Below, one piece after another: positions 1 through 64,000 of a stretch of DNA of 64,000 nt. The DNA lies in contig JAFDYQ010000013.1 in NCBI GenBank assembly GCA_018267365.1, forward strand, positions 1 through 64,000, in the 5' to 3' direction. A model generated the notes under the pieces. It was not told the origin of the DNA, searched no databases, and saw only the letters and a program-made list of their open reading frames with translations. The number at the start of each line of letters is the position of its first letter. Position 1 is the first letter of the stretch. The DNA comes from Bacteroidota bacterium (GTDB lineage Bacteria; Bacteroidota; Bacteroidia; Chitinophagales; LD1). The position numbers and the translations under genes were made by a program.

Positions 1-15
1 TTTACCCTCCAAACC

Positions 16-35
16 CTGCCTACCGTCAGGCAGGC
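16..35. repeat. 20-bp interspersed palindromic element, copy 1
   Basis: A 20-base GC-rich element with core CTACCGTCAGGCAGG, followed by an imperfect hairpin (CTCCCT/AGGGAG) at 33-52. Near-identical 20-mers recur at 1598-1617 and 22110-22129, each time beside a short CTCTCC/GGAGAG-type hairpin. It lies downstream of the stop of the terminase gene (minus strand). No coding role is visible. Confidence 0.6.
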
Positions 36-111
36 TCCCTAAAATAGGGAGGCTTTAATGCAAGGAGTTTTGTGGTGGATTTTGTTTTTGAACCGGAGAT
101 AGCTCCTTGCC

Positions 112-1428
112 TTATGCCCTGCCCAGGGTATCCAGCATATACTGGTGGCACCAGTAGCGGAAGGTGTCGAGGGCGTCGGCCTGCTGCGAGGGATCGCGGC
201 GGTCATGCTTTACTATACCGCCGCTGTCATCTACCATCACATGCTCCATATCATAGATCAGGCCTTTGGCTTTCTCCTCATGTATGGTCACTTTGCTGCG
301 CTGTAGCACAGAGTTGACCAGCACCTGCGTATCGCGCACGGAGGGATTGCTGCGGGGTACGCGGCACTGGGTGGCTGTCACATCCAGTACCCGGCGTATG
401 ATGGTGTAGTAGTTTTGATTGTCAGGTACCATAGCAGAGCCATTCTGGCCGCTGGCATCGCCGGTCACTCTGTAGACGCCATGAGGGTAGCGCTCTTTGA
501 TCACCTTGCACAGCGAGGCTATATCAGAGTTGGCCAGCTTGATGGTCTCCAGCACGCGTACCTCATCGTCTATATGCTGTATCACAGAGCAGCAGATAGG
601 GTTGCGGTTAAAGTCAAAGGAGAGGTGCAGCTCTGCAGCCGGGTCGGCCTGCGGCCTGCCCAGGTGGCGGTCACGGTCAAAGGCATATGCCCAGAGTTTA
701 TTGCGATCGGTCAGGTCGGTCCAGTCGCCCTGTATGAACTGATGCTGGAAGCGCTCATCCAGCTGGCCCCAGGTGCGCCACTGCTCAGATGTCACAAAGG
801 CATTGTCACTCGGCAGGGCGGTCATGTAGTAGTAGGGCGCTTTCAGCTCGCCGCGCACGTAGAGGTCGTGCACCTTGGGCTTGATCCAGCGCTGGGTGGG
901 ATTGAAGGTGGCGAGGGTGATGGGAGCGGGCATATCATCTATATACCAGCTGCCTATGCGCGAGCAGCCCATCTGCCACAGCTCGGGCGAGAGCTCCTCT
1001 ACCTGCTCGTACAGGATGCCATTGGTCTCCAGGCCGAGGAGGTCTGTGAGGTCAGGGTCGTGCGCCAGGTTCTCGCCCTTGAAAAATATCTTGCTGCCAT
1101 TTGGTTTGTAGGTCACGTGATAGTTGGACCGGTTGCGACACCACTCCCAGTCGTCGTCCTGGCCTATGATCTTGAGAAAGGAGGGGATGGTCGTGCTCTC
1201 CAGCGCGGGAAAGTCCTTGCGGAAGATGTGCCAGCGGGAGTTTTTGTACCGCCGGGCCAGCTGCACGAAGATGGAGAGGGAGACGAAGGTCTTGCCGCCG
1301 CGTATGGCGCCGCCGTAGAAGAGGTAGCGGTACTCATTGCCGCCAGAGGCGGATGCCAGGGCCAGCTGGTAAAAGGCGCATTGTTTGGGATTGCGGATCA
1401 GGTCCACAGAGGGGGAGGGGCGTTTCAT
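112..1428 (-). CDS. Phage-type terminase large subunit (orphan)
   Basis: A 438-residue protein resembling the large terminase subunit, the ATP-driven DNA-packaging motor and headful nuclease of tailed phages and gene transfer agents. Seen: Walker A GGAIRGGKT at residues 39-47, an acidic Walker B-like stretch near 138-145, a coupling motif TLATFNP near 171-177, and RNase H-like nuclease acidic residues D272 (FDFNRNP), D324 (TGDASG) and D418/D421 near the C terminus. Length suits the family and no truncation is obvious. No small terminase, portal or capsid gene lies within the 1.1 kb upstream, and a host-type repeat begins within 110 bases downstream, so in this window it stands alone. It could be the edge of a prophage lying outside the window, a prophage relic, or a GTA component. 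Confidence 0.8.
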   Translation of the reverse strand: MKRPSPSVDLIRNPKQCAFYQLALASASGGNEYRYLFYGGAIRGGKTFVSLSIFVQLARRYKNSRWHIFRKDFPALESTTIPSFLKIIGQDDDWEWCRNRSNYHVTYKPNGSKIFFKGENLAHDPDLTDLLGLETNGILYEQVEELSPELWQMGCSRIGSWYIDDMPAPITLATFNPTQRWIKPKVHDLYVRGELKAPYYYMTALPSDNAFVTSEQWRTWGQLDERFQHQFIQGDWTDLTDRNKLWAYAFDRDRHLGRPQADPAAELHLSFDFNRNPICCSVIQHIDDEVRVLETIKLANSDIASLCKVIKERYPHGVYRVTGDASGQNGSAMVPDNQNYYTIIRRVLDVTATQCRVPRSNPSVRDTQVLVNSVLQRSKVTIHEEKAKGLIYDMEHVMVDDSGGIVKHDRRDPSQQADALDTFRYWCHQYMLDTLGRA

Positions 1429-1580
1429 AGATCAGTTGGTTTTGAAGTTTTTTTGCGCGGGAGCGCGGCAGGGATGCCGGTGTATGATATTGCTATCTAT
1501 TGCAAATATAGCAAAAAATGGCAATAATTTAGTAGAGAGTTATTCACTTTGGGGAGGTGTCTGTTTTGCTAGTCCCGATT

Positions 1581-1690
1581 GACCACTCCCATCAGCCCCG
1601 CCTACCGGCAGGCAGGCTTCGGCAGTTTCCCTCTCCTAAATCAGGAGAGGGAAGCACTGATCGTGTGTAATGTGTTTTTTTGGGGTGCTG
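1581..1690. repeat. Dispersed repeat with CTCTCC/GGAGAG hairpin, copy 1
   Basis: Runs from ACCACTCCCATCAGCC through a perfect hairpin (TTCCCTCTCCT / AGGAGAGGGAA around 1627-1652) to GTGTAATGTGTTTTTTTGGGG. The same order of blocks recurs at 1852-1945, without the 20-base insertion. Such CCTCTCC hairpins recur in this window near 22130-22150, 24628-24648 and 26463-26513. Confidence 0.75.
1598..1617. repeat. 20-bp interspersed element, copy 2 (filled site)
   Basis: A 20-base GC-rich palindromic element (core CCTACCGGCAGGCAGG) sits between CATCAGCC and TTCGGCAG. The second copy of the surrounding repeat, at 1864-1879, reads CATCAGCC directly joined to TTCGGCAG, so the pair forms a filled and an empty site differing by exactly 20 bases. 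Similar 20-mers lie at 16-35 and 22110-22129. Confidence 0.75.
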
Positions 1691-1744
1691 GCAACTGCGC
1701 CGTCGTCGGTCACTGACCAACGACGCGATGGGAGAGGGCTACAT

Positions 1745-1838
1745 AAGCTCTTTCGGATTTGCAATCCGAAAGTATAGTAACCGTGGATTTTAAATCCACG
1801 GCTAGCGGAGTTCGGGATTACAAATCCCGGACAGCAGG
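1745..1838. repeat. Triple-palindrome repeat unit, copy 1
   Basis: Three different 21-base palindromes at 1751-1771, 1781-1801 and 1811-1831, with centres exactly 30 bases apart and 9-base spacers. Arms are TTTCGGATT/AATCCGAAA, CCGTGGATTT/AAATCCACGG and TTCGGGATT/AATCCCGA. All share a GGATT-N3-AATCC core. The unit ends in ACAGCAGG. It recurs at 1950-2043 and 2057-2150, and partly at 2350-2399. Confidence 0.85.
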
Positions 1839-1851
1839 TTTGCTGGCCCCG

Positions 1852-1945
1852 ATTAACCACTCCCATCAGCCTTCGGCAGCTTCCCTCTCCTAAATTAGGA
1901 GAGGGAAGCACTGATTGTGTGTAATGTGTTTTTTTGGGGTGCTGC
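1852..1945. repeat. Dispersed repeat with CTCTCC/GGAGAG hairpin, copy 2 (empty site)
   Basis: Same block order as 1581-1690 but without the 20-base insertion between CATCAGCC and TTCGGCAG (junction at 1871/1872). It keeps the CCCTCTCCTAA/TTAGGAGAGGG hairpin and the run of seven T before GGGGTGCTG. Confidence 0.75.
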
Positions 1946-1949
1946 CAAT

Positions 1950-2043
1950 AAGCTCTTTCGGATTTGCAATCCGAAAGTATAGTAACGGTGGATTTAAAAT
2001 CCACGGATAGCGGAGTTCGGGATTACAAATCCCGAACAGCAGG
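1950..2043. repeat. Triple-palindrome repeat unit, copy 2
   Basis: Same three-palindrome architecture and 30-base pitch as 1745-1838. The middle palindrome carries a small change (GGTGGATTTAAAATCCACGG) and the third is perfectly paired, unlike copy 1. It is preceded by GCTGCCAATAAG, as is the next copy. Confidence 0.85.
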
Positions 2044-2056
2044 TGGTGCTGCCAAT

Positions 2057-2150
2057 AAGCTCTTTCGGATTTGCAATACGAAAGTATAGTAGCGGTGGAT
2101 TTTAAATCCATGGCTAGCGGAGTTCGGGATTACAAATCCCGAACAGCAGG
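2057..2150. repeat. Triple-palindrome repeat unit, copy 3
   Basis: Third complete copy, 13 bases after copy 2. Single-base mismatches break the first arm (AATACGAAA) and the second arm (AATCCATGG), while the third palindrome is perfect. It ends in AACAGCAGG. Confidence 0.85.
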
Positions 2151-2349
2151 GTGTCTGAAGGTGGATTATATGCGCCTAGCATTTGTTGCAAGTCGGGCAA
2201 CTAGCAACGAAGGGAGTACTATTGGCGTGCTGTTATTGTGCTTTAGGCTGCTGTCTCAAATACCCCTGGCCCCCTTAGTAAGGGGGAGTGTCAGCCTTTA
2301 TTCTGTGAGGGTAAATGTGTTCTACGAAGTTTTTGATGCCTTACATTTA

Positions 2350-2399
2350 TTTAAAATCCACGGTTAGCAGAGTTCGGGATTATAAATCCCGAAAAGCAG
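2350..2399. repeat. Triple-palindrome repeat, 3' partial copy 4
   Basis: Only the right arm of the second palindrome (AAAATCCACGG) and the complete third palindrome (TTCGGGATT/AATCCCGAA) remain, then AAGCAGA. It looks like a truncated or decaying unit. Confidence 0.7.
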
Positions 2400-2564
2400 A
2401 TTTTTATAACGTTAATTAGTGCAAATATAGCAAAAAGTAGCAATGGTTTAAGTCCTAACTTATCCTCCTGGCCGTGGCGGCCATAAACTAAAACACGCTT
2501 TTATACGTATAATACACAGCAGATCCGCTTGTGTCGTTTTTGTAAAAGGTATAACTTTAGCTGT

Positions 2565-3239
2565 ATGAAAAGGTATGCTGCTCTGGCCATCTGTGGGATC
2601 ATGATCGTGACGCTGGTTTCCTTTGCTCCGGCGGGCCGCACGCGCGTTATCTTCTTTGGAGATAGTATCACCTACTTTGGCGCACAGCCGGGTGGCTATA
2701 TACCGCTGATGCGCGCCATGCTGCAAGACAGCGGGCGCGGCAGCCAGTATGAGCTGCTGGGTGCCGGCATAGGGGGCAATAAAATATATGACCTCCTCTT
2801 TAGGGTAGATAGTGATGTGATAGCCCGCCGCCCCGACATCGTCTATATATTCATAGGTGTGAATGATGTCTGGGCCAAATCAACCGTTCATACCGGCACG
2901 GATGCAGACAGGTTTGACCGGTTCTATGATGCGCTGGTGAAGAAGCTACAAAAGGCGGGCATCAAGGTGGTGATCTGCACGCCACTGGCCATAGGGGAGA
3001 AGAAGGACCATAAAAACCCTCAGGACCCTGAGCTGGACGTGTATGCACAGCTGGCGCGCGAGGTGGCCTATCGCAATCATGCCATACTTTGCGACCTGCG
3101 TGCACTGTTTTTCAGCTACAATCAGGCCCATAACCCCAATAACAGTCGCACGGGTATCCTGACCACAGATGGCGTACATCTGAATGATGCGGGCAATAAA
3201 TTTGTGGCAGAAGAAATGCTGAAGGCACTGCCCCGGTGA
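2565..3239 (+). CDS. Secreted SGNH/GDSL-type esterase
   Basis: A 224-residue hydrolase of the SGNH/GDSL family, which hydrolyses ester (often acetyl or lipid) bonds. Block I is VIFFGDSIT with the nucleophilic Ser just after the signal-like hydrophobic N terminus, block III is GVNDVW, and block V is DGVHLND with the catalytic Asp/His pair near the C terminus. The start is placed at the ATG giving MKRYAALAICGIM, because this yields a normal signal peptide; an ATG 36 bases upstream would add a Cys-rich stretch that does not suit one. It converges with the next gene, with only four bases between the stops. The substrate is unknown. Confidence 0.85.
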   Translation: MKRYAALAICGIMIVTLVSFAPAGRTRVIFFGDSITYFGAQPGGYIPLMRAMLQDSGRGSQYELLGAGIGGNKIYDLLFRVDSDVIARRPDIVYIFIGVNDVWAKSTVHTGTDADRFDRFYDALVKKLQKAGIKVVICTPLAIGEKKDHKNPQDPELDVYAQLAREVAYRNHAILCDLRALFFSYNQAHNPNNSRTGILTTDGVHLNDAGNKFVAEEMLKALPR

Positions 3240-3243
3240 GCGA

Positions 3244-3699
3244 TCAATATTGGTACTTGATATTAAACTCACCACTCACATCCAGATAGTCCGTAGTGTC
3301 TGACACATTGGCCAGGTGACTCGTGAAGTTGGCGTGGATATTATAGATCGTACTATCTATTTTATTGATGGTGATGCTACCGGTGGCCCCATGCGCAGCA
3401 GAGGAGTAGGTATCACCTGCCACCCAGAAAGTCATGTTATTGCCGGCCTGTGAGCCCAGCGCATAGGTGCCCTTACTCACATGGGTCAGCTGTATCTGCA
3501 GCTTATTGACAGATCCCGTCTCATCACCGTTTATCACATACATGCCTGTGTCCTGCTGGAGCCCTTTGCAGGTATAGATGTGATCTATACCCAGGTATTT
3601 GGTAGAGATAAAGGAGGTGGCCGGCGCAGGAGATTTGCTGCAGGAGGCCAGGGCTAGTATCAGGGTCAGTGCGAGCGCTAGGGTAAGGGTTTTGTACAT
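3244..3699 (-). CDS. Small secreted lipoprotein, DUF6252-like
   Basis: 151 residues with a hydrophobic signal peptide and lipobox LASC, so probably a lipoprotein. The rest is predicted beta-rich. It resembles the upstream minus-strand gene (3736-4200): both carry a GTYxxGS motif, an Ile-rich strand ending in the phrase ITINKID or IVISRLD, and a C-terminal strand near the end. The pair looks like a tandem duplication of a Bacteroidota beta-sandwich lipoprotein of the DUF6252 type. That family assignment is from pattern memory only. Confidence 0.65.
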   Translation of the reverse strand: MYKTLTLALALTLILALASCSKSPAPATSFISTKYLGIDHIYTCKGLQQDTGMYVINGDETGSVNKLQIQLTHVSKGTYALGSQAGNNMTFWVAGDTYSSAAHGATGSITINKIDSTIYNIHANFTSHLANVSDTTDYLDVSGEFNIKYQY

Positions 3700-3735
3700 C
3701 GGCTTGTTTTGTATAAAGATAAAAAGTTATCCCAC

Positions 3736-4200
3736 TTATTGGTATGGCAGATCTATGATCCCATCTGTGAGCACCAGGCTGTCGGACCGGTTGGCGGTAT
3801 TCACCAGCGTACAGGAGAAGGTGCCCGTGGCGCGCATAGAGACAGGGTCCAATCTCGATATCACTATACTGCCGTGAGATACATTGTTTTGCGTGCTGTA
3901 GTGTACACTGCTGCGCTTTAGGTTTACAGAGCTATTGTACCCGCTGCCCACCGGGTAGGTGCCTACATTGGTACCTACAAAGGCTACCGACAGAGAGTCG
4001 TGCGCCATCGTATCTACGCCCTGCAGCACAGAGTAGCCGGCACTCTGATAGATAAATAAACCCTGCTCCGAGCCAAAGGTATGCTGCGCACCGGCATAGC
4101 TGGCCACCAGCCGCACCGGATCAGGCACTGTACGGTCATGACAGGAGCCTGCCAGCGCCGCGATGGCGGAGACGACTATCGCTGTAATAATAGCACGCAT
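3736..4200 (-). CDS. Small secreted lipoprotein, paralogue of the downstream gene
   Basis: About 154 residues from the ATG giving MRAIITAIVVSAIAALAGSC, a clean lipoprotein signal with lipobox LAGSC. An ATG 33 bases further upstream exists but would spoil the signal peptide. It contains GTYPVGSG and an ATGTFSCTL strand typical of small Bacteroidota beta-sandwich lipoproteins. It lies 36 bases upstream of 3244-3699 on the same strand, probably in one transcript. Function unknown. Confidence 0.65.
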   Translation of the reverse strand: MRAIITAIVVSAIAALAGSCHDRTVPDPVRLVASYAGAQHTFGSEQGLFIYQSAGYSVLQGVDTMAHDSLSVAFVGTNVGTYPVGSGYNSSVNLKRSSVHYSTQNNVSHGSIVISRLDPVSMRATGTFSCTLVNTANRSDSLVLTDGIIDLPYQ

Positions 4201-4307
4201 ACGGTTGGCTAAGGTATGATAAAGAAGTAACATATGACTTGATTTGGACGATATAGTTACAAGCTTTAAAACGTATGCCGCCGATTTGCCATTGTACGCT
4301 TCGGGCC

Positions 4308-4340
4308 AAAAAAAATCCCTCTCAGCACACTGAGAGGGAT
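4308..4340 (-). terminator. Rho-independent terminator of the PBCV-domain protein gene
   Basis: A perfect stem (ATCCCTCTCAG / CTGAGAGGGAT) with a short loop. Read on the minus strand it is followed by a run of seven to eight U. It sits 24 bases after the stop of the gene at 4364-4837. Confidence 0.85.
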
Positions 4341-4363
4341 AGTAGCTTTTTGTCCTGACCGGA

Positions 4364-4837
4364 TTATTTCTGCTCAGCTTTCAGGTATACCTTATTGCCT
4401 GCATCGGAGAAATAATACTTGCCACCGCGAGGGCCGGTGTATACAGTCTGGCCTTTAGGGCCTTTCAGGTTCTTGTCTACCGCGTCGGTTGTCTTGCCTG
4501 CTTCAGCCGGCTTTGAGGTAGACCTTGTTTCTGTCTTGGTAGACTTGCTGTCAGACTTGGTTTCAGTCTTGGCAGGCTTGTTGTCAGACTTCGTAGACTT
4601 GGTCTCAGTCTTGGTAGACTTGCTTTCGGTCTTGCCCTTGCCGTCAGATTTTGTTTCTGTTTTGCCCTTGCTTTCGGTCTTCATTTCTGACTTGCCTTTG
4701 CTGTCAGACTTGCCGGACTTGGTTTCAGTCTTGGTAGTGGTCTTGGTTTCCTTGGCCTTTGCAGCGGTCTGCGCATTGGCGCCCAGTGCTACCAGCATAG
4801 CTACCAGGGCGATGGAGAGGGATCTCATGAATTTCAT
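4364..4837 (-). CDS. Secreted Lys/Ser/Thr-rich protein with PBCV basic adaptor-like C-terminal domain
   Basis: 157 residues: a signal peptide ending at about residue 22 (ANAQ), then about 90 residues of low-complexity, highly basic repeats built on TKTETKS, SKGKTE and similar. The C-terminal segment (KGPKGQTVYTGPRGGKYY, then GNKVYL) matches the PBCV-specific basic adaptor domain, best known from chlorella viruses and also found at the ends of Bacteroidota proteins. It is predicted to be exported and strongly cationic. No catalytic residues are visible. It stands alone with its own terminator. Confidence 0.7.
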   Translation of the reverse strand: MKFMRSLSIALVAMLVALGANAQTAAKAKETKTTTKTETKSGKSDSKGKSEMKTESKGKTETKSDGKGKTESKSTKTETKSTKSDNKPAKTETKSDSKSTKTETRSTSKPAEAGKTTDAVDKNLKGPKGQTVYTGPRGGKYYFSDAGNKVYLKAEQK

Positions 4838-5068
4838 TTTGTTTAGTTTTTTTGATTGATGAATAATGGTTCGTCTCTAGTCAAACGCCTTGCCAATGAT
4901 CTGAGCATGAGCGACTATTAACTTTCATTGGCAATGATACGCTGCGTCTATCACTATGCAAAATAAAATGATGATAGTCAGTGTTAAAAATGCGCGGGCC
5001 TGCTACCGGTCTTGCCGTACTTTCTCGGAGTTTCTTCATTTCGCTGAGATGCTTACATTTGGCAGGCG
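4838..5068. other. Divergent intergenic region
   Basis: Separates the minus-strand PBCV-domain gene from the plus-strand histidine kinase gene. It is AT-rich near 4850-4990. No clear TAnnTTTG box or repeat was found. Confidence 0.4.
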
Positions 5069-6150
<1,082 letters not shown>

Positions 6151-6151
<1 letters not shown>

Positions 6152-6852
6152 TGCTACACTGCGTGATCGTAGACGATGAACCGCTGGCACTGGACCTGCT
6201 GCAGTCCTACATAGAGAAGACACCAGACCTGCGCCTGGTACAGTCATTTACCGATGCGCCTGCGGCGGCGGCCTATGTCAGTGCCAATCCCGTAGACCTC
6301 CTGTTTCTCGATGTGCAGATGCCGCATATCAACGGCATACAACTGCTCGAGTCGCTGGCCAAGCCACCCATGGTGATCTTTACTACTGCCTATAGCGAAT
6401 ATGCTGCGCAGGGTTTTGAGCTGGATGCCATAGACTATCTGCTAAAGCCTTTTGATATCGTGCGCTTTCAGCGGGCGGTCAATAAGGCGCAGGACTATCA
6501 CCGCTATCTGCAGAAAGAGGCAGAGACTGCCACGCCTTATATCTTTGTAAAATCTGAATACCAGGTGATCAAAATAAACCTGGATGAGATACGCTACATA
6601 GAGGCGCTCGATGATTATATCAAAATATACACCACCGCAGGCCGCCCCATCCTCACGCTCATGACCCTCAAGGCGATGGCCGAGCGCCTGCCCGAAGACA
6701 AATTTGCCCGGGTGCACCGCTCCTTTATCGTATCGCTCACCAAGATAGAATCTGTACGCAACCGCAAAGTGCGCATAGGCGATGCCGAGATACCCGTAGG
6801 CAATAGCTACGTAGAGAGCTTCAGCCGGGTACTGGAGAAAAGAGGGGTATAG
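6151..6852 (+). CDS. LytTR-family response regulator
   Basis: 233 residues: a CheY-like receiver with DDE (residues 8-10), phospho-acceptor D54 (LFLDVQMP), a conserved Thr near residue 79 and Lys in LLKPFD, followed by a LytTR DNA-binding domain (about 130-230, with FVRVHRSF-like and NSY motifs). It is the partner of the overlapping LytS-type kinase. Targets are unknown; the neighbouring T9SS-like and metalloprotease genes are candidates only by position. Confidence 0.92.
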
Positions 6853-6854
6853 GA

Positions 6855-6886
6855 GATTTACGGATTTACTGAATTACAGATTTGTA
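6855..6886 (+). repeat. Four degenerate 8-bp repeats (GATTTACG type)
   Basis: GATTTACG, GATTTACT, GAATTACA and GATTTGTA occur in succession directly after the stop of the LytTR gene and 12 bases before the next ATG. This resembles the 7-bp arrays at 60497, 61093, 61609 and 61719. Confidence 0.6.
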
Positions 6887-6898
6887 TATGCATTTGCT

Positions 6899-7477
6899 AT
6901 GAAATATCTGCTGTGCCTGGTCATACCCTTTTTAGTTGTTTCTCCTCTGCGTGCTCAGACGCTCACTATAGTGCCTGACCCTTTTGTAGATACGGCGCGT
7001 ATACATCTCAGTATCGTGCCGGCTGACACGGTATCTCTGATGGTCATAGATGTGTGGGGATCTACCGTAAAGGTAATACTACCTGACACCCTACTATCCA
7101 ATGCTGTGAATGAAGTGCTGTATGACACGCATTCCCTGCCCGCAGGTCCCTATATATTCTCGCTGCTAAACGGCACACACAGGGCAAACGCCAGAGGTGT
7201 CAAGACGGTGACGACAGGTATCAATAGCCTATCTGACTGTCCTGAAATATTGGCTCATCCTAATCCTTGCAGCAATAGGATAGAGCTTTGGCTGCCCCGG
7301 GCCGGGCAGGCACAGTTATGCACTGCAGATGGTCGCTGTCTTTGGCCGGCAGCCAAAGTGTACATGGAGCCTGGCCAGTATACGCTGGATCTGGACGGCT
7401 ACGCCAATGGCATGTATTATGTGCATGTAGCGTATGACAATGGCGCGATGGAAACGCTGCCGATCTCTAAACGGTAA
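6899..7477 (+). CDS. Small secreted protein built of T9SS-sorting-domain-like modules
   Basis: 192 residues: a signal peptide (cleavage about residue 20), then two beta-rich modules that each look like a T9SS type A C-terminal sorting domain. The second contains HPNPCSNRIELWL and a GMYYVHV strand, the usual sorting-domain signature. There is hardly any cargo domain between signal and sorting modules. The stop is one base before the ATG of the next gene, so the two are probably co-transcribed. Function unknown. Confidence 0.6.
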   Translation: MKYLLCLVIPFLVVSPLRAQTLTIVPDPFVDTARIHLSIVPADTVSLMVIDVWGSTVKVILPDTLLSNAVNEVLYDTHSLPAGPYIFSLLNGTHRANARGVKTVTTGINSLSDCPEILAHPNPCSNRIELWLPRAGQAQLCTADGRCLWPAAKVYMEPGQYTLDLDGYANGMYYVHVAYDNGAMETLPISKR

Positions 7478-7478
7478 T

Positions 7479-8081
7479 ATGCAGCGTCACAAAGTATTCC
7501 TGCTTTTAGTCATGATGGTGGTGTACGTGCCGGTCGGTACGCTGCTCCATGAGTCCGGCCATATACTGATAGCACGGCTCCTGGGCTACCATACTGCGCT
7601 TCACTATTCGTCTATGGATTGGTATGATGCAGCCATGCGCCCTGTAGCCAATAGCAGAGATAGTTTTTTGATTACCCTGGGAGGCAATCTGGTGCTAGAT
7701 ACGATCAGTACAGGTGCACTTTTAGTTTTACTGATCTGGCGGGGCCGCATAGCGCGATGGTTCTACTGGTCACTTGTGTTCTTATCCATGCTGATCTACC
7801 GCCATATCGTACTCACGCTGATAGGGCTCGTCATGATGGCGCAGGGTCACTCGCCAGTTTCATTTGGACGAGATGAGTCTGAGATAGCCACGTATTTGCA
7901 TCTGCCGGGATTAGTACTCGGATGGTCGCTCTGTGCGGTGAGCTTACTTGCTTTATACTTTTTGTTCTTCAAAGCTATCGATGGAAAGACGCGTCGCCGC
8001 TTTCTGATAGCACTGTGCATTGGCTGCCCTGCGGGCTATATGATATGGATGCAGTGGCTCGGACCTAAGTGGCTACCATAG
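7479..8081 (+). CDS. Small integral-membrane metalloprotease-like protein (HESGH)
   Basis: 200 residues. The sequence shows a zinc-protease HExxH motif (LLHESGHILIARLLGY, about residues 22-37) at the end of the first hydrophobic segment, and about four further membrane segments. This is the layout of M50-like or spore-protease-like intramembrane zinc proteases, though the second ligand motif is not obvious, so activity is inferred. The start is taken at the ATG one base after the previous stop. It lies in tandem with the T9SS-like gene and converges on the giant surface protein gene. Confidence 0.6.
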   Translation: MQRHKVFLLLVMMVVYVPVGTLLHESGHILIARLLGYHTALHYSSMDWYDAAMRPVANSRDSFLITLGGNLVLDTISTGALLVLLIWRGRIARWFYWSLVFLSMLIYRHIVLTLIGLVMMAQGHSPVSFGRDESEIATYLHLPGLVLGWSLCAVSLLALYFLFFKAIDGKTRRRFLIALCIGCPAGYMIWMQWLGPKWLP

Positions 8082-8087
8082 TCTGAA

Positions 8088-8130
8088 AAAATAAAAACAG
8101 CGTCAGGCCCTTACCCCTGCGCTGTTTCTA
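8088..8130. terminator. Bidirectional terminator between converging genes
   Basis: Stem AAACAGCG (8095-8102) with CGCTGTTT (8120-8127), extended inside the loop by CAGG/CCTG. It is flanked by an A-run on the left, which makes a U-run for the minus-strand transcript, and a short T-run on the right. It lies between the stop of the metalloprotease-like gene and that of the giant surface protein gene. Confidence 0.65.
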
Positions 8131-8159
8131 AACCCGATGTATGAAAAATCTTTGTTGTC

Positions 8160-11100
8160 TTACTGTACTGTCACTTTGCTGCTGTACCGCATGCCCGTAT
8201 TGCTGATCGCATTGACCGTATAGATACCTGCGGGCAGGTCCAGCCCCTGTATGCGGTGGCTCTGCTCATCGCTCACCTCTGACCCATACACCACGCTGCC
8301 TCTCTGATCTGTGATGCGCACGTAGCGGATGGCGTCTGCACCGCCGGCCAGCACTATGTTCAGCCCTTTGCCGGCACTGACCGGATTGGGATAGATCGTC
8401 ATGGTAGCAGCAGCGGCAGCGGTGATCTCTACAGCCTGTATCTCAGAGTAGTCGTATTGCCCGTCATAGTCCACCTGCTTCAGGCGGTAGTAGTTGGTAC
8501 CGGTCTGTGGCTCATGGTCTGCCAGTGCATACTGCTGCATCTCATTCGTATTGCCTGCGCCTTTCACTTCGGCTATTTTGATCCACTGCTGCGCATCTGC
8601 AGAGCGCTCTACCTCAAAGTGGTCATTATTGATCTCTGCAGCCGTAGACCATTGCAGTAGCACCTGGTGGTCATTATTTTTTGTAGCGTCAAAGGAGATC
8701 AGCTTGACAGGCAGTGACACAGACCAGTTGATCCTGTAGGCAGATGGTGCCGGATCAGACTTGCCTGCGGCATCCACTGTCTTATAGTCAAAGGATGCAC
8801 TCGTAGAGGTATATCCTACGAACTGGATGTACAGGCGGCTGGAGTCAAAATTGGTAATAACGGTGTAGCCCGTCAGCTCCTCATATCCGGCCAGTATGGC
8901 ATTGCCATCTGCATCGTAGAAGAGCTTATTGCCATTCATACCGGTGAGCCCTGTCACTATAAATTTGTGGCCTATGCCCAGCGGGCCATCCTCTGGATCT
9001 ACCCCGCCCAGCAGGCCGAGGCCGTGCTGCGCATTCAGCCGCCATGAGGAGTTCATAGCCGGGTGCGTCACGTTATATGTGTTTGAGGTGTTGGTAGCAG
9101 GCAGCTGGTCATACCCTATCAGTATGCCGGTCACATCTGCAGTGCCTACACTCACAGGTATGGTGCCGGAGGTATCGGTACTGACACCACTGCCGGCCTG
9201 ATTGCCGGTGCCGTACTGGCTCAGTGTGCTGACCCACCCTGCGGGCCATGATGTAGCCGGAGCGGCTGTGCCTACTGACGGTGCGGTCGTGCTCACTCGC
9301 ACACGCAGACCCGAGGTATGGGGCATGATGCCGCTAAAGCTGAATACACCGCTGCCGTTGATACTGGTTACTTGTTTCACGAGGCCGCTCGCGCTGTCAG
9401 ACAGGACACCGTACAGCGTATTGCCGCGCGTGGTAGCAGGCTCGCCGGCTGCTTTCACACCATCGCCATCTGCATCGTCAAATACTTTGCCGCTGATAGT
9501 ATGGCAGTCTGCTACTGTGGCGGCGGTAGTGGCGCTGGCCGTGCAGCTGTGATTGTCCGTCACGGTCACGGCGTAGCTGCCTGTGGCTGCAGAGGTGGCA
9601 CTAGTGATAGATGGCGCAGCAGAGGTAGCCGTGAAGCTATTCGGACCCGCCCATACATAGGTATAGGAGGCAGACCCGCTGGCTACGGCTGTGAGCGACA
9701 GTATAGAGCCTGCGCATATCGGTGAGGCTGCCGATGCTGTCACAGACGGCAGGGTATATAGGCTCACGGTGCTACCGGCAGTAGCTGTACAGCCGGCGGC
9801 ATTGGTCACGGTGACGCGATAGGTAGCTGCTGCAGACACCGATATAGCAGCAGTAGTAGCCGTGGTGCTCCATACATAGCCGGTACCACCCGAGGCAGTG
9901 AGTGTAGTGCTGCTGCCGGAGCAGATGGCGGTAGTACCTGATATAGATGCTGTAGGATTGGCGTTTACGGTCACGGTGCTGCTGGCAGTGGCGGTACAGC
10001 CGGCGGCATTGGTCACGGTGACGCGGTAGGTGCCCGATGCCGAGGTAGCTATAGCCGCAGTAGTAGCAGTGGTGCTCCATATATAGCCCGTACCGCCAGA
10101 TGCAGTGAGTGTAGTGCTGCTGCCGGAGCAGATAGAGGTAGTGCCCGATATAGCTGCTGCAGGGTTGGCGTTTACCGTCTCTGCACTACCGGCAGTGGCT
10201 GTGCAGCCCGATGCATTGGTCACAGTGACGCGATAGGTACCGGCTGTGGATACGGATATAGCCGCAGTAGTAGCAGTAGTGCTCCACAGATAGCCCGTAC
10301 CGCCCGATGCGGTCAGTGTAGTACTGCTGCCGGAGCAGATAGAGGTAGTGCCCGATATAGATGCAGCAGGATTAGCATTGACAGTCACGGTGGCGCTGGC
10401 AGTAGCTGTACAGCCTGCGGCATTGGTCACGGTGACGCGATAGGTGCCGGCAGCTGATGTAGATATAGCCGCAGTGGTAGCTCCTGTACTCCAGCTGTAG
10501 CCCGTGCCACCCGAGGCCGTCAGTGTAGTGCTGCTACCGGAGCAGATAGAGGTCGTGCCGGATATAGATGCGGCAGGGGCGGCATTCACCGTCACAGACT
10601 GAGAGGCCGTACCTGTACAGCCCGATGTAGTAGCTGTGACAGTATAGGTGCCTGAGGTGGTGGGGCTGATAGACTGGCTGGTAGCGCCTGTGCTCCAGCT
10701 ATAGCTGGTAGCAGCAGAGGAGGTCAGCGTCACACTGCCACCTGAGCAGAAGGTAGTGGGTCCTGATGCGCTCATGCTCACAGACATACTGTTCAGCGCC
10801 ACATAGCCTGTGAGCGGCGAGGAGGTCTTGTAGACAAATGGGCAGCTACCATAGCCGCCATAGGAGAAGATCCGATAGTAAGATTTCTTACTACACATGG
10901 AGGTACTGATCGCATCTGTGAAGTACACTGTGCCACTGGTGCCGCCTGCTACCAGGGCCACTACTGTAGAGCTGCCTATCACATCACCCACGCTGTAGGT
11001 AGTGCCGTTCACCGGATTGTCTGCTGTGGCGGCTGTGCCTACATATCTGAGTACGATATAGCCGGTGATAGAGGAGGAGGGTGCTGTGAAGCTGCCCGAT

Positions 11101-12035
11101 ACAGTGGTGCCGCTCAGAGGTAGTTGCAGATTGGTAGGAGACTGGGTAGGCGCACTGTAGGCGCCGTTTGTCATAGTATAGTTGCCCGCAGATGGTGTGA
11201 CCTGAAATCCCGCACCCCCGCCGCTCACTGTGCCGTAGCCGCTGGCCGTGCCTACTGTGAGGGTATAGCAGCCGCTCGTGCCGGTCTCATTGATCGGGCC
11301 GCTATTATTGGTCAGCGTGCCGGTCACGCTCATATTGCCATTCACATTTACTGTGGCGTTTACCGTAGCGCTGCCATTGATGGTCACGCCATCATTGAAG
11401 GTCGTCGTACCACTATTGGCCGTGAAGCCGGTCATGGTCACGGCACAGTCGAAGGTAGTAGAGCCGGAGTTATTATTGGCGGTCACACTACCCATAGATA
11501 CCGGCCCGCCGGAGATCACTACGTTAGCTCCGTTATTGGTAAAGGAGCCCGTAGACAGTGAGCCGCTGCTGGTCCAGGTGGTCATGTTGCTGGAGATATT
11601 CACGCCGCCGGGCAGGGTCACGGCTCCTGCGCTTGTGAAAGCGCCTCCGTTAAAGTTAGCACCGGAAGGATGAAAGGTAGCACCGCTGTTTACGGTCACG
11701 GTAGAGCCACTGTTTTGCGTAAATGAGCCCGTGTAGGTGCCATTCACGATCAGCGTAGCGCCGCTGCCTACTGTGATAGATGAGGTCACTGTACTCTGCG
11801 GGCTGATACAGACTGTACCACCGCTATTGATGGTGATAGACTTATTAAAAGTACCATTGGTCACGATGCAGATCACATCGCCGCTATTGGCTGTGATGGC
11901 AGAGCCATTGTTATTGACAGAAGAGGTACACCCCGTACACTGTGCGGAGCTGTAGGCTGGAGTCAATATGGTCAGAACAAGGGCCAGAATAAGCACAAAG
12001 ATCCTGAGAGGCCGGGTCGGGTTGAGATTCATCAT
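8160..12035 (-). CDS. Giant secreted T9SS surface protein with Ig-like repeats
   Basis: 1291 residues. Order: signal peptide (cleavage about residue 32), a Ser/Thr/Gly/Asn-rich beta-helix-like region (about 35-250), a linker, one divergent and four nearly identical 69-residue Ig-like/PKD-like repeats (each with CSGSSTTLTASGGTGY and AGTYRVTVTN), an SdrD B-like segment (ISGKVFDDADGDGV), a domain holding VSLPVKLISFDATKNN and a fibronectin-like module, then a type A T9SS sorting domain (IYPNPVSAGKG to the end). It is predicted to be exported by T9SS and anchored at the surface, perhaps for adhesion or gliding. The repeats are almost identical at DNA level (207-bp period), so copy number may vary. 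Confidence 0.85.
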   Translation of the reverse strand: MMNLNPTRPLRIFVLILALVLTILTPAYSSAQCTGCTSSVNNNGSAITANSGDVICIVTNGTFNKSITINSGGTVCISPQSTVTSSITVGSGATLIVNGTYTGSFTQNSGSTVTVNSGATFHPSGANFNGGAFTSAGAVTLPGGVNISSNMTTWTSSGSLSTGSFTNNGANVVISGGPVSMGSVTANNNSGSTTFDCAVTMTGFTANSGTTTFNDGVTINGSATVNATVNVNGNMSVTGTLTNNSGPINETGTSGCYTLTVGTASGYGTVSGGGAGFQVTPSAGNYTMTNGAYSAPTQSPTNLQLPLSGTTVSGSFTAPSSSITGYIVLRYVGTAATADNPVNGTTYSVGDVIGSSTVVALVAGGTSGTVYFTDAISTSMCSKKSYYRIFSYGGYGSCPFVYKTSSPLTGYVALNSMSVSMSASGPTTFCSGGSVTLTSSAATSYSWSTGATSQSISPTTSGTYTVTATTSGCTGTASQSVTVNAAPAASISGTTSICSGSSTTLTASGGTGYSWSTGATTAAISTSAAGTYRVTVTNAAGCTATASATVTVNANPAASISGTTSICSGSSTTLTASGGTGYLWSTTATTAAISVSTAGTYRVTVTNASGCTATAGSAETVNANPAAAISGTTSICSGSSTTLTASGGTGYIWSTTATTAAIATSASGTYRVTVTNAAGCTATASSTVTVNANPTASISGTTAICSGSSTTLTASGGTGYVWSTTATTAAISVSAAATYRVTVTNAAGCTATAGSTVSLYTLPSVTASAASPICAGSILSLTAVASGSASYTYVWAGPNSFTATSAAPSITSATSAATGSYAVTVTDNHSCTASATTAATVADCHTISGKVFDDADGDGVKAAGEPATTRGNTLYGVLSDSASGLVKQVTSINGSGVFSFSGIMPHTSGLRVRVSTTAPSVGTAAPATSWPAGWVSTLSQYGTGNQAGSGVSTDTSGTIPVSVGTADVTGILIGYDQLPATNTSNTYNVTHPAMNSSWRLNAQHGLGLLGGVDPEDGPLGIGHKFIVTGLTGMNGNKLFYDADGNAILAGYEELTGYTVITNFDSSRLYIQFVGYTSTSASFDYKTVDAAGKSDPAPSAYRINWSVSLPVKLISFDATKNNDHQVLLQWSTAAEINNDHFEVERSADAQQWIKIAEVKGAGNTNEMQQYALADHEPQTGTNYYRLKQVDYDGQYDYSEIQAVEITAAAAATMTIYPNPVSAGKGLNIVLAGGADAIRYVRITDQRGSVVYGSEVSDEQSHRIQGLDLPAGIYTVNAISNTGMRYSSKVTVQ
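9772..10599 (-). repeat. Four tandem 207-bp coding repeats
   Basis: The landmark AGCAGAT(A/G)G recurs at about 9920, 10127, 10334 and 10541, exactly 207 bases apart, inside the giant surface protein gene. Each unit encodes one 69-residue Ig-like repeat. High similarity suggests recent duplication or ongoing homogenisation, and makes the region prone to assembly collapse. Confidence 0.85.
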
Positions 12036-12194
12036 ACAAAAGACATTGCCACTCTTGTACGATACAAGTATTTCTTTGTTACGCTGTCTTTCGCTTTGCC
12101 GATGAGTACGGCATTTTTGCAGATAAAATGCTTATATTAAAAGACAGATATGTTTTGAGTAGTATATGAAAACTGCGTCTCCGGCAGTTTGTTT

Positions 12195-13376
12195 TTATTC
12201 TTTGAGCGACTCGTCTACATTGACCGTATCTGCAGATATGGGATTCTTGCGGGCCAGCTCTCCGTTTGGAAATTTGACCTGAAAATTGGTCCAGCCGGAT
12301 CCTGCGGAGTCGCCGCGCGGGTCGGGCCGGTAGTAGTCGGTAGAGATGATCGTAGCGCCACTGGCAAATCCGGCATACATCGCGCTGTAGTCACCGGAGC
12401 GGGCCTCTATCGTGCCGGCATCAGAGCGGGTACGCACGATATAGCCATCACGCACGCGCGCTGTGATACTGTCTTTCTGTCCTACCGCATCATTCATCAG
12501 CAGAAAGGCGCCCTCATCTGTGCCCGGGTCGGCATAGACGAAGCAGGCCCGGCCCGTCAGCGACGGATGCCCGCTTTTGTAAAACGGCACACAGTTGCCC
12601 TCCATAGCAAATACCACCTTGCCACGGCAGTCGCCCAGCCTCGGCCAGGCATGATGTATCACCATATCGTGCAGCGTAGCGTAGCGCCCGCGGATGCGGT
12701 CTGGTGTCAGTACCTGGTCCAGGTTGGGGCCGAAGACGGACTGTATCTCCAGGTCCAGCTTGTCTGCCGCATCTGCGGTCCAGGCCGGAGCGGGTAGGAA
12801 TCCCAGGCTTGCCAGCTGCGCGTTATCGGCAGGGCCGTCCTGCTTGCTTTCTATATTGATAAAGATAGGCAGGTGGTTAGGATGCCGGTCAGACCAGTCC
12901 TTCACAGCTTGCAGCGCCTCTACGAAGGTATTGTAGGTACTGTTGTAGTCCACGTCCTTGATGTGGAGTACTTTGAAGCCGGGCTGCTTCAGTGCAGGGA
13001 TATATGACTCCTCGTCAAATCCGGCATAGCGGTTCACATGCCGGTAGTAGAATGCGCCTCCCTGCGGATCATTGTAGATGTCTATCTCTATACCGCGCAC
13101 AGGATAGTGGTCAAACTGCTGGTCAAATGGCAGGTGTGAGTAGTCCAGTTCATTTGGGTCGTCTTCCGGTGGGAGCAGCGATTTGATCTGCAGCAGCCAG
13201 TCAAATATGGGCAGGGTGTCCCGCTTGTGGTAGCTGTTATGGCTGCCTATGACCTGTACCTGGTTTAGACGGAGCTCTGTATCCTGGGGATTTACTACTG
13301 TGGCATCATTTTTTTTGCAGGCAGCCAGCAGCAGGGTCCCGGCAAAGGCAAAACATAACGCGGTCTTAACTTTCAT
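12195..13376 (-). CDS. Calcium-dependent PI-PLC-like lipoprotein
   Basis: 393 residues with a lipoprotein signal (lipobox LLAAC at about 16-20) and a TIM-barrel phosphodiesterase similar to the Ca2+-dependent phosphoinositide phospholipase C family: the first catalytic His in VIGSHNSYHKRD, a metal-binding pair in RGIEIDIYND, and a second His region in FKVLHIKDVD. Bacterial members cleave phosphatidylinositol-like lipids or glycerophosphodiesters, but the substrate here is unknown. It is probably lipid-anchored and faces the periplasm or cell surface. It has no operon partner: the next minus-strand gene is 160 bases downstream. Confidence 0.75.
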   Translation of the reverse strand: MKVKTALCFAFAGTLLLAACKKNDATVVNPQDTELRLNQVQVIGSHNSYHKRDTLPIFDWLLQIKSLLPPEDDPNELDYSHLPFDQQFDHYPVRGIEIDIYNDPQGGAFYYRHVNRYAGFDEESYIPALKQPGFKVLHIKDVDYNSTYNTFVEALQAVKDWSDRHPNHLPIFINIESKQDGPADNAQLASLGFLPAPAWTADAADKLDLEIQSVFGPNLDQVLTPDRIRGRYATLHDMVIHHAWPRLGDCRGKVVFAMEGNCVPFYKSGHPSLTGRACFVYADPGTDEGAFLLMNDAVGQKDSITARVRDGYIVRTRSDAGTIEARSGDYSAMYAGFASGATIISTDYYRPDPRGDSAGSGWTNFQVKFPNGELARKNPISADTVNVDESLKE

Positions 13377-13732
13377 CTAACATTGATTTAATATAAACAT
13401 AGCGCCTTTGAGCCGGTCACGCTACTTTTTTATGATAAAAGATGATGAAAAATATGGAACATACCGTGACCGGCAGGTACCCAGGATGGCTGGCTGGAGC
13501 AGACAGTCGGTTAGAAACCAGTTTTTTACAAAGATTAACGCTGCCCCCGGGCTATCTCGAATTATTCCGCCCATTGACCGAAGTATTTGTTGCAACGTTC
13601 TTTAGCCTCTACCTTTGCACCCGCTGTGAAAATCAATTAACAAATACAAAAGGTGGTAAAGCGGCCAGATACTATACATTTATATAGCATTGGCGGCAGC
13701 CCGACCCAAGACCTAACATAATCCCCCCGCAG
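13377..13732. other. Intergenic region upstream of the RND operon
   Basis: 356 bases between divergent genes. No convincing gene is seen. It holds the RND operon promoter (separate entry) and a leader of about 110 bases before the permease ATG. Confidence 0.6.
13586..13617 (+). promoter_or_regulatory. Bacteroidota-type promoter of the RND operon
   Basis: TTTG at 13586-13589 and TACCTTTG at 13610-13617, separated by 20 bases, fit the Bacteroidota consensus TTTG-N19/20-TAnnTTTG. Transcription should begin near 13624, leaving a leader of about 110 bases. Confidence 0.7.
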
Positions 13733-16700
13733 ATGTGGATCGTCAGACTCGCTCTTAGAAGGCCCTACACCGTAGCCGTGATGTCACTGCTCATCCTGAT
13801 GATGGGGTACCTGTCTGTCAAGAGTATGCTCACAGATATATTCCCGGTCATAGATATACCCGTGGTGATCGTCGTGTGGAACTATAACGGACTTTCGGCC
13901 AGTGAGATGGAGAAGCGTGTCACCTTTCTCAGTGAGCGTGCCTACTCTACCTCGGTGAACGGTGTATCAAAGATCGAGTCGCAATCGATCAACGGTATCG
14001 CGATGCTGAAGATATACTTTGAGCAGGGCTCTGATATCGGTGCGGCTATCGCGCAGATCAGCGCCGTGTCCAATACCGTGCTACGCTCCATGCCTACGGG
14101 TATGACACCTCCTGTGATCCTGCAGTACAATGCGTCAAACGTGCCTGTAGCCCAGCTCACGCTCAGCAGCAAGACCCTCTCGGAAGACAAGATATTTGAC
14201 TACGGGCTCAACTTTATCCGTCTGCGCCTTTTCACCATACCGGGCCTCTCTACACCGGCCCCCTTTGGTGGCAAGAACCGCCAGATCATAGTAGACATAG
14301 ACCCGCAGGCGCTGGCCGGCAAGGGACTCTCTGTAGTAGACGTGCTGAATGCGCTGCAATCTTCCAATATCATCATACCCGCAGGTACGGCGCGCATGGG
14401 CGTGACGGAGTATGATGTGCATCTCAACTCGGCACCCGAGTCTGTCAAACTCTTTGAGAATATACCTGTGAAAGTGGTAAACGGCCAGCCCGTACTGGTA
14501 GGCGATGTAGCTACTGTGAATGATGCCTATGGCGTGCAGAATAATATCGTGCGCGTAAACCAGAAGCGCGCCTCCTACCTGACCATACTCAAGAAGGCCA
14601 ACGCCTCCACCACCGTAGTAGTAGAGGCTGCGAAGAATATGCTCCCGACTATCAAGGAGACCGCACCGGAGGGGCTGGATATGAAGATAGACTTTGATCA
14701 GTCTGTCTTTGTGAATGCGTCTATCAAAAATGTTTTGCGCGAAGCGATCATCGCCTCTATACTCGTCAGCTTTATGATCCTCTTCTTCCTCGGTAGCTGG
14801 CGCAGTGTGATCATAGTCTGTACCTCTATACCCCTCTCTATCTTCATCTCTATCATAGGGCTGAAGCTGACCGGCAATACGCTCAATATCATGACCCTGG
14901 GCGGCCTCAGCCTCGCCGTGGGCATGCTGGTAGATGACGCCACGGTAGAGATAGAGAATATACACCGCAACCGGCACCTGGGCAAGCCACTCACCGTGGC
15001 CATCCTGGATGGGGCGCATGAGATCGCTACACCGGCACTGGTGGCCACTATGTCCATTTGTATCGTGTTCTTCCCCGTCGTGCTGCTCACGGGTCCTGCG
15101 CAGTTCCTCTTTACACCTATGGCGCTGGCGGTGGTCATAGCCATGATGGCGTCGTACCTGCTCTCGCGTACCCTCGTACCTGTGCTGGCGCGTATGCTCA
15201 TGGCCAGTGAGCACCTGGATGAGCACGGCCACACTATAGCCGGTCCCAATCCTGTGAGCCGCGCCATCTACAGATTCAATGTATGGAGAGACAAGGCTTT
15301 TGACAGTTTTACTGAGGCCTATGGCAGTGTGCTGCGCGTACTGCTGGCGCACCGTGTCACCTCTCTCAGTTTTGCGGTGGCGGCGTTTGTACTCACCATG
15401 CTGCTGCTGCCGCTGATAGGGCGTGATTTCTTCCCGGCGGCAGACTCAGGCATGATGAAGCTGCACTTTCGCGCGCCTGCGGGCACGCGTATAGAGGAGA
15501 CTGAGAAGCTGGTAGACGCCGCCGAGACACGTATCCGCAAGATCATACCCAAAGAAGAATTTAAAACGATCAATGACATGATCGGCCTGCCGGTATCGTA
15601 CAACCTGGCCTTTGTCCAGACAGACAATACCAGCGGCATGGACGCAGATATACTCGTAGCGCTGAATGAAAAGCACAAGCCGACCGTAGAGTATATGAAG
15701 CAGATCCGCAAGGACCTGAATGACCACTTCCCGGGCTGCACCATCTACTTTCAGCCGGCAGATATCGTGAGCCAGGTGCTGAACTTCGGCCTCAGCTCTC
15801 CGGTAGATATACAGATACAGTTTAGCGACTACAATAAATCCTACCAGTATGCCCGCCGCCTGCGCGATGAGATCAGGCTGATACCCGGCGTAGAAGATGC
15901 TGCTATCAAGCAGGTGCTGGACTACCCGGCGCTGAATGTAGACGTAGACCGCGTGCGCGCAGCAGAGCTGGGCCTCACGCAGCGCGATGTGGCCAACGAT
16001 GTACTCGTATCACTCAGCTCCAGCAGCCAGATATCTCCCGCATACTATATCAATCCGCAGAATAGTGTAAACTATCCCGTGAATGTACAGGTGCCGCAGC
16101 AGCTCGTCACATCTACCAGAGACCTGCTGTCCATACCTATCACGCCTACAGCCTCTCAGATGAATCAGTCTACCAATCCATCTCCCACAGACCTGCCTAT
16201 GGCACAGGTGCAGACCCTGGGCAATATCTCAAAGGTCACTACCGGCACGGAGTTCAATCAGTTTAACCACTATACCGTGCAGCGCGTCATGAATATCAGC
16301 GCCAATGTAGAGGGGCGCGACCTCGGCTCCGTATCTGCCGCCATACAGCAGCGCATAGACAGCCTGGGCAAGCTGCCCGCCGGTATGCGCATAGACCTGC
16401 GCGGCCAGAGCGAGGTCATGACATCTTCTTTTAATACGCTGGGCCTCGGCCTCATACTGGCCATAGCACTGGTGTACCTGCTCATGGTGGTGCTCTTCCA
16501 GTCCTGGCTGGACCCTTTCATCATCATGCTGGCGCTGCCGGGCGCCTTTATGGGTATCCTGTGGATGCTGGTACTGACACATACTACCCTGAATGTGGAG
16601 TCGCTCATGGGCTCTATCGTAGCGGTAGGTATCGCCGTGTCAAACTCGATCCTGATGGTCAGCTTTGCCAATGATATACGCGCGCAGAAAGGACTCACCT

Positions 16701-16984
16701 CTATAGAGGGTGCCCTGCTGGCCGGCAAGACACGCTTGCGCCCCGTACTGATGACCGCCATAGCCATGGTACTCGGTATGATACCTATGGCCATAGGGGC
16801 CGGTGAGGGTGGCGAGCAGAATGCACCCCTGGGCCGCGCGGTGATCGGTGGCCTGGCAGTGGCTACCTTGTTCACACTTTTTGTAGTGCCGATTTTCTAC
16901 TCGGTGCTGCGCAAAGGCCTGCCTACGGCTATGGGCCTCGATGAGCGATTTGAGGCAGAGGCACAGGGTGCTATGGCATCATAA
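13733..16984 (+). CDS. RND efflux permease (AcrB/HAE1-like)
   Basis: 1083 residues, the inner-membrane proton-driven pump of a tripartite efflux system. Seen: an N-terminal transmembrane segment (MWIVRLALRRPYTVAVMSLLIL), two large periplasmic loops, two six-helix blocks, and the proton-relay Asp pair in GMLVDDATVEIENIHRN. Length is normal for the family. Followed 36 bases later by the adaptor gene and then TolC. Absence of the typical metal-pump charge pattern and the closest feel to the multidrug branch suggest a small-molecule exporter; the substrate cannot be read from sequence. Confidence 0.93.
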   Translation: MWIVRLALRRPYTVAVMSLLILMMGYLSVKSMLTDIFPVIDIPVVIVVWNYNGLSASEMEKRVTFLSERAYSTSVNGVSKIESQSINGIAMLKIYFEQGSDIGAAIAQISAVSNTVLRSMPTGMTPPVILQYNASNVPVAQLTLSSKTLSEDKIFDYGLNFIRLRLFTIPGLSTPAPFGGKNRQIIVDIDPQALAGKGLSVVDVLNALQSSNIIIPAGTARMGVTEYDVHLNSAPESVKLFENIPVKVVNGQPVLVGDVATVNDAYGVQNNIVRVNQKRASYLTILKKANASTTVVVEAAKNMLPTIKETAPEGLDMKIDFDQSVFVNASIKNVLREAIIASILVSFMILFFLGSWRSVIIVCTSIPLSIFISIIGLKLTGNTLNIMTLGGLSLAVGMLVDDATVEIENIHRNRHLGKPLTVAILDGAHEIATPALVATMSICIVFFPVVLLTGPAQFLFTPMALAVVIAMMASYLLSRTLVPVLARMLMASEHLDEHGHTIAGPNPVSRAIYRFNVWRDKAFDSFTEAYGSVLRVLLAHRVTSLSFAVAAFVLTMLLLPLIGRDFFPAADSGMMKLHFRAPAGTRIEETEKLVDAAETRIRKIIPKEEFKTINDMIGLPVSYNLAFVQTDNTSGMDADILVALNEKHKPTVEYMKQIRKDLNDHFPGCTIYFQPADIVSQVLNFGLSSPVDIQIQFSDYNKSYQYARRLRDEIRLIPGVEDAAIKQVLDYPALNVDVDRVRAAELGLTQRDVANDVLVSLSSSSQISPAYYINPQNSVNYPVNVQVPQQLVTSTRDLLSIPITPTASQMNQSTNPSPTDLPMAQVQTLGNISKVTTGTEFNQFNHYTVQRVMNISANVEGRDLGSVSAAIQQRIDSLGKLPAGMRIDLRGQSEVMTSSFNTLGLGLILAIALVYLLMVVLFQSWLDPFIIMLALPGAFMGILWMLVLTHTTLNVESLMGSIVAVGIAVSNSILMVSFANDIRAQKGLTSIEGALLAGKTRLRPVLMTAIAMVLGMIPMAIGAGEGGEQNAPLGRAVIGGLAVATLFTLFVVPIFYSVLRKGLPTAMGLDERFEAEAQGAMAS

Positions 16985-17020
16985 TGGATCTATGATATAA
17001 AGAACAGAAACAGAAGAGAC

Positions 17021-18136
17021 ATGTCAGATAATTCTAAAAGATCTTATATCAAACTGCTGATAGCGGGTGTGGTGCTGCTCGTGATACTCGGCGGCTCTAT
17101 AGCTGCCATATCACTGTCGCGCTCTGCCAGAGTGCGCAGGGAGGCCGAGGCCCGCCGGCAGGATATGAAGAACGGGCCGGTGGTCAAGACCGACCTCGTA
17201 AAGCTGAGTACAGACGCACATGAGATCGTACTGATAGGCGAGGCACGCCCGTATGAGAGCGCCACGATCTACTCCAAGATCAGCGGCTATATGGACCGGA
17301 TATTTGTAGACAAAGGTGACCGCGTCACAGAGGGGCAGGTACTGGCCACTGTCAATAATCCTGAGATAGACCAGACATACAATGCAGCCCGGGCCGACCT
17401 GGAGAATAAGCGCAAAATAGCCAGCCGCGACTCTATGCTGCTGCTCAAAAACTTTATCTCGCGCGAGGAGGCCGACCTGTCCAATACGGCAGTGAGGCTG
17501 GCCGAGGCCAACTTCCGCTCTGTAGCAGAGCAGCGCGGCTACCAGCAGGTCAGGGCGCCATTTGCCGGTACGGTCACGGCGCGCTACGCAGATCCCGGTG
17601 CCCTGATACAGAATGCCAATAACTCGCAGACCAGCGCCCAGCCCATAGTGACGGTAGCGCAGCTGGGCAGGCTCAGGATCTACGTATATGTAGAGCAGCA
17701 TGATGCGGCATTTCTGCGCACCGGCTACCCGGTCACTATCACGCTCAATGAGCGCCCCGATGTACAGATCAAGGCGACCATCACCCGCATGACAGGCCAG
17801 CTGGACCCACGTACCCGCATGATGACCGCAGAGGTAGACATAGACAATGCAGGCCAGCAGATCATACCCGGCAGCTATGTGCAGGTACATATCGTATCGC
17901 CCCAGACCAAACCCAGCCAGCTCACCATGCCTGCTACGGCGCTGATCCTGAAAAAAGGTCAGGCCATGGCAGCAGTGATAGACAAAGACACCATCCTGCA
18001 CCTGCGCAAGATAAAAGTGGGCAATAACAACGGAGACAAGATAGCCATAGCAGATGGCCTGCAGCAGGGAGACCGCGTGGCACTGTCAGTAGGAGAGAGC
18101 ATCCCTGACGGGCAAAAGGTAAGGCTCGAGAACTAG
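17021..18136 (+). CDS. RND periplasmic adaptor (membrane fusion protein)
   Basis: 371 residues: an N-terminal membrane anchor (residues 9-32), a biotinyl-lipoyl-like barrel (SGYMDRIFVDKGDRVTEGQ), a short alpha-hairpin (about 110-150), a return lipoyl half (QQVRAPFAGTVTARY) and beta-barrel/MP domains. It bridges the permease and TolC-like channel. Second gene of the three-gene operon, 10 bases before the outer-membrane factor. Confidence 0.93.
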   Translation: MSDNSKRSYIKLLIAGVVLLVILGGSIAAISLSRSARVRREAEARRQDMKNGPVVKTDLVKLSTDAHEIVLIGEARPYESATIYSKISGYMDRIFVDKGDRVTEGQVLATVNNPEIDQTYNAARADLENKRKIASRDSMLLLKNFISREEADLSNTAVRLAEANFRSVAEQRGYQQVRAPFAGTVTARYADPGALIQNANNSQTSAQPIVTVAQLGRLRIYVYVEQHDAAFLRTGYPVTITLNERPDVQIKATITRMTGQLDPRTRMMTAEVDIDNAGQQIIPGSYVQVHIVSPQTKPSQLTMPATALILKKGQAMAAVIDKDTILHLRKIKVGNNNGDKIAIADGLQQGDRVALSVGESIPDGQKVRLEN

Positions 18137-18146
18137 CAGAAAGACA

Positions 18147-19505
18147 ATGAACGCAAGGAAGATCATAGTATCGGGCATCATAGCAGCGCTGGCGCTGGGC
18201 AGTATGGCACAGGACGTGAAGGTACTGACGCTGGAGCAGGCCCGCACCCTCGGCATAGAGAAGGCCACACAAGTGCTGAAGAGCAATAATAATGTACGCA
18301 TCACGGGTGCGCAGCTCATGTACGCCTACGGCCAGTTTCTGCCGGACCTGGGGTTCAATGCAGCCTATACCTACAATGCGGGCAAGAACCTCTTCACCGC
18401 AGCCGGTCTCAGCGTCATAGACTCCCGTCAGAATCTGCTCAACTATCAGCTGGTCAGTACCATCAATATCTTTAACGGGCTGAATGACTACTCACAGCTC
18501 AGGTCTGCCATGCTCACCAAGAATGCTGCCGGCTTTAACCTCGACCGGGCCAAACAGCAGATCAGCCTCGATGTGGCGCAGAGCTACCTGCAGGTAGTGC
18601 TGGACAAGCGCGTGATGGAGGCCGCACGTGAGAATCTGAATGCCTCGCTACAGCGGGAGGCGCAGCTACGCGAGCTGACCAATGTGGGCCGCCGTGCCGT
18701 GGTAGACCTCTACCAGCAGCAGGCCCTGACCAGTAGTGACAGCCTATTCTACATCCAGAGTCAGACCAAGGCCAAGAATGACAAGATACTCCTGCTGCGC
18801 AAAATACTGATATCGCAGACGGATGCCTATGAGGTGGCTGACTATACCCCGGGTGAAACTACCTCCGGCATAGAGGGGCAAAATATAAACGATCTCGTAG
18901 CGCAGGGCATAGACACACGCCCGGACCTGAAGGCGGCGCAGGCACAGATCAAGATATCAGAGTGGAATATCCGCCAGTACCGCAGCGGCTTTCTGCCAAA
19001 GCTCAATCTGGTGGCCGGCCTCATATCTAATGGCGGCTACCTGGACAGGCTCTATGTCAATGGCACGGACTATCTGGCTACACACCAGCAGCAGCCACTG
19101 GGCCAGGCGCTATTCGGCCAGGTGTATGGCTCCGTGGGCCTCAATCTCTCGTGGAAGATATTTGACAAAGGCCTGACCAGGACAAATGTAGACATAGCCA
19201 GGGTCAATATGGACAATGCCCGTATAGACGAGGCAGACCTGGAGGTGCAGATATCCTCAGATATCCGGCAGGCGTACAATGACTACCTCGATGCCCTCGC
19301 GCAGATCAGCACGACCAATAGGGGCCTCTTTGCCGCCAGCCAGGCCTACGATGCGGTGAAGGGCCGCTACGACCTCGGCTCTGCCAACTTCGTAGAACTC
19401 TCCAACGCGCAGGCCACACTGCTGCAGGCACGTATCAACAAGGCGCAGGCCGCCATCAAGCTGGAGCTTCAGAAGAATATCATCAACTACTATCTGGGTA
19501 GGTAA
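18147..19505 (+). CDS. TolC-like outer-membrane efflux protein
   Basis: 452 residues with a signal peptide (about 1-21) and two repeats of long helices typical of the OEP family (for example LDVAQSYLQVVLDKRVMEAA and the C-terminal helix pair). It forms the trimeric exit duct of the RND pump. Third and last gene of the operon. The TAA stop is itself the start of a 24-unit heptamer array. Confidence 0.92.
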   Translation: MNARKIIVSGIIAALALGSMAQDVKVLTLEQARTLGIEKATQVLKSNNNVRITGAQLMYAYGQFLPDLGFNAAYTYNAGKNLFTAAGLSVIDSRQNLLNYQLVSTINIFNGLNDYSQLRSAMLTKNAAGFNLDRAKQQISLDVAQSYLQVVLDKRVMEAARENLNASLQREAQLRELTNVGRRAVVDLYQQQALTSSDSLFYIQSQTKAKNDKILLLRKILISQTDAYEVADYTPGETTSGIEGQNINDLVAQGIDTRPDLKAAQAQIKISEWNIRQYRSGFLPKLNLVAGLISNGGYLDRLYVNGTDYLATHQQQPLGQALFGQVYGSVGLNLSWKIFDKGLTRTNVDIARVNMDNARIDEADLEVQISSDIRQAYNDYLDALAQISTTNRGLFAASQAYDAVKGRYDLGSANFVELSNAQATLLQARINKAQAAIKLELQKNIINYYLGR

Positions 19506-19671
19506 GAGGCAAGAACCAAGAGCTGAGAACCAAGAGCTGAGAACCAAGAGGCAAGAATCAAGAATCAAGAAGCAAGGGTCAGGAATCGAGAATCAAGAAT
19601 CAAGAGTCAAGAACCAAGAGCCAAGAATCAAGAACTGAGAAGCAAGAGTCTGGAACCAAGAACTGAGAACC
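19504..19671. repeat. 24 tandem degenerate heptamers (AAGAAYC)
   Basis: Exactly 24 consecutive 7-base units, such as AAGAATC, AAGAACC, GAGAACC and AAGAGTC, with no slip in register. The array begins inside the stop codon of the tolC-like gene. On the minus strand it creates a spurious Leu/Ser/Trp-rich open frame, which should not be annotated. Confidence 0.95.
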
Positions 19672-19760
19672 ACTGTATCTTTTTTGCAGTAAGACAGTCT
19701 GCCTCTGTAAGGGAAAACCGCCTTAACCCTTTTTTCGTTTATCTATCGGGCAGATGGTAT

Positions 19761-19768
19761 TACATTTG
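19761..19768 (+). promoter_or_regulatory. Probable -7 box of the glutathione peroxidase gene
   Basis: TACATTTG fits TAnnTTTG and lies 32 bases before the ATG. No exact TTTG is found 19-20 bases upstream, though a T-rich stretch ending in CGTTT is nearby. Confidence 0.5.
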
Positions 19769-19800
19769 CCGCAGGCAAAATCACATAAACATCTATAAAC

Positions 19801-20340
19801 ATGAAAAGCATCCTCCTCGCACTCCTCCTGCTGGCCGCGCCGGCATCCAAGACGATCTATGACTTTAAAATGAAAGACATAGACGGCAAAGAGACCTCTC
19901 TGGCCTCCTACAAGGGCAAAGTGGTCCTGATAGTCAACGTGGCCTCCCTCTGTGGTAATACGCCACAGTACAAAGACATACAGGCTACCTACCTCAAGTA
20001 TAAGGACAAGGGCCTCGTCGTCCTTGGCTTTCCGGCCAATAACTTTATGGGGCAGGAGCCGGGCAGCAATGAGAAGATCAAGAACTTCTGCTCTACGGAG
20101 TACCATGTGACCTTCCCCATGTTTAGCAAGATATCTGTGAAGGGCAAGGATATAGATCCGCTGTACAAGTACCTGACGGAGAAATCTGAGAATGGTGTGA
20201 TAGACGCTCCGGTCAAGTGGAACTTCCAGAAATTTCTCATAGGCAAAGACGGCCATGTGATCGCCAGCTATGCCCCCGGCACGCTGATCACCTCTCCTGA
20301 GATGGTGAAGGGTATCGAGACGGCGCTGGCAGCTAAATAG
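19801..20340 (+). CDS. Thiol-dependent glutathione peroxidase-family protein
   Basis: 179 residues, a GPx-fold peroxidase reducing H2O2 or lipid hydroperoxides, probably with thioredoxin. The peroxidatic Cys is C51 in NVASLCGNTPQY, with the conserved Gln in GQEPGSN and Trp-Asn in VKWNFQKFL. A second Cys, C97, lies 46 residues later, the spacing of resolving Cys in plant/yeast-type GPx, supporting a two-Cys thiol mechanism. A short hydrophobic N terminus (MKSILLALLLLAAPAS) suggests export. Monocistronic, with a promoter box and a terminator. Confidence 0.9.
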   Translation: MKSILLALLLLAAPASKTIYDFKMKDIDGKETSLASYKGKVVLIVNVASLCGNTPQYKDIQATYLKYKDKGLVVLGFPANNFMGQEPGSNEKIKNFCSTEYHVTFPMFSKISVKGKDIDPLYKYLTEKSENGVIDAPVKWNFQKFLIGKDGHVIASYAPGTLITSPEMVKGIETALAAK

Positions 20341-20428
20341 TCTGTTGGCAGGTGTTGGTAGGCTGGTGGCTGGATGAACAGACGCTGATCAACCGACTTT
20401 CAAAGAACATTTTCTTTATCGACTGAAG

Positions 20429-20453
20429 AGGATCGCTGCGGCGGTCCTTTTTT
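20429..20453 (+). terminator. Terminator of the glutathione peroxidase gene
   Basis: Stem AGGATCGC/GGCGGTCCT around a three-base loop (with G-U pairs), followed by a run of six T. It lies 88 bases after the peroxidase stop and 9 bases before the stop of the converging gene. Confidence 0.65.
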
Positions 20454-20461
20454 GTGTTATG

Positions 20462-21172
20462 TCAGTCGAAATAGGTATAAGAAGTGATCAAAGCACGCTG
20501 CGCCGTAGATTGTATCTCTTTTGTTATTCGTTTCTGACTATCATATTCATATGTATAGTATACGGTCAATGGGTCGGAGTTTGGTCGGTTTTCTGTGCGG
20601 GACTTTAACAGATGTGCGTTTCGTCTGCCGTATAGCTCCCATCCAAAATCTCTGGTATCTATATCCGGATAATAAGCGTAGGTGGTAGTATGATTCATGT
20701 TGGTGTCTCTGGCTATCCAGTAGCTTTTGACTATGTCGCCGTTTACTATCTCGTTTATCTGTATGCCATATCTATTTTTAGTTCTGACCCTAAAACCAGC
20801 GCTGTCGTACTCATACATTTCTCCTGATTTCAACCTCACTATATAGCCTTGATTGTTTAGGCTGCCACTTACCTTATGAATTGCGGTATCCTTGTATCTG
20901 ATTATAAAGCTGTGAGGTGTATAATGCAACGTGGCGTATGTGGTATCCCGTTTGCCGATGTCTGAGGTGTCCTGAGGATTTGCAAGCTGGCTGTGGATGT
21001 AAGATATTATGCGTCCGGACTTGCCGTAGACATTTTCTTTGGTGAAGAAAAATATCGAATCATTCGAGATATTTGTCTCTGACCTGATCCTGTGATCGTT
21101 CTTGCCGCCTGCCAAACAGGTGTACATGCTCAGGAGCGTAAGAAGCAAAATGAACATAGTACCTTTCATCAT
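20462..21172 (-). CDS. Secreted protein with YD-repeat-like strands, function unknown
   Basis: About 236 residues with a signal peptide (MKGTMFILLLTLLSMYTCLAG; the second Met may be the true start). The mature part is beta-rich and Tyr/Asp-rich, with phrases such as YEYDSAGFRVRTKNRYG and YYTYEYDSQKRITKEIQ that recall RHS/YD-type repeats common in small Bacteroidota exported proteins. The Cys at position about 19 is not in a good lipobox. No enzymatic motif. It converges with the glutathione peroxidase gene. Confidence 0.6.
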   Translation of the reverse strand: MMKGTMFILLLTLLSMYTCLAGGKNDHRIRSETNISNDSIFFFTKENVYGKSGRIISYIHSQLANPQDTSDIGKRDTTYATLHYTPHSFIIRYKDTAIHKVSGSLNNQGYIVRLKSGEMYEYDSAGFRVRTKNRYGIQINEIVNGDIVKSYWIARDTNMNHTTTYAYYPDIDTRDFGWELYGRRNAHLLKSRTENRPNSDPLTVYYTYEYDSQKRITKEIQSTAQRALITSYTYFD

Positions 21173-21234
21173 AGTCCTGATATCTCACACGGTCTTTTGT
21201 ACGCTGCTATTGTAAGCCGCAAAGTATTGCGGCT

Positions 21235-21864
21235 CTACTGCTTCAGCGTCTTGAGGTAGGCTATCACGCCATTCAGCTGGTCATCTGGCAGGGGGAAGGC
21301 GCTCATACCGCCCTTGCCGTGGAGGATGATGTCCTTCTGCTGGTCGTCGGTCAGTGTGGTGATTTTGAGGTTCTTGGCACCTGCCAGCTGCGCATCACCG
21401 GCATCGCCATGGCAGGCTACGCACTTGGCTGTGTACACCTCTTTGCCTACAGCTACAGGATCGCCGGCTACAGTGCTCGTGTCTACAGGGGCTTTATCTT
21501 CTTTCTTGTACTTGGCCTTATTCATCTCGGCCAGGCCATAGGCACCTACGAGCAGCAGTACCGCTACGATAGCCATAGGCTTGATATTGCGCCGGAAACC
21601 GATGATGGCGATAGGTATAGAGGCAAATACCATGGCTATCTTGATCCACATGGTGGCAGACAGAGACGGACCCGCATAGATCATGTAGAAGCCCGACAGC
21701 ATAAAGAGCAGCGCGACCAGCATCTCTGCTATACGCGTCTTGGCGGTATAGGCGGCGAGGGTGTCTTTCTTATTGCTGAGCAGCAAGAAGGTCTTCCAGA
21801 CATAGTGCACGAGGAAAGCCGTGACGAGTACGCGGTGGGCGACGACTACAAAGTGATAATCCAT
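21235..21864 (-). CDS. Membrane-anchored c-type cytochrome
   Basis: 209 residues. Four membrane segments fill residues 5-28, 45-65, 72-90 and 97-112, then a linker and a class I cytochrome c domain with haem-binding CVACH at 148-152 and a probable axial Met at 187 (GGMSAF). The N-terminal half looks like an invasion-protein/SirB-like four-helix membrane domain, so this may be a fusion carrying the haem on the periplasmic side. No oxidase subunits are nearby; its redox partner is unknown. Confidence 0.8.
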   Translation of the reverse strand: MDYHFVVVAHRVLVTAFLVHYVWKTFLLLSNKKDTLAAYTAKTRIAEMLVALLFMLSGFYMIYAGPSLSATMWIKIAMVFASIPIAIIGFRRNIKPMAIVAVLLLVGAYGLAEMNKAKYKKEDKAPVDTSTVAGDPVAVGKEVYTAKCVACHGDAGDAQLAGAKNLKITTLTDDQQKDIILHGKGGMSAFPLPDDQLNGVIAYLKTLKQ

Positions 21865-21884
21865 AGTGAGTGACTTTTGTCATA

Positions 21885-21892
21885 CAAATGTA
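21885..21892 (-). promoter_or_regulatory. Probable -7 box of the cytochrome gene
   Basis: On the minus strand the sequence reads TACATTTG, fitting TAnnTTTG, 20 bases before the ATG. No exact TTTG lies at the expected -33 distance. Confidence 0.45.
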
Positions 21893-22109
21893 AAAATGTG
21901 CGGGAGATATGTGGTAGCAGGCACCTCTAAATCTCCCCGAAGGGTAGACTTTAACAGCCGGGGTGTTGGTGGATTGCTTTTTCAAATCCCCCGGCCTGCC
22001 GGCCTGCCCCCTGTAGAAGGGGGAGTGTCAACAATGCGACCCTGTGGGTGGGGGAGCGGGACGATGTGGTGTAGTGTCTGGCCTGTTCGCTGCCTTACCA
22101 CTCCCTGCC

Positions 22110-22129
22110 CCTGCCACCGTCAGGCAGGC
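22110..22129. repeat. 20-bp interspersed element, copy 3
   Basis: Core GCCACCGTCAGGCAGG, closely matching 16-35 and 1598-1617. It is followed directly by a CTCTCCTAAAATAGGAGAG hairpin, the same arrangement as at the left end of the window. Confidence 0.65.
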
Positions 22130-22163
22130 TCTCCTAAAATAGGAGAGGGTAACAGCCGATGTA

Positions 22164-22207
22164 CTCTGCTAGTAGTGACAGGTCGCGACCTGTCACTACT
22201 AGCAGAG
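22164..22207. repeat. 44-bp perfect palindrome, probable terminator of the S41 peptidase gene
   Basis: Both halves are exact reverse complements around GGTCG|CGACC (left arm CTCTGCTAGTAGTGACA...). It starts nine bases past the stop of the minus-strand S41 peptidase gene. It lacks a loop and a U-run, so it is either an interspersed repeat that can act as a 3' stem-loop or a protein-binding site. Confidence 0.8.
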
Positions 22208-22216
22208 CGGATCCTT

Positions 22217-23857
22217 TTACTTCCTCACTACCTTCAGGGCTTTTTCTACTACTTTGTCGTCCTGATTGAGCACGTAGTAGAAGCCGTCTGTCTGCCACTT
22301 CTGCTTGGCGAGGTAGGCTTTGATAAACTGGCCCACTTTGCTGTCCAGCTTGGCGTAGCGCTTCTCGTCCAGCTGTACGCTGTCCTTATTCAGATAGGTC
22401 TTAAACTCTGCTTTCAGCGAGGCCGGTACTGTGTAGTGGGTATTGAAGTCGGGTAGTGTCTTGTACTGGTCCAGCATATGCGGATCTGCCGAGTAGTGGC
22501 TGTAGATAAACTCCGGTATCATGACGCGGATGCGGTACAGATAGTCAAAGTCCTCCGTGGTATCGAGCGGTACGAAGATGTCCGGCTTGATACCGCCGCC
22601 GCCGTAGACCACGCGGCCCTGGGCAGTGTGATAGACTGTCGTGTCGCGGATCATGCTGCTATCCTCGTGTACGAACTCGCCCTTCTTGTAGCGGTCTGAT
22701 ATCTCGTTGTAGTACTCCTCGGTACCCTTGTCATAGGAGCGCTGGATACAGCGGCCCGATGGGGTGTAGTAGCGCGCTACGGTCAGGCGCAGGGCAGAAC
22801 CGTCAGGTAGCTCATACTGCTCCTGCACGAGTCCCTTGCCGAATGAGGTGCGGCCTATGATGGTGCCGCGGTCCCAGTCCTGTATGGCGCCGGAGAGGAT
22901 CTCAGAGGCCGAGGCAGAGCCCTGGTCTATGAGTACGGCCAGCTTGCCATTCTCAAACTCGCCGGGACGGGTGGAGCGGTACTCTACTTTCTCTACAGAT
23001 TTGCCCTTGGTGTAGACGATCAGCTTCTCATCGTCCAGCAGGTCATCTGCTATCTCAGTGGCGGCATTGAGGTAGCCGCCGGGATTCTGGCGCAGGTCTA
23101 TCACGAGTTTGGTCATGCCCTGGGCGCGCAGTTCCTTCAGCTTCTTGTGAAACTCCTGATAGGTAGTAGCGCTGAAGCGGTTGATCTTGATATAGCCCGT
23201 AGTGGCGTCCATCATGTAGCCGGCGTCTATGCTATACAGCGGTATCTTGTCGCGCTTGATATTAAACACTTTCAGCCCTTTCTGGCCACTACGCATGATG
23301 CTCACGCGCACGGTAGTGCCGCCGGGGCCGCGCAGTTTGTGTATCACATCTTCATTTTTGATCTTGATGCCTGCTACGGTGGTGTCGTTGATCTTTACGA
23401 TACGGTCGCCGGCGTGTATGCCTACGAGCTCTGACGGGCCGCCGCTGATGGCAGAGACCACGGTGATGGTATCCTGCACGAGAAAGAACTCGATGCCCAC
23501 GCCTTCAAAATTGCCCTCCAGTGACTCATTGGTCTGCTCAAGGTCTTTCTTTGGGATATAGACGGAGTGCGGATCGAGGGTGGTGAGCATTTTCTCAATG
23601 GCGTTGTCTTCCAGCTGCTCAGTATTGACGGTGTCTACATACTTCAGCTTGATAAAGCTGATGACGTCGTCCAGTTTGTCATACTTGCCACTGCCTTTGG
23701 CCAGGGGTACACGCTTGCCGCTGGTCACGTGGGCTACGACGAAACCCATGAGTACACCAAACACGATCAGAAGGGCATATATCAGTGGGGCAAAGGGATT
23801 AGAACTGCGGCGCGGCTCGCCCGGCCTGTAGCTCTGGTAGTCTTTAAATTCGTCCAT
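22217..23857 (-). CDS. C-terminal processing peptidase (S41/CtpA family)
   Basis: 546 residues: an N-terminal membrane anchor (about 26-46), a helical N-domain, a PDZ domain (about 105-190, with EGVGIEF and HAGDRIVKIND), and an S41 protease core with nucleophile Ser in GSASASEILSGA and general-base Lys in SFGKGLVQEQ. It is a periplasmic tail-specific protease that trims or degrades exported proteins by their C termini. Length is normal for Bacteroidota CTPs. Monocistronic, followed by a 44-base palindrome. Confidence 0.93.
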   Translation of the reverse strand: MDEFKDYQSYRPGEPRRSSNPFAPLIYALLIVFGVLMGFVVAHVTSGKRVPLAKGSGKYDKLDDVISFIKLKYVDTVNTEQLEDNAIEKMLTTLDPHSVYIPKKDLEQTNESLEGNFEGVGIEFFLVQDTITVVSAISGGPSELVGIHAGDRIVKINDTTVAGIKIKNEDVIHKLRGPGGTTVRVSIMRSGQKGLKVFNIKRDKIPLYSIDAGYMMDATTGYIKINRFSATTYQEFHKKLKELRAQGMTKLVIDLRQNPGGYLNAATEIADDLLDDEKLIVYTKGKSVEKVEYRSTRPGEFENGKLAVLIDQGSASASEILSGAIQDWDRGTIIGRTSFGKGLVQEQYELPDGSALRLTVARYYTPSGRCIQRSYDKGTEEYYNEISDRYKKGEFVHEDSSMIRDTTVYHTAQGRVVYGGGGIKPDIFVPLDTTEDFDYLYRIRVMIPEFIYSHYSADPHMLDQYKTLPDFNTHYTVPASLKAEFKTYLNKDSVQLDEKRYAKLDSKVGQFIKAYLAKQKWQTDGFYYVLNQDDKVVEKALKVVRK

Positions 23858-24577
23858 CGTATCTTTTAGAGGCGCTAAAAATAGTATAGATTTTCAAAGC
23901 GTGTGCCATATTGAGGAATATAGTGGCTTTGGGTATTGGACGGAACGTGATGGTGATACATTGCGCATACGGCGGTTTCTAGCTTGTTTTTAGGATTATT
24001 TAAAGAACATTTATACGACACAACAAGTTCGCTACCGTCCCTTTGTCTTGATACAAAAGGACCAAAAAATCAAGGCTTTGCACACTATGCCTAAAACAAA
24101 TGCACCTACCGCTGCAGGTCAAACTCGCCGTTTGCTACGGTTGTTTAGGCATAAATGTCTGTCACCGCACCCCCGTGATGCTGTGAGATGGCCCAAACAG
24201 TGACCGCCAACCTTGCTATGCGACGCAGTTGTTTCTTCACAGCAAACTGCCCTAGGCCGGAAAGCAACTGCCATTAGCAACAGTCAATGACCTGATGGCA
24301 TAGAGGAAAGCGATTATCTGCGTATGTTGACCTTGGCTATAGTGATATTGTGGGTCTGCAGTTATGATCTTGTCGCTTTGCCGCAGGCCAGTGTTAATTG
24401 GACACGGAGATATTCATAGGTCTTGCAGCGGATGAATGGCTAGTGGTGGTGATGCAAAAGTCTGCAAAATGTATGAGGTTTGGTGCGGGAGTTATTGACA
24501 AAGCGGGTTTTGAGGATAAGTTTTATTGGGGCTAAAGTGATGTAATATAGGTGTCTGTAGAAATGCTATAGGATCAA

Positions 24578-24609
24578 ACAAAAAAGCCACTCCTCAATCG
24601 GAGTGGCTT
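24578..24609 (-). terminator. Terminator of the DUF4139 protein gene
   Basis: Stem AAGCCACTCC (24584-24593) and GGAGTGGCTT (24600-24609). Read on the minus strand it is followed by a U-run. It lies about 55 bases after the stop of the gene at 24663-26264. Confidence 0.85.
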
Positions 24610-24627
24610 CACAAGCCTGTATTAAAG

Positions 24628-24648
24628 TTCCTCTCCTTCGGAGAGGGA
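24628..24648. repeat. CCTCTCC hairpin repeat (empty site)
   Basis: CCTCTCC-TTCGGA-GAGGGA. The related repeat at 26463-26513 carries 19 extra bases between TTCGGA and GAGGGA. It continues into TTTAGGGTGAGGTG, which abuts the stop of the DUF4139 protein gene. Confidence 0.6.
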
Positions 24649-24662
24649 TTTAGGGTGAGGTG

Positions 24663-26264
24663 TTAGTCTATCTGCACCCGATAGCTCTTCGGATACTTCA
24701 CAGTATACGAGAGGCGTTCTTTTTGTTCTTTGCCTGCAGGTATAGTGAGCTTCCAGGTCACCTTACCGGTTTCGTTATCACGCGTAGCGCCATCGTGGCT
24801 GATGTCGTCTATAGAGATATCTTTGTCGGTGGTCACAGGCACCTGGTCTTCTATCGTGATATTGATCGGGAACTTCTTATTGTTCCTCACAGATATCTCA
24901 AAGGAAGCCGCTGCCGTCTTCTTGTCAGACAGGATCACGCGCTTGTTGTAGTCTTTCACCTGCTTGCGCTCTACGGTGATGCCTTTGTCTACGCCCAGGG
25001 AGAGATTGAGCGTATCATCTGTATTGGCCAGGCTAAAGGCGGTCTTGCCCGTATAGGTACCCTCGTAGTAGAGATTGACCTCACCGTCCATCAGATTGTA
25101 GTCGAGCCAGTTTGGTATATGTGCCATCAGGAATGCTTTCTTCTCATGCTTAGGCACGCAGAAGTACTCAAACGAAGCCGGTATCTCCTGAGACTTCATA
25201 TCTACGGCGCGTATCTGACCATCATTCACCACCGTATATGGCGTAGCCAGTTCAAAGCTGATGCTGGTGGCGTTTTGTGTCTGTGGTGTATAGTTCACGT
25301 TACCCTGCGCTGAAAGGTAATTAGCATCATCTTTCAATGCCTTTTTATAGCTGCTGACTACTACTTCGTTGAATCTGGCAGCCGGGGCCGCAGGGTATGC
25401 CACTATCAGATTTCTCAGCCACAGTGGATTCAGTACCGGCGCTATACCCGACTCATTCGGGTTGCCATTGGAGAAGGCGATGCGCACATCCTTCCACTGC
25501 TCTCCGGTATTCTGCCATACGTTGGCTTTGTACTTTAGCGTGAGTGGTTTATTGATATCATCCACATACAGATCATAGGACGGGTTCCAGCCGGCATTAT
25601 TGACCACATAGCTGAGCGTAAAGTCTCCCGTAGCGCCGGCCTCCGATTGTATGGTCACTACCACGTCCATGGTAGAGGTCTCGGTATTGGCATTGAGCGC
25701 GGATATCTGCTGATTGATACGGTTGATGCTGTCCTGTTCTTTCTGTATGCGCTCGTTGTAGTCTATCTCGTTAAACTTCAGGTCGCGCAGGCGGGTGCGG
25801 TGCAGGTCCAGCACGGCTGCCAGGTCCGCGGCTTTGAGGCCCGTATTATCGCCACCTACTTTATAGTTGGCCTCCAGCAGCTTCTCCTCTTCGGTATAGA
25901 TGCTGAGTGTAGCTCGGTCGCGGGTTTGCTGTTTCTCCCATACCTTGCGGGAGGTTTCGAGCGCCTCTATATCCTTGCGCTTCTCCTGGTCATGCATCTT
26001 ATTGGCCACGGGAGATACGGACAGGATCGTGAAGCCACCGCTGGCCTCCACGCGCAGGCTGCTCTGGTCCATGTAGGGAGAGATACCGGTGAAGGTCAGC
26101 TCACTGCGCCCCGCGCCGATAGAGGCCTGTGTGGTGCGGGTCACCTGTGCGCCCTGCGGGAAGACCGTGACGCGTGTCACCTTTGAGGAGATGTTCTTTT
26201 CGATCGTTTGTGCTGTAGCAGCAGTCGTAGCGAGTAGCGCTACCAGGAGGATGGATACTTTCAT
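24663..26264 (-). CDS. DUF4139 (MuiA-like) exported protein
   Basis: 533 residues with a signal peptide (1-18). An N-terminal DUF4140-like domain (VTRVTVFPQGAQVTRTTQ, about 28-110), a coiled-coil middle (about 85-200, rich in Glu/Lys/Arg/Leu) and a C-terminal DUF4139 beta-rich domain (about 200-533) match the mucoidy inhibitor MuiA family. Members are exported proteins of unknown molecular role. Monocistronic, with a good terminator. Confidence 0.8.
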   Translation of the reverse strand: MKVSILLVALLATTAATAQTIEKNISSKVTRVTVFPQGAQVTRTTQASIGAGRSELTFTGISPYMDQSSLRVEASGGFTILSVSPVANKMHDQEKRKDIEALETSRKVWEKQQTRDRATLSIYTEEEKLLEANYKVGGDNTGLKAADLAAVLDLHRTRLRDLKFNEIDYNERIQKEQDSINRINQQISALNANTETSTMDVVVTIQSEAGATGDFTLSYVVNNAGWNPSYDLYVDDINKPLTLKYKANVWQNTGEQWKDVRIAFSNGNPNESGIAPVLNPLWLRNLIVAYPAAPAARFNEVVVSSYKKALKDDANYLSAQGNVNYTPQTQNATSISFELATPYTVVNDGQIRAVDMKSQEIPASFEYFCVPKHEKKAFLMAHIPNWLDYNLMDGEVNLYYEGTYTGKTAFSLANTDDTLNLSLGVDKGITVERKQVKDYNKRVILSDKKTAAASFEISVRNNKKFPINITIEDQVPVTTDKDISIDDISHDGATRDNETGKVTWKLTIPAGKEQKERLSYTVKYPKSYRVQID

Positions 26265-26462
26265 ACTTGTGTGTGTTTAGTGGATCAATGCTTATCACCG
26301 CAGTGATATACACCAAGACTATGGTCGCGCCAAAGTTCCATAAAATCCCCCGACACCACGTCACGCTATTGTGATTTTTTTAGAAATAGCCGAAGACGTA
26401 CTTAGATAGCTGCTAAGCAGAAGCGATTTTTCGGACTTTATCTGAAAGGGAATATATCCAAG

Positions 26463-26513
26463 TTCCTCTCCTTCGGACAACTTGTCCGCTGCGGCGGAGG
26501 GATCCAAGGAGAG
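26463..26513. repeat. CCTCTCC hairpin repeat with 19-bp insertion (filled site)
   Basis: Same outer hairpin as at 24628-24648 (CCTCTCC...GGAGAGG), but 19 bases from 26478 to 26496 are inserted between TTCGGA and GAGGGA. The insert creates the palindrome GGACAACTTGTCC followed by GCTGCGGCGG. The repeat ends next to the stop of the gene at 26517-27938. Confidence 0.65.
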
Positions 26514-26516
26514 GTG

Positions 26517-27938
26517 TCAGTGCTTCACCTCACACGGATAGTCAAAGAGGCAGCGGGCCTTGATGTACTCGGCTACAAAGTCCGGCACATACTGCTCCCA
26601 GCCTTCTTCGCCGCTCTTGATCATCTGGATCACATTGTTAGAGAAGATCTGCAGCAGGGCAGGATCATAGCCATTCACATCTATCAGAAAGTGGCAGGCC
26701 TTCAGGTACTCAAAGAGGTGGCGCAGCGAGTCGGAGATGGGATAGTTGGCTAGGGTGATGAGGGGCGCATCTGCCGTAGGCTGGTAGGGATAGACCAGCA
26801 TCTTGGTATTGCGCTGAAATATCTCACCAAAGTAGTGCAGTATCTCGCTCTGCGGATCGGCATAGTGGTCCTCATTGAGCAGCTCCATGAGGTTCATCAC
26901 ACCGATCACCACGCCTATGTTCTTGGGCCGGCAGCGGCGCAGGTAGGCCAGCAGCGTGTCGTGCTTCTGGCAGTTAGATATCATCACGGTGTGGCCCAGG
27001 CTGCAGAGTATATCTGTCCGGTCCAGAAAGTCCTTATCATCAAAGCCTGCATTGGCCTCCAGGTTATTGATCGTGAGCTCGCTCAGCGCCAGCAGCTGGT
27101 CATTCTGACAGTCGGGAAAGCACTCCTTGAAGGTCTGCACACCGGCGTTAAACATGTCCTCACTCACCTTGGTCACCGGGCGGAATCGTCCGCGCAGGCA
27201 GAGGATGTTGCGCTTGTACAGGATGTCCTTGGGTTGATAGACCTCTTTGTCCGGGCCGAAGATCGTACCACTGGTAAAGGCTTTCTTCACCAGCATCAGC
27301 GCCAGCAGGCGGTTATCTACGGAGGCAAAATCAGCACCTGTCAGGCGCAGCATATCTATCTCTGCCTGATCTGTAGTGAGGTTATCCATCAGCGATCCGA
27401 CAAAGGCATCCATATCCTGCGCATACCAGTAGCAGGCATAGATCAGGTTCACACCCAGGCCGCCTATGGTGCGCTGCTGCAGCAGCGCGTCGTTCTCTTT
27501 CAGCCGCACATGCATGATCACCTCATTCACGGGGCCCTGAGGCACCAGCTGAAAGCGCAACCCCATCCAGCAGTGCGGATCGTTATTGCGGTGATAGTTG
27601 ATGGTCGTGCAGGTATCGGCAAAGGCAAAGAAACGGCGGTGCAGGTATTTGTCGTCTGTCAGGCGGTTCTCCACCAGGTCATATTCGTGGGCCAGCATGC
27701 GCTTCACGCGGCTCTCGCTCACGTAGCGGCCTGTGCCCTCCTCGCCATAGATAGAGTCGGAGAAGGTCATATCGTAGGCAGACATCGTCTTGGCTATCGT
27801 ACCCGAGGCACCACCTACCTGAAAGAAGGTCCGCGCCACCTCCTGGCCCGCACCGATCTCGGCAAAGGTGCCGTAGATAGAGTTCTCAAGGTTGATCTTA
27901 AATGCCTTTCGCTTGATAGAGACTACTTCCCGTTCCAT
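26517..27938 (-). CDS. Conserved cytosolic Bacteroidota protein, function unknown
   Basis: 473 residues without signal peptide or membrane segments. The N terminus (KRKAFKINLENSIYGTFAEIGAGQEVARTFFQVGGASGTIAKTMSAYD region) is very characteristic of a family widespread in Bacteroidota and some other phyla. I recall database entries calling it nicotinate-nucleotide adenylyltransferase or TonB-dependent receptor, but the GxFxPxHxxH nucleotidyltransferase motif is absent and it has no beta-barrel features, so neither label is supported. It stands alone. A TATATTTG box lies 35 bases upstream of its start. Confidence 0.6.
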   Translation of the reverse strand: MEREVVSIKRKAFKINLENSIYGTFAEIGAGQEVARTFFQVGGASGTIAKTMSAYDMTFSDSIYGEEGTGRYVSESRVKRMLAHEYDLVENRLTDDKYLHRRFFAFADTCTTINYHRNNDPHCWMGLRFQLVPQGPVNEVIMHVRLKENDALLQQRTIGGLGVNLIYACYWYAQDMDAFVGSLMDNLTTDQAEIDMLRLTGADFASVDNRLLALMLVKKAFTSGTIFGPDKEVYQPKDILYKRNILCLRGRFRPVTKVSEDMFNAGVQTFKECFPDCQNDQLLALSELTINNLEANAGFDDKDFLDRTDILCSLGHTVMISNCQKHDTLLAYLRRCRPKNIGVVIGVMNLMELLNEDHYADPQSEILHYFGEIFQRNTKMLVYPYQPTADAPLITLANYPISDSLRHLFEYLKACHFLIDVNGYDPALLQIFSNNVIQMIKSGEEGWEQYVPDFVAEYIKARCLFDYPCEVKH

Positions 27939-27972
27939 TATTTTCTGCTCCGTGGTTTACTTAATGTATACA

Positions 27973-27980
27973 CAAATATA
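27973..27980 (-). promoter_or_regulatory. Probable -7 box of the conserved cytosolic protein gene
   Basis: Minus-strand TATATTTG fits TAnnTTTG, 34 bases upstream of the ATG. No exact -33 TTTG is seen at the right distance. Confidence 0.45.
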
Positions 27981-28120
27981 CTAACGTAAAACGGGAGTTT
28001 TGGTTTTGATAACGTTAATTAAGATGGCATTTTTGAGGATAATTCCCATCTCCCTTACGGTCTCTTTTTACTATATTTAGATCCGAAAAAACCCCTGGTC
28101 TCATTACCAAATTTGAAGCT

Positions 28121-30463
28121 ATGACCCGATCTCGTCTTCTCCTGATCTGTACCGTTTTATTTGCTTCCCACTTCTCTGCTTCTGCTCAGGACTGGCAGTG
28201 GCTACAGCGTATAGGCCAGCGGCTGGATGCCTCCTCATTGGGTGCCGGAGGTTCTTGGTTTGCCGAGGGGCCTAAAAATCTGGAGCTGGATCGGGAAGGT
28301 AAGCTAATACTAACAGCAGCAGTAGGCCGATACCCGGATACCTGCCACAACCCGCTGTACGGTGGCTGTAGTGTAGACTCCGAAGCTTCGCGTCCATTTA
28401 ATGCTTTGATAGCGCGCTATGACTGCTCAGGCCACAGGCTATGGCGGCAGTATATAGGCTTTATCACCGCAAATACGCAACTATATCAATATTTTCGTGA
28501 TCTCGGTATCACCCCCAATATCTTTCTCAGCAAGGATAAATCTGAGATCGTAATTGTGGATAGGATCGTGGCCAATGATTCGATACATCCGACGCAATAT
28601 AGTATTGGTGACACGCTGATAAATATCCCATATACTTCTGACATAAGGACAAATATCCTAGCCAGGATAGACCTTAATGGTCATCTTAAGTTTTTCAAAG
28701 CCACCGGTACCATGTCGAATGGAATCTTTTGGGGCGATATTTATAACGCTCCTAATTATGTCTTCCCTGCCAGTAATGGGGATATTATAGGCCTCACCGC
28801 TTATACATATGTTGCTAATCTACATCCTTCGATCCCATCATATGTGAAATTGTGGGATGATAGCATTCTTACGACAGTTCCAGCTGTATATCAGGGATTC
28901 CCACGAGAATATCTGACATGTTTGTTTAGAGCAGATTCTGTAGGTCATATGAAATGGGCCACTCCTATAGCTGGATACACTTTAGGTGTACCCAAAATGT
29001 TTATCGATGGGAAGGATAATGTTACGATACAATTTCAATTCGGCCTTTCTTCTCATTTAGATAGTACTGTAATCGGAAATTTAAAGATACAGGATACATC
29101 GGCACTGCATTCGACCAATATGAGTATTTATAGGCCTATCACCCGCGCTGATGGCAATGGCCATTTGCTTCAGACCATAGTGCCAAACAAAGACTATGCA
29201 GGATATCCGCTTGTGATCAACTTAGAATATGCAGATAGGGAGGGCAATAGCTATGTCTTGGTGCAGGGCAGGAGTGAGAGAGATACATTTATGGGAGTGC
29301 GGTTCCATCGCAGTGTATATCCGTATTCTGGTCTGAGTGACTCAGCGGTCAAAGTACTCTTTAAGCTAGACACTAACCTCCATCCGATCTGGCATTTTAC
29401 GACCAATGACTCATCTTCTGTGGATGGATATGCGCTCTCTTCTATCGATTCCATATTTGATCCTGGCTTTGGAGAATGTTTACGAGGTCACTATGGGGAG
29501 GACTGGGATAATCACATTTATGTACCTATAGCTTTAGGTTCGCAAACTTTCTATTGGCAGGGTCGGCATTATACCGCACCTATATCCAATGCTGCTGCTA
29601 ATGTGCCTCATGGAAGGCCGGGCTTCGCAGTCGTAGATAAAACAACGGCTGAAATCGTAAGCTATCATTTGCTGGATAATCAGTTACAACTTCCCCAATC
29701 TATTTATGGCGAGAGAAACTATGCCTTCTCCTATCCGGTAGTGGATGATCTGGGAAATTTTTATTCTGCCAACTTTCTGGAGGGATACCAGATAGCTGGT
29801 CATGATACGATACAGGCATATCATAGCTCAGATGATGTAGATATAGCCCTCTGGAAATGGGGCCTGAGCAACTGCCGCACAGATACCTCTCTGCTCAGTC
29901 CGCGGGGCTATGGAGATAGCCTGCAGGCAGATGGCGTGAGCGCCAGTCAGATCCGGGTGCACTGGATAGACAGCGCCACCTATGAGACCGGCTACCGTAT
30001 CTACCGCAGCCCTGATGGTCAGGCGGGCTGGCAGCTCATAGACTCCGTAGGGCCGGGAGTGACTACCTATGTGAATGGTGGTCTGCCGCAGCAGACGGTC
30101 TACTACTATCGTGTAGCCGCTGTGAATGGCTCTCAGCAGGCAGCGACCTATAGTAATATAGACTCTGGCCAGACATGGCGCAGTACGGGGATAGAAAATG
30201 TACAGAATAATACCATGCTGTCCGTATATCCCAATCCGGCCTCATCACTGCTGAATGTAGAGTGTATAGCAGCGCAGCCCGAAGATGTGCGCCTGGAGAT
30301 ATACGATGCCATGGGCCAGCAGATATATACCATGAGGGTATCCCTAAGCAGCGGATATCAGCAGCAGGCTATAGACGTCAGCCATTTTGCTACAGGTAGC
30401 TACTATGTATCTGTAGCAGGGCAGTATACCTCGGTGCATACTGCTGTCACTATCGTGCGATAA
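28121..30463 (+). CDS. Large T9SS-exported protein with fibronectin-like module
   Basis: 780 residues with a signal peptide (1-22). The first 570 residues hold beta-propeller-like repeats similar to SBBP-type Bacteroidota proteins (repeated Leu-Asp-x-x-Gly strands such as ELDREGKLILTA). A fibronectin III-like module follows at about 605-685 (ASQIRVHWIDSATYETGYRIYRS), then a type A sorting domain from SVYPNPASSLLNVE to the end. It is predicted to be secreted by T9SS and surface-attached or released. The first three quarters are visibly more AT-rich than the fibronectin and sorting modules, hinting at a mosaic origin. Function unknown. Confidence 0.8.
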   Translation: MTRSRLLLICTVLFASHFSASAQDWQWLQRIGQRLDASSLGAGGSWFAEGPKNLELDREGKLILTAAVGRYPDTCHNPLYGGCSVDSEASRPFNALIARYDCSGHRLWRQYIGFITANTQLYQYFRDLGITPNIFLSKDKSEIVIVDRIVANDSIHPTQYSIGDTLINIPYTSDIRTNILARIDLNGHLKFFKATGTMSNGIFWGDIYNAPNYVFPASNGDIIGLTAYTYVANLHPSIPSYVKLWDDSILTTVPAVYQGFPREYLTCLFRADSVGHMKWATPIAGYTLGVPKMFIDGKDNVTIQFQFGLSSHLDSTVIGNLKIQDTSALHSTNMSIYRPITRADGNGHLLQTIVPNKDYAGYPLVINLEYADREGNSYVLVQGRSERDTFMGVRFHRSVYPYSGLSDSAVKVLFKLDTNLHPIWHFTTNDSSSVDGYALSSIDSIFDPGFGECLRGHYGEDWDNHIYVPIALGSQTFYWQGRHYTAPISNAAANVPHGRPGFAVVDKTTAEIVSYHLLDNQLQLPQSIYGERNYAFSYPVVDDLGNFYSANFLEGYQIAGHDTIQAYHSSDDVDIALWKWGLSNCRTDTSLLSPRGYGDSLQADGVSASQIRVHWIDSATYETGYRIYRSPDGQAGWQLIDSVGPGVTTYVNGGLPQQTVYYYRVAAVNGSQQAATYSNIDSGQTWRSTGIENVQNNTMLSVYPNPASSLLNVECIAAQPEDVRLEIYDAMGQQIYTMRVSLSSGYQQQAIDVSHFATGSYYVSVAGQYTSVHTAVTIVR

Positions 30464-30577
30464 TCCTGCATCAAAATTTTTGTCTGATCTCCCGGTTCAA
30501 TATATTTGCCCGTACGTCTGTGGTGGTACACACCTCTACATGCAGCACCGGATAGGAGAGGGGCAGCCCTGTCCTAT

Positions 30578-30651
30578 CTGGGTGTAGCGCAGCCTGGTAG
30601 CGCACTTGCATGGGGTGCAAGAGGTCGCTGGTTCGAGTCCAGTCACCCAGA
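30578..30651 (+). tRNA. tRNA-Pro(GGG)
   Basis: Folds as a standard cloverleaf: acceptor CTGGGTG/CACCCAG, D-stem GCGC/GCGC, anticodon stem CTTGC/GCAAG with loop ATGGGGT (anticodon GGG), T-stem CTGG/CCAG around TTCGAGT, and discriminator A. 74 bases; CCA is not encoded. It lies between converging protein genes. Confidence 0.93.
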
Positions 30652-30697
30652 CACAGCACAGGCCCTCGCCCATGGTGGCGGGGGCTATTTGCTCGCC

Positions 30698-31966
30698 CTA
30701 CTCCAGCACTACCTTGTGCATAGATCGCGCCTGCCTACTACGTATCTCCAGCAGGTAGATGCCCCGATCCGGCGCGCTACATGGTACGACAGCATCAGCC
30801 CTGGCTGCTGTAGTGTAGACCACTCTGCCGCTCATATCAGTGAGGGTCAGCGTACTTTCATCTGTTATGCCGCTGATCTCTATTTGGGAGGTGGCGGGAT
30901 TGGGATAGACATGCAGAGAAGCTTGTACTGCATCGGCTATGCCGTTTGGCCCGAGGGCAGTGCAGTCCGCGCTCACGCTATCTGTGCGGTACACTGTGGT
31001 ACACTGATCGCAAAAGAGGCTGCGGAAGAAGCAGACCGCATGCTGTGTGCGGAATAGGTTGGCCGCCGGGTCGTCATTATATACGCCGTGGCCGCCGCCT
31101 ACCTTCACATTCAGCTCAGAGCATAGCCCAAAGCCCGTCAGCTTCTGATAGATGGCCCGCGATCCCCACATAAAGGGGTAGTTGGCGCAGTTCTGATAGT
31201 TGCCGCTGTCTATGTGCGAGATGATATCCTGGTCTCCGCCAAAGGAGACGATAGGTATGGCCTCTGCCTGCTGCAGAAAGCGGATATCTATGATGCTGCC
31301 CCAGTTGTGAAACAAGCCGCGCAGGCGGAAAGGTGTACGGAGCGCATTGCCGCTGGTATCGATAGTGCCCAGTGTCTGCCGACAGAATGGCACCCGCTGG
31401 TCAAACTCCTGCTGGTCTACAAAGGCGAGATTGACTGTGGCAAAGGAACCGGCACTATTGCCTCCGGCAAAGATCCACGCCGTATCGATGCCATAGTCCT
31501 GCGCATGAGCAGACAGGTAGCGCAGCGAGGCGTGTACATCCTGTATGGCGCGGTATATGGCCTGGTAGGCAGAGGTAGTATCACCGTGGCACTGTGTGGC
31601 AGCGCCCCAGCCCAGGCGGTACTCTACGGTAGCCGCCACAAAGCCCCGCTTGGCAAACTCGATGCAGTCATCGTCCAGGTTGCGCAGATTGCCTCCCAGA
31701 AAGCTGCCGCCATGCACCAGCACGATAAGCGGTCGCCGCGGCAGCGAGTCTATAGCGCGGTCAGGGTAGTGTACATTCAGGATCAGGTTCTGCCACTGGC
31801 CCTGATAGTTGAAGGCCTGACCGTATACGATGCCGGTATCGGATACGATCTGCGCATCGGAGAAATAGGCATCCTGCCGGAAGCGGCCATCCGTAGTGCA
31901 GTATTGTGCGTGCATGGTTCCATAGGTCAGTGTTAGTAGCAGGGACAGGAGTAGCGTTCTGATCAT
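30698..31966 (-). CDS. Secreted alpha/beta-hydrolase (carboxylesterase) with T9SS sorting domain
   Basis: 422 residues: a signal peptide (1-20), an esterase/lipase-type alpha/beta-hydrolase core with oxyanion-hole motif LVHGGSFLGG, nucleophile elbow GGNSAGS and a candidate catalytic His in VGGGHGVYND, then a type A sorting domain (HVYPNPATSQIEI to the C terminus). It probably hydrolyses ester bonds outside the cell after T9SS export. The substrate cannot be inferred. Transcribed away from the carotenoid locus, sharing a 133-base divergent region with it. Confidence 0.8.
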   Translation of the reverse strand: MIRTLLLSLLLTLTYGTMHAQYCTTDGRFRQDAYFSDAQIVSDTGIVYGQAFNYQGQWQNLILNVHYPDRAIDSLPRRPLIVLVHGGSFLGGNLRNLDDDCIEFAKRGFVAATVEYRLGWGAATQCHGDTTSAYQAIYRAIQDVHASLRYLSAHAQDYGIDTAWIFAGGNSAGSFATVNLAFVDQQEFDQRVPFCRQTLGTIDTSGNALRTPFRLRGLFHNWGSIIDIRFLQQAEAIPIVSFGGDQDIISHIDSGNYQNCANYPFMWGSRAIYQKLTGFGLCSELNVKVGGGHGVYNDDPAANLFRTQHAVCFFRSLFCDQCTTVYRTDSVSADCTALGPNGIADAVQASLHVYPNPATSQIEISGITDESTLTLTDMSGRVVYTTAARADAVVPCSAPDRGIYLLEIRSRQARSMHKVVLE

Positions 31967-32099
31967 CTTCTTGTGGTTTTAGGTTAAAATAAGCAACAAG
32001 ACAAGGAGTTGCAAGTCTTTTAGGTCAAGTGGAGCTATCGGTAGTGGGAGGGCAGCCGCCGAACAATAAAGCGGCATGGTTGTTTCATACCTACAGACC

Positions 32100-33161
32100 A
32101 TGCACCTGATCAAAAACCACTGGTATCTAGCCTGCTTTGCTGACGAGCTACAGCCCGGCGGGCACCTCAGCCGTATGATATGCGGCGAAGACATCCTCCT
32201 CTACCGGACAGCCTCCGGGCAGGTAGCAGCACTCGAAAACCGCTGCTGCCACCGCAACGTACAGCTATCACTCGGCTATGTGAAGGGGGAGCATATGACC
32301 TGCGGCTATCACGGCTGGGAGTATGCTACTGACGGCCGCTGCGCCGCTATCCCATCTCTCGGCCCTGATGAAAAGATTCCCCGCGCGGCCTGCGTGCGGC
32401 ACTATCCCGTAGAGGTGCGGCATAGGTGTGTATGGGTCTTCGTAGGTGATCCGCTGCTGGCGTCCTATGAGGAGATACCACCCTTCAAAGAGCTGGATGA
32501 GTGGCCGATGGTGTACAACTACCATGTGATCAAAGCCAATGTAAAGCTGGTCGCAGAGAGCCTTTTTGACTCCCATCATATCAACCATGTACACCGCAAG
32601 AGCATCAAGACGCTGATGGGCAATCTGCACAATGAGAAGCCTGACTACCATCTCACCATCACTGACCGCTCGCTACACGGCTGGTACATGAGGGATAATG
32701 AGGGTAGCATCTTTGAGAAGTTCTACTTCGGCTTTCAGGACAAGGTAGAGGCGCACTTTGGCTTCTGGTGTCCGCATAGCAGCATGCTGGACCTCCGCTT
32801 CCCTGCACACCTGCATATGCCGTCGCGCCGCATGGTCATTTATGAGCATTTCTATCAGGTAGACGAGGATCATGTCATGATGATACAGATCACCACCTGG
32901 CATCGTATCTTCCGCTACAATCCCTGGTTTGCCCGGTGGTTTATGCTGCGCAAAAGCATGCAGATAGTAGAGGAGGATATCGCCTTTCTCGAGAGCAATA
33001 AATACTGGCACGACCGCCGAGGGCTCACAGATATGCTGATACGGCCCGATGAGCTTACCTTTGCCTTCACCCGCCTCTGGAATAAAAATATACCCACGGA
33101 TGCTACACGACCTGATCAGACGAAGGCTGCACCACTACCGCCGGCCACTCAGCTCTTCTGA
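32100..33161 (+). CDS. Rieske non-haem iron oxygenase of the carotenoid locus
   Basis: 353 residues. A Rieske [2Fe-2S] domain is at the N terminus with C49-x-H51 and C68-x2-H71, and a mononuclear iron site follows with D157, H160 and H165 (DxxH, then H five residues on). Such enzymes hydroxylate, demethylate or desaturate ring-like or lipid substrates with O2 and an electron donor. The start is the ATG giving MHLIKNHWYLACF; an ATG 24 bases upstream only adds a non-conserved tail. Its 3' end overlaps the CrtU/CruE-like gene by 62 bases, and the pairing suggests that it acts on a carotenoid ring end. No reductase is adjacent. Confidence 0.8.
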   Translation: MHLIKNHWYLACFADELQPGGHLSRMICGEDILLYRTASGQVAALENRCCHRNVQLSLGYVKGEHMTCGYHGWEYATDGRCAAIPSLGPDEKIPRAACVRHYPVEVRHRCVWVFVGDPLLASYEEIPPFKELDEWPMVYNYHVIKANVKLVAESLFDSHHINHVHRKSIKTLMGNLHNEKPDYHLTITDRSLHGWYMRDNEGSIFEKFYFGFQDKVEAHFGFWCPHSSMLDLRFPAHLHMPSRRMVIYEHFYQVDEDHVMMIQITTWHRIFRYNPWFARWFMLRKSMQIVEEDIAFLESNKYWHDRRGLTDMLIRPDELTFAFTRLWNKNIPTDATRPDQTKAAPLPPATQLF

Positions 33162-34596
33162 CCCTGCGCTGCCCTACACGGTCTCCGTGCCAAGGCGTGT
33201 GGCGGTCATAGGTGCGGGCATAGCCGGCATCAGTACTGCGTGCAATCTGGCAGAACGCGGCTTTGAGGTGCACCTGTATGAGAAGGAGCGCTTCCTGGGT
33301 GGCAAGGTGGGCAGCTGGCAGTTTGAGTCTAACGGTGAAACACTGCGCGCCGAGCATGGCTTTCACGGCTTCTTCCGCCAGTACTTTAATCTGCGCGCCT
33401 TCCTGAAGAAGCTGGGAGCAGACAAGCATCTCATACCGATAGATGACTATATCGTACTCTTTGACAAGGATAAGAAGCAAGGCTTCAAAGACCTGAGCCG
33501 CATACCTGTCATGAATATTCTGGATATGCGCCGCTATGGTGTCTTCTCGTGGAGTACCTTTGTGAGTCCCTTCAGCCTGCCCATGATCGATCTGCTGCGG
33601 TTCGATTTCAAAAGAACCTACCGGAAATATGACAAGGTCAGCTTTTCGGACTTTGCCCGCCGTACCAGGATGAATGATCGGATGAAACTCATCTTTAGTT
33701 CTTTCTCTCGGGCGTTCTTCGCAGAGCCCGAAGACATGTCTATGGCCGAGCTGATCAAGAGCTTCCACTTCTACTTTCTCAGCAACGAAGAGGGCCTGCT
33801 CTATGATGTACTGGACGATGACTTTCAGCATAGCTTCTTGTCATATTGCGAGGACTTCCTGAAAATGCACCAGGCACATATTTATCTCGACACACCCGTC
33901 ATCAGTCTCGCTAAAACGTCCGCAGGCTTCGAGGTAAACGGTACGGCCTATGACTATTGCGTACTCTGTACTGATGTGAAGCACACCAAGCGGCTCATGC
34001 ACTCAGCGCAGGGCTTCGAGCAGTATGCCCCCACGCTCTCTGCACTCACCGGCCTGAAGCAGACCAGCCGATATGCCGTACTGCGGGTCTGGACTGACCG
34101 CTATGAGGCAGATCCGTCACTGCCATTCTTTATCTTTACCGACAGGCTGCGCTGTCTGGACAGTGTCACGCTCTACCACAAGATGGAGAAGGAGTCCGCG
34201 CAGTGGAGCAGGACTCATAGTGGTGGTATCTTTGAGTTGCACTCTTATGCACTCCCAGAGGACCTACGCGATGAGGCAGAGATCAGGGCACAACTGCTGG
34301 AGGAGCTCTACCATTATTTCCCGGAGCTGCGTGGTATGACTATCAGGCATGAGTACATGCAGCACAGAGACGACTTTCCTGCCTTTCACACCGGCCAGTA
34401 TGCTACGCGGCCGGAGATAGTGACAGAGGTGCCCGGCTTCTACCTGGCGGGTGACTGGGTGCGTATGGACAACTGTACCATGCTGATGGAAGCAGCATAT
34501 ACGTCTGGTGCCCTGGCTGCTAACCATATCATGCGCCGGGAGGGACTACGTGAAAACGAACTCATCAGCGTGCCTACACAGGGACTCCTGGCATAA
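33100..34596 (+). CDS. CrtU/CruE-like carotenoid desaturase/methyltransferase
   Basis: 498 residues from the ATG giving MLHDLIRRRLHHY. FAD-binding Rossmann motif GAGIAG at 38-43 and the flanking EKERFLGGKVGSW, followed by EHGFHGFFRQYFN at 85-97. The last phrase is the signature I associate with CrtU/CruE, the enzymes that turn beta-rings into aromatic chi or phi rings by desaturation and methyl migration, and with zeta-carotene desaturases. A C-terminal FAD-contact region is FYLAGDWVRMDNCTMLMEAAYTSG. It overlaps the Rieske gene by 62 bases and is followed in the same frame, after one TAA, by the next desaturase. Aromatic-ring synthesis is inferred; a plain carotenoid desaturase remains possible. 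Confidence 0.65.
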   Translation: MLHDLIRRRLHHYRRPLSSSDPALPYTVSVPRRVAVIGAGIAGISTACNLAERGFEVHLYEKERFLGGKVGSWQFESNGETLRAEHGFHGFFRQYFNLRAFLKKLGADKHLIPIDDYIVLFDKDKKQGFKDLSRIPVMNILDMRRYGVFSWSTFVSPFSLPMIDLLRFDFKRTYRKYDKVSFSDFARRTRMNDRMKLIFSSFSRAFFAEPEDMSMAELIKSFHFYFLSNEEGLLYDVLDDDFQHSFLSYCEDFLKMHQAHIYLDTPVISLAKTSAGFEVNGTAYDYCVLCTDVKHTKRLMHSAQGFEQYAPTLSALTGLKQTSRYAVLRVWTDRYEADPSLPFFIFTDRLRCLDSVTLYHKMEKESAQWSRTHSGGIFELHSYALPEDLRDEAEIRAQLLEELYHYFPELRGMTIRHEYMQHRDDFPAFHTGQYATRPEIVTEVPGFYLAGDWVRMDNCTMLMEAAYTSGALAANHIMRREGLRENELISVPTQGLLA

Positions 34597-34599
34597 ACC

Positions 34600-36087
34600 A
34601 TTAAACCAACAGCGATCAATACAGCCGTAGTCATAGGATCTGGTATAGGTGGCCTGGCCGCAGCCATCCGCCTCTCGCGCAGGGGCTATCGTGTCACAGT
34701 GTATGAGCAGCATAGCACGATAGGAGGCAAGGTGCATCGGATAGAGCAGGACGGCTATAGCTGGGGCTTTGGTGCGTCGCTGTTTACTATGCCGGAGCTG
34801 TTGGATGAGTTGTTTATACTCTGTGGCAAAGATCCTGCGCAGTACTATCACTACACGCGCATCGACCCTGTGTGCCGCTACTTTTATGCCGATGGCACAC
34901 GCCTGGATGCCTGGGCAGAGACAGACCGCTTTGCCGCTGAGGTGCAGCAACAGACCGGTGAGCCTGCGGTCAAAGTAAAACAGTACCTGGAGCGGATCGC
35001 AAAGCTTTATGATGTCACAAAGGATATTTTCCTATTCCGCTCGCTGCACCGATGGCGGACCTATGCAGACCGCAACGCTCTGCGTTCCTTACTACACCTG
35101 CCACAGATAGGCATAGGCGGCAAAATGCACAAGGCGAATGAAGAAGCCTTCTCTGATTCACGCATCGTGCAGCTCTTTGACCGCTATGCCACCTACAATG
35201 GGTCCGACCCATACCTCGCACCCGCCACGCTGAACGTGATCTCGCACCTGGAGTATAACAAGGGTGCTTACTTCCTGGAGGATGGCATGCCCATGCTCAC
35301 ACGTAGCCTGTATCAGCTCGCTCTGGATATGGGCGTAGAATTTGTCACCTCTTGTACCGTGACTGGTATACACGTAGAGGATGGAAACACAACAGGAATA
35401 AAGACCGGAGGGGCCTTCGTACCTGCCGACATAGTGGTGAGCAATATGGATGTAGTGTACACCTATCGCCGGCTGATGCCGGAGCAGCAGGCACCCGCGC
35501 GATATCTCGATCAGCCGCGCTCGTCATCGGCCATCATTTTCTATTGGGGTATGGATCGTATCTTTCCTGAGCTGGACCTTCACAATATCTTCTTCAGCAG
35601 TGACTATGCAGAGGAGTTTCGCATGCTCAGTACGGAGCAGGATATCAGCGATGATCCGACCATCTATATCTACATCAGCAGCAAGAAGCAACCCACCCAC
35701 GCTCCGCAGGGTGGTGAGAACTGGTTTGTCCTGATCAATGCACCACATGATAGCGGGCAGGACTGGGATGCCGTAGCAGCGCGCGTACGCGCCAATGTCA
35801 TAGCTCGACTCAGCAGAGAGCTGGGCGTTGACATCGCTTCCTGTATTGCCACCGAAACAGTCAATCATCCCGGCACCATAGATAGTAAGACAGGTTCATA
35901 TCTCGGTGCGCTTTACGGCAGCAGCTCCAATAATGTGCTGGCGGCTTTCCTGCGGCATCCAAATTTCAGCAGGAGTATAGAGGGGTTATACTTTTGTGGA
36001 GGTAGCGTACACCCTGGTGGCGGTGTGCCGCTCTGCCTGCTGTCTGCGCATATCATAGATGATCTATTGTCAAACAAGAAGGCCTGA
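34600..36087 (+). CDS. CrtD/CrtI-like carotenoid desaturase with apparent ATT start
   Basis: About 495 residues, of the CrtI fold: Rossmann GSGIGG at 13-18, and C-terminal YFCGGSVHPGGGVPLCLLSAHI, a signature of CrtI/CrtD oxidoreductases. CrtD introduces the 3',4' double bond in 1'-hydroxy carotenoids, matching the CruF gene in this locus. The start is odd: no ATG, GTG or TTG occurs in frame between the upstream TAA (34594-34596) and a GTG at 34699 that already lies behind the FAD-binding motif. The only sensible start is ATT at 34600 (reading Met-KPTAINTAVVIGSG). The frame continues that of the preceding gene, so readthrough or a mutated ATG are alternatives. Confidence 0.75.
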   Translation: MKPTAINTAVVIGSGIGGLAAAIRLSRRGYRVTVYEQHSTIGGKVHRIEQDGYSWGFGASLFTMPELLDELFILCGKDPAQYYHYTRIDPVCRYFYADGTRLDAWAETDRFAAEVQQQTGEPAVKVKQYLERIAKLYDVTKDIFLFRSLHRWRTYADRNALRSLLHLPQIGIGGKMHKANEEAFSDSRIVQLFDRYATYNGSDPYLAPATLNVISHLEYNKGAYFLEDGMPMLTRSLYQLALDMGVEFVTSCTVTGIHVEDGNTTGIKTGGAFVPADIVVSNMDVVYTYRRLMPEQQAPARYLDQPRSSSAIIFYWGMDRIFPELDLHNIFFSSDYAEEFRMLSTEQDISDDPTIYIYISSKKQPTHAPQGGENWFVLINAPHDSGQDWDAVAARVRANVIARLSRELGVDIASCIATETVNHPGTIDSKTGSYLGALYGSSSNNVLAAFLRHPNFSRSIEGLYFCGGSVHPGGGVPLCLLSAHIIDDLLSNKKA

Positions 36088-36112
36088 TGTTTGCAGGAAA
36101 AAAGCAATCGTG

Positions 36113-36811
36113 ATGAAGTACACCTACCTGCTCATAGATATATTTACCGTGGTCATGCCGCTGGTCTTCTCTTTTGACAGCCGCGTGGCTTTCTACAAAA
36201 AGTGGAAGTATCTGCTGCCTGCTATGCTCGTCACAGCGGCTATCTTTATCGTGTGGGACCACTATTTTACAGTAGCAGGTGTGTGGAGTTTCAATCATGC
36301 GTATACGCTGGGTCTTGACATCTGGTCGCTGCCGGTAGAGGAGATACTCTTCTTTATCACGGTACCGTATTCCTGCGTTTTCATCTATGAGAATATCTGC
36401 TGCTACAAACCCCGCAAACTCCTGTCTGATAGCCTCTGGATCGTGCAGCTGATCTTGCCTGCCGTGTTTGGTATACTGGCATATATGTCCGCGGCTCGTG
36501 CCTACACGCTCTCTGTCACGATGGGTATGACCATCTTCCTGCCCCTCGCGGTGTGGGCGCTTCGGGCGGATCAGCTGGAGAATTTTGTCCTATCCTTCCT
36601 CGTCAGCATACTCCCCATGCTGGTAGTCAATGGCATACTGACAGCCCTGCCGGTAGTGCGCTATGACGATCTGCAGAACTGCGGCATCAGGCTCGGCACC
36701 ATCCCGATAGAGGACTTCCTGTATGGTGCTCTTCTGCTCGGTATCAATATCTGCATCTATGAGGTGCTGCAAAGTATAGCGACGCGTACCGCACCGGAGC
36801 GAACAAAGTAA
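36113..36811 (+). CDS. Lycopene cyclase, fused CrtYc-CrtYd type
   Basis: 232 residues with about seven membrane segments. Two internal repeats carry the cyclase motif: PVEEILFFITVPYSCVFIYE (about 70-89) and PIEDFLYGALLLGINICIYE (about 197-216). This is the fused form of the heterodimeric CrtYc/CrtYd cyclases of Actinobacteria, which make beta-rings from lycopene psi ends in the membrane; members of this family often act on one end only, giving monocyclic products. The start ATG follows the desaturase stop by 25 bases; an upstream in-frame ATG would overlap the desaturase gene and adds no membrane segment. Confidence 0.85.
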   Translation: MKYTYLLIDIFTVVMPLVFSFDSRVAFYKKWKYLLPAMLVTAAIFIVWDHYFTVAGVWSFNHAYTLGLDIWSLPVEEILFFITVPYSCVFIYENICCYKPRKLLSDSLWIVQLILPAVFGILAYMSAARAYTLSVTMGMTIFLPLAVWALRADQLENFVLSFLVSILPMLVVNGILTALPVVRYDDLQNCGIRLGTIPIEDFLYGALLLGINICIYEVLQSIATRTAPERTK

Positions 36812-36844
36812 GCCATGCCGGTGTTTAGACACTAAAAGAAACCG

Positions 36845-37519
36845 ATGCTGAAAGTAAAAGTGGACCATGATGAAGCCGGCGAAATGGGAGACAATCACGT
36901 CATGACCTCTGCCGAAACACCGCTCCGCGCAGATGCCTTTGCTATGGACGATGACCTGAAGGTAGAACTGATAGAGGAGAAGTTTGCCGAGATCATGCAT
37001 ATACTCGGCCTCGACCTCGAGGACGATAGCCTGCGCGGTACGCCGCACAGGGTGGCAAAGATGTACGTCAAAGAGATCTTTAGCGGTCTCAATCCTGCCA
37101 ATAAGCCGAAGATCGCTGTATTTGAAAACAAGTTCAAATACCACGAGATGCTGGTAGAGAAAGACATCGCTTTCTACAGCAACTGTGAGCACCACTTTGT
37201 GCCCATCATAGGCCGCGCACATGTGGCCTACATCAGCGAGGGTCAGGTGATAGGCCTGTCAAAGATCAACCGCCTCGTGCAGTATTATGCCAAACGGCCA
37301 CAGGTACAGGAGCGCCTCACCATACAGATAGCAGAGGCTATCAAAGAGGCTACAGGCACGGACAGCGTAGCAGTGGTGATAGACGCACAGCACCTCTGTG
37401 TATCCTCCCGTGGTGTGGGTGACACGAGCTCAGCTACGGTCACTTCCAGCTTCTCGGGCCGCTTTCTCAATGAGCAGACACGCAATGAGTTTCTGGCCTA
37501 CTGTGGACTGAATAAGTAG
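36845..37519 (+). CDS. folE: GTP cyclohydrolase I
   Basis: 224 residues, converting GTP to dihydroneopterin triphosphate, the first step to folate and pterins. Zinc ligands are C114 and H117 (NCEHH) and C185 (HLCVSSRG), with the usual GTPHRVAKMY helix and QVQERLT motif. The extra acidic N terminus (about 35 residues) is not unusual for Bacteroidota. It sits between the lycopene cyclase and an SDR gene within the light locus, suggesting light-linked supply of pterin, possibly for the flavoprotein encoded nearby. It may be a second, specialised copy; the genome outside is not visible. Confidence 0.93.
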   Translation: MLKVKVDHDEAGEMGDNHVMTSAETPLRADAFAMDDDLKVELIEEKFAEIMHILGLDLEDDSLRGTPHRVAKMYVKEIFSGLNPANKPKIAVFENKFKYHEMLVEKDIAFYSNCEHHFVPIIGRAHVAYISEGQVIGLSKINRLVQYYAKRPQVQERLTIQIAEAIKEATGTDSVAVVIDAQHLCVSSRGVGDTSSATVTSSFSGRFLNEQTRNEFLAYCGLNK

Positions 37520-37525
37520 ATCACT

Positions 37526-38221
37526 ATGAAGGACTATATCGTCATAGGTGGCACATCAGGCATAGGCCTGGAGATCGTGCGTAGTCTGTCCGCAGCCGGT
37601 CATCATGTACACGTGCTCTCACGTAGCCAGCGAAACCTGGATGGGCTCGATCGTGTCAGCCATACCGTGTGGGATGCGCTGGGCGGAGAGGCTCCCGCAG
37701 GGGAGTGGCCAGCTCAGATAGACGGGCTGGTGTACTGCCCCGGCAGCATCACACTGAAGCCTTTTCACCGGCTGACGGGTGAGGATTTCATCTCAGACTA
37801 TCAGGTGAATGTGATCGGTGCAGTGCGCGCTATACAATATTTCCTGCCGGCGCTGAAAGCCGCAGAGTTGCCGTCCATTGTACTCTTCAGCACAGTGGCC
37901 GTGAAGACAGGTATGCCGTTTCACGCCTCTATCAGCGCTGCCAAGGGGGCCATAGAAGGGCTCACCCGCTCACTGGCAGCGGACCTCGCACCCCGCATCC
38001 GCGTGAACTGCATCGCTCCCTCGCTGGTACAGACAGAGCTGAGCGCACGGCTCACATCCTCTGAGGAAAAGATCAAAGCGTCTGCACAGCGCCACCCTCT
38101 CGCGCGCATCGGCACGCCTGCTGATATAGCTGCTATGGCTACACTGCTACTCACAGAGGCTCAGTGGATCACAGGTCAGGTGCTACATATAGATGGTGGT
38201 ATGAGCAGCCTCAGGCTCTAG
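37526..38221 (+). CDS. SDR-fold protein lacking the catalytic Tyr
   Basis: 231 residues with SDR nucleotide-binding GGTSGIG (8-14), the NVIG segment near 95, Ser at 122 (LFSTVAV) and Lys140, but the residue four before the Lys is Ile136 instead of the catalytic Tyr (FHASISAAKGAIEGL). The C-terminal IDGG motif is kept. I recall similar Tyr-less SDRs beside folE and cryptochrome-like genes in Flavobacteria, so the loss is probably a family trait, not decay. It starts six bases after folE and converges with the flavoprotein gene three bases away. A pterin-related role is possible but unproven. Confidence 0.75.
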   Translation: MKDYIVIGGTSGIGLEIVRSLSAAGHHVHVLSRSQRNLDGLDRVSHTVWDALGGEAPAGEWPAQIDGLVYCPGSITLKPFHRLTGEDFISDYQVNVIGAVRAIQYFLPALKAAELPSIVLFSTVAVKTGMPFHASISAAKGAIEGLTRSLAADLAPRIRVNCIAPSLVQTELSARLTSSEEKIKASAQRHPLARIGTPADIAAMATLLLTEAQWITGQVLHIDGGMSSLRL

Positions 38222-38224
38222 CAC

Positions 38225-39313
38225 TTAGAGGTACTTTTCACATTTTTTCCAGAAGGACATAAAGGAGCCCGGTGCATGTACCACCTGCGGGAACAGCCAC
38301 TCCGGCTCATCCAGCGTGGCAGGGTAGTGCAGCGAGGACGGATGCTTCTTTGCAAAGATATGTGGGAAGGAAGCTGTACGCATCAGATCATCCACACCGC
38401 CGCAGAATAGCTGTATGCCCGGAATATTCTCTGCGAGCTCAAGGATGAAAGACAATACGCGCGGAGATACGGGATACTTCCTGTAGTGCTCCGGTTCCAG
38501 TAGCAGTACCCTATTGGCATCCATCTCCCTGCGCCAGAGCGGGTCCAGGGTACATGCGTTATAGATCAGCAGCGGTTTGTTGTATAGCAGTTGCAGTGCC
38601 GGCGTATCCGGTAGTCTTGTTTGTAGCTGTGGCAGGGAGTGTTTGCTCAGGACTTGAGGCATGGGCAGATGGGCCAGCTGTTCATACGGCACATCGAGAA
38701 AGCTATCCCTCTGGTCCGTATGGCAGAACTTATTGATATTACTCTGGTCGCAATAGTACTTCTTAGAAGAGAAAGTTCCCGCTACCCACTGCCAGCTCAG
38801 CGTATTGCTGGCCAGGTCATGATCCGCTAGATGGTAATACATCCATCGGGATGGTGCGGCCCAATGAGCCCGGCCTATATTGCAGGCCAGAGAGGCTACA
38901 TACATACGCAGGTGGTTGTGCATGTAGCCGGTGGTGTGGAGCTGCTCTATAGCGGCATCTATGGCAGTGATACCTGTGGTCGCAGTGAGCAGCGCATCGG
39001 GTATGCTGTAGTGACAAAAGCCTTGCTGCGGCCCTTTGATATCTGACCATATGCGGTCTCCCAGCTGGTACCACTGCCGCTGAAAGTACTCACGCCAGGC
39101 CAGTTCAAAAATAAAGGTGTATGCCTGCTCCCTGCTATAGCGGCTCAGCACGCGCTCCCGCACATAGGGCAGCGAAAGGACACCGCGCGATATATATGGC
39201 GAGAGGTAGCTCACCGCACCATCGATATAGTTTCTGGTACCGGCATATGCTACAGCATCTACGCGGTCTACTGCCGCCAGTATATCAGCATAGCGCGTCA
39301 GCAGGTCCGTCAT
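38225..39313 (-). CDS. Cryptochrome/photolyase-like FAD protein lacking the N-terminal antenna domain
   Basis: 362 residues. Residues about 30-200 match the FAD-binding half of photolyases and cryptochromes: YLSPYISRG (37-45), FIFELAWREYFQ (67-78), TGYMHNHLRMYVAS (128-141) and a DLASNTLSWQWVAGT-type flavin loop (166-180). The family normally begins with an alpha/beta antenna domain of about 130 residues, which is missing. Instead residues about 245-330 form an alpha/beta-like segment (LLIYNACTLDPLW, RVLLLEPEHY, IQLFCGGVDDL), suggesting a domain placed behind the FAD module. It overlaps the flavin reductase gene by four bases (ATGA). Likely a blue-light sensor or repair enzyme; which one is undecided. 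Confidence 0.8.
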   Translation of the reverse strand: MTDLLTRYADILAAVDRVDAVAYAGTRNYIDGAVSYLSPYISRGVLSLPYVRERVLSRYSREQAYTFIFELAWREYFQRQWYQLGDRIWSDIKGPQQGFCHYSIPDALLTATTGITAIDAAIEQLHTTGYMHNHLRMYVASLACNIGRAHWAAPSRWMYYHLADHDLASNTLSWQWVAGTFSSKKYYCDQSNINKFCHTDQRDSFLDVPYEQLAHLPMPQVLSKHSLPQLQTRLPDTPALQLLYNKPLLIYNACTLDPLWRREMDANRVLLLEPEHYRKYPVSPRVLSFILELAENIPGIQLFCGGVDDLMRTASFPHIFAKKHPSSLHYPATLDEPEWLFPQVVHAPGSFMSFWKKCEKYL

Positions 39314-39792
39314 ATAGAGATCAGTTTTTTGTCACGGAGGTGATGTAGCATCAGCACTTCGCCTTCTGCCATATTGCGGTAGCTCACTACATCGCAGAGA
39401 GCTAGTATATGGTCGCCGGCATCGGTTAGTGAGCGCACCTGCAGCTCTATCACAGCCAGCGCATCACTCAGCACCTGGTAACCATTGTAACCTGTGAGCC
39501 GCTTGCTGAGTGTTTTTAGCTTGTCTTTGCGGCGACCGCTTTGTTTGCCCAGGCGATTGATCAGGTCGAGATGCGCCGTGCTCAGTATCTGCAGGACCAT
39601 GCTTTCTTGCTGCATCACGTTGTCCAGTGTTTTCGTTTCCTTGTATACTGCCACCATATAGCGCTTGGGCTGCATAGAGACCTGCGAGGCGTAGGTGCAG
39701 ATGTTCATATTGTGCTGTCGGCCATCATGGCTGGCTATGCTGTACACAGGCAGGTCCAGACGGTTCCAGGGCTTCTTTCTGATAGTAGGCAT
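39310..39792 (-). CDS. Flavin reductase-like (split-barrel FMN-binding) protein
   Basis: About 160 residues from the ATG giving MPTIRKKPWNRLDLPVYSIAS. Resembles the flavin reductase-like split-barrel domain (NICTYASQVSMQPKRYMVAVYKE), which binds FMN or FAD and reduces it with NAD(P)H. An ATG 33 bases upstream is less likely. Its stop overlaps the start of the cryptochrome-like gene, so the two are co-translated; it may reduce or deliver the flavin of that protein. Transcribed divergently from the TonB receptor gene. Confidence 0.75.
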   Translation of the reverse strand: MPTIRKKPWNRLDLPVYSIASHDGRQHNMNICTYASQVSMQPKRYMVAVYKETKTLDNVMQQESMVLQILSTAHLDLINRLGKQSGRRKDKLKTLSKRLTGYNGYQVLSDALAVIELQVRSLTDAGDHILALCDVVSYRNMAEGEVLMLHHLRDKKLISI

Positions 39793-39882
39793 TGGCTTTT
39801 TATGATACAAGTAGTGAACAAACAAGCTTTTACATTGTTTCAGCTACTATAACCATTACACCACGAGATTGTTTAGCCCCAC

Positions 39883-42249
39883 ATGAACAAGCTTTCGACC
39901 CTTCTATTAGTGTGCCTGTCCTTTACAGCCATGGCTCAGTCTGGTATCATCCGAGGCCGGATAGCGGTAGCCGGTAGCAATGCACCCCTTGATTTTGCCA
40001 CTGTAGCGCTGGATGGCACTACGATCGGTACACAGACAGATGAGAAGGGTGAATATGAATTCAAAGACCTTCAGCCTGGTTTCTACAATGTCAAAATATC
40101 CAGTGTAGGCTATACGGCCAAGACGGTCTATGAGGTGGAGGTGACCAACTCAAAGCCTGCCATAGTCAATGCCGAGCTAGAGAGCAGTACCGAGAAGCTC
40201 AAAGAGGTGGAGGTCACCACGGGTACCTTTCAGCGCAAAGAGGAGAGCCCGGTGTCTATCCGCACTATCGGAGTGAATGAGATACAGCGCTATCCGGGCG
40301 GCAATCGTGACATATCGCGTGTGATACAATCCCTGCCGGGTGTCGGCGTCAGTACTGGTTTTCGCAATGACCTGATCATACGCGGTGGCTCTACGGCTGA
40401 GAATAAGTTTTACCTGGATGATATAGAGATACCCAATATCAATCACTTTGTCACACAAGGTGGCTCAGGCGGGCCGCAGGGCCTGATCAATGTGGACTTT
40501 ATCCGAGAGGTCAATTTCTACTCATCGGCTTTTCCGGCAGACAGGGGCAATGTACTCAGCTCTGTAATGGACATACGGCTGCGCGATGGCCGGGAGGACA
40601 GGTGGGGTGCTGCCGCCGCACTGGGTATCACAGATGCGGCCCTCTCTGCAGAGGGACCGCTGGACAAGAAGAAGAAAGCCACCCTGCTGCTATCCTGGCG
40701 CTCCTCCTACTATGACTGGTTTTTCAAACTCATCAATGTACCGATATTCCCAAACTATAATGATGGTCAGGTGAAGCTGAGATGGAAGATCACTCCCAAA
40801 GATGAATTGACCTTTCTAAGCCTGAATGCTATCGATATATTTCGGCTAAACCTGAATGCCAATAAAACCGAAGAAAACAGATACCTGCTGCAACTCTTGC
40901 CCGTCAATAATCAGCAGAGCACTACCAATGGCCTCAAGTATACCCACTTCTTTACCAATAGCTATCTGCAGGCAGTGGTGAGCAGTAGTGAGTTATTTAA
41001 CCAGATAGATAAGTACAAGGATAATAGCAAAGACTCTACCCGCACGCAGTACTACCGCTCCACACAGGCAGAGACTAAGGCACGCCTCGAGTGGACCAAA
41101 CGCAGCAAGGGCTGGAAGATCAATGTAGGTGGCAATCTGGAGTGGGACCGCTACTACAACCGCTCACAGTTTCAGGGTACGTACTTCCGCTATGACTACC
41201 TGACCCGGCTGGATATCTACCGCTACGGCGTCTTCTCACAGGTGAGCAAGACTGTAGCCAAAGATCGCCTCACCCTTTCACTAGGCATGCGGCTGGATGG
41301 CAATACTTACAATGAGAGTATGCTCAATCCGCTCAATCAACTATCACCGCGCTTTGCGCTGTCTTATACTATACTGGAGCGACTGAGGCTAAACTTTAAC
41401 ACGGGCTACTACCATGAGACGCCTGCCTATACCGTGATGGGCTACAGAGATACTACCGGAGCGCTGGTCAATCAAAAGCGCCTCACCTATATGCGGAATA
41501 TACATGTGGTAGCAGGCATAGAGTATACTACGAAATATAACAGCCGCATCTCCGTGGAGGGCTTCTTCAAGCAGTACTACAATGTCCCCTTCCTGCTGGA
41601 TGACTCTATCTCGCTGGCCAATCAGGGCAGCAACTTCGGAGTAGTGGGCAATGCTCCTGCACAGAGCACTAACAAGGGCAGGTCCTACGGTGGTGAGTTT
41701 CTCTTTGAGCAGAAATTGTACAAGGGATGGTTTGGTATTCTGTCTTACACGCTGTTCTGGAGCCAGTTTCAGGATAAGTACGGCGTGTATCAATCCTCCA
41801 GCTGGGATACGCGCCACATCATTAGCCTCACAGCGGGCAAGAAGTTTAAGCGTAACTGGGAGCTGGGGGCTAGATGGCGCGTACAGGGCGGATCTCCATA
41901 TACGCCTTATGACATAGCCTACTCCACGCTCATACCGGTCTACACGGCAAATCCTGGCGGCGTATTCGACTATAATAGACAGAACTCTCTTCGCCTGCCG
42001 TGGTTTCACCAACTGGATATGCGCGTGACCAAGAAGTGGTACCTCAAGGCGCTGTCTATAGAGCTCTACCTCGATATACAGAATGTCTACTACCACAAGC
42101 AAAAGCAGCAGGACCTGTTTACTATAAAACGCGATGCTAACGGACAGCCGCTAGTAGATCCATCAGACCCGACACGCTACATCCCTAACCTGCTGGCCAA
42201 TACTTCCGGAGTACTACAGCCGGGGCTGGGACTCGTGATCAGCTATTGA
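39883..42249 (+). CDS. TonB-dependent outer-membrane receptor
   Basis: 788 residues: a signal peptide (1-18), a carboxypeptidase-like regulatory domain (about 20-105, GIIRGRIAVAGSNAPLDFATVAL), a plug domain (about 115-225, with GVNEIQRYPGGNRDISRVIQSLPGV and IRGGSTAENKFYLDDIEI), and a 22-strand barrel to the end. No SusD partner is nearby, arguing against a classical polysaccharide system. It lies inside the carotenoid locus but is flanked by short-distance opposite-strand genes, so its link to the pathway is only positional. Cargo unknown. Confidence 0.9.
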   Translation: MNKLSTLLLVCLSFTAMAQSGIIRGRIAVAGSNAPLDFATVALDGTTIGTQTDEKGEYEFKDLQPGFYNVKISSVGYTAKTVYEVEVTNSKPAIVNAELESSTEKLKEVEVTTGTFQRKEESPVSIRTIGVNEIQRYPGGNRDISRVIQSLPGVGVSTGFRNDLIIRGGSTAENKFYLDDIEIPNINHFVTQGGSGGPQGLINVDFIREVNFYSSAFPADRGNVLSSVMDIRLRDGREDRWGAAAALGITDAALSAEGPLDKKKKATLLLSWRSSYYDWFFKLINVPIFPNYNDGQVKLRWKITPKDELTFLSLNAIDIFRLNLNANKTEENRYLLQLLPVNNQQSTTNGLKYTHFFTNSYLQAVVSSSELFNQIDKYKDNSKDSTRTQYYRSTQAETKARLEWTKRSKGWKINVGGNLEWDRYYNRSQFQGTYFRYDYLTRLDIYRYGVFSQVSKTVAKDRLTLSLGMRLDGNTYNESMLNPLNQLSPRFALSYTILERLRLNFNTGYYHETPAYTVMGYRDTTGALVNQKRLTYMRNIHVVAGIEYTTKYNSRISVEGFFKQYYNVPFLLDDSISLANQGSNFGVVGNAPAQSTNKGRSYGGEFLFEQKLYKGWFGILSYTLFWSQFQDKYGVYQSSSWDTRHIISLTAGKKFKRNWELGARWRVQGGSPYTPYDIAYSTLIPVYTANPGGVFDYNRQNSLRLPWFHQLDMRVTKKWYLKALSIELYLDIQNVYYHKQKQQDLFTIKRDANGQPLVDPSDPTRYIPNLLANTSGVLQPGLGLVISY

Positions 42250-42263
42250 CCGAGATAGAAGTG

Positions 42264-42974
42264 CTACCACTCAATAGGCTGACCATCGCGATAGAAGCCT
42301 CCGGTGGGACCATCCGGGCCGAGCGTAGCAGCCCATACGATCCCCTTGGCACCCTCGCTGACAGGACGTGCACCATAGGCGGCAGTTCCCGGATAGGTAG
42401 CTACAAATCCGGGACAAACTGCGTTGATCTTGATACCTGTATCTTTTAGCTCGTGGGCCAGATGAATGGTGAGCGCATTGAGCGCAGTTTTAGTGATGCT
42501 GTAGACTGGCGTGGCTCCGGGCCTTGCGCCGATACCAAAAGAAGGGTCGTGGAAGGAACCAGCCCCGCTGGATACATTCACTATCCGCGGAGCATCGCTG
42601 CGCTGCAGCAAAGGAGCGAAGGCCCTGATCATGCGCCATGCACCGAGCAGATTGGTGTCCAGCGCTTCATGTACGAATGCAGTTTCTGTCTCCAGTGCAT
42701 GTGCACCCTGGTCATAATAGGCACCTGCATTATTGATAAGCACGTCCAGTTTCTCATAGTCTCTCTCTATGGTCCTGCACAGCGCCTCTATACTGCCGGG
42801 GTCGGTTACATCCAGCTGTTCGGCTTGCAGATTCGCCGGGCCTGCCAGAGATTTGGCTTGATAGATATCCCGGGCGGAGACGATGACGAAATAGCCCAGT
42901 TGTGACAGCTGTCTGGCAGTTTCAAACCCGAGACCGGTTTCCCGGCTCACTCCGGTGATCAATGCTACTTTCAT
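42264..42974 (-). CDS. Short-chain dehydrogenase/reductase
   Basis: 236 residues of a classical SDR: TGVSRETGLG (8-17) cofactor loop, DVTD at about 54-57, NNAG at about 80-83, catalytic Ser in NVSSGAG, and Tyr/Lys in VYSITK. Prefers probably NADP(H), given Arg near the second beta-strand (SAR). It converges with the TonB receptor (14 bases between stops) and is divergent from the CruF-type gene. A role in carotenoid end-group oxidation is conceivable but not shown by sequence. Confidence 0.88.
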   Translation of the reverse strand: MKVALITGVSRETGLGFETARQLSQLGYFVIVSARDIYQAKSLAGPANLQAEQLDVTDPGSIEALCRTIERDYEKLDVLINNAGAYYDQGAHALETETAFVHEALDTNLLGAWRMIRAFAPLLQRSDAPRIVNVSSGAGSFHDPSFGIGARPGATPVYSITKTALNALTIHLAHELKDTGIKINAVCPGFVATYPGTAAYGARPVSEGAKGIVWAATLGPDGPTGGFYRDGQPIEW

Positions 42975-43090
42975 GATTTCCCCTTTTTAGGAAAGATAAC
43001 AACAGGAGAAGTAGCAAGGTTCGTTTGTTAAATAATTCTTCGGCGAACATTTCGTATCACGCCTTGTTATCAGGGTGTAATGAGATTATT

Positions 43091-43831
43091 ATGGTTAGTA
43101 TTGCCGCCGATATGATGGATAGCTCTTCGGGCAAAAGTGTGCGCTGGGTGGTAGCCATACTAGTGATCCTGCATGCGGTAGGCATTGCAGGTCTTCATAC
43201 TGTTCATTATAGCTATTGGTTTGAGACTATCACCTGGCTCAATCTGCTCGTCAGCTTCACACTGGTCCTGAGCTATTACCGCGGGTGGACAGGCATGCAG
43301 GTACTCTTCATAGCGGCAGCTATGGGTATATCTCTGATGGCAGAGATCATTGGCGTTCAGCGCGGTATCCTCTTTGGCGCCTACCACTATGAACGCATGG
43401 CCGGGCCTGGACTGCTGGGCGTCCCCTTGGTGATAGGGTTGAACTGGGTACTCCTCACGATTTGTACGGGTACATTTGCCGCAGCTTTGTTTCATCACAC
43501 CGGGGCGCGCATACTGATAGCTGCAGCGATGATGGTGGGTATAGATATACTACTCGAGCAGTTTGCCATGCAGCATCACCTCTGGGCGTGGGATAGCTCC
43601 ACACCGCCTCTTTTCAACTACCTGACCTGGGGCGCGGTAGCTCTGGTACTACAGCTACTCTACGCCATGCTATGGAAGGATCAGGGCAATAAAATAGCTG
43701 TGGCCTATCTGGTCATTCTGTTGTTATTTCTGGTCACGGACGGGCTTTTTGCCCATGGTACTATGCACATGGGTGCATGGACCGATCCTCATCATTTGAT
43801 TAGTTTTGATCACGTAGTAAAGTCAGGGTAG
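43091..43831 (+). CDS. CruF-type carotenoid 1',2'-hydratase
   Basis: 246 residues with seven to eight membrane segments, of the DUF422/carotenoid biosynthesis protein family. Motifs: GVQRGILFGAYHYE, GVPLVIGLNWVLL, a D-x-x-x-E-pattern in GIDILLEQFAMQHHLWAW, and LFLVTDGLFAHG. CruF hydrates the psi end of monocyclic carotenoids at C-1'. The ATG giving MVSIAADMMDSS is preferred; upstream ATG at 43025 would add a polar stretch that overlaps a regulatory-looking sequence (GTTTGTTAAATAAT). Two bases separate its stop from the photoreceptor gene, so they are coupled. Fits the adjacent CrtD-like gene in modifying the psi end. Confidence 0.85.
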   Translation: MVSIAADMMDSSSGKSVRWVVAILVILHAVGIAGLHTVHYSYWFETITWLNLLVSFTLVLSYYRGWTGMQVLFIAAAMGISLMAEIIGVQRGILFGAYHYERMAGPGLLGVPLVIGLNWVLLTICTGTFAAALFHHTGARILIAAAMMVGIDILLEQFAMQHHLWAWDSSTPPLFNYLTWGAVALVLQLLYAMLWKDQGNKIAVAYLVILLLFLVTDGLFAHGTMHMGAWTDPHHLISFDHVVKSG

Positions 43832-43833
43832 GC

Positions 43834-44706
43834 ATGGGACAGTATTCTATCAAAGATGTAGAGGTGCTATCAGGTATCAAAGCGCACACCCTGCGTATAT
43901 GGGAGAAGCGCTATGACTTTCTGAAGCCGGAGCGTACAGATACCAATATCCGCTACTACAATGACTATCAGCTCCGGCTGATACTCAATATCAGCACGCT
44001 CAACCGCAAAGGCTATAAGATATCCCGTATAGCTCACATGACGGAGAAGGAGCTCAACGCGGAGCTGCTGCGCAGCAGTGATGAGGCCGACACGGATGAT
44101 CAGACTGACAGGCTGGTCCGTGCCATGATAGACTTTGAGGCTGATGCCTTTGAGAAGGTCATCAACCAGCTCACCAATAAGTTTGGTTTTGAGGATACGT
44201 GTATCCGTCTCTTCTTTCCCTTTATGATGCGTACGGGTGTGCTATGGACGGCCGGCACTATACGCCCCGCTCAGGAGCACTTTGTGACCAACCTCCTCCG
44301 CAGAAAGCTGCTGGCGGCCATAGATCGCGTACAGACACCGGTCCGAGACGATGCAAAGTGCTATGTCCTCTTCCTGCCCGAGGGGGAAAACCATGAGACA
44401 CTGCTGCTCTTCACTGAGTACCTGCTGCGTCTGCGTAGCCAGCATGTAGTCTACCTGGGCAGTGCCGTACCGTTGGAGGATCTCGTATACGTCCGCGATG
44501 CCTTCCGCCCGGATGTGCTCGTCACCTACATATCCATAGAGCAGGAGACCATCAGTACACAGGAGTACCTGCGCCAGCTGGCAGAGATATATCCTGATAC
44601 CCGTATACTGGCAGGTGGTGCGCGCCTGACCCAGCCAGATCTCCATCTGGCTGCCCATATCACCGTGGTCAACTCAGTAGCCGCGCTGAAGGAGGCTATC
44701 TCCTGA
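43834..44706 (+). CDS. CarH/LitR-like B12-dependent MerR-family photoreceptor regulator
   Basis: 290 residues: a MerR helix-turn-helix (residues 1-70, YSIKDVEVLSGIKAHTLRIWEKRY), a helical cobalamin-cap domain with Wx9EH (W138, E148, H149), and a Rossmann B12-binding domain where the lower-ligand His is H187 (EGENHETL, in place of the usual D/ExHxxG). These residues let CarH bind adenosylcobalamin in the dark as a repressor tetramer and release DNA upon light. It is two bases behind the CruF-type gene and precedes the ECF sigma factor. It likely represses the sigma factor and carotenoid genes in the dark. Confidence 0.85.
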   Translation: MGQYSIKDVEVLSGIKAHTLRIWEKRYDFLKPERTDTNIRYYNDYQLRLILNISTLNRKGYKISRIAHMTEKELNAELLRSSDEADTDDQTDRLVRAMIDFEADAFEKVINQLTNKFGFEDTCIRLFFPFMMRTGVLWTAGTIRPAQEHFVTNLLRRKLLAAIDRVQTPVRDDAKCYVLFLPEGENHETLLLFTEYLLRLRSQHVVYLGSAVPLEDLVYVRDAFRPDVLVTYISIEQETISTQEYLRQLAEIYPDTRILAGGARLTQPDLHLAAHITVVNSVAALKEAIS

Positions 44707-44765
44707 TCTTTTTCAAAGCAGTAAATTTTAATCTTTTGGGATTCAATGTGTTGAGTGCCCGCTAG

Positions 44766-44846
44766 TCTTTTGTTTAATATTTTTCACAAAAGATTAAACA
44801 AAATTCCTTTCTACTGTTTAACTTTGTGTTACAAAAGTTAAACAAA
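44766..44846 (+). promoter_or_regulatory. Candidate CarH operator array and promoter of the ECF-crtI-crtB operon
   Basis: Four TTTGTTTAA-like half-sites alternate in orientation: 44769-44778 (TTTGTTTAAT), 44793-44802 (ATTAAACAAA), 44815-44822 (TGTTTAAC) and 44837-44846 (GTTAAACAAA). Their centres are 24, 21 and 23 bases apart, close to two helical turns. The third overlaps a TAnnTTTG-like box (TAACTTTG, 44819-44826), so bound repressor would cover the promoter. The leader is very short. Confidence 0.5.
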
Positions 44847-45355
44847 TGACATTTGCCAGCCAGCTTTTACAATACGAACCCAGCCTTAAATCTCTCGCTT
44901 TTTACCTGACCGGCAGTGCCGCCCGTAGTGAAGACCTGATACAGGAGACCTACTACCGGGCGCTGCGCAATGAAGACAAGTACCAGCAAGGCACTAACCT
45001 GAAGGCATGGCTGAGTACCATCATGCGCAATATCTTTATCAATGACTATCACAAGAAGAAAGTAGTGCAGCCTATAGGCGATGGCGACCGTGAGGTGCGC
45101 GATACCTACCGCACGGAGATCAACGGCTCCTACAGAAACTTCCTGTCACAGGAGATCAGCCATGCTATGGAGACGGTCAATAGTGATTTTACCAAGCCAT
45201 TCCTGATGTATTTTTCAGGGTTTCAGTACCAGGAGATAGCTGAGCAGCTACACCTGCCTATAGGTACTGTAAAGAGCCGCATACACTCTGCGCGCAAAGA
45301 GCTACAGACGCGCCTGCGCGCAATGGGCATAGAAAATGCAGCATACCTCAACTAA
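44846..45355 (+). CDS. ECF-type RNA polymerase sigma factor
   Basis: 169 residues with sigma region 2 (about 8-75, including GSAARSEDLIQETYYRAL and LKAWLSTIMRNIFINDY) and region 4 (about 110-160, PFLMYFSGFQYQEIAEQL, GTVKSRIHSARKEL). It starts RNA polymerase at alternative promoters. No anti-sigma gene follows; instead it leads an operon with crtI and crtB and follows the B12-photoreceptor gene, an arrangement like litR-litS in Actinobacteria, where light releases the sigma factor gene from repression. Stop is 7 bases before the crtI start. Confidence 0.92.
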   Translation: MTFASQLLQYEPSLKSLAFYLTGSAARSEDLIQETYYRALRNEDKYQQGTNLKAWLSTIMRNIFINDYHKKKVVQPIGDGDREVRDTYRTEINGSYRNFLSQEISHAMETVNSDFTKPFLMYFSGFQYQEIAEQLHLPIGTVKSRIHSARKELQTRLRAMGIENAAYLN

Positions 45356-45362
45356 CCTCATT

Positions 45363-46874
45363 ATGGGAAAAGACCAACATGTGATCGTGATAGGGTCGGG
45401 ATTTGCCGGGCTGAGCGCTGCCAGCACACTGGCACAGCAGGGCTACCGGGTGACTATGCTGGAGAAAAACGACCAGCCCGGAGGCCGCGCGAGGCTCTAT
45501 GAAGAGGGAGGGTTCACCTTTGATATGGGGCCTAGCTGGTACTGGATGCCGGCTGTATTTGAGGATTACTATCGTCATTTTGGGCACACGGCTTCAGACT
45601 TTTATGATCTGCGCCGGCTAGACCCGTCCTACCGTGTTTTCACCACCGGTGAGGGAGCAGATGTACCTGCCGCCTTTGATAGCCTGGTAGCATTCTTTGA
45701 AAGTAGAGAGAAGGGTGCGGGAGCAAGGTTGAAAGCCTTTCTGGATGAGGCAAAGACGAAGTACGACATAGCTATGAGCGATCACGTACACCGTCTGAGT
45801 GACTCCATCACAGAGTTTCTGGATATCAGCACGCTGCTCGGCACCACGCGGCTGCAGATGTTTCACTCGCTGAAAAAGGTGATCCGGTCAAAGTTTAAAG
45901 ACCCGCTGCTGGTGAGTATACTGGAGTTTCCATCACTTTTCCTGGGCGCTACACCGGAGACCACACCCGCGCTCTACAGCATGATGAACTATGCAGACCT
46001 GGTACTCGGCACCTGGTATCCTATGGGTGGCATGTACGAGATCATACGCGCCATGGTGCGCATAGCGGAGGAGCAGGGCGTAGAGATCATCTGCGGCTCG
46101 GAGGTGACCAGTATAGATGTGGTCAGTGGCTTGGCCAGAGGAGTAGTATGCGGCGCTGTACGCTATAGCGCAGATGCAGTCATAGCTACCTCAGACTATC
46201 ACTATACCGAGCAAAAGCTACTGCCTGAGCAGTACCGCCGCTACGATGAGCGCTACTGGGATGCGCGCACTATGTCTCCCTCGGCGCTGATCTACTACCT
46301 GGGTATAGATCGCAGGCTACCGGGCCTGCTGCATCACAACCTTTTCTTTGACGAGGACTTTGCCATACATGCCCGGGAGATATACAGTGACCCTCAGTGG
46401 CCATCGGCACCGCTTTTCTATGTGTGTGCGCCGTCTGTGACAGATCCCGGAGTAGCACCTGATGGCAGTGAGAATCTATTCCTGCTCATGCCGCTGGCGC
46501 CTGGCCTGGAGGATACGGAGGAGATGCGGCGCAAGTACTTTGATATCATGATCTCGCGGCTGGAGCAGCGTATCGGGCAACCTTTTCGTGAAAAGATTGT
46601 TGTACAAAAGAGCTACTGCATCCGTGACTTTGAAAAAGACTATCATGCCTACAAAGGCAATGCCTACGGACTGGCCAATACGCTGATGCAGACAGCTATA
46701 CTGAAGCCTAAGATGCGCTCTGCCAAGGTGAAGAACCTGCTCTATGCAGGCCAGCTCACAGTGCCCGGGCCGGGGGTGCCGCCAGCCATCATCTCGGGCC
46801 AGATAGCGGCCGGGGCCCTGATGAAACAGCTAAAGAAAACATCTATACACACTAAAACTCACGCCCATGTTTAA
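45363..46874 (+). CDS. crtI: Phytoene desaturase
   Basis: 503 residues, a FAD-dependent desaturase converting phytoene to lycopene through four steps. Rossmann GSGFAG at 11-16, then EKNDQPGGRA and GFTFDMGPSWYWMP, with the C-terminal FAD-contact segment LLYAGQLTVPGPGVPPAIISGQ typical of CrtI. The ATG at MGKDQHVIVIGSG is preferred; an upstream ATG overlaps the sigma-factor gene. It overlaps the phytoene synthase ATG by eight bases, the standard crtIB arrangement in Bacteroidota. Confidence 0.93.
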   Translation: MGKDQHVIVIGSGFAGLSAASTLAQQGYRVTMLEKNDQPGGRARLYEEGGFTFDMGPSWYWMPAVFEDYYRHFGHTASDFYDLRRLDPSYRVFTTGEGADVPAAFDSLVAFFESREKGAGARLKAFLDEAKTKYDIAMSDHVHRLSDSITEFLDISTLLGTTRLQMFHSLKKVIRSKFKDPLLVSILEFPSLFLGATPETTPALYSMMNYADLVLGTWYPMGGMYEIIRAMVRIAEEQGVEIICGSEVTSIDVVSGLARGVVCGAVRYSADAVIATSDYHYTEQKLLPEQYRRYDERYWDARTMSPSALIYYLGIDRRLPGLLHHNLFFDEDFAIHAREIYSDPQWPSAPLFYVCAPSVTDPGVAPDGSENLFLLMPLAPGLEDTEEMRRKYFDIMISRLEQRIGQPFREKIVVQKSYCIRDFEKDYHAYKGNAYGLANTLMQTAILKPKMRSAKVKNLLYAGQLTVPGPGVPPAIISGQIAAGALMKQLKKTSIHTKTHAHV

Positions 46875-47751
46875 CCTATTCGTCAAAACCAGTACGGCCT
46901 GCAGCAGGCTAGTGACCCAGGCGTACAGCACCAGTTTCTCTCTCGGTATCCGCACGCTGCATCCGCGCCTGAGAGATGCGATCTATGGCATCTACGGCAT
47001 GGTACGCTATGCAGATGAGATCGTAGATACTTTTCATGACTTTGACAAGAAGGCACTGCTGGCCAAATTTAAAGCAGATACCTATGAGGCCATCAGAGAC
47101 GGTATCAGCCTGAATCCGATACTGCAAAGCTACCAGCTGGTGGTGAACCGCTACCAGATACCAGCGGAGCTGACAGAGGCATTCTTTCGCAGTATGGAGA
47201 TGGACCTGTATGAGACCGCCTATGGCCGTGAGGGCTATGAAGAGTATATATATGGCTCGGCAGAGGTAGTGGGGCTCATGTGCCTCTATGTTTTCACCGA
47301 AGGTGACAAGGACATGTATGCTACGCTGGAGCCATCGGCGCGTGCTCTGGGTGCTGCCTTTCAGAAGGTCAATTTCCTGCGCGATATGGGCAGCGATTTT
47401 GACGAGCGGGGCAGGGTGTACTTTCCGGGCATAGACTTTGCCCGCTTTGGCGATGCTGCCAAGCAGCAGATAGAGCAGGAGATAGCGCATGACTTTGCGC
47501 TGGCGCTGGAGGGCATACGCCAGCTGCCTGTCACTGCACGTGGCGGTGTACTGCTGGCGTATAAATATTATATGAGGTTGTTTGCCCGTATACGCCACAC
47601 GCCGGCCAGCGTGATCAGCACCGTGCGCATACGCGTGCCGGACATGGAGAAGCTACTCCTGCTATGTGTGACACTGACAGGTGAGTCAGTGAAAAAAGCC
47701 TTCGGCCAGACTACACTGCGCAGGGTAGAGAGCTACCAGCAGGCAGCGTAA
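46867..47751 (+). CDS. crtB: Phytoene synthase
   Basis: 294 residues of the squalene/phytoene synthase family: joins two GGPP into phytoene. Asp-rich motifs DEIVD (50-54) and DMGSDFDERGRVYFP (about 169-183) bind Mg-diphosphate; YSTSFSLG near the N terminus is also typical. Overlaps the crtI end by eight bases, so translation is coupled. No GGPP synthase gene (crtE) is found in the window. Confidence 0.93.
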   Translation: MFNLFVKTSTACSRLVTQAYSTSFSLGIRTLHPRLRDAIYGIYGMVRYADEIVDTFHDFDKKALLAKFKADTYEAIRDGISLNPILQSYQLVVNRYQIPAELTEAFFRSMEMDLYETAYGREGYEEYIYGSAEVVGLMCLYVFTEGDKDMYATLEPSARALGAAFQKVNFLRDMGSDFDERGRVYFPGIDFARFGDAAKQQIEQEIAHDFALALEGIRQLPVTARGGVLLAYKYYMRLFARIRHTPASVISTVRIRVPDMEKLLLLCVTLTGESVKKAFGQTTLRRVESYQQAA

Positions 47752-47862
47752 AATCAGGGCACTTTACTTCTTGTATATTACCAGTAGACACTTGTAAGAT
47801 AGGCAGGGATCCGTGCAACTATCCGTGTACAGAAACTGTACATACCTGAAAATACCTCTCGC

Positions 47863-48333
47863 ATGGATCCCCTCATAGATATCCTCATAGTAGAAGACAA
47901 TCCGCATGATGTTTTATTCATAAAGCAAGCTATCAATGAGGTGGGCCTGCTGCTGAATGTGAAGCATATACAGAATGGCGCAGATGCTATAGACTACTTT
48001 AATAACCTCACAGCAAGTAGCGGCATACCGCCGCGGCTGATCCTGTCAGATATCCGCATGCCCAAGATGGATGGCTATGAATTTATGCAGTATATAAAAG
48101 GCAATGATAAGCTGCGCGATGTGCCGCTGGTAGTAGTATCTACCTCAGAGCAGGATGCAGATATAGAGCGCAGCTACCGCCTGGGTGCCAATAGCTACCT
48201 GATCAAGCCTATGGATGTGACCATATTCATCGATACCCTGGTGCGTGTATTCCGGTATTGGCTCGGGGTGAATCAGCCACCACGCGAAGAGCACACACGC
48301 GAGGCATTCATGCGGTTCAGCACAGCGGCCTAG
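47863..48333 (+). CDS. Single-domain response regulator, Rcp1-like
   Basis: 156 residues, a stand-alone CheY-like receiver: ED (11-12), phospho-acceptor D63 (LILSDIRMPKMDGYEF), conserved Thr/Ser near 94, K115 in YLIKPMD, and a short C-terminal tail. The long beta4-alpha4 and the NPHDVLFIKQA start resemble Rcp1-type regulators that usually pair with phytochrome kinases. No kinase lies nearby. It follows crtB by 112 bases, so whether it belongs to the light locus is uncertain. Confidence 0.85.
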   Translation: MDPLIDILIVEDNPHDVLFIKQAINEVGLLLNVKHIQNGADAIDYFNNLTASSGIPPRLILSDIRMPKMDGYEFMQYIKGNDKLRDVPLVVVSTSEQDADIERSYRLGANSYLIKPMDVTIFIDTLVRVFRYWLGVNQPPREEHTREAFMRFSTAA

Positions 48334-48376
48334 CCCCCCATCTGGTCAGCTGCCTCAGCCGATTAGCTTTAAATTT

Positions 48377-48384
48377 TATCTTTG
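48377..48384 (+). promoter_or_regulatory. Probable -7 box of the glycosyltransferase gene
   Basis: TATCTTTG fits TAnnTTTG, 17 bases before the ATG; it is followed by TTTAAAAC, so the combined TTTGTTTAAA also resembles the half-sites before the ECF gene. No exact -33 TTTG is seen at the right distance. Confidence 0.4.
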
Positions 48385-48400
48385 TTTAAAACAGGGATAA

Positions 48401-49423
48401 ATGAATGAAAAACCGACGGTGATATGTATCACGCCAGTGAAAAATGAAGCGTGGATACTGGAGCAGTTTCTGACTGCTACCTCGCTCTGGGCAGATCACA
48501 TCATCATAGCAGATCAAAACTCAAACGATAATAGCCGTGAAATAGCCGCCAGGTTTCCTAAAGCACGAGTAGTAAACAATCCCGGCCAGTATAACGAATA
48601 TGAAAGAACAAGACTGCTACTCAAAGAGGCACGGAGCATACCGGGCCCACGCCTCATCATGGCGCTAGATGCAGATGAGTTTCTGGCAGCCGACTATGCC
48701 GGCTCTGATGATTGGCAGAGGGTACTGGAGGCTGCCCCGGGCACTATCATCCAGATGGAGCGGGTCAACATAGCACCGGGATTCAAGCAATATTTTAACC
48801 CGATCAATATGGTGCTGGGACTGATGGATGACAATGTGGCGACCATAGAGACTACCTCTAAGGCTAATATCCATAATATAAGGGTGCCCTGGCCCACAGA
48901 TGCTCAAGTACTGAAGCTAAACCAACTCAAGGCGCTGCACATAGATGCCATAGACTATGGCAGGGTGATCAGCAAACTGCGCTGGTACCAGGTATTTGAG
49001 CGCACGGTCAATAAGAAAGAGACCTTTGTACTCTTGAATAAATACAAATGCTATGACAACGAGGCTGAGTTCCTCCGTTCTCTGCATCTACAGCCCGTGC
49101 GGGAAGAATGGTTTGCCGGCTACGATGCGCAGGGCCTGCACCTGCGGGATATCCGTGTCAGTGCATCCAGCTATTGGTGGGATGCCGAGGTGCTGCAGTT
49201 TCTGGATCAGAACGGTACCAACGACTACCGCCTCCTGAATATATGGGGCAAAGACTGGGTAGAAGCTGCAAAAAGTAAGAATCTGAAAGACCCTGCGCGC
49301 TTCAGAAATACACAGGGGCCACTGGACCGCTGGGTATACCGATACTGGTACCGACATGCCAAGAATGACTCTAAAGGCGTACCGGTGATCAATAGTATCT
49401 TAAACCGGCTCGGATACCATTAG
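48401..49423 (+). CDS. Family 2-like glycosyltransferase
   Basis: 340 residues with a GT-A fold: VICITPVKNEAWILEQFL, ADQNSNDNSREIA, and the metal-binding ALDADEFLAADY (about residues 86-97). No membrane segments, so cytosolic, transferring a sugar from a nucleotide sugar. Acceptor unknown. Being 0.65 kb behind crtB, it might glycosylate the carotenoid hydroxyl, but separate promoter and lack of overlap leave that open; polysaccharide or protein glycosylation is equally possible. Confidence 0.8.
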   Translation: MNEKPTVICITPVKNEAWILEQFLTATSLWADHIIIADQNSNDNSREIAARFPKARVVNNPGQYNEYERTRLLLKEARSIPGPRLIMALDADEFLAADYAGSDDWQRVLEAAPGTIIQMERVNIAPGFKQYFNPINMVLGLMDDNVATIETTSKANIHNIRVPWPTDAQVLKLNQLKALHIDAIDYGRVISKLRWYQVFERTVNKKETFVLLNKYKCYDNEAEFLRSLHLQPVREEWFAGYDAQGLHLRDIRVSASSYWWDAEVLQFLDQNGTNDYRLLNIWGKDWVEAAKSKNLKDPARFRNTQGPLDRWVYRYWYRHAKNDSKGVPVINSILNRLGYH

Positions 49424-49447
49424 CCGGGCAATGGGTCTGCACCGGGG

Positions 49448-49921
49448 TCACTCGCCGTCATAGGCGGCCTGTATCGCGGCTATATCGAGCTTGACCATGC
49501 TCCAGAGTGCCTTCATGGCTCGCGCTGACTTCTCAGGATCTCCAGTCATCCACTTGTCAAACATAGAAGGCACCACCTGCCAGCTCACGCCATATTTGTC
49601 TTTCAGCCAGCCGCAGGCCTGCGCCGTACCGCCATCTGCCAGGAGGCCATCCCACACGCGGTCTATCTCCTCCTGGGTATCGCATGGCGCTACCAGTGAC
49701 AGAGCGCCTGTATAAGCTTCCCAAGGCCCGCCGTTCAGTATCATAAACTGCTGGCCATTCAGCTCCATATGAATGGTCATGACGCTACCCTCCGGCCGCG
49801 GTGCCCCTTTGCCATAGTAAGTGGTCTTGGTCACTTTAGAGTTTGGGAAAGTTTTGGTGTACAGTGCAGCGGCTTCCTCTGCGGTATCATTGTGCCAGAG
49901 ACATGGATAGATGGGTTTCAT
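49448..49921 (-). CDS. VOC-superfamily protein (PhnB-like)
   Basis: 157 residues of the glyoxalase/bleomycin-resistance fold (MKPIYPCLWHNDTAEEAAALY, VMTIHMELNGQQFMILNGG, KYGVSWQVVPSMF). Such proteins, often labelled 3-demethylubiquinone methyltransferase-like or PhnB-like, bind small molecules or metals; the function here is unknown. It converges with the glycosyltransferase gene. Confidence 0.85.
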   Translation of the reverse strand: MKPIYPCLWHNDTAEEAAALYTKTFPNSKVTKTTYYGKGAPRPEGSVMTIHMELNGQQFMILNGGPWEAYTGALSLVAPCDTQEEIDRVWDGLLADGGTAQACGWLKDKYGVSWQVVPSMFDKWMTGDPEKSARAMKALWSMVKLDIAAIQAAYDGE

Positions 49922-50320
49922 TTTATTTTGGTTTTAGTGGTCAATGGTATATCGCAAAGATGCGACTATCATGTCATATATCCGGTGTATAAATACGACA
50001 GATGTGAGGTGCAACCACGGCTCACGATAGTGCGTCTGTATAATTCATCGCTACTCAGAGTTCCGATTTTGATCGTTTTTTTGATTTGGGGTACGGTAGC
50101 TGCAGGTGTATGTTTGCTATCGAAAGAACGATGGAGGCTTAGCTCATAAAATACCCGACTTTGTTTTTTGGTAAATGTAAAGAAAGGCCCAACCCTAAAA
50201 CCAGCCAATCGAAAGCGGTACCCTAGCGGTACCGCTTTTTATATTTAGGGCTAACATATTTTCACTTTTCAGCTATACGTTTGGCATAATATTGCTGATG
50301 CTTTGGTCAAATCATCCGTC
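49922..50320. other. 400-base intergenic region with an orphan plus-strand terminator
   Basis: Starts of divergent genes lie at both ends. No good coding frame is visible. A strong hairpin with T-run sits at 50212-50240 (separate entry), leaving about 290 bases upstream that could encode a small RNA. No repeats were recognised. Confidence 0.5.
50212..50240 (+). terminator. Strong Rho-independent terminator without an obvious upstream gene
   Basis: Stem AAAGCGGTACC (50212-50222) pairs with GGTACCGCTTT (50228-50238) around CTAGC, then T-run. The nearest gene to the left is on the opposite strand, so the terminator must end an unannotated plus-strand transcript or block antisense. Confidence 0.75.
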
Positions 50321-51121
50321 ATGTATCAGATCTCTGCCCTCATAGGGCTATGTATGCTCTATATCACTACCGCATCTGCGCAGTACGGCTGTAAGACTAC
50401 CAGCAAGGGCGACACCATCTACCAGCGCTGCTACTATACCACCGGTGCGCTATGTACAGAGATCAGCTATCTGAAAAACAACGAGCGGTGGAAGCAAGTG
50501 AAAATCTATACAAAGTCAAAGGAACTGGTCTATGAGCGCAGCTATGGCCAGCGCTACGGCTCCAGCCACGTAGAGCTGCGCTACCAGCCATCGGGCAGCG
50601 TATCTACTGCCCACTACACCATGCAGCCTGATGGCGGTATACAGTATACGGATATCACCACCTATTTCAAACCGGATGGCAGTATAGATCATGAGGAGGA
50701 TATGAGCCGGGGCAATGATGGCGAGATACACCCCTGGCCTATACATATGCCAGACAAACCACAGCCGGTAGTGCCGGCTCCCAGGCCGGTACCTGCACCT
50801 GCCCCCGCAGCATGCCTGCCTGTGCCAGAGCAGAGGGAACTCTATCTGATCAACTATACCAGTGAACGCCTACATCTGATATGCCAATACCGAGATATAA
50901 AAGCAGCCTCTATGAGCCTGCTCATAGAGCCAGCAGATACCGCTAAAGTGGGTGTGTATTCTTCTTTTCATACCAGTCCTGATCCGCTACAGCACTATAT
51001 GATACAGATAGCAGATAAAGCACGCAGGGGGTATCAGTATCAGGTGAAAACTATAAGCAACGCAGCAGATACGCAGCAGTATATAATGATAGTATACAGG
51101 AAAATAAAAGGCCGGAAGTAA
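50321..51121 (+). CDS. Secreted protein of unknown function with Pro-rich linker
   Basis: 266 residues from the ATG giving MYQISALIGLCMLYITTASAQYGC. A signal peptide is followed by MORN-like strands of the antitoxin-YwqK kind (CYYTTGALCTEISYLKN, ELRYQPSGSVSTAHY, YFKPDGSIDHEEDM), a Pro/Ala/Val linker (about 150-165) and a C-terminal beta-rich domain (about 175-260). No catalytic motifs. A TTG 18 bases upstream is possible but less fitting. Stop is three bases from that of the converging nusB. Confidence 0.6.
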   Translation: MYQISALIGLCMLYITTASAQYGCKTTSKGDTIYQRCYYTTGALCTEISYLKNNERWKQVKIYTKSKELVYERSYGQRYGSSHVELRYQPSGSVSTAHYTMQPDGGIQYTDITTYFKPDGSIDHEEDMSRGNDGEIHPWPIHMPDKPQPVVPAPRPVPAPAPAACLPVPEQRELYLINYTSERLHLICQYRDIKAASMSLLIEPADTAKVGVYSSFHTSPDPLQHYMIQIADKARRGYQYQVKTISNAADTQQYIMIVYRKIKGRK

Positions 51122-51123
51122 GA

Positions 51124-52071
51124 TTATGAGTCTACCAGACCGCGGCCCTGTTTATTGACGAGGCCTTTCTCTATCAGTTGTAGCTTGGTCTTGTCCAGTA
51201 CGCCATTCACAAAGTCTTTGCTTTTTGGCGTGCTGTATATCTTGGAGATGTCTATGTACTCATTGATAGATACCTTGACCGGTACGGTAGGGAAGTACTT
51301 CAGCTCGCAGACGGCCATTTTCATCAAAACGAGGTCCAGCGTAGCGATACGATCCATCTCCCAGTTTTTCAGGTTTGGCTCTATGTCTTTGGTCAGCTCT
51401 TCGTTGTGCTTGTAGCACTGGCGCAGCAGGTCCACGCCAAATTTCTTCTCCTCCTCCCACTGGTGTATGCCGGTGATGAGTGCATTCTCATCTTCCTCTG
51501 TGAATGCCTCTACATATTTCTGCATGACGTGATTGAGCAGCAGTTGGTCATCGTCATAGTTCACATAGAGATCCTCGAGCTGTGCTTCAAACTCTTTGTT
51601 TTTGCCGAGGATCTTTTTTACCACCAGGTCCATCACTTCACGGTCCTGCCCGAGGGTGGGTGGCTCGGTCAGGGCGATGTAGTTCTTGTAGGTATATTTG
51701 TCATGCAGCATGTTAAACATGGCCTTGACTACCTCCTGGTCTATATTGTGAGAGATCTTGTATTGCTTCAGATATGACTGGTACTCCTTATTGTTTTGGA
51801 GAAAGGTGGCTATCCTGTTTGAGGCTATGAGTGTGCTGGCTTTCTCATCCTCCTCTGTCTTGATGTATTTGGCCATTCTTTTAGCCTTGTCTACCAGTGA
51901 GTACTGGCACACCTCGTACATATAGGCGAGGTTGGTCAGGTAGAGCGATATGGAGCGGTCCAGGCTTTTATTGAGTTCCGTCTCCAGGGCTCCGAGCTGC
52001 ACATCAGGATTGACCTCGATGCTATACAGCACCTGCATGACTTTCGTCCTTAAACTTCTTCTGCCGAGCAT
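51124..52071 (-). CDS. nusB: Transcription antitermination factor NusB, long form
   Basis: 315 residues, more than twice the size of E. coli NusB (139). The C-terminal 130 residues carry the NusB fold signature (RIATLDLVLMKMAVCELKYFP and VSINEYIDISKIYSTPKSKDFVNGVLD), and LGRRSLRTKVMQVLYSIEV at the N terminus corresponds to the first helix. The middle insertion (about 45-190) is typical of Bacteroidota. It acts with NusE on rRNA antitermination. Upstream by 38 bases lies the leucine dehydrogenase gene on the same strand. Confidence 0.9.
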   Translation of the reverse strand: MLGRRSLRTKVMQVLYSIEVNPDVQLGALETELNKSLDRSISLYLTNLAYMYEVCQYSLVDKAKRMAKYIKTEEDEKASTLIASNRIATFLQNNKEYQSYLKQYKISHNIDQEVVKAMFNMLHDKYTYKNYIALTEPPTLGQDREVMDLVVKKILGKNKEFEAQLEDLYVNYDDDQLLLNHVMQKYVEAFTEEDENALITGIHQWEEEKKFGVDLLRQCYKHNEELTKDIEPNLKNWEMDRIATLDLVLMKMAVCELKYFPTVPVKVSINEYIDISKIYSTPKSKDFVNGVLDKTKLQLIEKGLVNKQGRGLVDS

Positions 52072-52109
52072 TATTACTTTATACTATCTCTTTGATACCA
52101 ATGAACGTA

Positions 52110-53189
52110 TTATTTCTTAGCTGCATTGATCCGGTCCTTTGCTATACGGATCGCCGCCTCCTGGGTAGGGACCTTATCGGCCTTTGCCCGTGCAAATATC
52201 TGTAAAGTTTTGTCATAGATCGCATCAATATACACCTGAGTCTCTTTTTCTGTCAGCCCCTTGACCTCTCGGTAGCAGTTTATGACGCCACCGGCGTTGA
52301 TCAGAAAGTCAGGCGCATAGAGGATACCACGATCCAGCAGCATATGCCCATGTACATTCTCATCTGCCAGTTGATTATTGGCCGCACCGGCTATCACGGC
52401 GCATTTCAGGCGGCGGATGGTGTCGGTATTGACCGTAGCGCCGAGTGCGCAGGGAGAGTAGATGTCTACATCCACGTCATATATTTCATCTGTACCTACC
52501 GCGGTCGCACCGCTGGTGGCGGCTACACGCTTCAGGTTTTCCTGATTGATATCTGTGATGAAAACCTTAGCACCCGCCTTGGTCAGGTGCTGCACCAGGT
52601 AGCCTCCCACGTGGCCTATACCCTGTACGGCTACTTTCCGGCCGGAGAGATCGTCCGTGCCAAAGGCTTCTTTAGCACTCGCCTTGAGGCCAAGAAATAC
52701 GCCGTAGGCAGTAAAAGGAGAGGGATCACCGGTGCCGCCGGCCTCCAGCGGTTTGCCAGCTACGTGGCGGGTACGCTGCATGATATAGGATATCTCCTGC
52801 GTAGAAGTACCTACATCCTCTGCGGTGATGTATTTGCCGCCGAGGGTATCTACCGTTTCGCCAAACTTCTTCCAGTATTTCTCCGTGCGCTGCTCCTTAT
52901 TGGGGCTGATGATCACCGCCTTGCCGCCACCCAGGTCTATGCCGCTGATGGCAGACTTAAAAGTCATACCGCGCGAGAGGCGCAGCACATCCCAGAGAGC
53001 ATCAGATTCATTTTGATAGTTCCATATCCGGCAGCCACCGAGAGAGGGGCCGAGAGTAGTGTCATGTATGCCTATGAAACCTTTGAGGCCGGTTTCTTTA
53101 TCATAAAAGGAGAGGAGGTTTTCGTGCTCCATCTCTTGCATCAGGCTCAGTACGTTAGATTCAGCTTTCACGTCAGTAGTGGTGCTCAT
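52110..53189 (-). CDS. Leucine dehydrogenase-type Glu/Leu/Phe/Val dehydrogenase
   Basis: 359 residues. N-terminal substrate domain with GGCRIW, RLSRGMTFKSAISGIDLGGGKAVI (catalytic Lys in GGGK), and NAD-binding domain with VQGIGHVGGYLVQHL and the APDFLINAGGVINCY tail. It deaminates branched-chain amino acids with NAD+. Small size places it with Leu/Phe/Val dehydrogenases, not Glu dehydrogenase. Same strand as nusB; divergent from the Septu-like module. Confidence 0.9.
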   Translation of the reverse strand: MSTTTDVKAESNVLSLMQEMEHENLLSFYDKETGLKGFIGIHDTTLGPSLGGCRIWNYQNESDALWDVLRLSRGMTFKSAISGIDLGGGKAVIISPNKEQRTEKYWKKFGETVDTLGGKYITAEDVGTSTQEISYIMQRTRHVAGKPLEAGGTGDPSPFTAYGVFLGLKASAKEAFGTDDLSGRKVAVQGIGHVGGYLVQHLTKAGAKVFITDINQENLKRVAATSGATAVGTDEIYDVDVDIYSPCALGATVNTDTIRRLKCAVIAGAANNQLADENVHGHMLLDRGILYAPDFLINAGGVINCYREVKGLTEKETQVYIDAIYDKTLQIFARAKADKVPTQEAAIRIAKDRINAAKK

Positions 53190-53288
53190 AGCTGTATTTT
53201 ATATCGTGGTCATAGGGGTAAGGCGGGTCAAACCTAAATGAAATAAATGGAATGGGCAAAGAAGGCTAAATCGTGCCAGCTTGCCTCC

Positions 53289-53319
53289 TTTGTAAATACC
53301 TTTATTAAACTTAAGTTTG
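53289..53319 (+). promoter_or_regulatory. Promoter of the Septu-like module
   Basis: TTTG at 53289-53292 and TAAGTTTG at 53312-53319, separated by 19 bases, match the Bacteroidota consensus exactly. The -7 box lies in a 12-base palindrome (AAACTTAAGTTT). Transcription should start about 15 bases before the ATG at 53341. Confidence 0.8.
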
Positions 53320-53340
53320 AGTTTAACATAACAGAGATAG

Positions 53341-54651
53341 ATGCGGATAGATGATATAGATATAATAAATTTTAAAAACTTTAAAGATGCCACCTGTAGC
53401 TTTAGTAGTGGAGTTAACCTTTTTGTGGGGAGTAACGGTACTGGTAAAACCAGTATACTAGAAGCGATAAATGTTGCTTTGGGATGTTTTTTTGGGTCTC
53501 AGGAAGGAAAGATGCAATGTCTAATGGATATGCATCATTCACGTATCGAGTTTAAAGTAATAGATTCCCGTCCACTGCCTGTAAGAACTCTTGCTACTCA
53601 TGTGGAGGCTTCTAATAGCATTATTGGTAAACCATGGAAAAGGATTTTCAATAGCACTACTAAATCTAATGATGAAAAGGGCAAATACCCTGCAAGTGAT
53701 TATGGTAGAGTGTTTTTTGAAGCTTTCAATAATCAAGAAGATAGAACTATAGCGCCCATCATAGCATACTATTCTACTCAGAGGTTGTTTAGAGATAGCA
53801 ACATCACAAAAAAGCAAAAATATGATGCGGCAAATGGAAGGAGAAATGGCTATTTGCAAGCTTTGAAAGATGATGCAATCAAAGGTGTTTTGACTGAATG
53901 GCTGAAAAATGCAGCAACACGGAGGGCAACTTTACAAATCAAAGAAATAGATCAGATTGATCATGTTCTTGAAAATGTGGAAGAATCTATCAGGAAAATG
54001 TTACTTGATTTTCTTGATTTGAAAGATATAACTCTTAAGATATATCAAGAGCCAGATTTTAACGATGAATTGTTTTTACAGATAGGAGATCAAACTGCAC
54101 TTCCTCTTTCATATTATTCAGATGGATTTAGGAATTTGATCTATCTGGTAATGGATCTGGTATGGAGAGCGTCTCAACTTAATCCGTGGATGACATTGGC
54201 GCAATTGAGCGCTGAAATCAAAGGCGTCGTAACTATCGATGAAATAGATTTGCATTTGCACCCCAAATGGCAGGCAAAAGCTATACCTTTTTTACAGCAA
54301 CTATTCCCTGCCGTTCAGTTCTTTATCACTACCCATAGTCCAGTTGTAGTCGCCAACTTTAATCATGGGGCTTTATATGTATTGGAGGATAACAAAATAA
54401 GACCGTTTGATGATAAATATTTTGGTAAAGACGTTGATTCAGTCTTACGCAATGTACTGAATGCAATGGATAGAAATAAGATGACTCAAGAGAAAATTGA
54501 TCAATTATTTAAACTGATCGATGAAGAAAAAACCAAGGATATAATACAGCCAGTTCTAGCAGAACTGACAGAATTGCTCGGGATTGTCGATCCGGAAATA
54601 CAAAGGGCAAACTCTTTGATGGAATGGAATGAAGCAAAAAAAGAAGGCTAA
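53341..54651 (+). CDS. Septu-like AAA ATPase (PtuA-type)
   Basis: 436 residues of the ABC-like/OLD-type AAA ATPase group: INFKNFKDATCSF start, Walker A GSNGTGKT (30-37), signature-like LSYYSDGFRNLIYL (about 256-268), Walker B VVTIDE (296-301) with DLHLHPKWQ, and switch His332 (FITTHSPVV). Paired by one-base overlap with an HNH nuclease gene, this is the layout of Septu (PtuAB) phage-defence systems, in which the ATPase controls the nuclease. Far more AT-rich than neighbours, so likely horizontally acquired. No reverse transcriptase lies nearby, so not a retron by what is visible. Confidence 0.8.
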   Translation: MRIDDIDIINFKNFKDATCSFSSGVNLFVGSNGTGKTSILEAINVALGCFFGSQEGKMQCLMDMHHSRIEFKVIDSRPLPVRTLATHVEASNSIIGKPWKRIFNSTTKSNDEKGKYPASDYGRVFFEAFNNQEDRTIAPIIAYYSTQRLFRDSNITKKQKYDAANGRRNGYLQALKDDAIKGVLTEWLKNAATRRATLQIKEIDQIDHVLENVEESIRKMLLDFLDLKDITLKIYQEPDFNDELFLQIGDQTALPLSYYSDGFRNLIYLVMDLVWRASQLNPWMTLAQLSAEIKGVVTIDEIDLHLHPKWQAKAIPFLQQLFPAVQFFITTHSPVVVANFNHGALYVLEDNKIRPFDDKYFGKDVDSVLRNVLNAMDRNKMTQEKIDQLFKLIDEEKTKDIIQPVLAELTELLGIVDPEIQRANSLMEWNEAKKEG

Positions 54652-55337
54652 TGCAGTTTATAGATAAGGATGCTGTACAGCCAGATAACTGGGATATTTG
54701 GTTTACTACGGCTACAGGTAGGAGATCTTTCGATTATTCTACAGACTATAGCGCTTTGACTCAAATACAAAATGCTAAACGTCATTTACTTACTGAGCAG
54801 TCATTTTTATGTGCCTACTGCCAGAGTCCCCTTAAAATGGAAACTTCTTCAATAGAGCATGTAATTCCTAAATCTAAAAATGTGAAGTCCTCAACACTAT
54901 ATCATAATCTTATAGCGGTTTGCAAGGATTCTATTAAGGACTCATCTGGTAAAAAACACTGCGACAAAGAAAGGGAGGATCAGTTATTGCCGGCTATTGT
55001 ATTTCACAATGACGCAAATGTAAGCACTCAAAATAGCAATGCATATTTTAAGGTTTATGGAGATGGACAAATAGTAGTGAACTATGATTTAAAAGATGAA
55101 CATCTTGTGGCCCAGATTAAAGCTTTTATCGAGATTTTAAATTTGAATCATGAAAATTTAGTTGCTAAAAGATCAAAGGAGATGCTTGCCCCGATTTTAG
55201 ATGCATTCCAACGAGTATCTAAAAACCAGAGAAAGACTTTTTGGGAAAATAAGTTCAATGTTATTTTACAAACTCCTTCTTATCCATTCAGACAGTATCT
55301 TTTGATATACATAGCTAATAAGTTAGCTATTAATTAG
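54651..55337 (+). CDS. Septu-like HNH endonuclease (PtuB-type, TIGR02646-like)
   Basis: 228 residues. Zinc-finger HNH nuclease motif: C54-x2-C57 (CAYCQS), E69-H70 (SIEHVIPKSK), N86 (YHNLIAVC), and C91 with H103/C104 in the second half (KHCDKERED). This pattern resembles HNH proteins found beside PtuA-like ATPases. TAATG overlap with the ATPase gene ensures coupled translation. AT-rich like its partner. The ABC-exporter gene starts four bases past its stop. Confidence 0.8.
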   Translation: MQFIDKDAVQPDNWDIWFTTATGRRSFDYSTDYSALTQIQNAKRHLLTEQSFLCAYCQSPLKMETSSIEHVIPKSKNVKSSTLYHNLIAVCKDSIKDSSGKKHCDKEREDQLLPAIVFHNDANVSTQNSNAYFKVYGDGQIVVNYDLKDEHLVAQIKAFIEILNLNHENLVAKRSKEMLAPILDAFQRVSKNQRKTFWENKFNVILQTPSYPFRQYLLIYIANKLAIN

Positions 55338-55341
55338 AGTT

Positions 55342-57129
55342 ATGAGATCTTTGCTCCCCCTCGGCAAATATTTTGGCATGCATCGCTGGCGTGTCCTGTC
55401 CGGGTTCCTCTTTATCCTGCTGGCCAATCTCTTTAAAACGTACAACCCGACGGTAGTACGCAACGCTGTAAACAACGTGACCGAGAAACTCTGCAATGTA
55501 GGTACGGCTGTGAATGGCAAGGAGTACCTGCTGGGGCAGCTGATCATAGTCTTGTTTGTTTTCCTCGGCACCTATGTGCTGGTGGCGCTCATGGAGGGGT
55601 TGTTTACCTTTCTGATGCGGCAGACCATCATAGTGGTGAGCCGCCTGATGGAGTACGATATCAAGAATGATATGTACGATCACTATCAGCGCCTGGACCT
55701 CGCCTTCTACCGCCGCAATAACACGGGTGACCTGATGAACCGGATCACCGAGGATGTCAGCCGGGTGCGGATGTTCATAGGACCATCGCTCATGTACTCG
55801 GCCAACCTCGTGTGTATGTTTGTACTCTGTACGGCAGCTATGATCCATGTGAACTGGAAGCTGGCGCTCTTTACACTCATACCGATGCCCTTCCTCTCCC
55901 TGCTGATCTACATGCTAAATAACCGGATCAACAAGGGCAGTGAGGAGCTACAGGCCAAACTCTCCGATATCACTACCAATGCGCAGGAGTCGTACTCCGG
56001 CATACGTGTGATACAAGCCTACGTGCAGGAGAAGGCGATGCTTGGTTTCTTTGGCAAAGAGAGCGATGAGTATAAAGACCTATCCATGAAACTAGCCCGG
56101 GTAGAGTCTATCTACTTCCCGCTTATCACACTGCTGGTAGGCTGTAGTATCTCTATCATAGTATATGTAGGTGGTATCTATGTGGGGGATGGCAAGATCA
56201 CACTGGGCAACATAGCCGAGTTTATCATGTATCTCAATATGCTGACCTTCCCCGTCAGTGCGCTGGGCTGGGCGGTCTCTCTCACGCAGCGCGCTGCAGT
56301 ATCTATGGACAGGATCAATCACTTCATGAGCGTGCAGCCTACTGTGCTGAATGATGGCGGACTGGTCAATGACCTGAAAGGTACAATAGAATTCCGCCAT
56401 GTAGACTTCATCTATCCTGATACCGGCATCCATGCGCTGAAGGATGTGAGCTTCTTTATACCCCAGGGGCAGAGATGGGCTATAGTGGGCCGCACCGGCT
56501 CCGGCAAGTCTACCCTGGCTGACCTCACGGTACGCATGTATGACGCTACCAAGGGTGAGGTGCTGATAGACGGCATCAATATCCGCGAGTGGAATACGGG
56601 CCACCTGCGCCATCAGATGGGCCTCGTACCTCAGGACGTGTTCCTCTTCTCAGAGTCTATCAAGGACAACATCAACTTCGGTACAGAAAACTCCAGCATG
56701 GAGCGCGCGGCAAAGTATGCCGGCTATGCGTCTATCCATGAGGAGATCAGGCAATTCCCGCAGGGGTATGATACAGTGGTAGGAGAGCGTGGCGTGACCC
56801 TCTCCGGCGGGCAGAAGCAGCGGATATCTATAGCACGTGCCCTGGCCAAAGATCCGTCTATCCTCATACTGGATGATTGCCTCTCTGCTGTAGATGCCGC
56901 CACGGAGAAGCGCATAGAGGCCAATCTGGACCGGGTACTCGGTGGCAAAACATCTATGATCATCACGCACCGGATCTTTTCATTGATGCATTTCGATAGG
57001 ATACTGGTGCTGGATGAGGGGCGTATAGCCGAGTCGGGTACGCATCAGGAGCTGCTGTCACTAGGCGGTATATACAGAGAGCTGCATGAAAAGCAGGCTG
57101 CAACCGAATCTGCTACCACTCCGTCTTAG
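55342..57129 (+). CDS. ABC transporter, fused permease-ATPase (exporter type)
   Basis: 595 residues: about six membrane helices (1-320) and an ATPase domain with Walker A GRTGSGKST, Q-loop LVPQDVFLFSE, signature LSGGQKQRISIARAL and Walker B ILILDDCLSAVD. Homodimeric or heterodimeric exporter of the MsbA/MdlB type; substrate unknown. Composition returns to the GC-rich background, so it is native and the Septu module was inserted just before it. It may now rely on the Septu promoter. Confidence 0.9.
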   Translation: MRSLLPLGKYFGMHRWRVLSGFLFILLANLFKTYNPTVVRNAVNNVTEKLCNVGTAVNGKEYLLGQLIIVLFVFLGTYVLVALMEGLFTFLMRQTIIVVSRLMEYDIKNDMYDHYQRLDLAFYRRNNTGDLMNRITEDVSRVRMFIGPSLMYSANLVCMFVLCTAAMIHVNWKLALFTLIPMPFLSLLIYMLNNRINKGSEELQAKLSDITTNAQESYSGIRVIQAYVQEKAMLGFFGKESDEYKDLSMKLARVESIYFPLITLLVGCSISIIVYVGGIYVGDGKITLGNIAEFIMYLNMLTFPVSALGWAVSLTQRAAVSMDRINHFMSVQPTVLNDGGLVNDLKGTIEFRHVDFIYPDTGIHALKDVSFFIPQGQRWAIVGRTGSGKSTLADLTVRMYDATKGEVLIDGINIREWNTGHLRHQMGLVPQDVFLFSESIKDNINFGTENSSMERAAKYAGYASIHEEIRQFPQGYDTVVGERGVTLSGGQKQRISIARALAKDPSILILDDCLSAVDAATEKRIEANLDRVLGGKTSMIITHRIFSLMHFDRILVLDEGRIAESGTHQELLSLGGIYRELHEKQAATESATTPS

Positions 57130-57234
57130 TGCCTGGTGCCTGAGCAGGTACGCTGCTAGCGAAAGTGAATATCGTGCCGATTTATGGGGAGAAGTTTTCA
57201 CAGCAGGTATTAGGAGCATTTGAAAACAATCGTA

Positions 57235-57242
57235 TAAATTTG
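57235..57242 (+). promoter_or_regulatory. Probable -7 box of the DUF3276 gene
   Basis: TAAATTTG fits TAnnTTTG and lies 38 bases before the GTG start. A TTTG at 57219-57222 is too close to be a normal -33 element. Confidence 0.45.
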
Positions 57243-57280
57243 TCTAAGTCGGTTAATTTCTAAAACAACAAAAATCTACG

Positions 57281-57778
57281 GTGGAAAATAACGGAGGTAA
57301 GTACAGTGGTTACTTCAGCAAGAAACTAAGAGCAGGAAAAAGAAGGACTTACTTTTTTGATGTGCGTAGCACCAAGCAGGGTGACTTCTTCCTCACTATC
57401 ACCGAGAGCAAAAAGAAATTTGAAGGCGATGGCTACGAGAGCCACAAGATATTCCTCTATAAGGAAGACTTCAAGAAATTCGTAGAAGCACTAAACGAAA
57501 CACTGGATCATGTCAAGACTGAGCTGATGCCGGACTACGACTATGATGCAGACCGCACCGTACGCCTGGACGATGAGGATCATACTTTTGTAAAAGACGG
57601 CCAATCCCCACGTGTATCAAACGATAACCACACCCGCCGCCGCAATATAGACGACTACCCGGAGCCTAAAGAAGGGGAGGAGGATACCTCTCTCCGTCCT
57701 GATCCCTCTGCCGGCGAGCAGAATATAGACCACAAGTCATCATCCGGCATCGGTGACGATGAGGAGATAGCCTGGTAA
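57281..57778 (+). CDS. DUF3276/PUR-domain nucleic-acid-binding protein
   Basis: 165 residues. Residues about 8-85 (GYFSKKLRAGKRRTYFFDVR, DFFLTITESKKKFEGDGYESHKIFLYKEDF) form the PUR-alpha-like DUF3276 fold of Bacteroidota and Borrelia, which binds single-stranded nucleic acids. The remaining tail is acidic and probably disordered. The start is GTG (VENNGGKYSGY). 16 bases before the Cys-rich gene. Role probably in RNA or DNA binding; not known in detail. Confidence 0.85.
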   Translation: MENNGGKYSGYFSKKLRAGKRRTYFFDVRSTKQGDFFLTITESKKKFEGDGYESHKIFLYKEDFKKFVEALNETLDHVKTELMPDYDYDADRTVRLDDEDHTFVKDGQSPRVSNDNHTRRRNIDDYPEPKEGEEDTSLRPDPSAGEQNIDHKSSSGIGDDEEIAW

Positions 57779-57794
57779 ACCCCTCCACATCTAT

Positions 57795-58019
57795 ATGGAG
57801 CAGCTACTATCCCGCATCACCGAGTGCCCGCGCTGCCATACTACATTTACCTGCCGCGCAGGAGATATCGCAAACTGTGAGTGCAATACTGTGACGCTCA
57901 CAGATGTAGAGCGTGCCTATATAGCAGAGCGCTATAGCGATTGCCTGTGCGCCAGATGTATCCGGGCACTTCAAAAAGAGGTAGCAGATCAGGATTTAAC
58001 CAGTGCATCTTTCGAGTAG
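57795..58019 (+). CDS. Cysteine-rich CWC-type zinc-binding protein
   Basis: 74 residues with C11-x2-C14, C20, C28-x-C30 and C50-x-C52-x2-C55, matching the small cysteine-rich CWC family. Probably binds two zinc ions. Function unknown. It follows the DUF3276 gene on the same strand and overlaps the 3' end of folK on the other strand by 24 bases. Confidence 0.75.
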   Translation: MEQLLSRITECPRCHTTFTCRAGDIANCECNTVTLTDVERAYIAERYSDCLCARCIRALQKEVADQDLTSASFE

Positions 58020-58457
58020 CTCCTTCACCGTCAGGTGCAGTACGGGATGTACAAAGTCCGGCGCCAGCTCTGCCAGCGGCTCCAGTGCAAAGCGCCGCTC
58101 CGGCAGGTAGGGGTGGGGTATCTTCAGCTCCGGCAGGTCCACTATATCACTACCGTAAAACAGGATGTCTATATCTATCACCCTCGGCCCCCAGCGCTCC
58201 GTCTCTGTGCGCCCCACTTCCTTTTCTATCCCCTTCAGCATATGCAGGAGGTCTAGCGGAGAGAGGTCGGTCTCTATCTGCAGCGCCTGATTGAGAAAGG
58301 TGGCCTGATCCGTCTTGCCCCAGGGGGCTGTCTCATACTCCTCAGAGTGAAACAACTCCTGCCCGGCCTTGAGGTCTATGAGCCTGCGGGCAGCCCTGAG
58401 ATGCGCGTGGCGGTCGCCCACATTCGAGCCTAGCAGGAGGAATATATTCTGGGTCAT
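57996..58457 (-). CDS. folK: 7,8-dihydro-6-hydroxymethylpterin pyrophosphokinase
   Basis: 153 residues from the ATG at MTQNIFLLLGSNVGDR. HPPK signature: LLLGSNVGDRHAHL, TAPWGKTDQATFLNQAL, and RWGPRVIDIDILFYG with the Asp pair that binds Mg. It pyrophosphorylates the pterin in folate synthesis. An upstream in-frame ATG adds 17 non-conserved residues. Monocistronic; 3' end overlaps the CWC gene. Confidence 0.92.
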   Translation of the reverse strand: MTQNIFLLLGSNVGDRHAHLRAARRLIDLKAGQELFHSEEYETAPWGKTDQATFLNQALQIETDLSPLDLLHMLKGIEKEVGRTETERWGPRVIDIDILFYGSDIVDLPELKIPHPYLPERRFALEPLAELAPDFVHPVLHLTVKELLERCTG

Positions 58458-58716
58458 GGGCTTAACTTTATACGTGTTGCAATATCGCTTATCCTCTGCA
58501 AAACGCATACCGCTCTTATAGATAGAAAGATTTGAATCCTATCCTTCGGCTGGTGGTTTCTATACCAGCCGATGAAGAAAAGATGCCGGTCCTGCCGGCA
58601 AAGGCAGTGCTGAGAAGTGAGGTGCATGTGGATTTCTCGGGAGCGCGCCTGCTTTAGAAAATATTAATATTGCTATATCGTCTGGTACATCATTACCAAA
58701 AATCAAACTACATAAA
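58458..58716. other. Divergent intergenic region
   Basis: 260 bases between folK and sppA. Contains a small GCCGGTCCTGCCGGC inverted repeat near 58590, and AT-rich sequence near 58660-58690 where the sppA promoter may be, though no TAnnTTTG is exact. No gene seen. Confidence 0.4.
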
Positions 58717-60474
58717 ATGCTGAAGTTCCTGAAATACGTATTTGCCACGATCGTTGGCCTGTTTCTCTTTTGCTTTATCAGTCTCTTCATGCTGATAGGC
58801 ATAGTGGCGCTGGTAGGCGGTTCTAAAAAGGACAATAATAAACTGGAGGCAAACTCTGTGCTGAAGCTGGACCTCAACCACCATGTATCGGAGAAATCTC
58901 AGGAGAGCATAGGCGAGCAGCTGGGTTTTGGCGGGGGCAAAGAGGCGGATGGTATCGGCCTGTACGATATCTGCGAGATGATCAAAGAAGCGGCCAAAGA
59001 CAATAAGATCAAAGGTATCTACCTGCCGCTGGGTATCAACCCCAACGGCCTGGCTACAATAGAAGTGCTGCGCAATCAGCTGAAGGAGTTTAAAAAAAGC
59101 GGCAAGTTTATCTACGCCTACGGCGAGTATGCCAATCAGAAGTCCTACTATCTGGCTGCAGTAGCAGACAAGATCTACCTCAACCCTAATGGCGGCATGG
59201 AGGTGCCGGGTTTTGGCCGTGAGATCATGTACTACAAAGGAGCACTGGAGAAACTGGGCGTAGAGGTGCAGGACTTTCACTGCGGCGCTTTCAAGAGTGC
59301 TATAGAGCCATACCTGCGCGACCATATGAGTGAGCCCAACCGTGAGCAGCTGACCAGTATCTATGGTGATGTCTACTCGCAGTTTCTGATCAATATCGCA
59401 GCAGACCGCAAGATGGACACGGCTACCCTGAGCGACATTATCAATAATCTCAAAGCGACCCTGCCCAAAGAAGCCAGGGATGTAAAGATGATAGACGAGA
59501 CCGGCTACTATGACGAGGTAGAGACGGCCATGAAAGAGAAGGTGGGCATCAAAAAGAAGGATGACCTGAACCTGGTGGATATGGACAAGTATAGCGAGAG
59601 TATGCCGGTCAAAACAGATGCGGGCAGCAAGATAGCTGTACTCTGCGCCGATGGCGAGATAGTAGATGGCAAAGGTGGTGAGGGGCAGGTAGGTTCTGAG
59701 CGGTTTGCGAAGGCGATAGGCGATCTGCGCAAAGATGATAAGGTAAAGGCCATCGTACTGCGTGTCAACTCTCCGGGTGGCAGCGCGCTGGCATCTGATG
59801 TGATGTGGCGCGAACTGATACTGGCAAAGAAGGAAAAGCCGCTGATCGTATCTTTTGGGGATGTGGCTGCGTCCGGGGGATACTATATCGCCTGCCTGGG
59901 TGACAGGATCTTTGCACAGCCCAATACGATCACAGGGTCTATCGGCGTATTTGGCCTGATACCTAACGCCAAGAAACTGCTGAATGATAAGCTGGGCATC
60001 ACGACCGATAAAGTAGCTGTGACCAAACATGGCGCCTTTGCCCTCGGTACCAATCCACTGGATGAGGATGAGAAGGCGATGGTGCAGAAGAGTATAGAGC
60101 GCACCTACCGAGAGTTTAAGGAGCGCGTGGCGGAGGGCCGCAAGAAGGATACAGCCTATATAGAAAGCATAGCGCAGGGCCATGTCTATACCGGCACGCA
60201 GGGTCTGAAGAATGGCCTCGTGGATGAGATAGGCGGACTGGACCAGGCCATAGCCTACGCGGCCCAGCAGGCTAACCTGAAGGACTATAAGGTGAAGCTA
60301 TACCCCGGCGAACTGTCTATCAAGGATCGCCTTTCATCCCGTTTTGGCTCGATGAAGGCTGACCTCGTGAAGAGTGAAATAGGAGAGGAGCAGTACAAAG
60401 TCTACAAGACCCTGGAGACCATCTCTCACTACTATGGTGTACAGATGCGCATGCCGATGGAGATGGGTCTTTAA
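58717..60474 (+). CDS. sppA: Signal peptide peptidase SppA, 67K type
   Basis: 585 residues with an N-terminal membrane anchor (about 6-28) and two S49 ClpP-fold repeats. The catalytic Lys lies in the first half (YYLAAVADKIYLNPNG) and the nucleophilic Ser in the second (FGDVAASGGYYIACLGD), as in E. coli SppA. Degrades leftover signal peptides in the membrane. Length is typical. Followed by a heptamer array and the kinase-like gene. Confidence 0.93.
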   Translation: MLKFLKYVFATIVGLFLFCFISLFMLIGIVALVGGSKKDNNKLEANSVLKLDLNHHVSEKSQESIGEQLGFGGGKEADGIGLYDICEMIKEAAKDNKIKGIYLPLGINPNGLATIEVLRNQLKEFKKSGKFIYAYGEYANQKSYYLAAVADKIYLNPNGGMEVPGFGREIMYYKGALEKLGVEVQDFHCGAFKSAIEPYLRDHMSEPNREQLTSIYGDVYSQFLINIAADRKMDTATLSDIINNLKATLPKEARDVKMIDETGYYDEVETAMKEKVGIKKKDDLNLVDMDKYSESMPVKTDAGSKIAVLCADGEIVDGKGGEGQVGSERFAKAIGDLRKDDKVKAIVLRVNSPGGSALASDVMWRELILAKKEKPLIVSFGDVAASGGYYIACLGDRIFAQPNTITGSIGVFGLIPNAKKLLNDKLGITTDKVAVTKHGAFALGTNPLDEDEKAMVQKSIERTYREFKERVAEGRKKDTAYIESIAQGHVYTGTQGLKNGLVDEIGGLDQAIAYAAQQANLKDYKVKLYPGELSIKDRLSSRFGSMKADLVKSEIGEEQYKVYKTLETISHYYGVQMRMPMEMGL

Positions 60475-60496
60475 GCAGCAATTTTTGTATTTATCT

Positions 60497-60524
60497 TAAT
60501 ACTAAATACTAACTACTTAATACT
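60497..60524 (+). repeat. Four heptamers (TAATACT type) before a TTG start
   Basis: TAATACT, AAATACT, AACTACT and TAATACT in direct succession, ending three bases before the TTG start of the next gene. Same design as the arrays at 61093, 61609 and 61719, but different sequence. Confidence 0.65.
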
Positions 60525-60527
60525 GTT

Positions 60528-61082
60528 TTGAAAATAATCGGCATCACAGGTACACTAGGCGCAGGCAAAGGTACGATCGTAGAGTACCTGATCTCTCATC
60601 ATGGGTTCAGGCATTTCTCCGTCAGGGGCTTTCTCACACATATCATACAGGAGCGGCAGCTACCGCTAAACCGTGACTCTATGGTGAGCGTGGCAAATGA
60701 ACTGCGCGCTCAGCACACCCCCAGCTATATCGTAGAGCAGCTGCTGGACCAGGCACTGCAGACCGGGCAGGACTGCATCATAGAGAGCATCCGCACTACC
60801 GGAGAAATAGAGGCCCTGCGCAGGCGGGACCACTTCACCCTGCTGGCTGTAGATGCAGACCCGCGCCTGCGCTATGAGCGCGTACTGGAGCGGGCCTCAG
60901 AGACAGATCACATCAGCTACGAGACCTTTCAGCAAAATGAAAAGCGCGAGATGACCTCTACGGACCCCAATAAGCAGAACCTCGCCGCCTGCCAGGCGCT
61001 GGCAGACTACAGGCTGGATAATAATCATTCCTTCCAGGAGTTGTATGCGCAGGTAGAAGAGGTGCTGAATAAGATAAAGTAA
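60528..61082 (+). CDS. P-loop nucleoside-/dephospho-CoA-kinase-like protein
   Basis: 184 residues with Walker A ITGTLGAGKGT (residues 6-16), an acidic phrase ESIRTTGEIEAL (about 85-96), and an Arg-rich lid region (DPRLRYERVLERASETDHISYE). Looks like the AAA_18/dephospho-CoA or adenylate kinase fold, also close to archaeal-type predicted kinases; the substrate is unclear. The start codon is TTG, as no ATG precedes the Walker motif. 33 bases before the dCMP deaminase gene. Confidence 0.75.
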   Translation: MKIIGITGTLGAGKGTIVEYLISHHGFRHFSVRGFLTHIIQERQLPLNRDSMVSVANELRAQHTPSYIVEQLLDQALQTGQDCIIESIRTTGEIEALRRRDHFTLLAVDADPRLRYERVLERASETDHISYETFQQNEKREMTSTDPNKQNLAACQALADYRLDNNHSFQELYAQVEEVLNKIK

Positions 61083-61092
61083 TAGTTGCATA

Positions 61093-61113
61093 GTCTAACG
61101 TCTAAAGTCTAAC
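61093..61113 (+). repeat. Three heptamers (GTCTAAC type)
   Basis: GTCTAAC, GTCTAAA, GTCTAAC, ending two bases before the dCMP deaminase ATG. They fill most of the 33-base junction. Confidence 0.65.
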
Positions 61114-61115
61114 CA

Positions 61116-61610
61116 ATGTCAGAAACCAAATACATCCGCCCCTCCTGGGATGAGTACTTCATAGAAGTGATGGATGCTATCAGCAAGCGTGCTACCTGTG
61201 GCCGTGGCCGCAGTGGCTGCGTGATAGCGCGTGACAATCAACTGCTGGTGACGGGATATGTAGGCTCGCCCAAGGGCCTGCCGCACTGCGATGACGTAGG
61301 CCACCAGATGAAGAAGGTGATACACGAGGACGGCAGTGTGACCGAGCATTGTGTGCGAACCGTACACGCCGAACAGAATGCCATCTGCCAGGCTGCCAAA
61401 AATGGTGTGGCACTGGACGGCGCTACCCTCTACTGCCGCATGACCCCATGCCGTGTCTGCTGTATGCTGATCATAAACTGTGGCATCAAGCGCGTGGTCT
61501 GCCAGCGCAAATACCATGCGGGTACTGAGTCAGAGGCTATGTTTCTGGAGGCGGGTGTCAAGCTGGAGTATATCCACGAGGAGGTACAGACCTATGAGCC
61601 GCAAAAATGA
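61116..61610 (+). CDS. dCMP deaminase-family protein
   Basis: 164 residues: zinc-binding HAEQNAI with the catalytic Glu and PCRVCC with two Cys ligands, the layout of dCMP/ComEB-type deaminases, which produce dUMP for dTMP synthesis. N-terminal RPSWDEYFIEVMDAISKRATCGRG is typical for the family and includes an extra Cys. Probably co-transcribed with the kinase-like gene before it. Its stop codon is the first two bases of a heptamer array. Confidence 0.9.
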   Translation: MSETKYIRPSWDEYFIEVMDAISKRATCGRGRSGCVIARDNQLLVTGYVGSPKGLPHCDDVGHQMKKVIHEDGSVTEHCVRTVHAEQNAICQAAKNGVALDGATLYCRMTPCRVCCMLIINCGIKRVVCQRKYHAGTESEAMFLEAGVKLEYIHEEVQTYEPQK

Positions 61611-61643
61611 TTTGGGATTTACGATTTATGAGTGTTGATTTAC
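61609..61643 (+). repeat. Five heptamers (GATTTAC type)
   Basis: GATTTGG, GATTTAC, GATTTAT, GAGTGTT and GATTTAC in one register, starting inside the deaminase TGA stop codon, as the array at 19504 does with the tolC stop. Confidence 0.6.
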
Positions 61644-61718
61644 CTTCGGGCAATTATGCACAAGAACATTTGATCAGATCACCCCTGCTAATTTCGGCAT
61701 CGCTATTGCTCTGAAAGC

Positions 61719-61746
61719 AATCATAAATCACCAATCATAAATAAGA
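61719..61746 (+). repeat. Four heptamers (AATCATA type) before rarA
   Basis: AATCATA, AATCACC, AATCATA, AATAAGA, ending two bases before the rarA ATG. The AATCATAAATCACC part is the reverse-complement flavour of GATTTAT/GATTTAC arrays. Confidence 0.65.
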
Positions 61747-61748
61747 AG

Positions 61749-63020
61749 ATGTCCTCCTTGCCTCCCCTCCCCGAACGAATGCGCCCGAAGAGCTTTGATG
61801 AGTTCGTGGGGCAGCAGCACCTGATAGGAGAGGGCAAGGTGCTGCGCCGCCTGATCGAGTCGGGCAATATTCCATCCATGATCTTCTGGGGACCGCCGGG
61901 TGTGGGCAAAACCTCGATGGCGCGCTTTATAGCTGACCGGGCTGTGCTGCCGTTTTACCAGCTTAGCGCTATAGACTCCGGTGTCAAGGAACTGCGCGAG
62001 GTCATCGCCAAAGCTAATCAGGACGGCAAAGCCATCCTTTTTATAGATGAGATACACCGCTTCAATAAGGCCCAGCAGGATGCCCTGCTCGGTGCCGTGG
62101 AGAAAGGCACCATCACCCTTATTGGTGCTACTACAGAGAATCCCTCCTTTGAGGTCATATCGGCCCTCTTGTCGCGTGCCCAGGTGTATACGCTTCGCCC
62201 GCTGGAGCGGGAGGACCTGGAGCGGCTGCTGCAGACTGCTATCAGCAAAGATGTGGTACTGCGGGACAAAAGGATCGAGCTAAAGGAAACCGAAGCATTG
62301 CTCCGCTACTCGGGCGGCGATGCCCGCAAGCTGCTCAATGTGCTGGAGATCGTGGTCAATAATGGGTTGACAGACAATGAGGTATTGGAGATCACTAATG
62401 CTATGGTAGAGCAGGTGATCCAGCACAAGATGGCGCTGTATGACAAGTCCGGCGAGCAGCACTATGACATCATCTCCGCCTTTATCAAGTCTATACGCGG
62501 CAGCGATCCCAATGCTGCCCTGTACTACCTGGCCCGCATGCTGGAGGGGGGAGAGGACCCGAAATTTATAGCCAGACGGTTACTGATCCTCTCCTCTGAG
62601 GATATAGGCAATGCGAATCCGACTGCTTTCGTGATGGCAAATAACTGCTTTCAGGCGGTGAGCGTGATAGGCTACCCGGAGTGCCAGCTTACGCTCTCTC
62701 AGACGGTCATCTACCTGGCCACCTCACCCAAAAGCAACTCGGCCTACACCGCCATCGGCGCTGCCCGCGCTCAGGTACGCGCCACGGGTGACCTTCCGGT
62801 TCCCCTTCACCTGCGCAATGCCCCTACCAAACTGATGAAGGAGCTTAACTACGGCAAGGACTACCAATATGCCCACAGCCACGAGGGCAATTTCATCCAC
62901 GCCGAGTTTCTGCCGGATGCTATCAAGGGCAGCAAATTTTACGACCCCGCCAATAACCCCCGCGAGAATGAGATCCGCAGGCAACTGAGGGACTGGTGGA
63001 AGCAGAAGTATGGGTACTGA
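61749..63020 (+). CDS. rarA: Replication-associated recombination protein RarA/MgsA
   Basis: 423 residues, AAA+ ATPase of the clamp-loader group: [19 protein letters not shown], Walker [10 protein letters not shown], Walker [10 protein letters not shown], sensor-1 GATTENPSF, and the C-terminal tetramerisation region ([16 protein letters not shown]). Acts at stalled replication forks. Length is normal. Confidence 0.95.
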
Positions 63021-63063
63021 GCTATCGGGATACTGCAGGCATATCATTTGAATATTATAAGCG

Positions 63064-64000
63064 ATGGAAAAGGCAGATGTCATCATCATAGGCGCCGGTA
63101 TCTCAGGTCTCACTGTAGCCCGGCAGCTATGCCGTGCCGGCAAGAAAGTACTCATCCTTGAGGCGCGGCCACGAGTAGGGGGCCGCATTTATACATTCAC
63201 CAGATCGGGGCTGATGCTGGAGGGCGGGGCAGAGTTTATACATGGCGATCTACCCGCTACCTTTGAGATGCTGCGCGAATATGACCTGTCCCCCCAGCCC
63301 ATAGGCGGAGAGATGATCAGTGTGTACCATGGTAAGGTGCAAGAGCAGGATGATTTCGTAGAGCACCGCGAGCTGCTCATGAGGCATCTGGCCGGTCTGA
63401 AAGAAGATATGACGGTCACGGCCTTTCTGGATCAGCATTTCCCAGATGAGCCATATGCCGTGTTTAAAGATCATATCCGCAAATTTGTGGAAGGCTATGA
63501 CTCTGCAGATGCTGCGCGTGCCAGCGCCTTTGCGCTACGCGATGAGCTGTCCGAACCGGAGGGCGATCAGTACCGGATAGAGGGTGGATACGGAGCATTG
63601 CTGGATTCTATCCTTTTTGAGCTGCGTACAAAAGATGCAGAGGTATTACTTTCCACTATCGTGAAGGAAATACACTGGTCCGATGGCAAGGTAAAAGTAA
63701 CCGATGCATCAGGGAAAACTCATCATGCCCGGCAGGTAGCTGTCAGCGTGCCTCTCGGGGTGCTGATGGATCAGGAGGGCCCGGCGGCCATTAGCTTTCG
63801 CCCCCGACCTGAGGCGCACCTGGCCGCTGTGCAGGGCATGGGTTGGGGCCGGGTGATCAAAGTGCTGGTCAAGTGCAAACCTGATCTCTGGCGCGATGCT
63901 GCGATCAAAAAACGTCTTGGAGGCTCCTTAGATTCACTGGGTTTTATTTTCTCTGATGCGTCCATGCCTACCTGGTGGACCCACTACCCCGGCCGCGATG
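63064..64000 (+). CDS. Flavin monoamine oxidase-like protein (5' part, cut by window end)
   Basis: 312 codons remain open to the window edge. Start [22 protein letters not shown] with Rossmann GAGISG at 10-15, then [12 protein letters not shown] and [11 protein letters not shown], all typical of the flavin amine oxidase family (monoamine and polyamine oxidases). [10 protein letters not shown] near residue 230 is another conserved strand. Substrate unknown; C terminus lies outside. Confidence 0.85.

Follow-up and report, generated by a model that had tools for sequence, protein, structure and literature searches.

Photolyases with an inverted domain order have been described before, and where they belong in the evolution of photolyases is under debate (PMC9498864, PMC9649867). 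In picocyanobacteria (Synechococcus and Cyanobium), Phr4/5 and Phr6 have a reverse domain order, phr4/phr5 raised the UV survival of photolyase-deficient E. coli, and Phr7 joins an N-terminal FAD domain to a C-terminal Z-domain (PMC9426592). Likewise, the NewPHLs or SPLs (Emmerich et al. 2020, Xu et al. 2021, as cited in PMC13274461, PMC9649867 and PMC9178010) repair CPDs in single-stranded DNA and have an inverted domain topology, according to a 2026 paper (PMC13274461). The known families go under the terms 'reverse domain order' or 'NewPHL', and a literature search under the name circularly permuted photolyase found nothing. In the NewPHL abstract, the FAD site is reportedly described as sealed by the C-terminal domain, and NewPHLs as possible substitutes for DASH.

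Here, we describe a photolyase gene of this layout on a 64,000-nucleotide stretch of contig JAFDYQ010000013.1 (assembly GCA_018267365.1) from a Bacteroidota bacterium, hereafter called the window (Table 1). Its product is probably an inverted-topology CPD photolyase, related to NewPHL/SPL and Phr4-6 and appearing to represent a Bacteroidota branch of its own. The domain inversion, which a sequence-only reading of the window had pointed out, is genuine and was correctly seen, but it lies within a known kind of protein. Because reverse-order families with the same layout have already been published (NewPHL/SPL cited in PMC13274461; Phr4/5, Phr6 and also Phr7 in PMC9426592), the suggestion of a new type of blue-light flavoprotein had to be given up.

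Table 1. Features of the inverted-topology photolyase locus (window positions)
Feature	Positions	Strand	Basis or remark
folE, GTP cyclohydrolase I	36845..37519	+	Opposite-strand neighbour; one of two folE copies in this genome; probably outside the unit
SDR-family oxidoreductase	37526..38221	+	Opposite-strand neighbour
Inverted-topology photolyase gene (P0001), 362 aa	38225..39313	-	ATG start, Pfam, homologues
FAD-binding catalytic module, residues 1-234	38612..39313	-	PF03441 at 67-229; hhalign 100% to canonical photolyase catalytic domains
GYMHNHLRM (residues 129-137), HNH signature of inverted-order photolyases; most canonical ones have HNR	38903..38929	-	
WQW (residues 174-176), inner electron-chain tryptophan and CPD-stacking tryptophan	38786..38794	-	Alignment
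C-terminal alpha/beta domain, residues 242-362; probably shortened, permuted antenna-type	38228..38590	-	Profile comparison, model
Flavin reductase (PF01613), upstream of photolyase	39310..39825	-	Longest ORF from TTG 39825; ATG 39792 likelier start
MerR/B12 regulator, CarH-like; possible light regulator of the island	43834..44706	+	Below the CarH equivalog cut-off

The FAD-binding domain PF03441 (FAD_binding_7, E 8e-25) is the sole Pfam match of the protein; neither the antenna domain PF00875 nor the DPRP domain PF04244 of FeS-BCP and prokaryotic 6-4 photolyases was matched by Pfam anywhere in its 362 residues. The gene does therefore start almost directly in the FAD module, and the usual antenna domain is absent from its N terminus, as had been read from the letters. 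The best NCBIfam match of this module is the DASH model TIGR02765, at 82 bits against a cut-off of 317. The solved structures closest by sequence are class I CPD photolyases, aligned over residues 26 to 182, and no solved inverted-topology photolyase structure was among the matches of the PDB sequence searches. At the other end, the segments LLIYNACTLDPLW (residues 248-260), RVLLLEPEHY (268-277) and IQLFCGGVDDL (300-310) lie where they had been placed, and alternating strands and helices predicted in the models bear out the compact alpha/beta unit proposed for this part. With the FAD module first, the alpha/beta part last and the closest kin equally inverted, the swapped order proposed at the outset was upheld.

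As to function, the Glu/Trp/Asn/Met/Trp repair-site residues of CPD photolyase are all present in the window protein, and E70, W73, R74, N133, R136, M137, W151, D164, D166, N170, W174 and W176 are conserved in its family. The roles of WQW and the other mapped active-site positions, which we take to be established photolyase knowledge, were placed via alignment. DASH proteins differ at M137 (Q) and W176 (Y), and FeS-BCP proteins at most of the positions. The outer electron-chain residue is a tyrosine, Y130, as in other inverted proteins. Since every CPD-photolyase active-site residue checked has been kept, 'photolyase' fits this protein better than 'blue-light receptor', and the earlier labels of cryptochrome-like protein or blue-light flavoprotein, taken in the sense of a receptor, are not favoured. 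The conserved residues thus predict CPD repair, and a preference for single-stranded DNA may be supposed solely by analogy with relatives.

A true cryptochrome, i.e. a blue-light receptor no longer capable of repair and using its C-terminal domain or the flavin reductase for signalling, would suit a gene whose surroundings, a light-related island, include carotenoid genes and a CarH-like regulator, and which encodes one of three photolyase-type proteins in its genome. Yet we hold this to be distinctly improbable, given that no family member deviates at the CPD-repair residues, even at positions where DASH and FeS-type proteins vary, that no output domain is attached and that DNA repair or UV protection has been published for inverted relatives (PMC13274461, PMC9426592). 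Two cryptochrome-receptor traits were sought in the sequence, namely missing repair residues and a C-terminal tail for signalling, and neither was found.

In a CPD photolyase of this kind, reduced FAD in the N-terminal helical module would absorb blue light and give an electron to the pyrimidine dimer, splitting it, as the conserved residues suggest. The small C-terminal alpha/beta domain would pack at the position usually taken by the N-terminal antenna domain and shield the FAD; judging by its short length and the known NewPHL case, it probably carries no antenna chromophore. Re-reduction of the FAD could then proceed via W174-W151-Y130 or be carried out by the co-translated flavin reductase.

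The gene belongs to a family whose full-length homologues, at 39-78% identity, come from Bacteroidota and also from two MAGs with a Paceibacterota/Nomurabacteria label. Profile searches place the family in 29 of 140 genera of the window's order (47 of 299 genomes) and in 18 of 296 genomes across the phylum, with most members measuring 360-400 aa. Pfam detects PF03441 in all 15 members of the first family alignment and gives no consistent match for their C-terminal part. Invariant positions nevertheless occur in both parts of the family alignment, for instance E70, W73, N133, W151, D164, N170, W174 and W176 in the FAD module and Y251, D257, W260, P281, H324, P325, F351 and W355 in the C-terminal part. 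The open reading frame is thus not a chance one, because its homologues are conserved over both parts.

The same conservation largely refutes the reading that we are dealing with a truncated, decaying photolyase. The missing N-terminal antenna domain would agree with such a remnant, as would internal stop codons in two relatives (several in G209:C192:1740-2814 and one TGA in G235:C117:115974-117056), which mark either decayed copies or sequence errors. However, almost every homologue is uninterrupted and close to the others in length, also in other families and under a second phylum label, and both protein parts have invariant residues, so that decay is almost certainly not the explanation. 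Separately, one relative (G564:C393:10640-11224) was matched in its FAD part alone (profile positions 5-196) in a frame of 268 aa and is a possible split or truncated member. The two members with Paceibacterota/Nomurabacteria labels (L008 and L009) branch first within the family, pointing either to a transfer into CPR bacteria or to misbinned contigs.

Where, then, does this family stand among the inverted proteins? Beyond the family, a tblastn search of plasmids turned up proteins with this inverted layout in Deinococcus (about 460 aa) and Alphaproteobacteria (about 400 aa); the alphaproteobacterial references were picked by taxon and layout and are taken as NewPHL-like, characterised NewPHL members being those of D. 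shibae and M. mesophilicum. Of 47 inverted proteins, 46 carry the motif G[YWFI]xHNHxR, which none of 49 canonical ones has. With the family's FAD profile, the inverted proteins of Deinococcus and Alphaproteobacteria reach 110-166 bits and canonical ones at most 105. In a tree of FAD modules, the inverted proteins are split from class I plus DASH with a support of 100/99. The window family groups with the alphaproteobacterial inverted proteins on their side of this split, yet it forms a clade of its own (100/97). FeS-BCP stands apart in the tree, and the union of all inverted proteins against it has a low support of 79/28. By these comparisons of sequence, the window family is a separate Bacteroidota branch, distinct from the NewPHL-like alphaproteobacterial set.

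With NewPHL/SPL, the family shares a leading FAD module with a C-terminal domain after it, a similar length, a CPD-type active site and the lack of an N-terminal alpha/beta domain. It differs from the alphaproteobacterial NewPHL-like proteins in its separate clade, in a C-terminal domain of about 120 rather than about 148 aa and in having WQW where theirs is WRW. Phr4/Phr5, Phr6 and their Deinococcus look-alikes (L097, L098, L110 and L111) have the reverse domain order as well, and the look-alikes also share the HNH signature and have the FAD modules closest to the family by profile score. In contrast to the family, this group has the four cysteines of an iron-sulfur cluster and an antenna-type domain of full length: CxxC after W[QR]W is present in four of four Deinococcus proteins and in none of 37 family members. 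Among the inverted kinds compared, the C-terminal domain of the window family is the shortest. Class I CPD photolyases (e.g. PDB 1owl/1tez) have the same catalytic module and all the key repair residues but the opposite domain order, HNR instead of HNH and no FNP region after WQW. DASH cryptochromes (TIGR02765), finally, have an N-terminal antenna domain as well as Q and Y in place of the family's M and W; they perhaps fill the same niche. On a plasmid of Deinococcus sp. QL22, the FAD half and the antenna half lie on two overlapping ORFs (L110:496-1269 and 1266-1787), with the CxxC retained, much like the published phr4/phr5 pair of marine Synechococcus.

The origin of the short C-terminal domain is harder to read. 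The full-length AlphaFold model, built from seven sequences, was set aside as too poor (pLDDT 50), although strands and helices alternate in it from residue 248; a scan of viral contigs gave no further loci for the modelling alignment. Modelled alone from seven sequences, residues 242-362 adopt an alpha/beta arrangement in the order b-b-a-a-b-a-b, with a core pLDDT of about 80-90, a mean of 71.5 and low confidence in the last 30 residues. Foldseek searches of this model returned no match with E below 0.001, be it against the PDB or against viral libraries; the top viral match, a poxvirus photolyase-like alpha/beta protein (E 0.05), was not used as evidence. The antenna domains of photolyases are established members of the HUP group, and the best VIA-align matches were HUP-like folds, i.e. 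universal stress proteins and phosphopantetheine adenylyltransferases (Z 4-6), with a class II photolyase reaching Z 4.4 over 109 residues. Of the fold prediction and structure search against photolyase domains that the sequence-only reading had called for, the alpha/beta fold was thus borne out and a significant PDB match was not obtained.

Profile comparison by hhalign in local mode, with 40 column shuffles as a control, gave the family C-domain a score of 21.7 with canonical antenna domains, where no shuffle exceeded 14.7, and of 22.0 with the inverted Deinococcus C-domain, where the best shuffle reached 21.3; the registers of these two matches are compatible. The comparison with alphaproteobacterial C-domains (11.6) stayed within the shuffles (maximum 17.2). 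The N-terminal domain of FeS-BCP was rejected as a template, its score of 15.9 likewise lying within the shuffles (maximum 22.1). The direct hhalign probability linking the family C-domain to antenna-type domains is weak (5.6-5.9%), and in a profile search with 524 decoy ORFs, eight of the 11 best matches were photolyase alpha/beta domains, each of them weak. The Deinococcus C-domain, for its part, matches canonical antenna domains with 96.7% over 133 columns, and one Deinococcus inverted protein has PF00875 at residues 300-395, below the Pfam cut-off. Because relatives with the same layout carry such a domain, and with direct evidence that is weak, the family C-domain is probably a shortened antenna-type domain (about 120 aa, compared with 173 aa in canonical antenna domains) that has moved to the C terminus.

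Alternatively, it could be an unrelated HUP/Rossmann-like domain that was acquired separately for a different job, as the weak direct similarity to antenna domains and the leading structural matches to universal stress proteins and phosphopantetheine adenylyltransferases would allow. We consider this unlikely: a clear antenna-type domain sits at the same place in the related Deinococcus lineage, the weak matches cluster in photolyase domains and the FxxFWKK end of the family resembles the FFGFWKR end of the split QL22 protein. A relocated antenna-type domain therefore remains our preferred reading.

Compared with what is known of inverted photolyases, the additional elements are a well-supported Bacteroidota branch, the lack of iron-sulfur cysteines and the minimal C-terminal domain; of particular interest are the near exclusion of DASH and the frequent, tight coupling to a flavin reductase. 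Counting DASH above the TIGR02765 cut-off, family (47 genomes) and DASH (103 genomes) occur together in a single one of the 299 genomes, with about 16 expected by chance. The Fisher p of 2e-8 is taken over genomes whose pattern strongly follows lineages, meaning that the exclusion is only suggestive and not independent evidence. The inverted photolyase probably takes the place of a DASH-type, single-strand photolyase in these genomes.

The flavin-reductase coupling noted at the outset recurs family-wide: in the window, the reductase stop overlaps the photolyase ATG by four bases (ATGA), and a reductase lies near the family gene in 22 of 41 loci, directly adjoins it on the same strand in 10 and overlaps it by 1-4 bases in seven. 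One may imagine that the branch gave up light harvesting, that a dedicated co-translated reductase supplies or reduces its flavin, that it replaces DASH across much of Bacteroidota and that the minimal C-domain docks the reductase, a scheme that we rate as speculative and rather unlikely as a whole. Being compact and widespread, this branch offers a small target for structure work, and its coupled reductase allows us to ask whether inverted photolyases replace DASH and whether their FAD stays reduced only with the help of a partner.

The wider neighbourhood is more variable. In the window's genus, the photolyase adjoins folE, the SDR gene and carotenoid genes, with the CarH-like regulator nearby. 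The adjacency of folE that had drawn attention earlier is real; as a sign of a pterin antenna, it was rejected because, among the compared loci, folE neighbours the photolyase only in this genus, and because another folE copy exists elsewhere in the genome. Around the photolyase unit, a carotenoid island (33049-47751) holds two CrtI/CrtD-like oxidoreductases, a lycopene cyclase, a third desaturase-like gene, the CarH-like regulator and an ECF sigma factor. The genome also encodes a class I-like and an FeS-BCP-type photolyase, and a photolyase of the latter type lies near the family gene in 24 of 41 loci. DUF2805/TIGR03643, a small protein without an assigned function, is a neighbour in 19 of 41 (e.g. 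L007:2977-3255), and at least one of flavin reductase, FeS-BCP-type photolyase and DUF2805/TIGR03643 is present in 37 of 41. Finally, seven loci (e.g. L101:4959-6479) have, downstream of the inverted photolyase, a second one of canonical order that measures about 500 aa and lacks the usual NNGGWQW motif.
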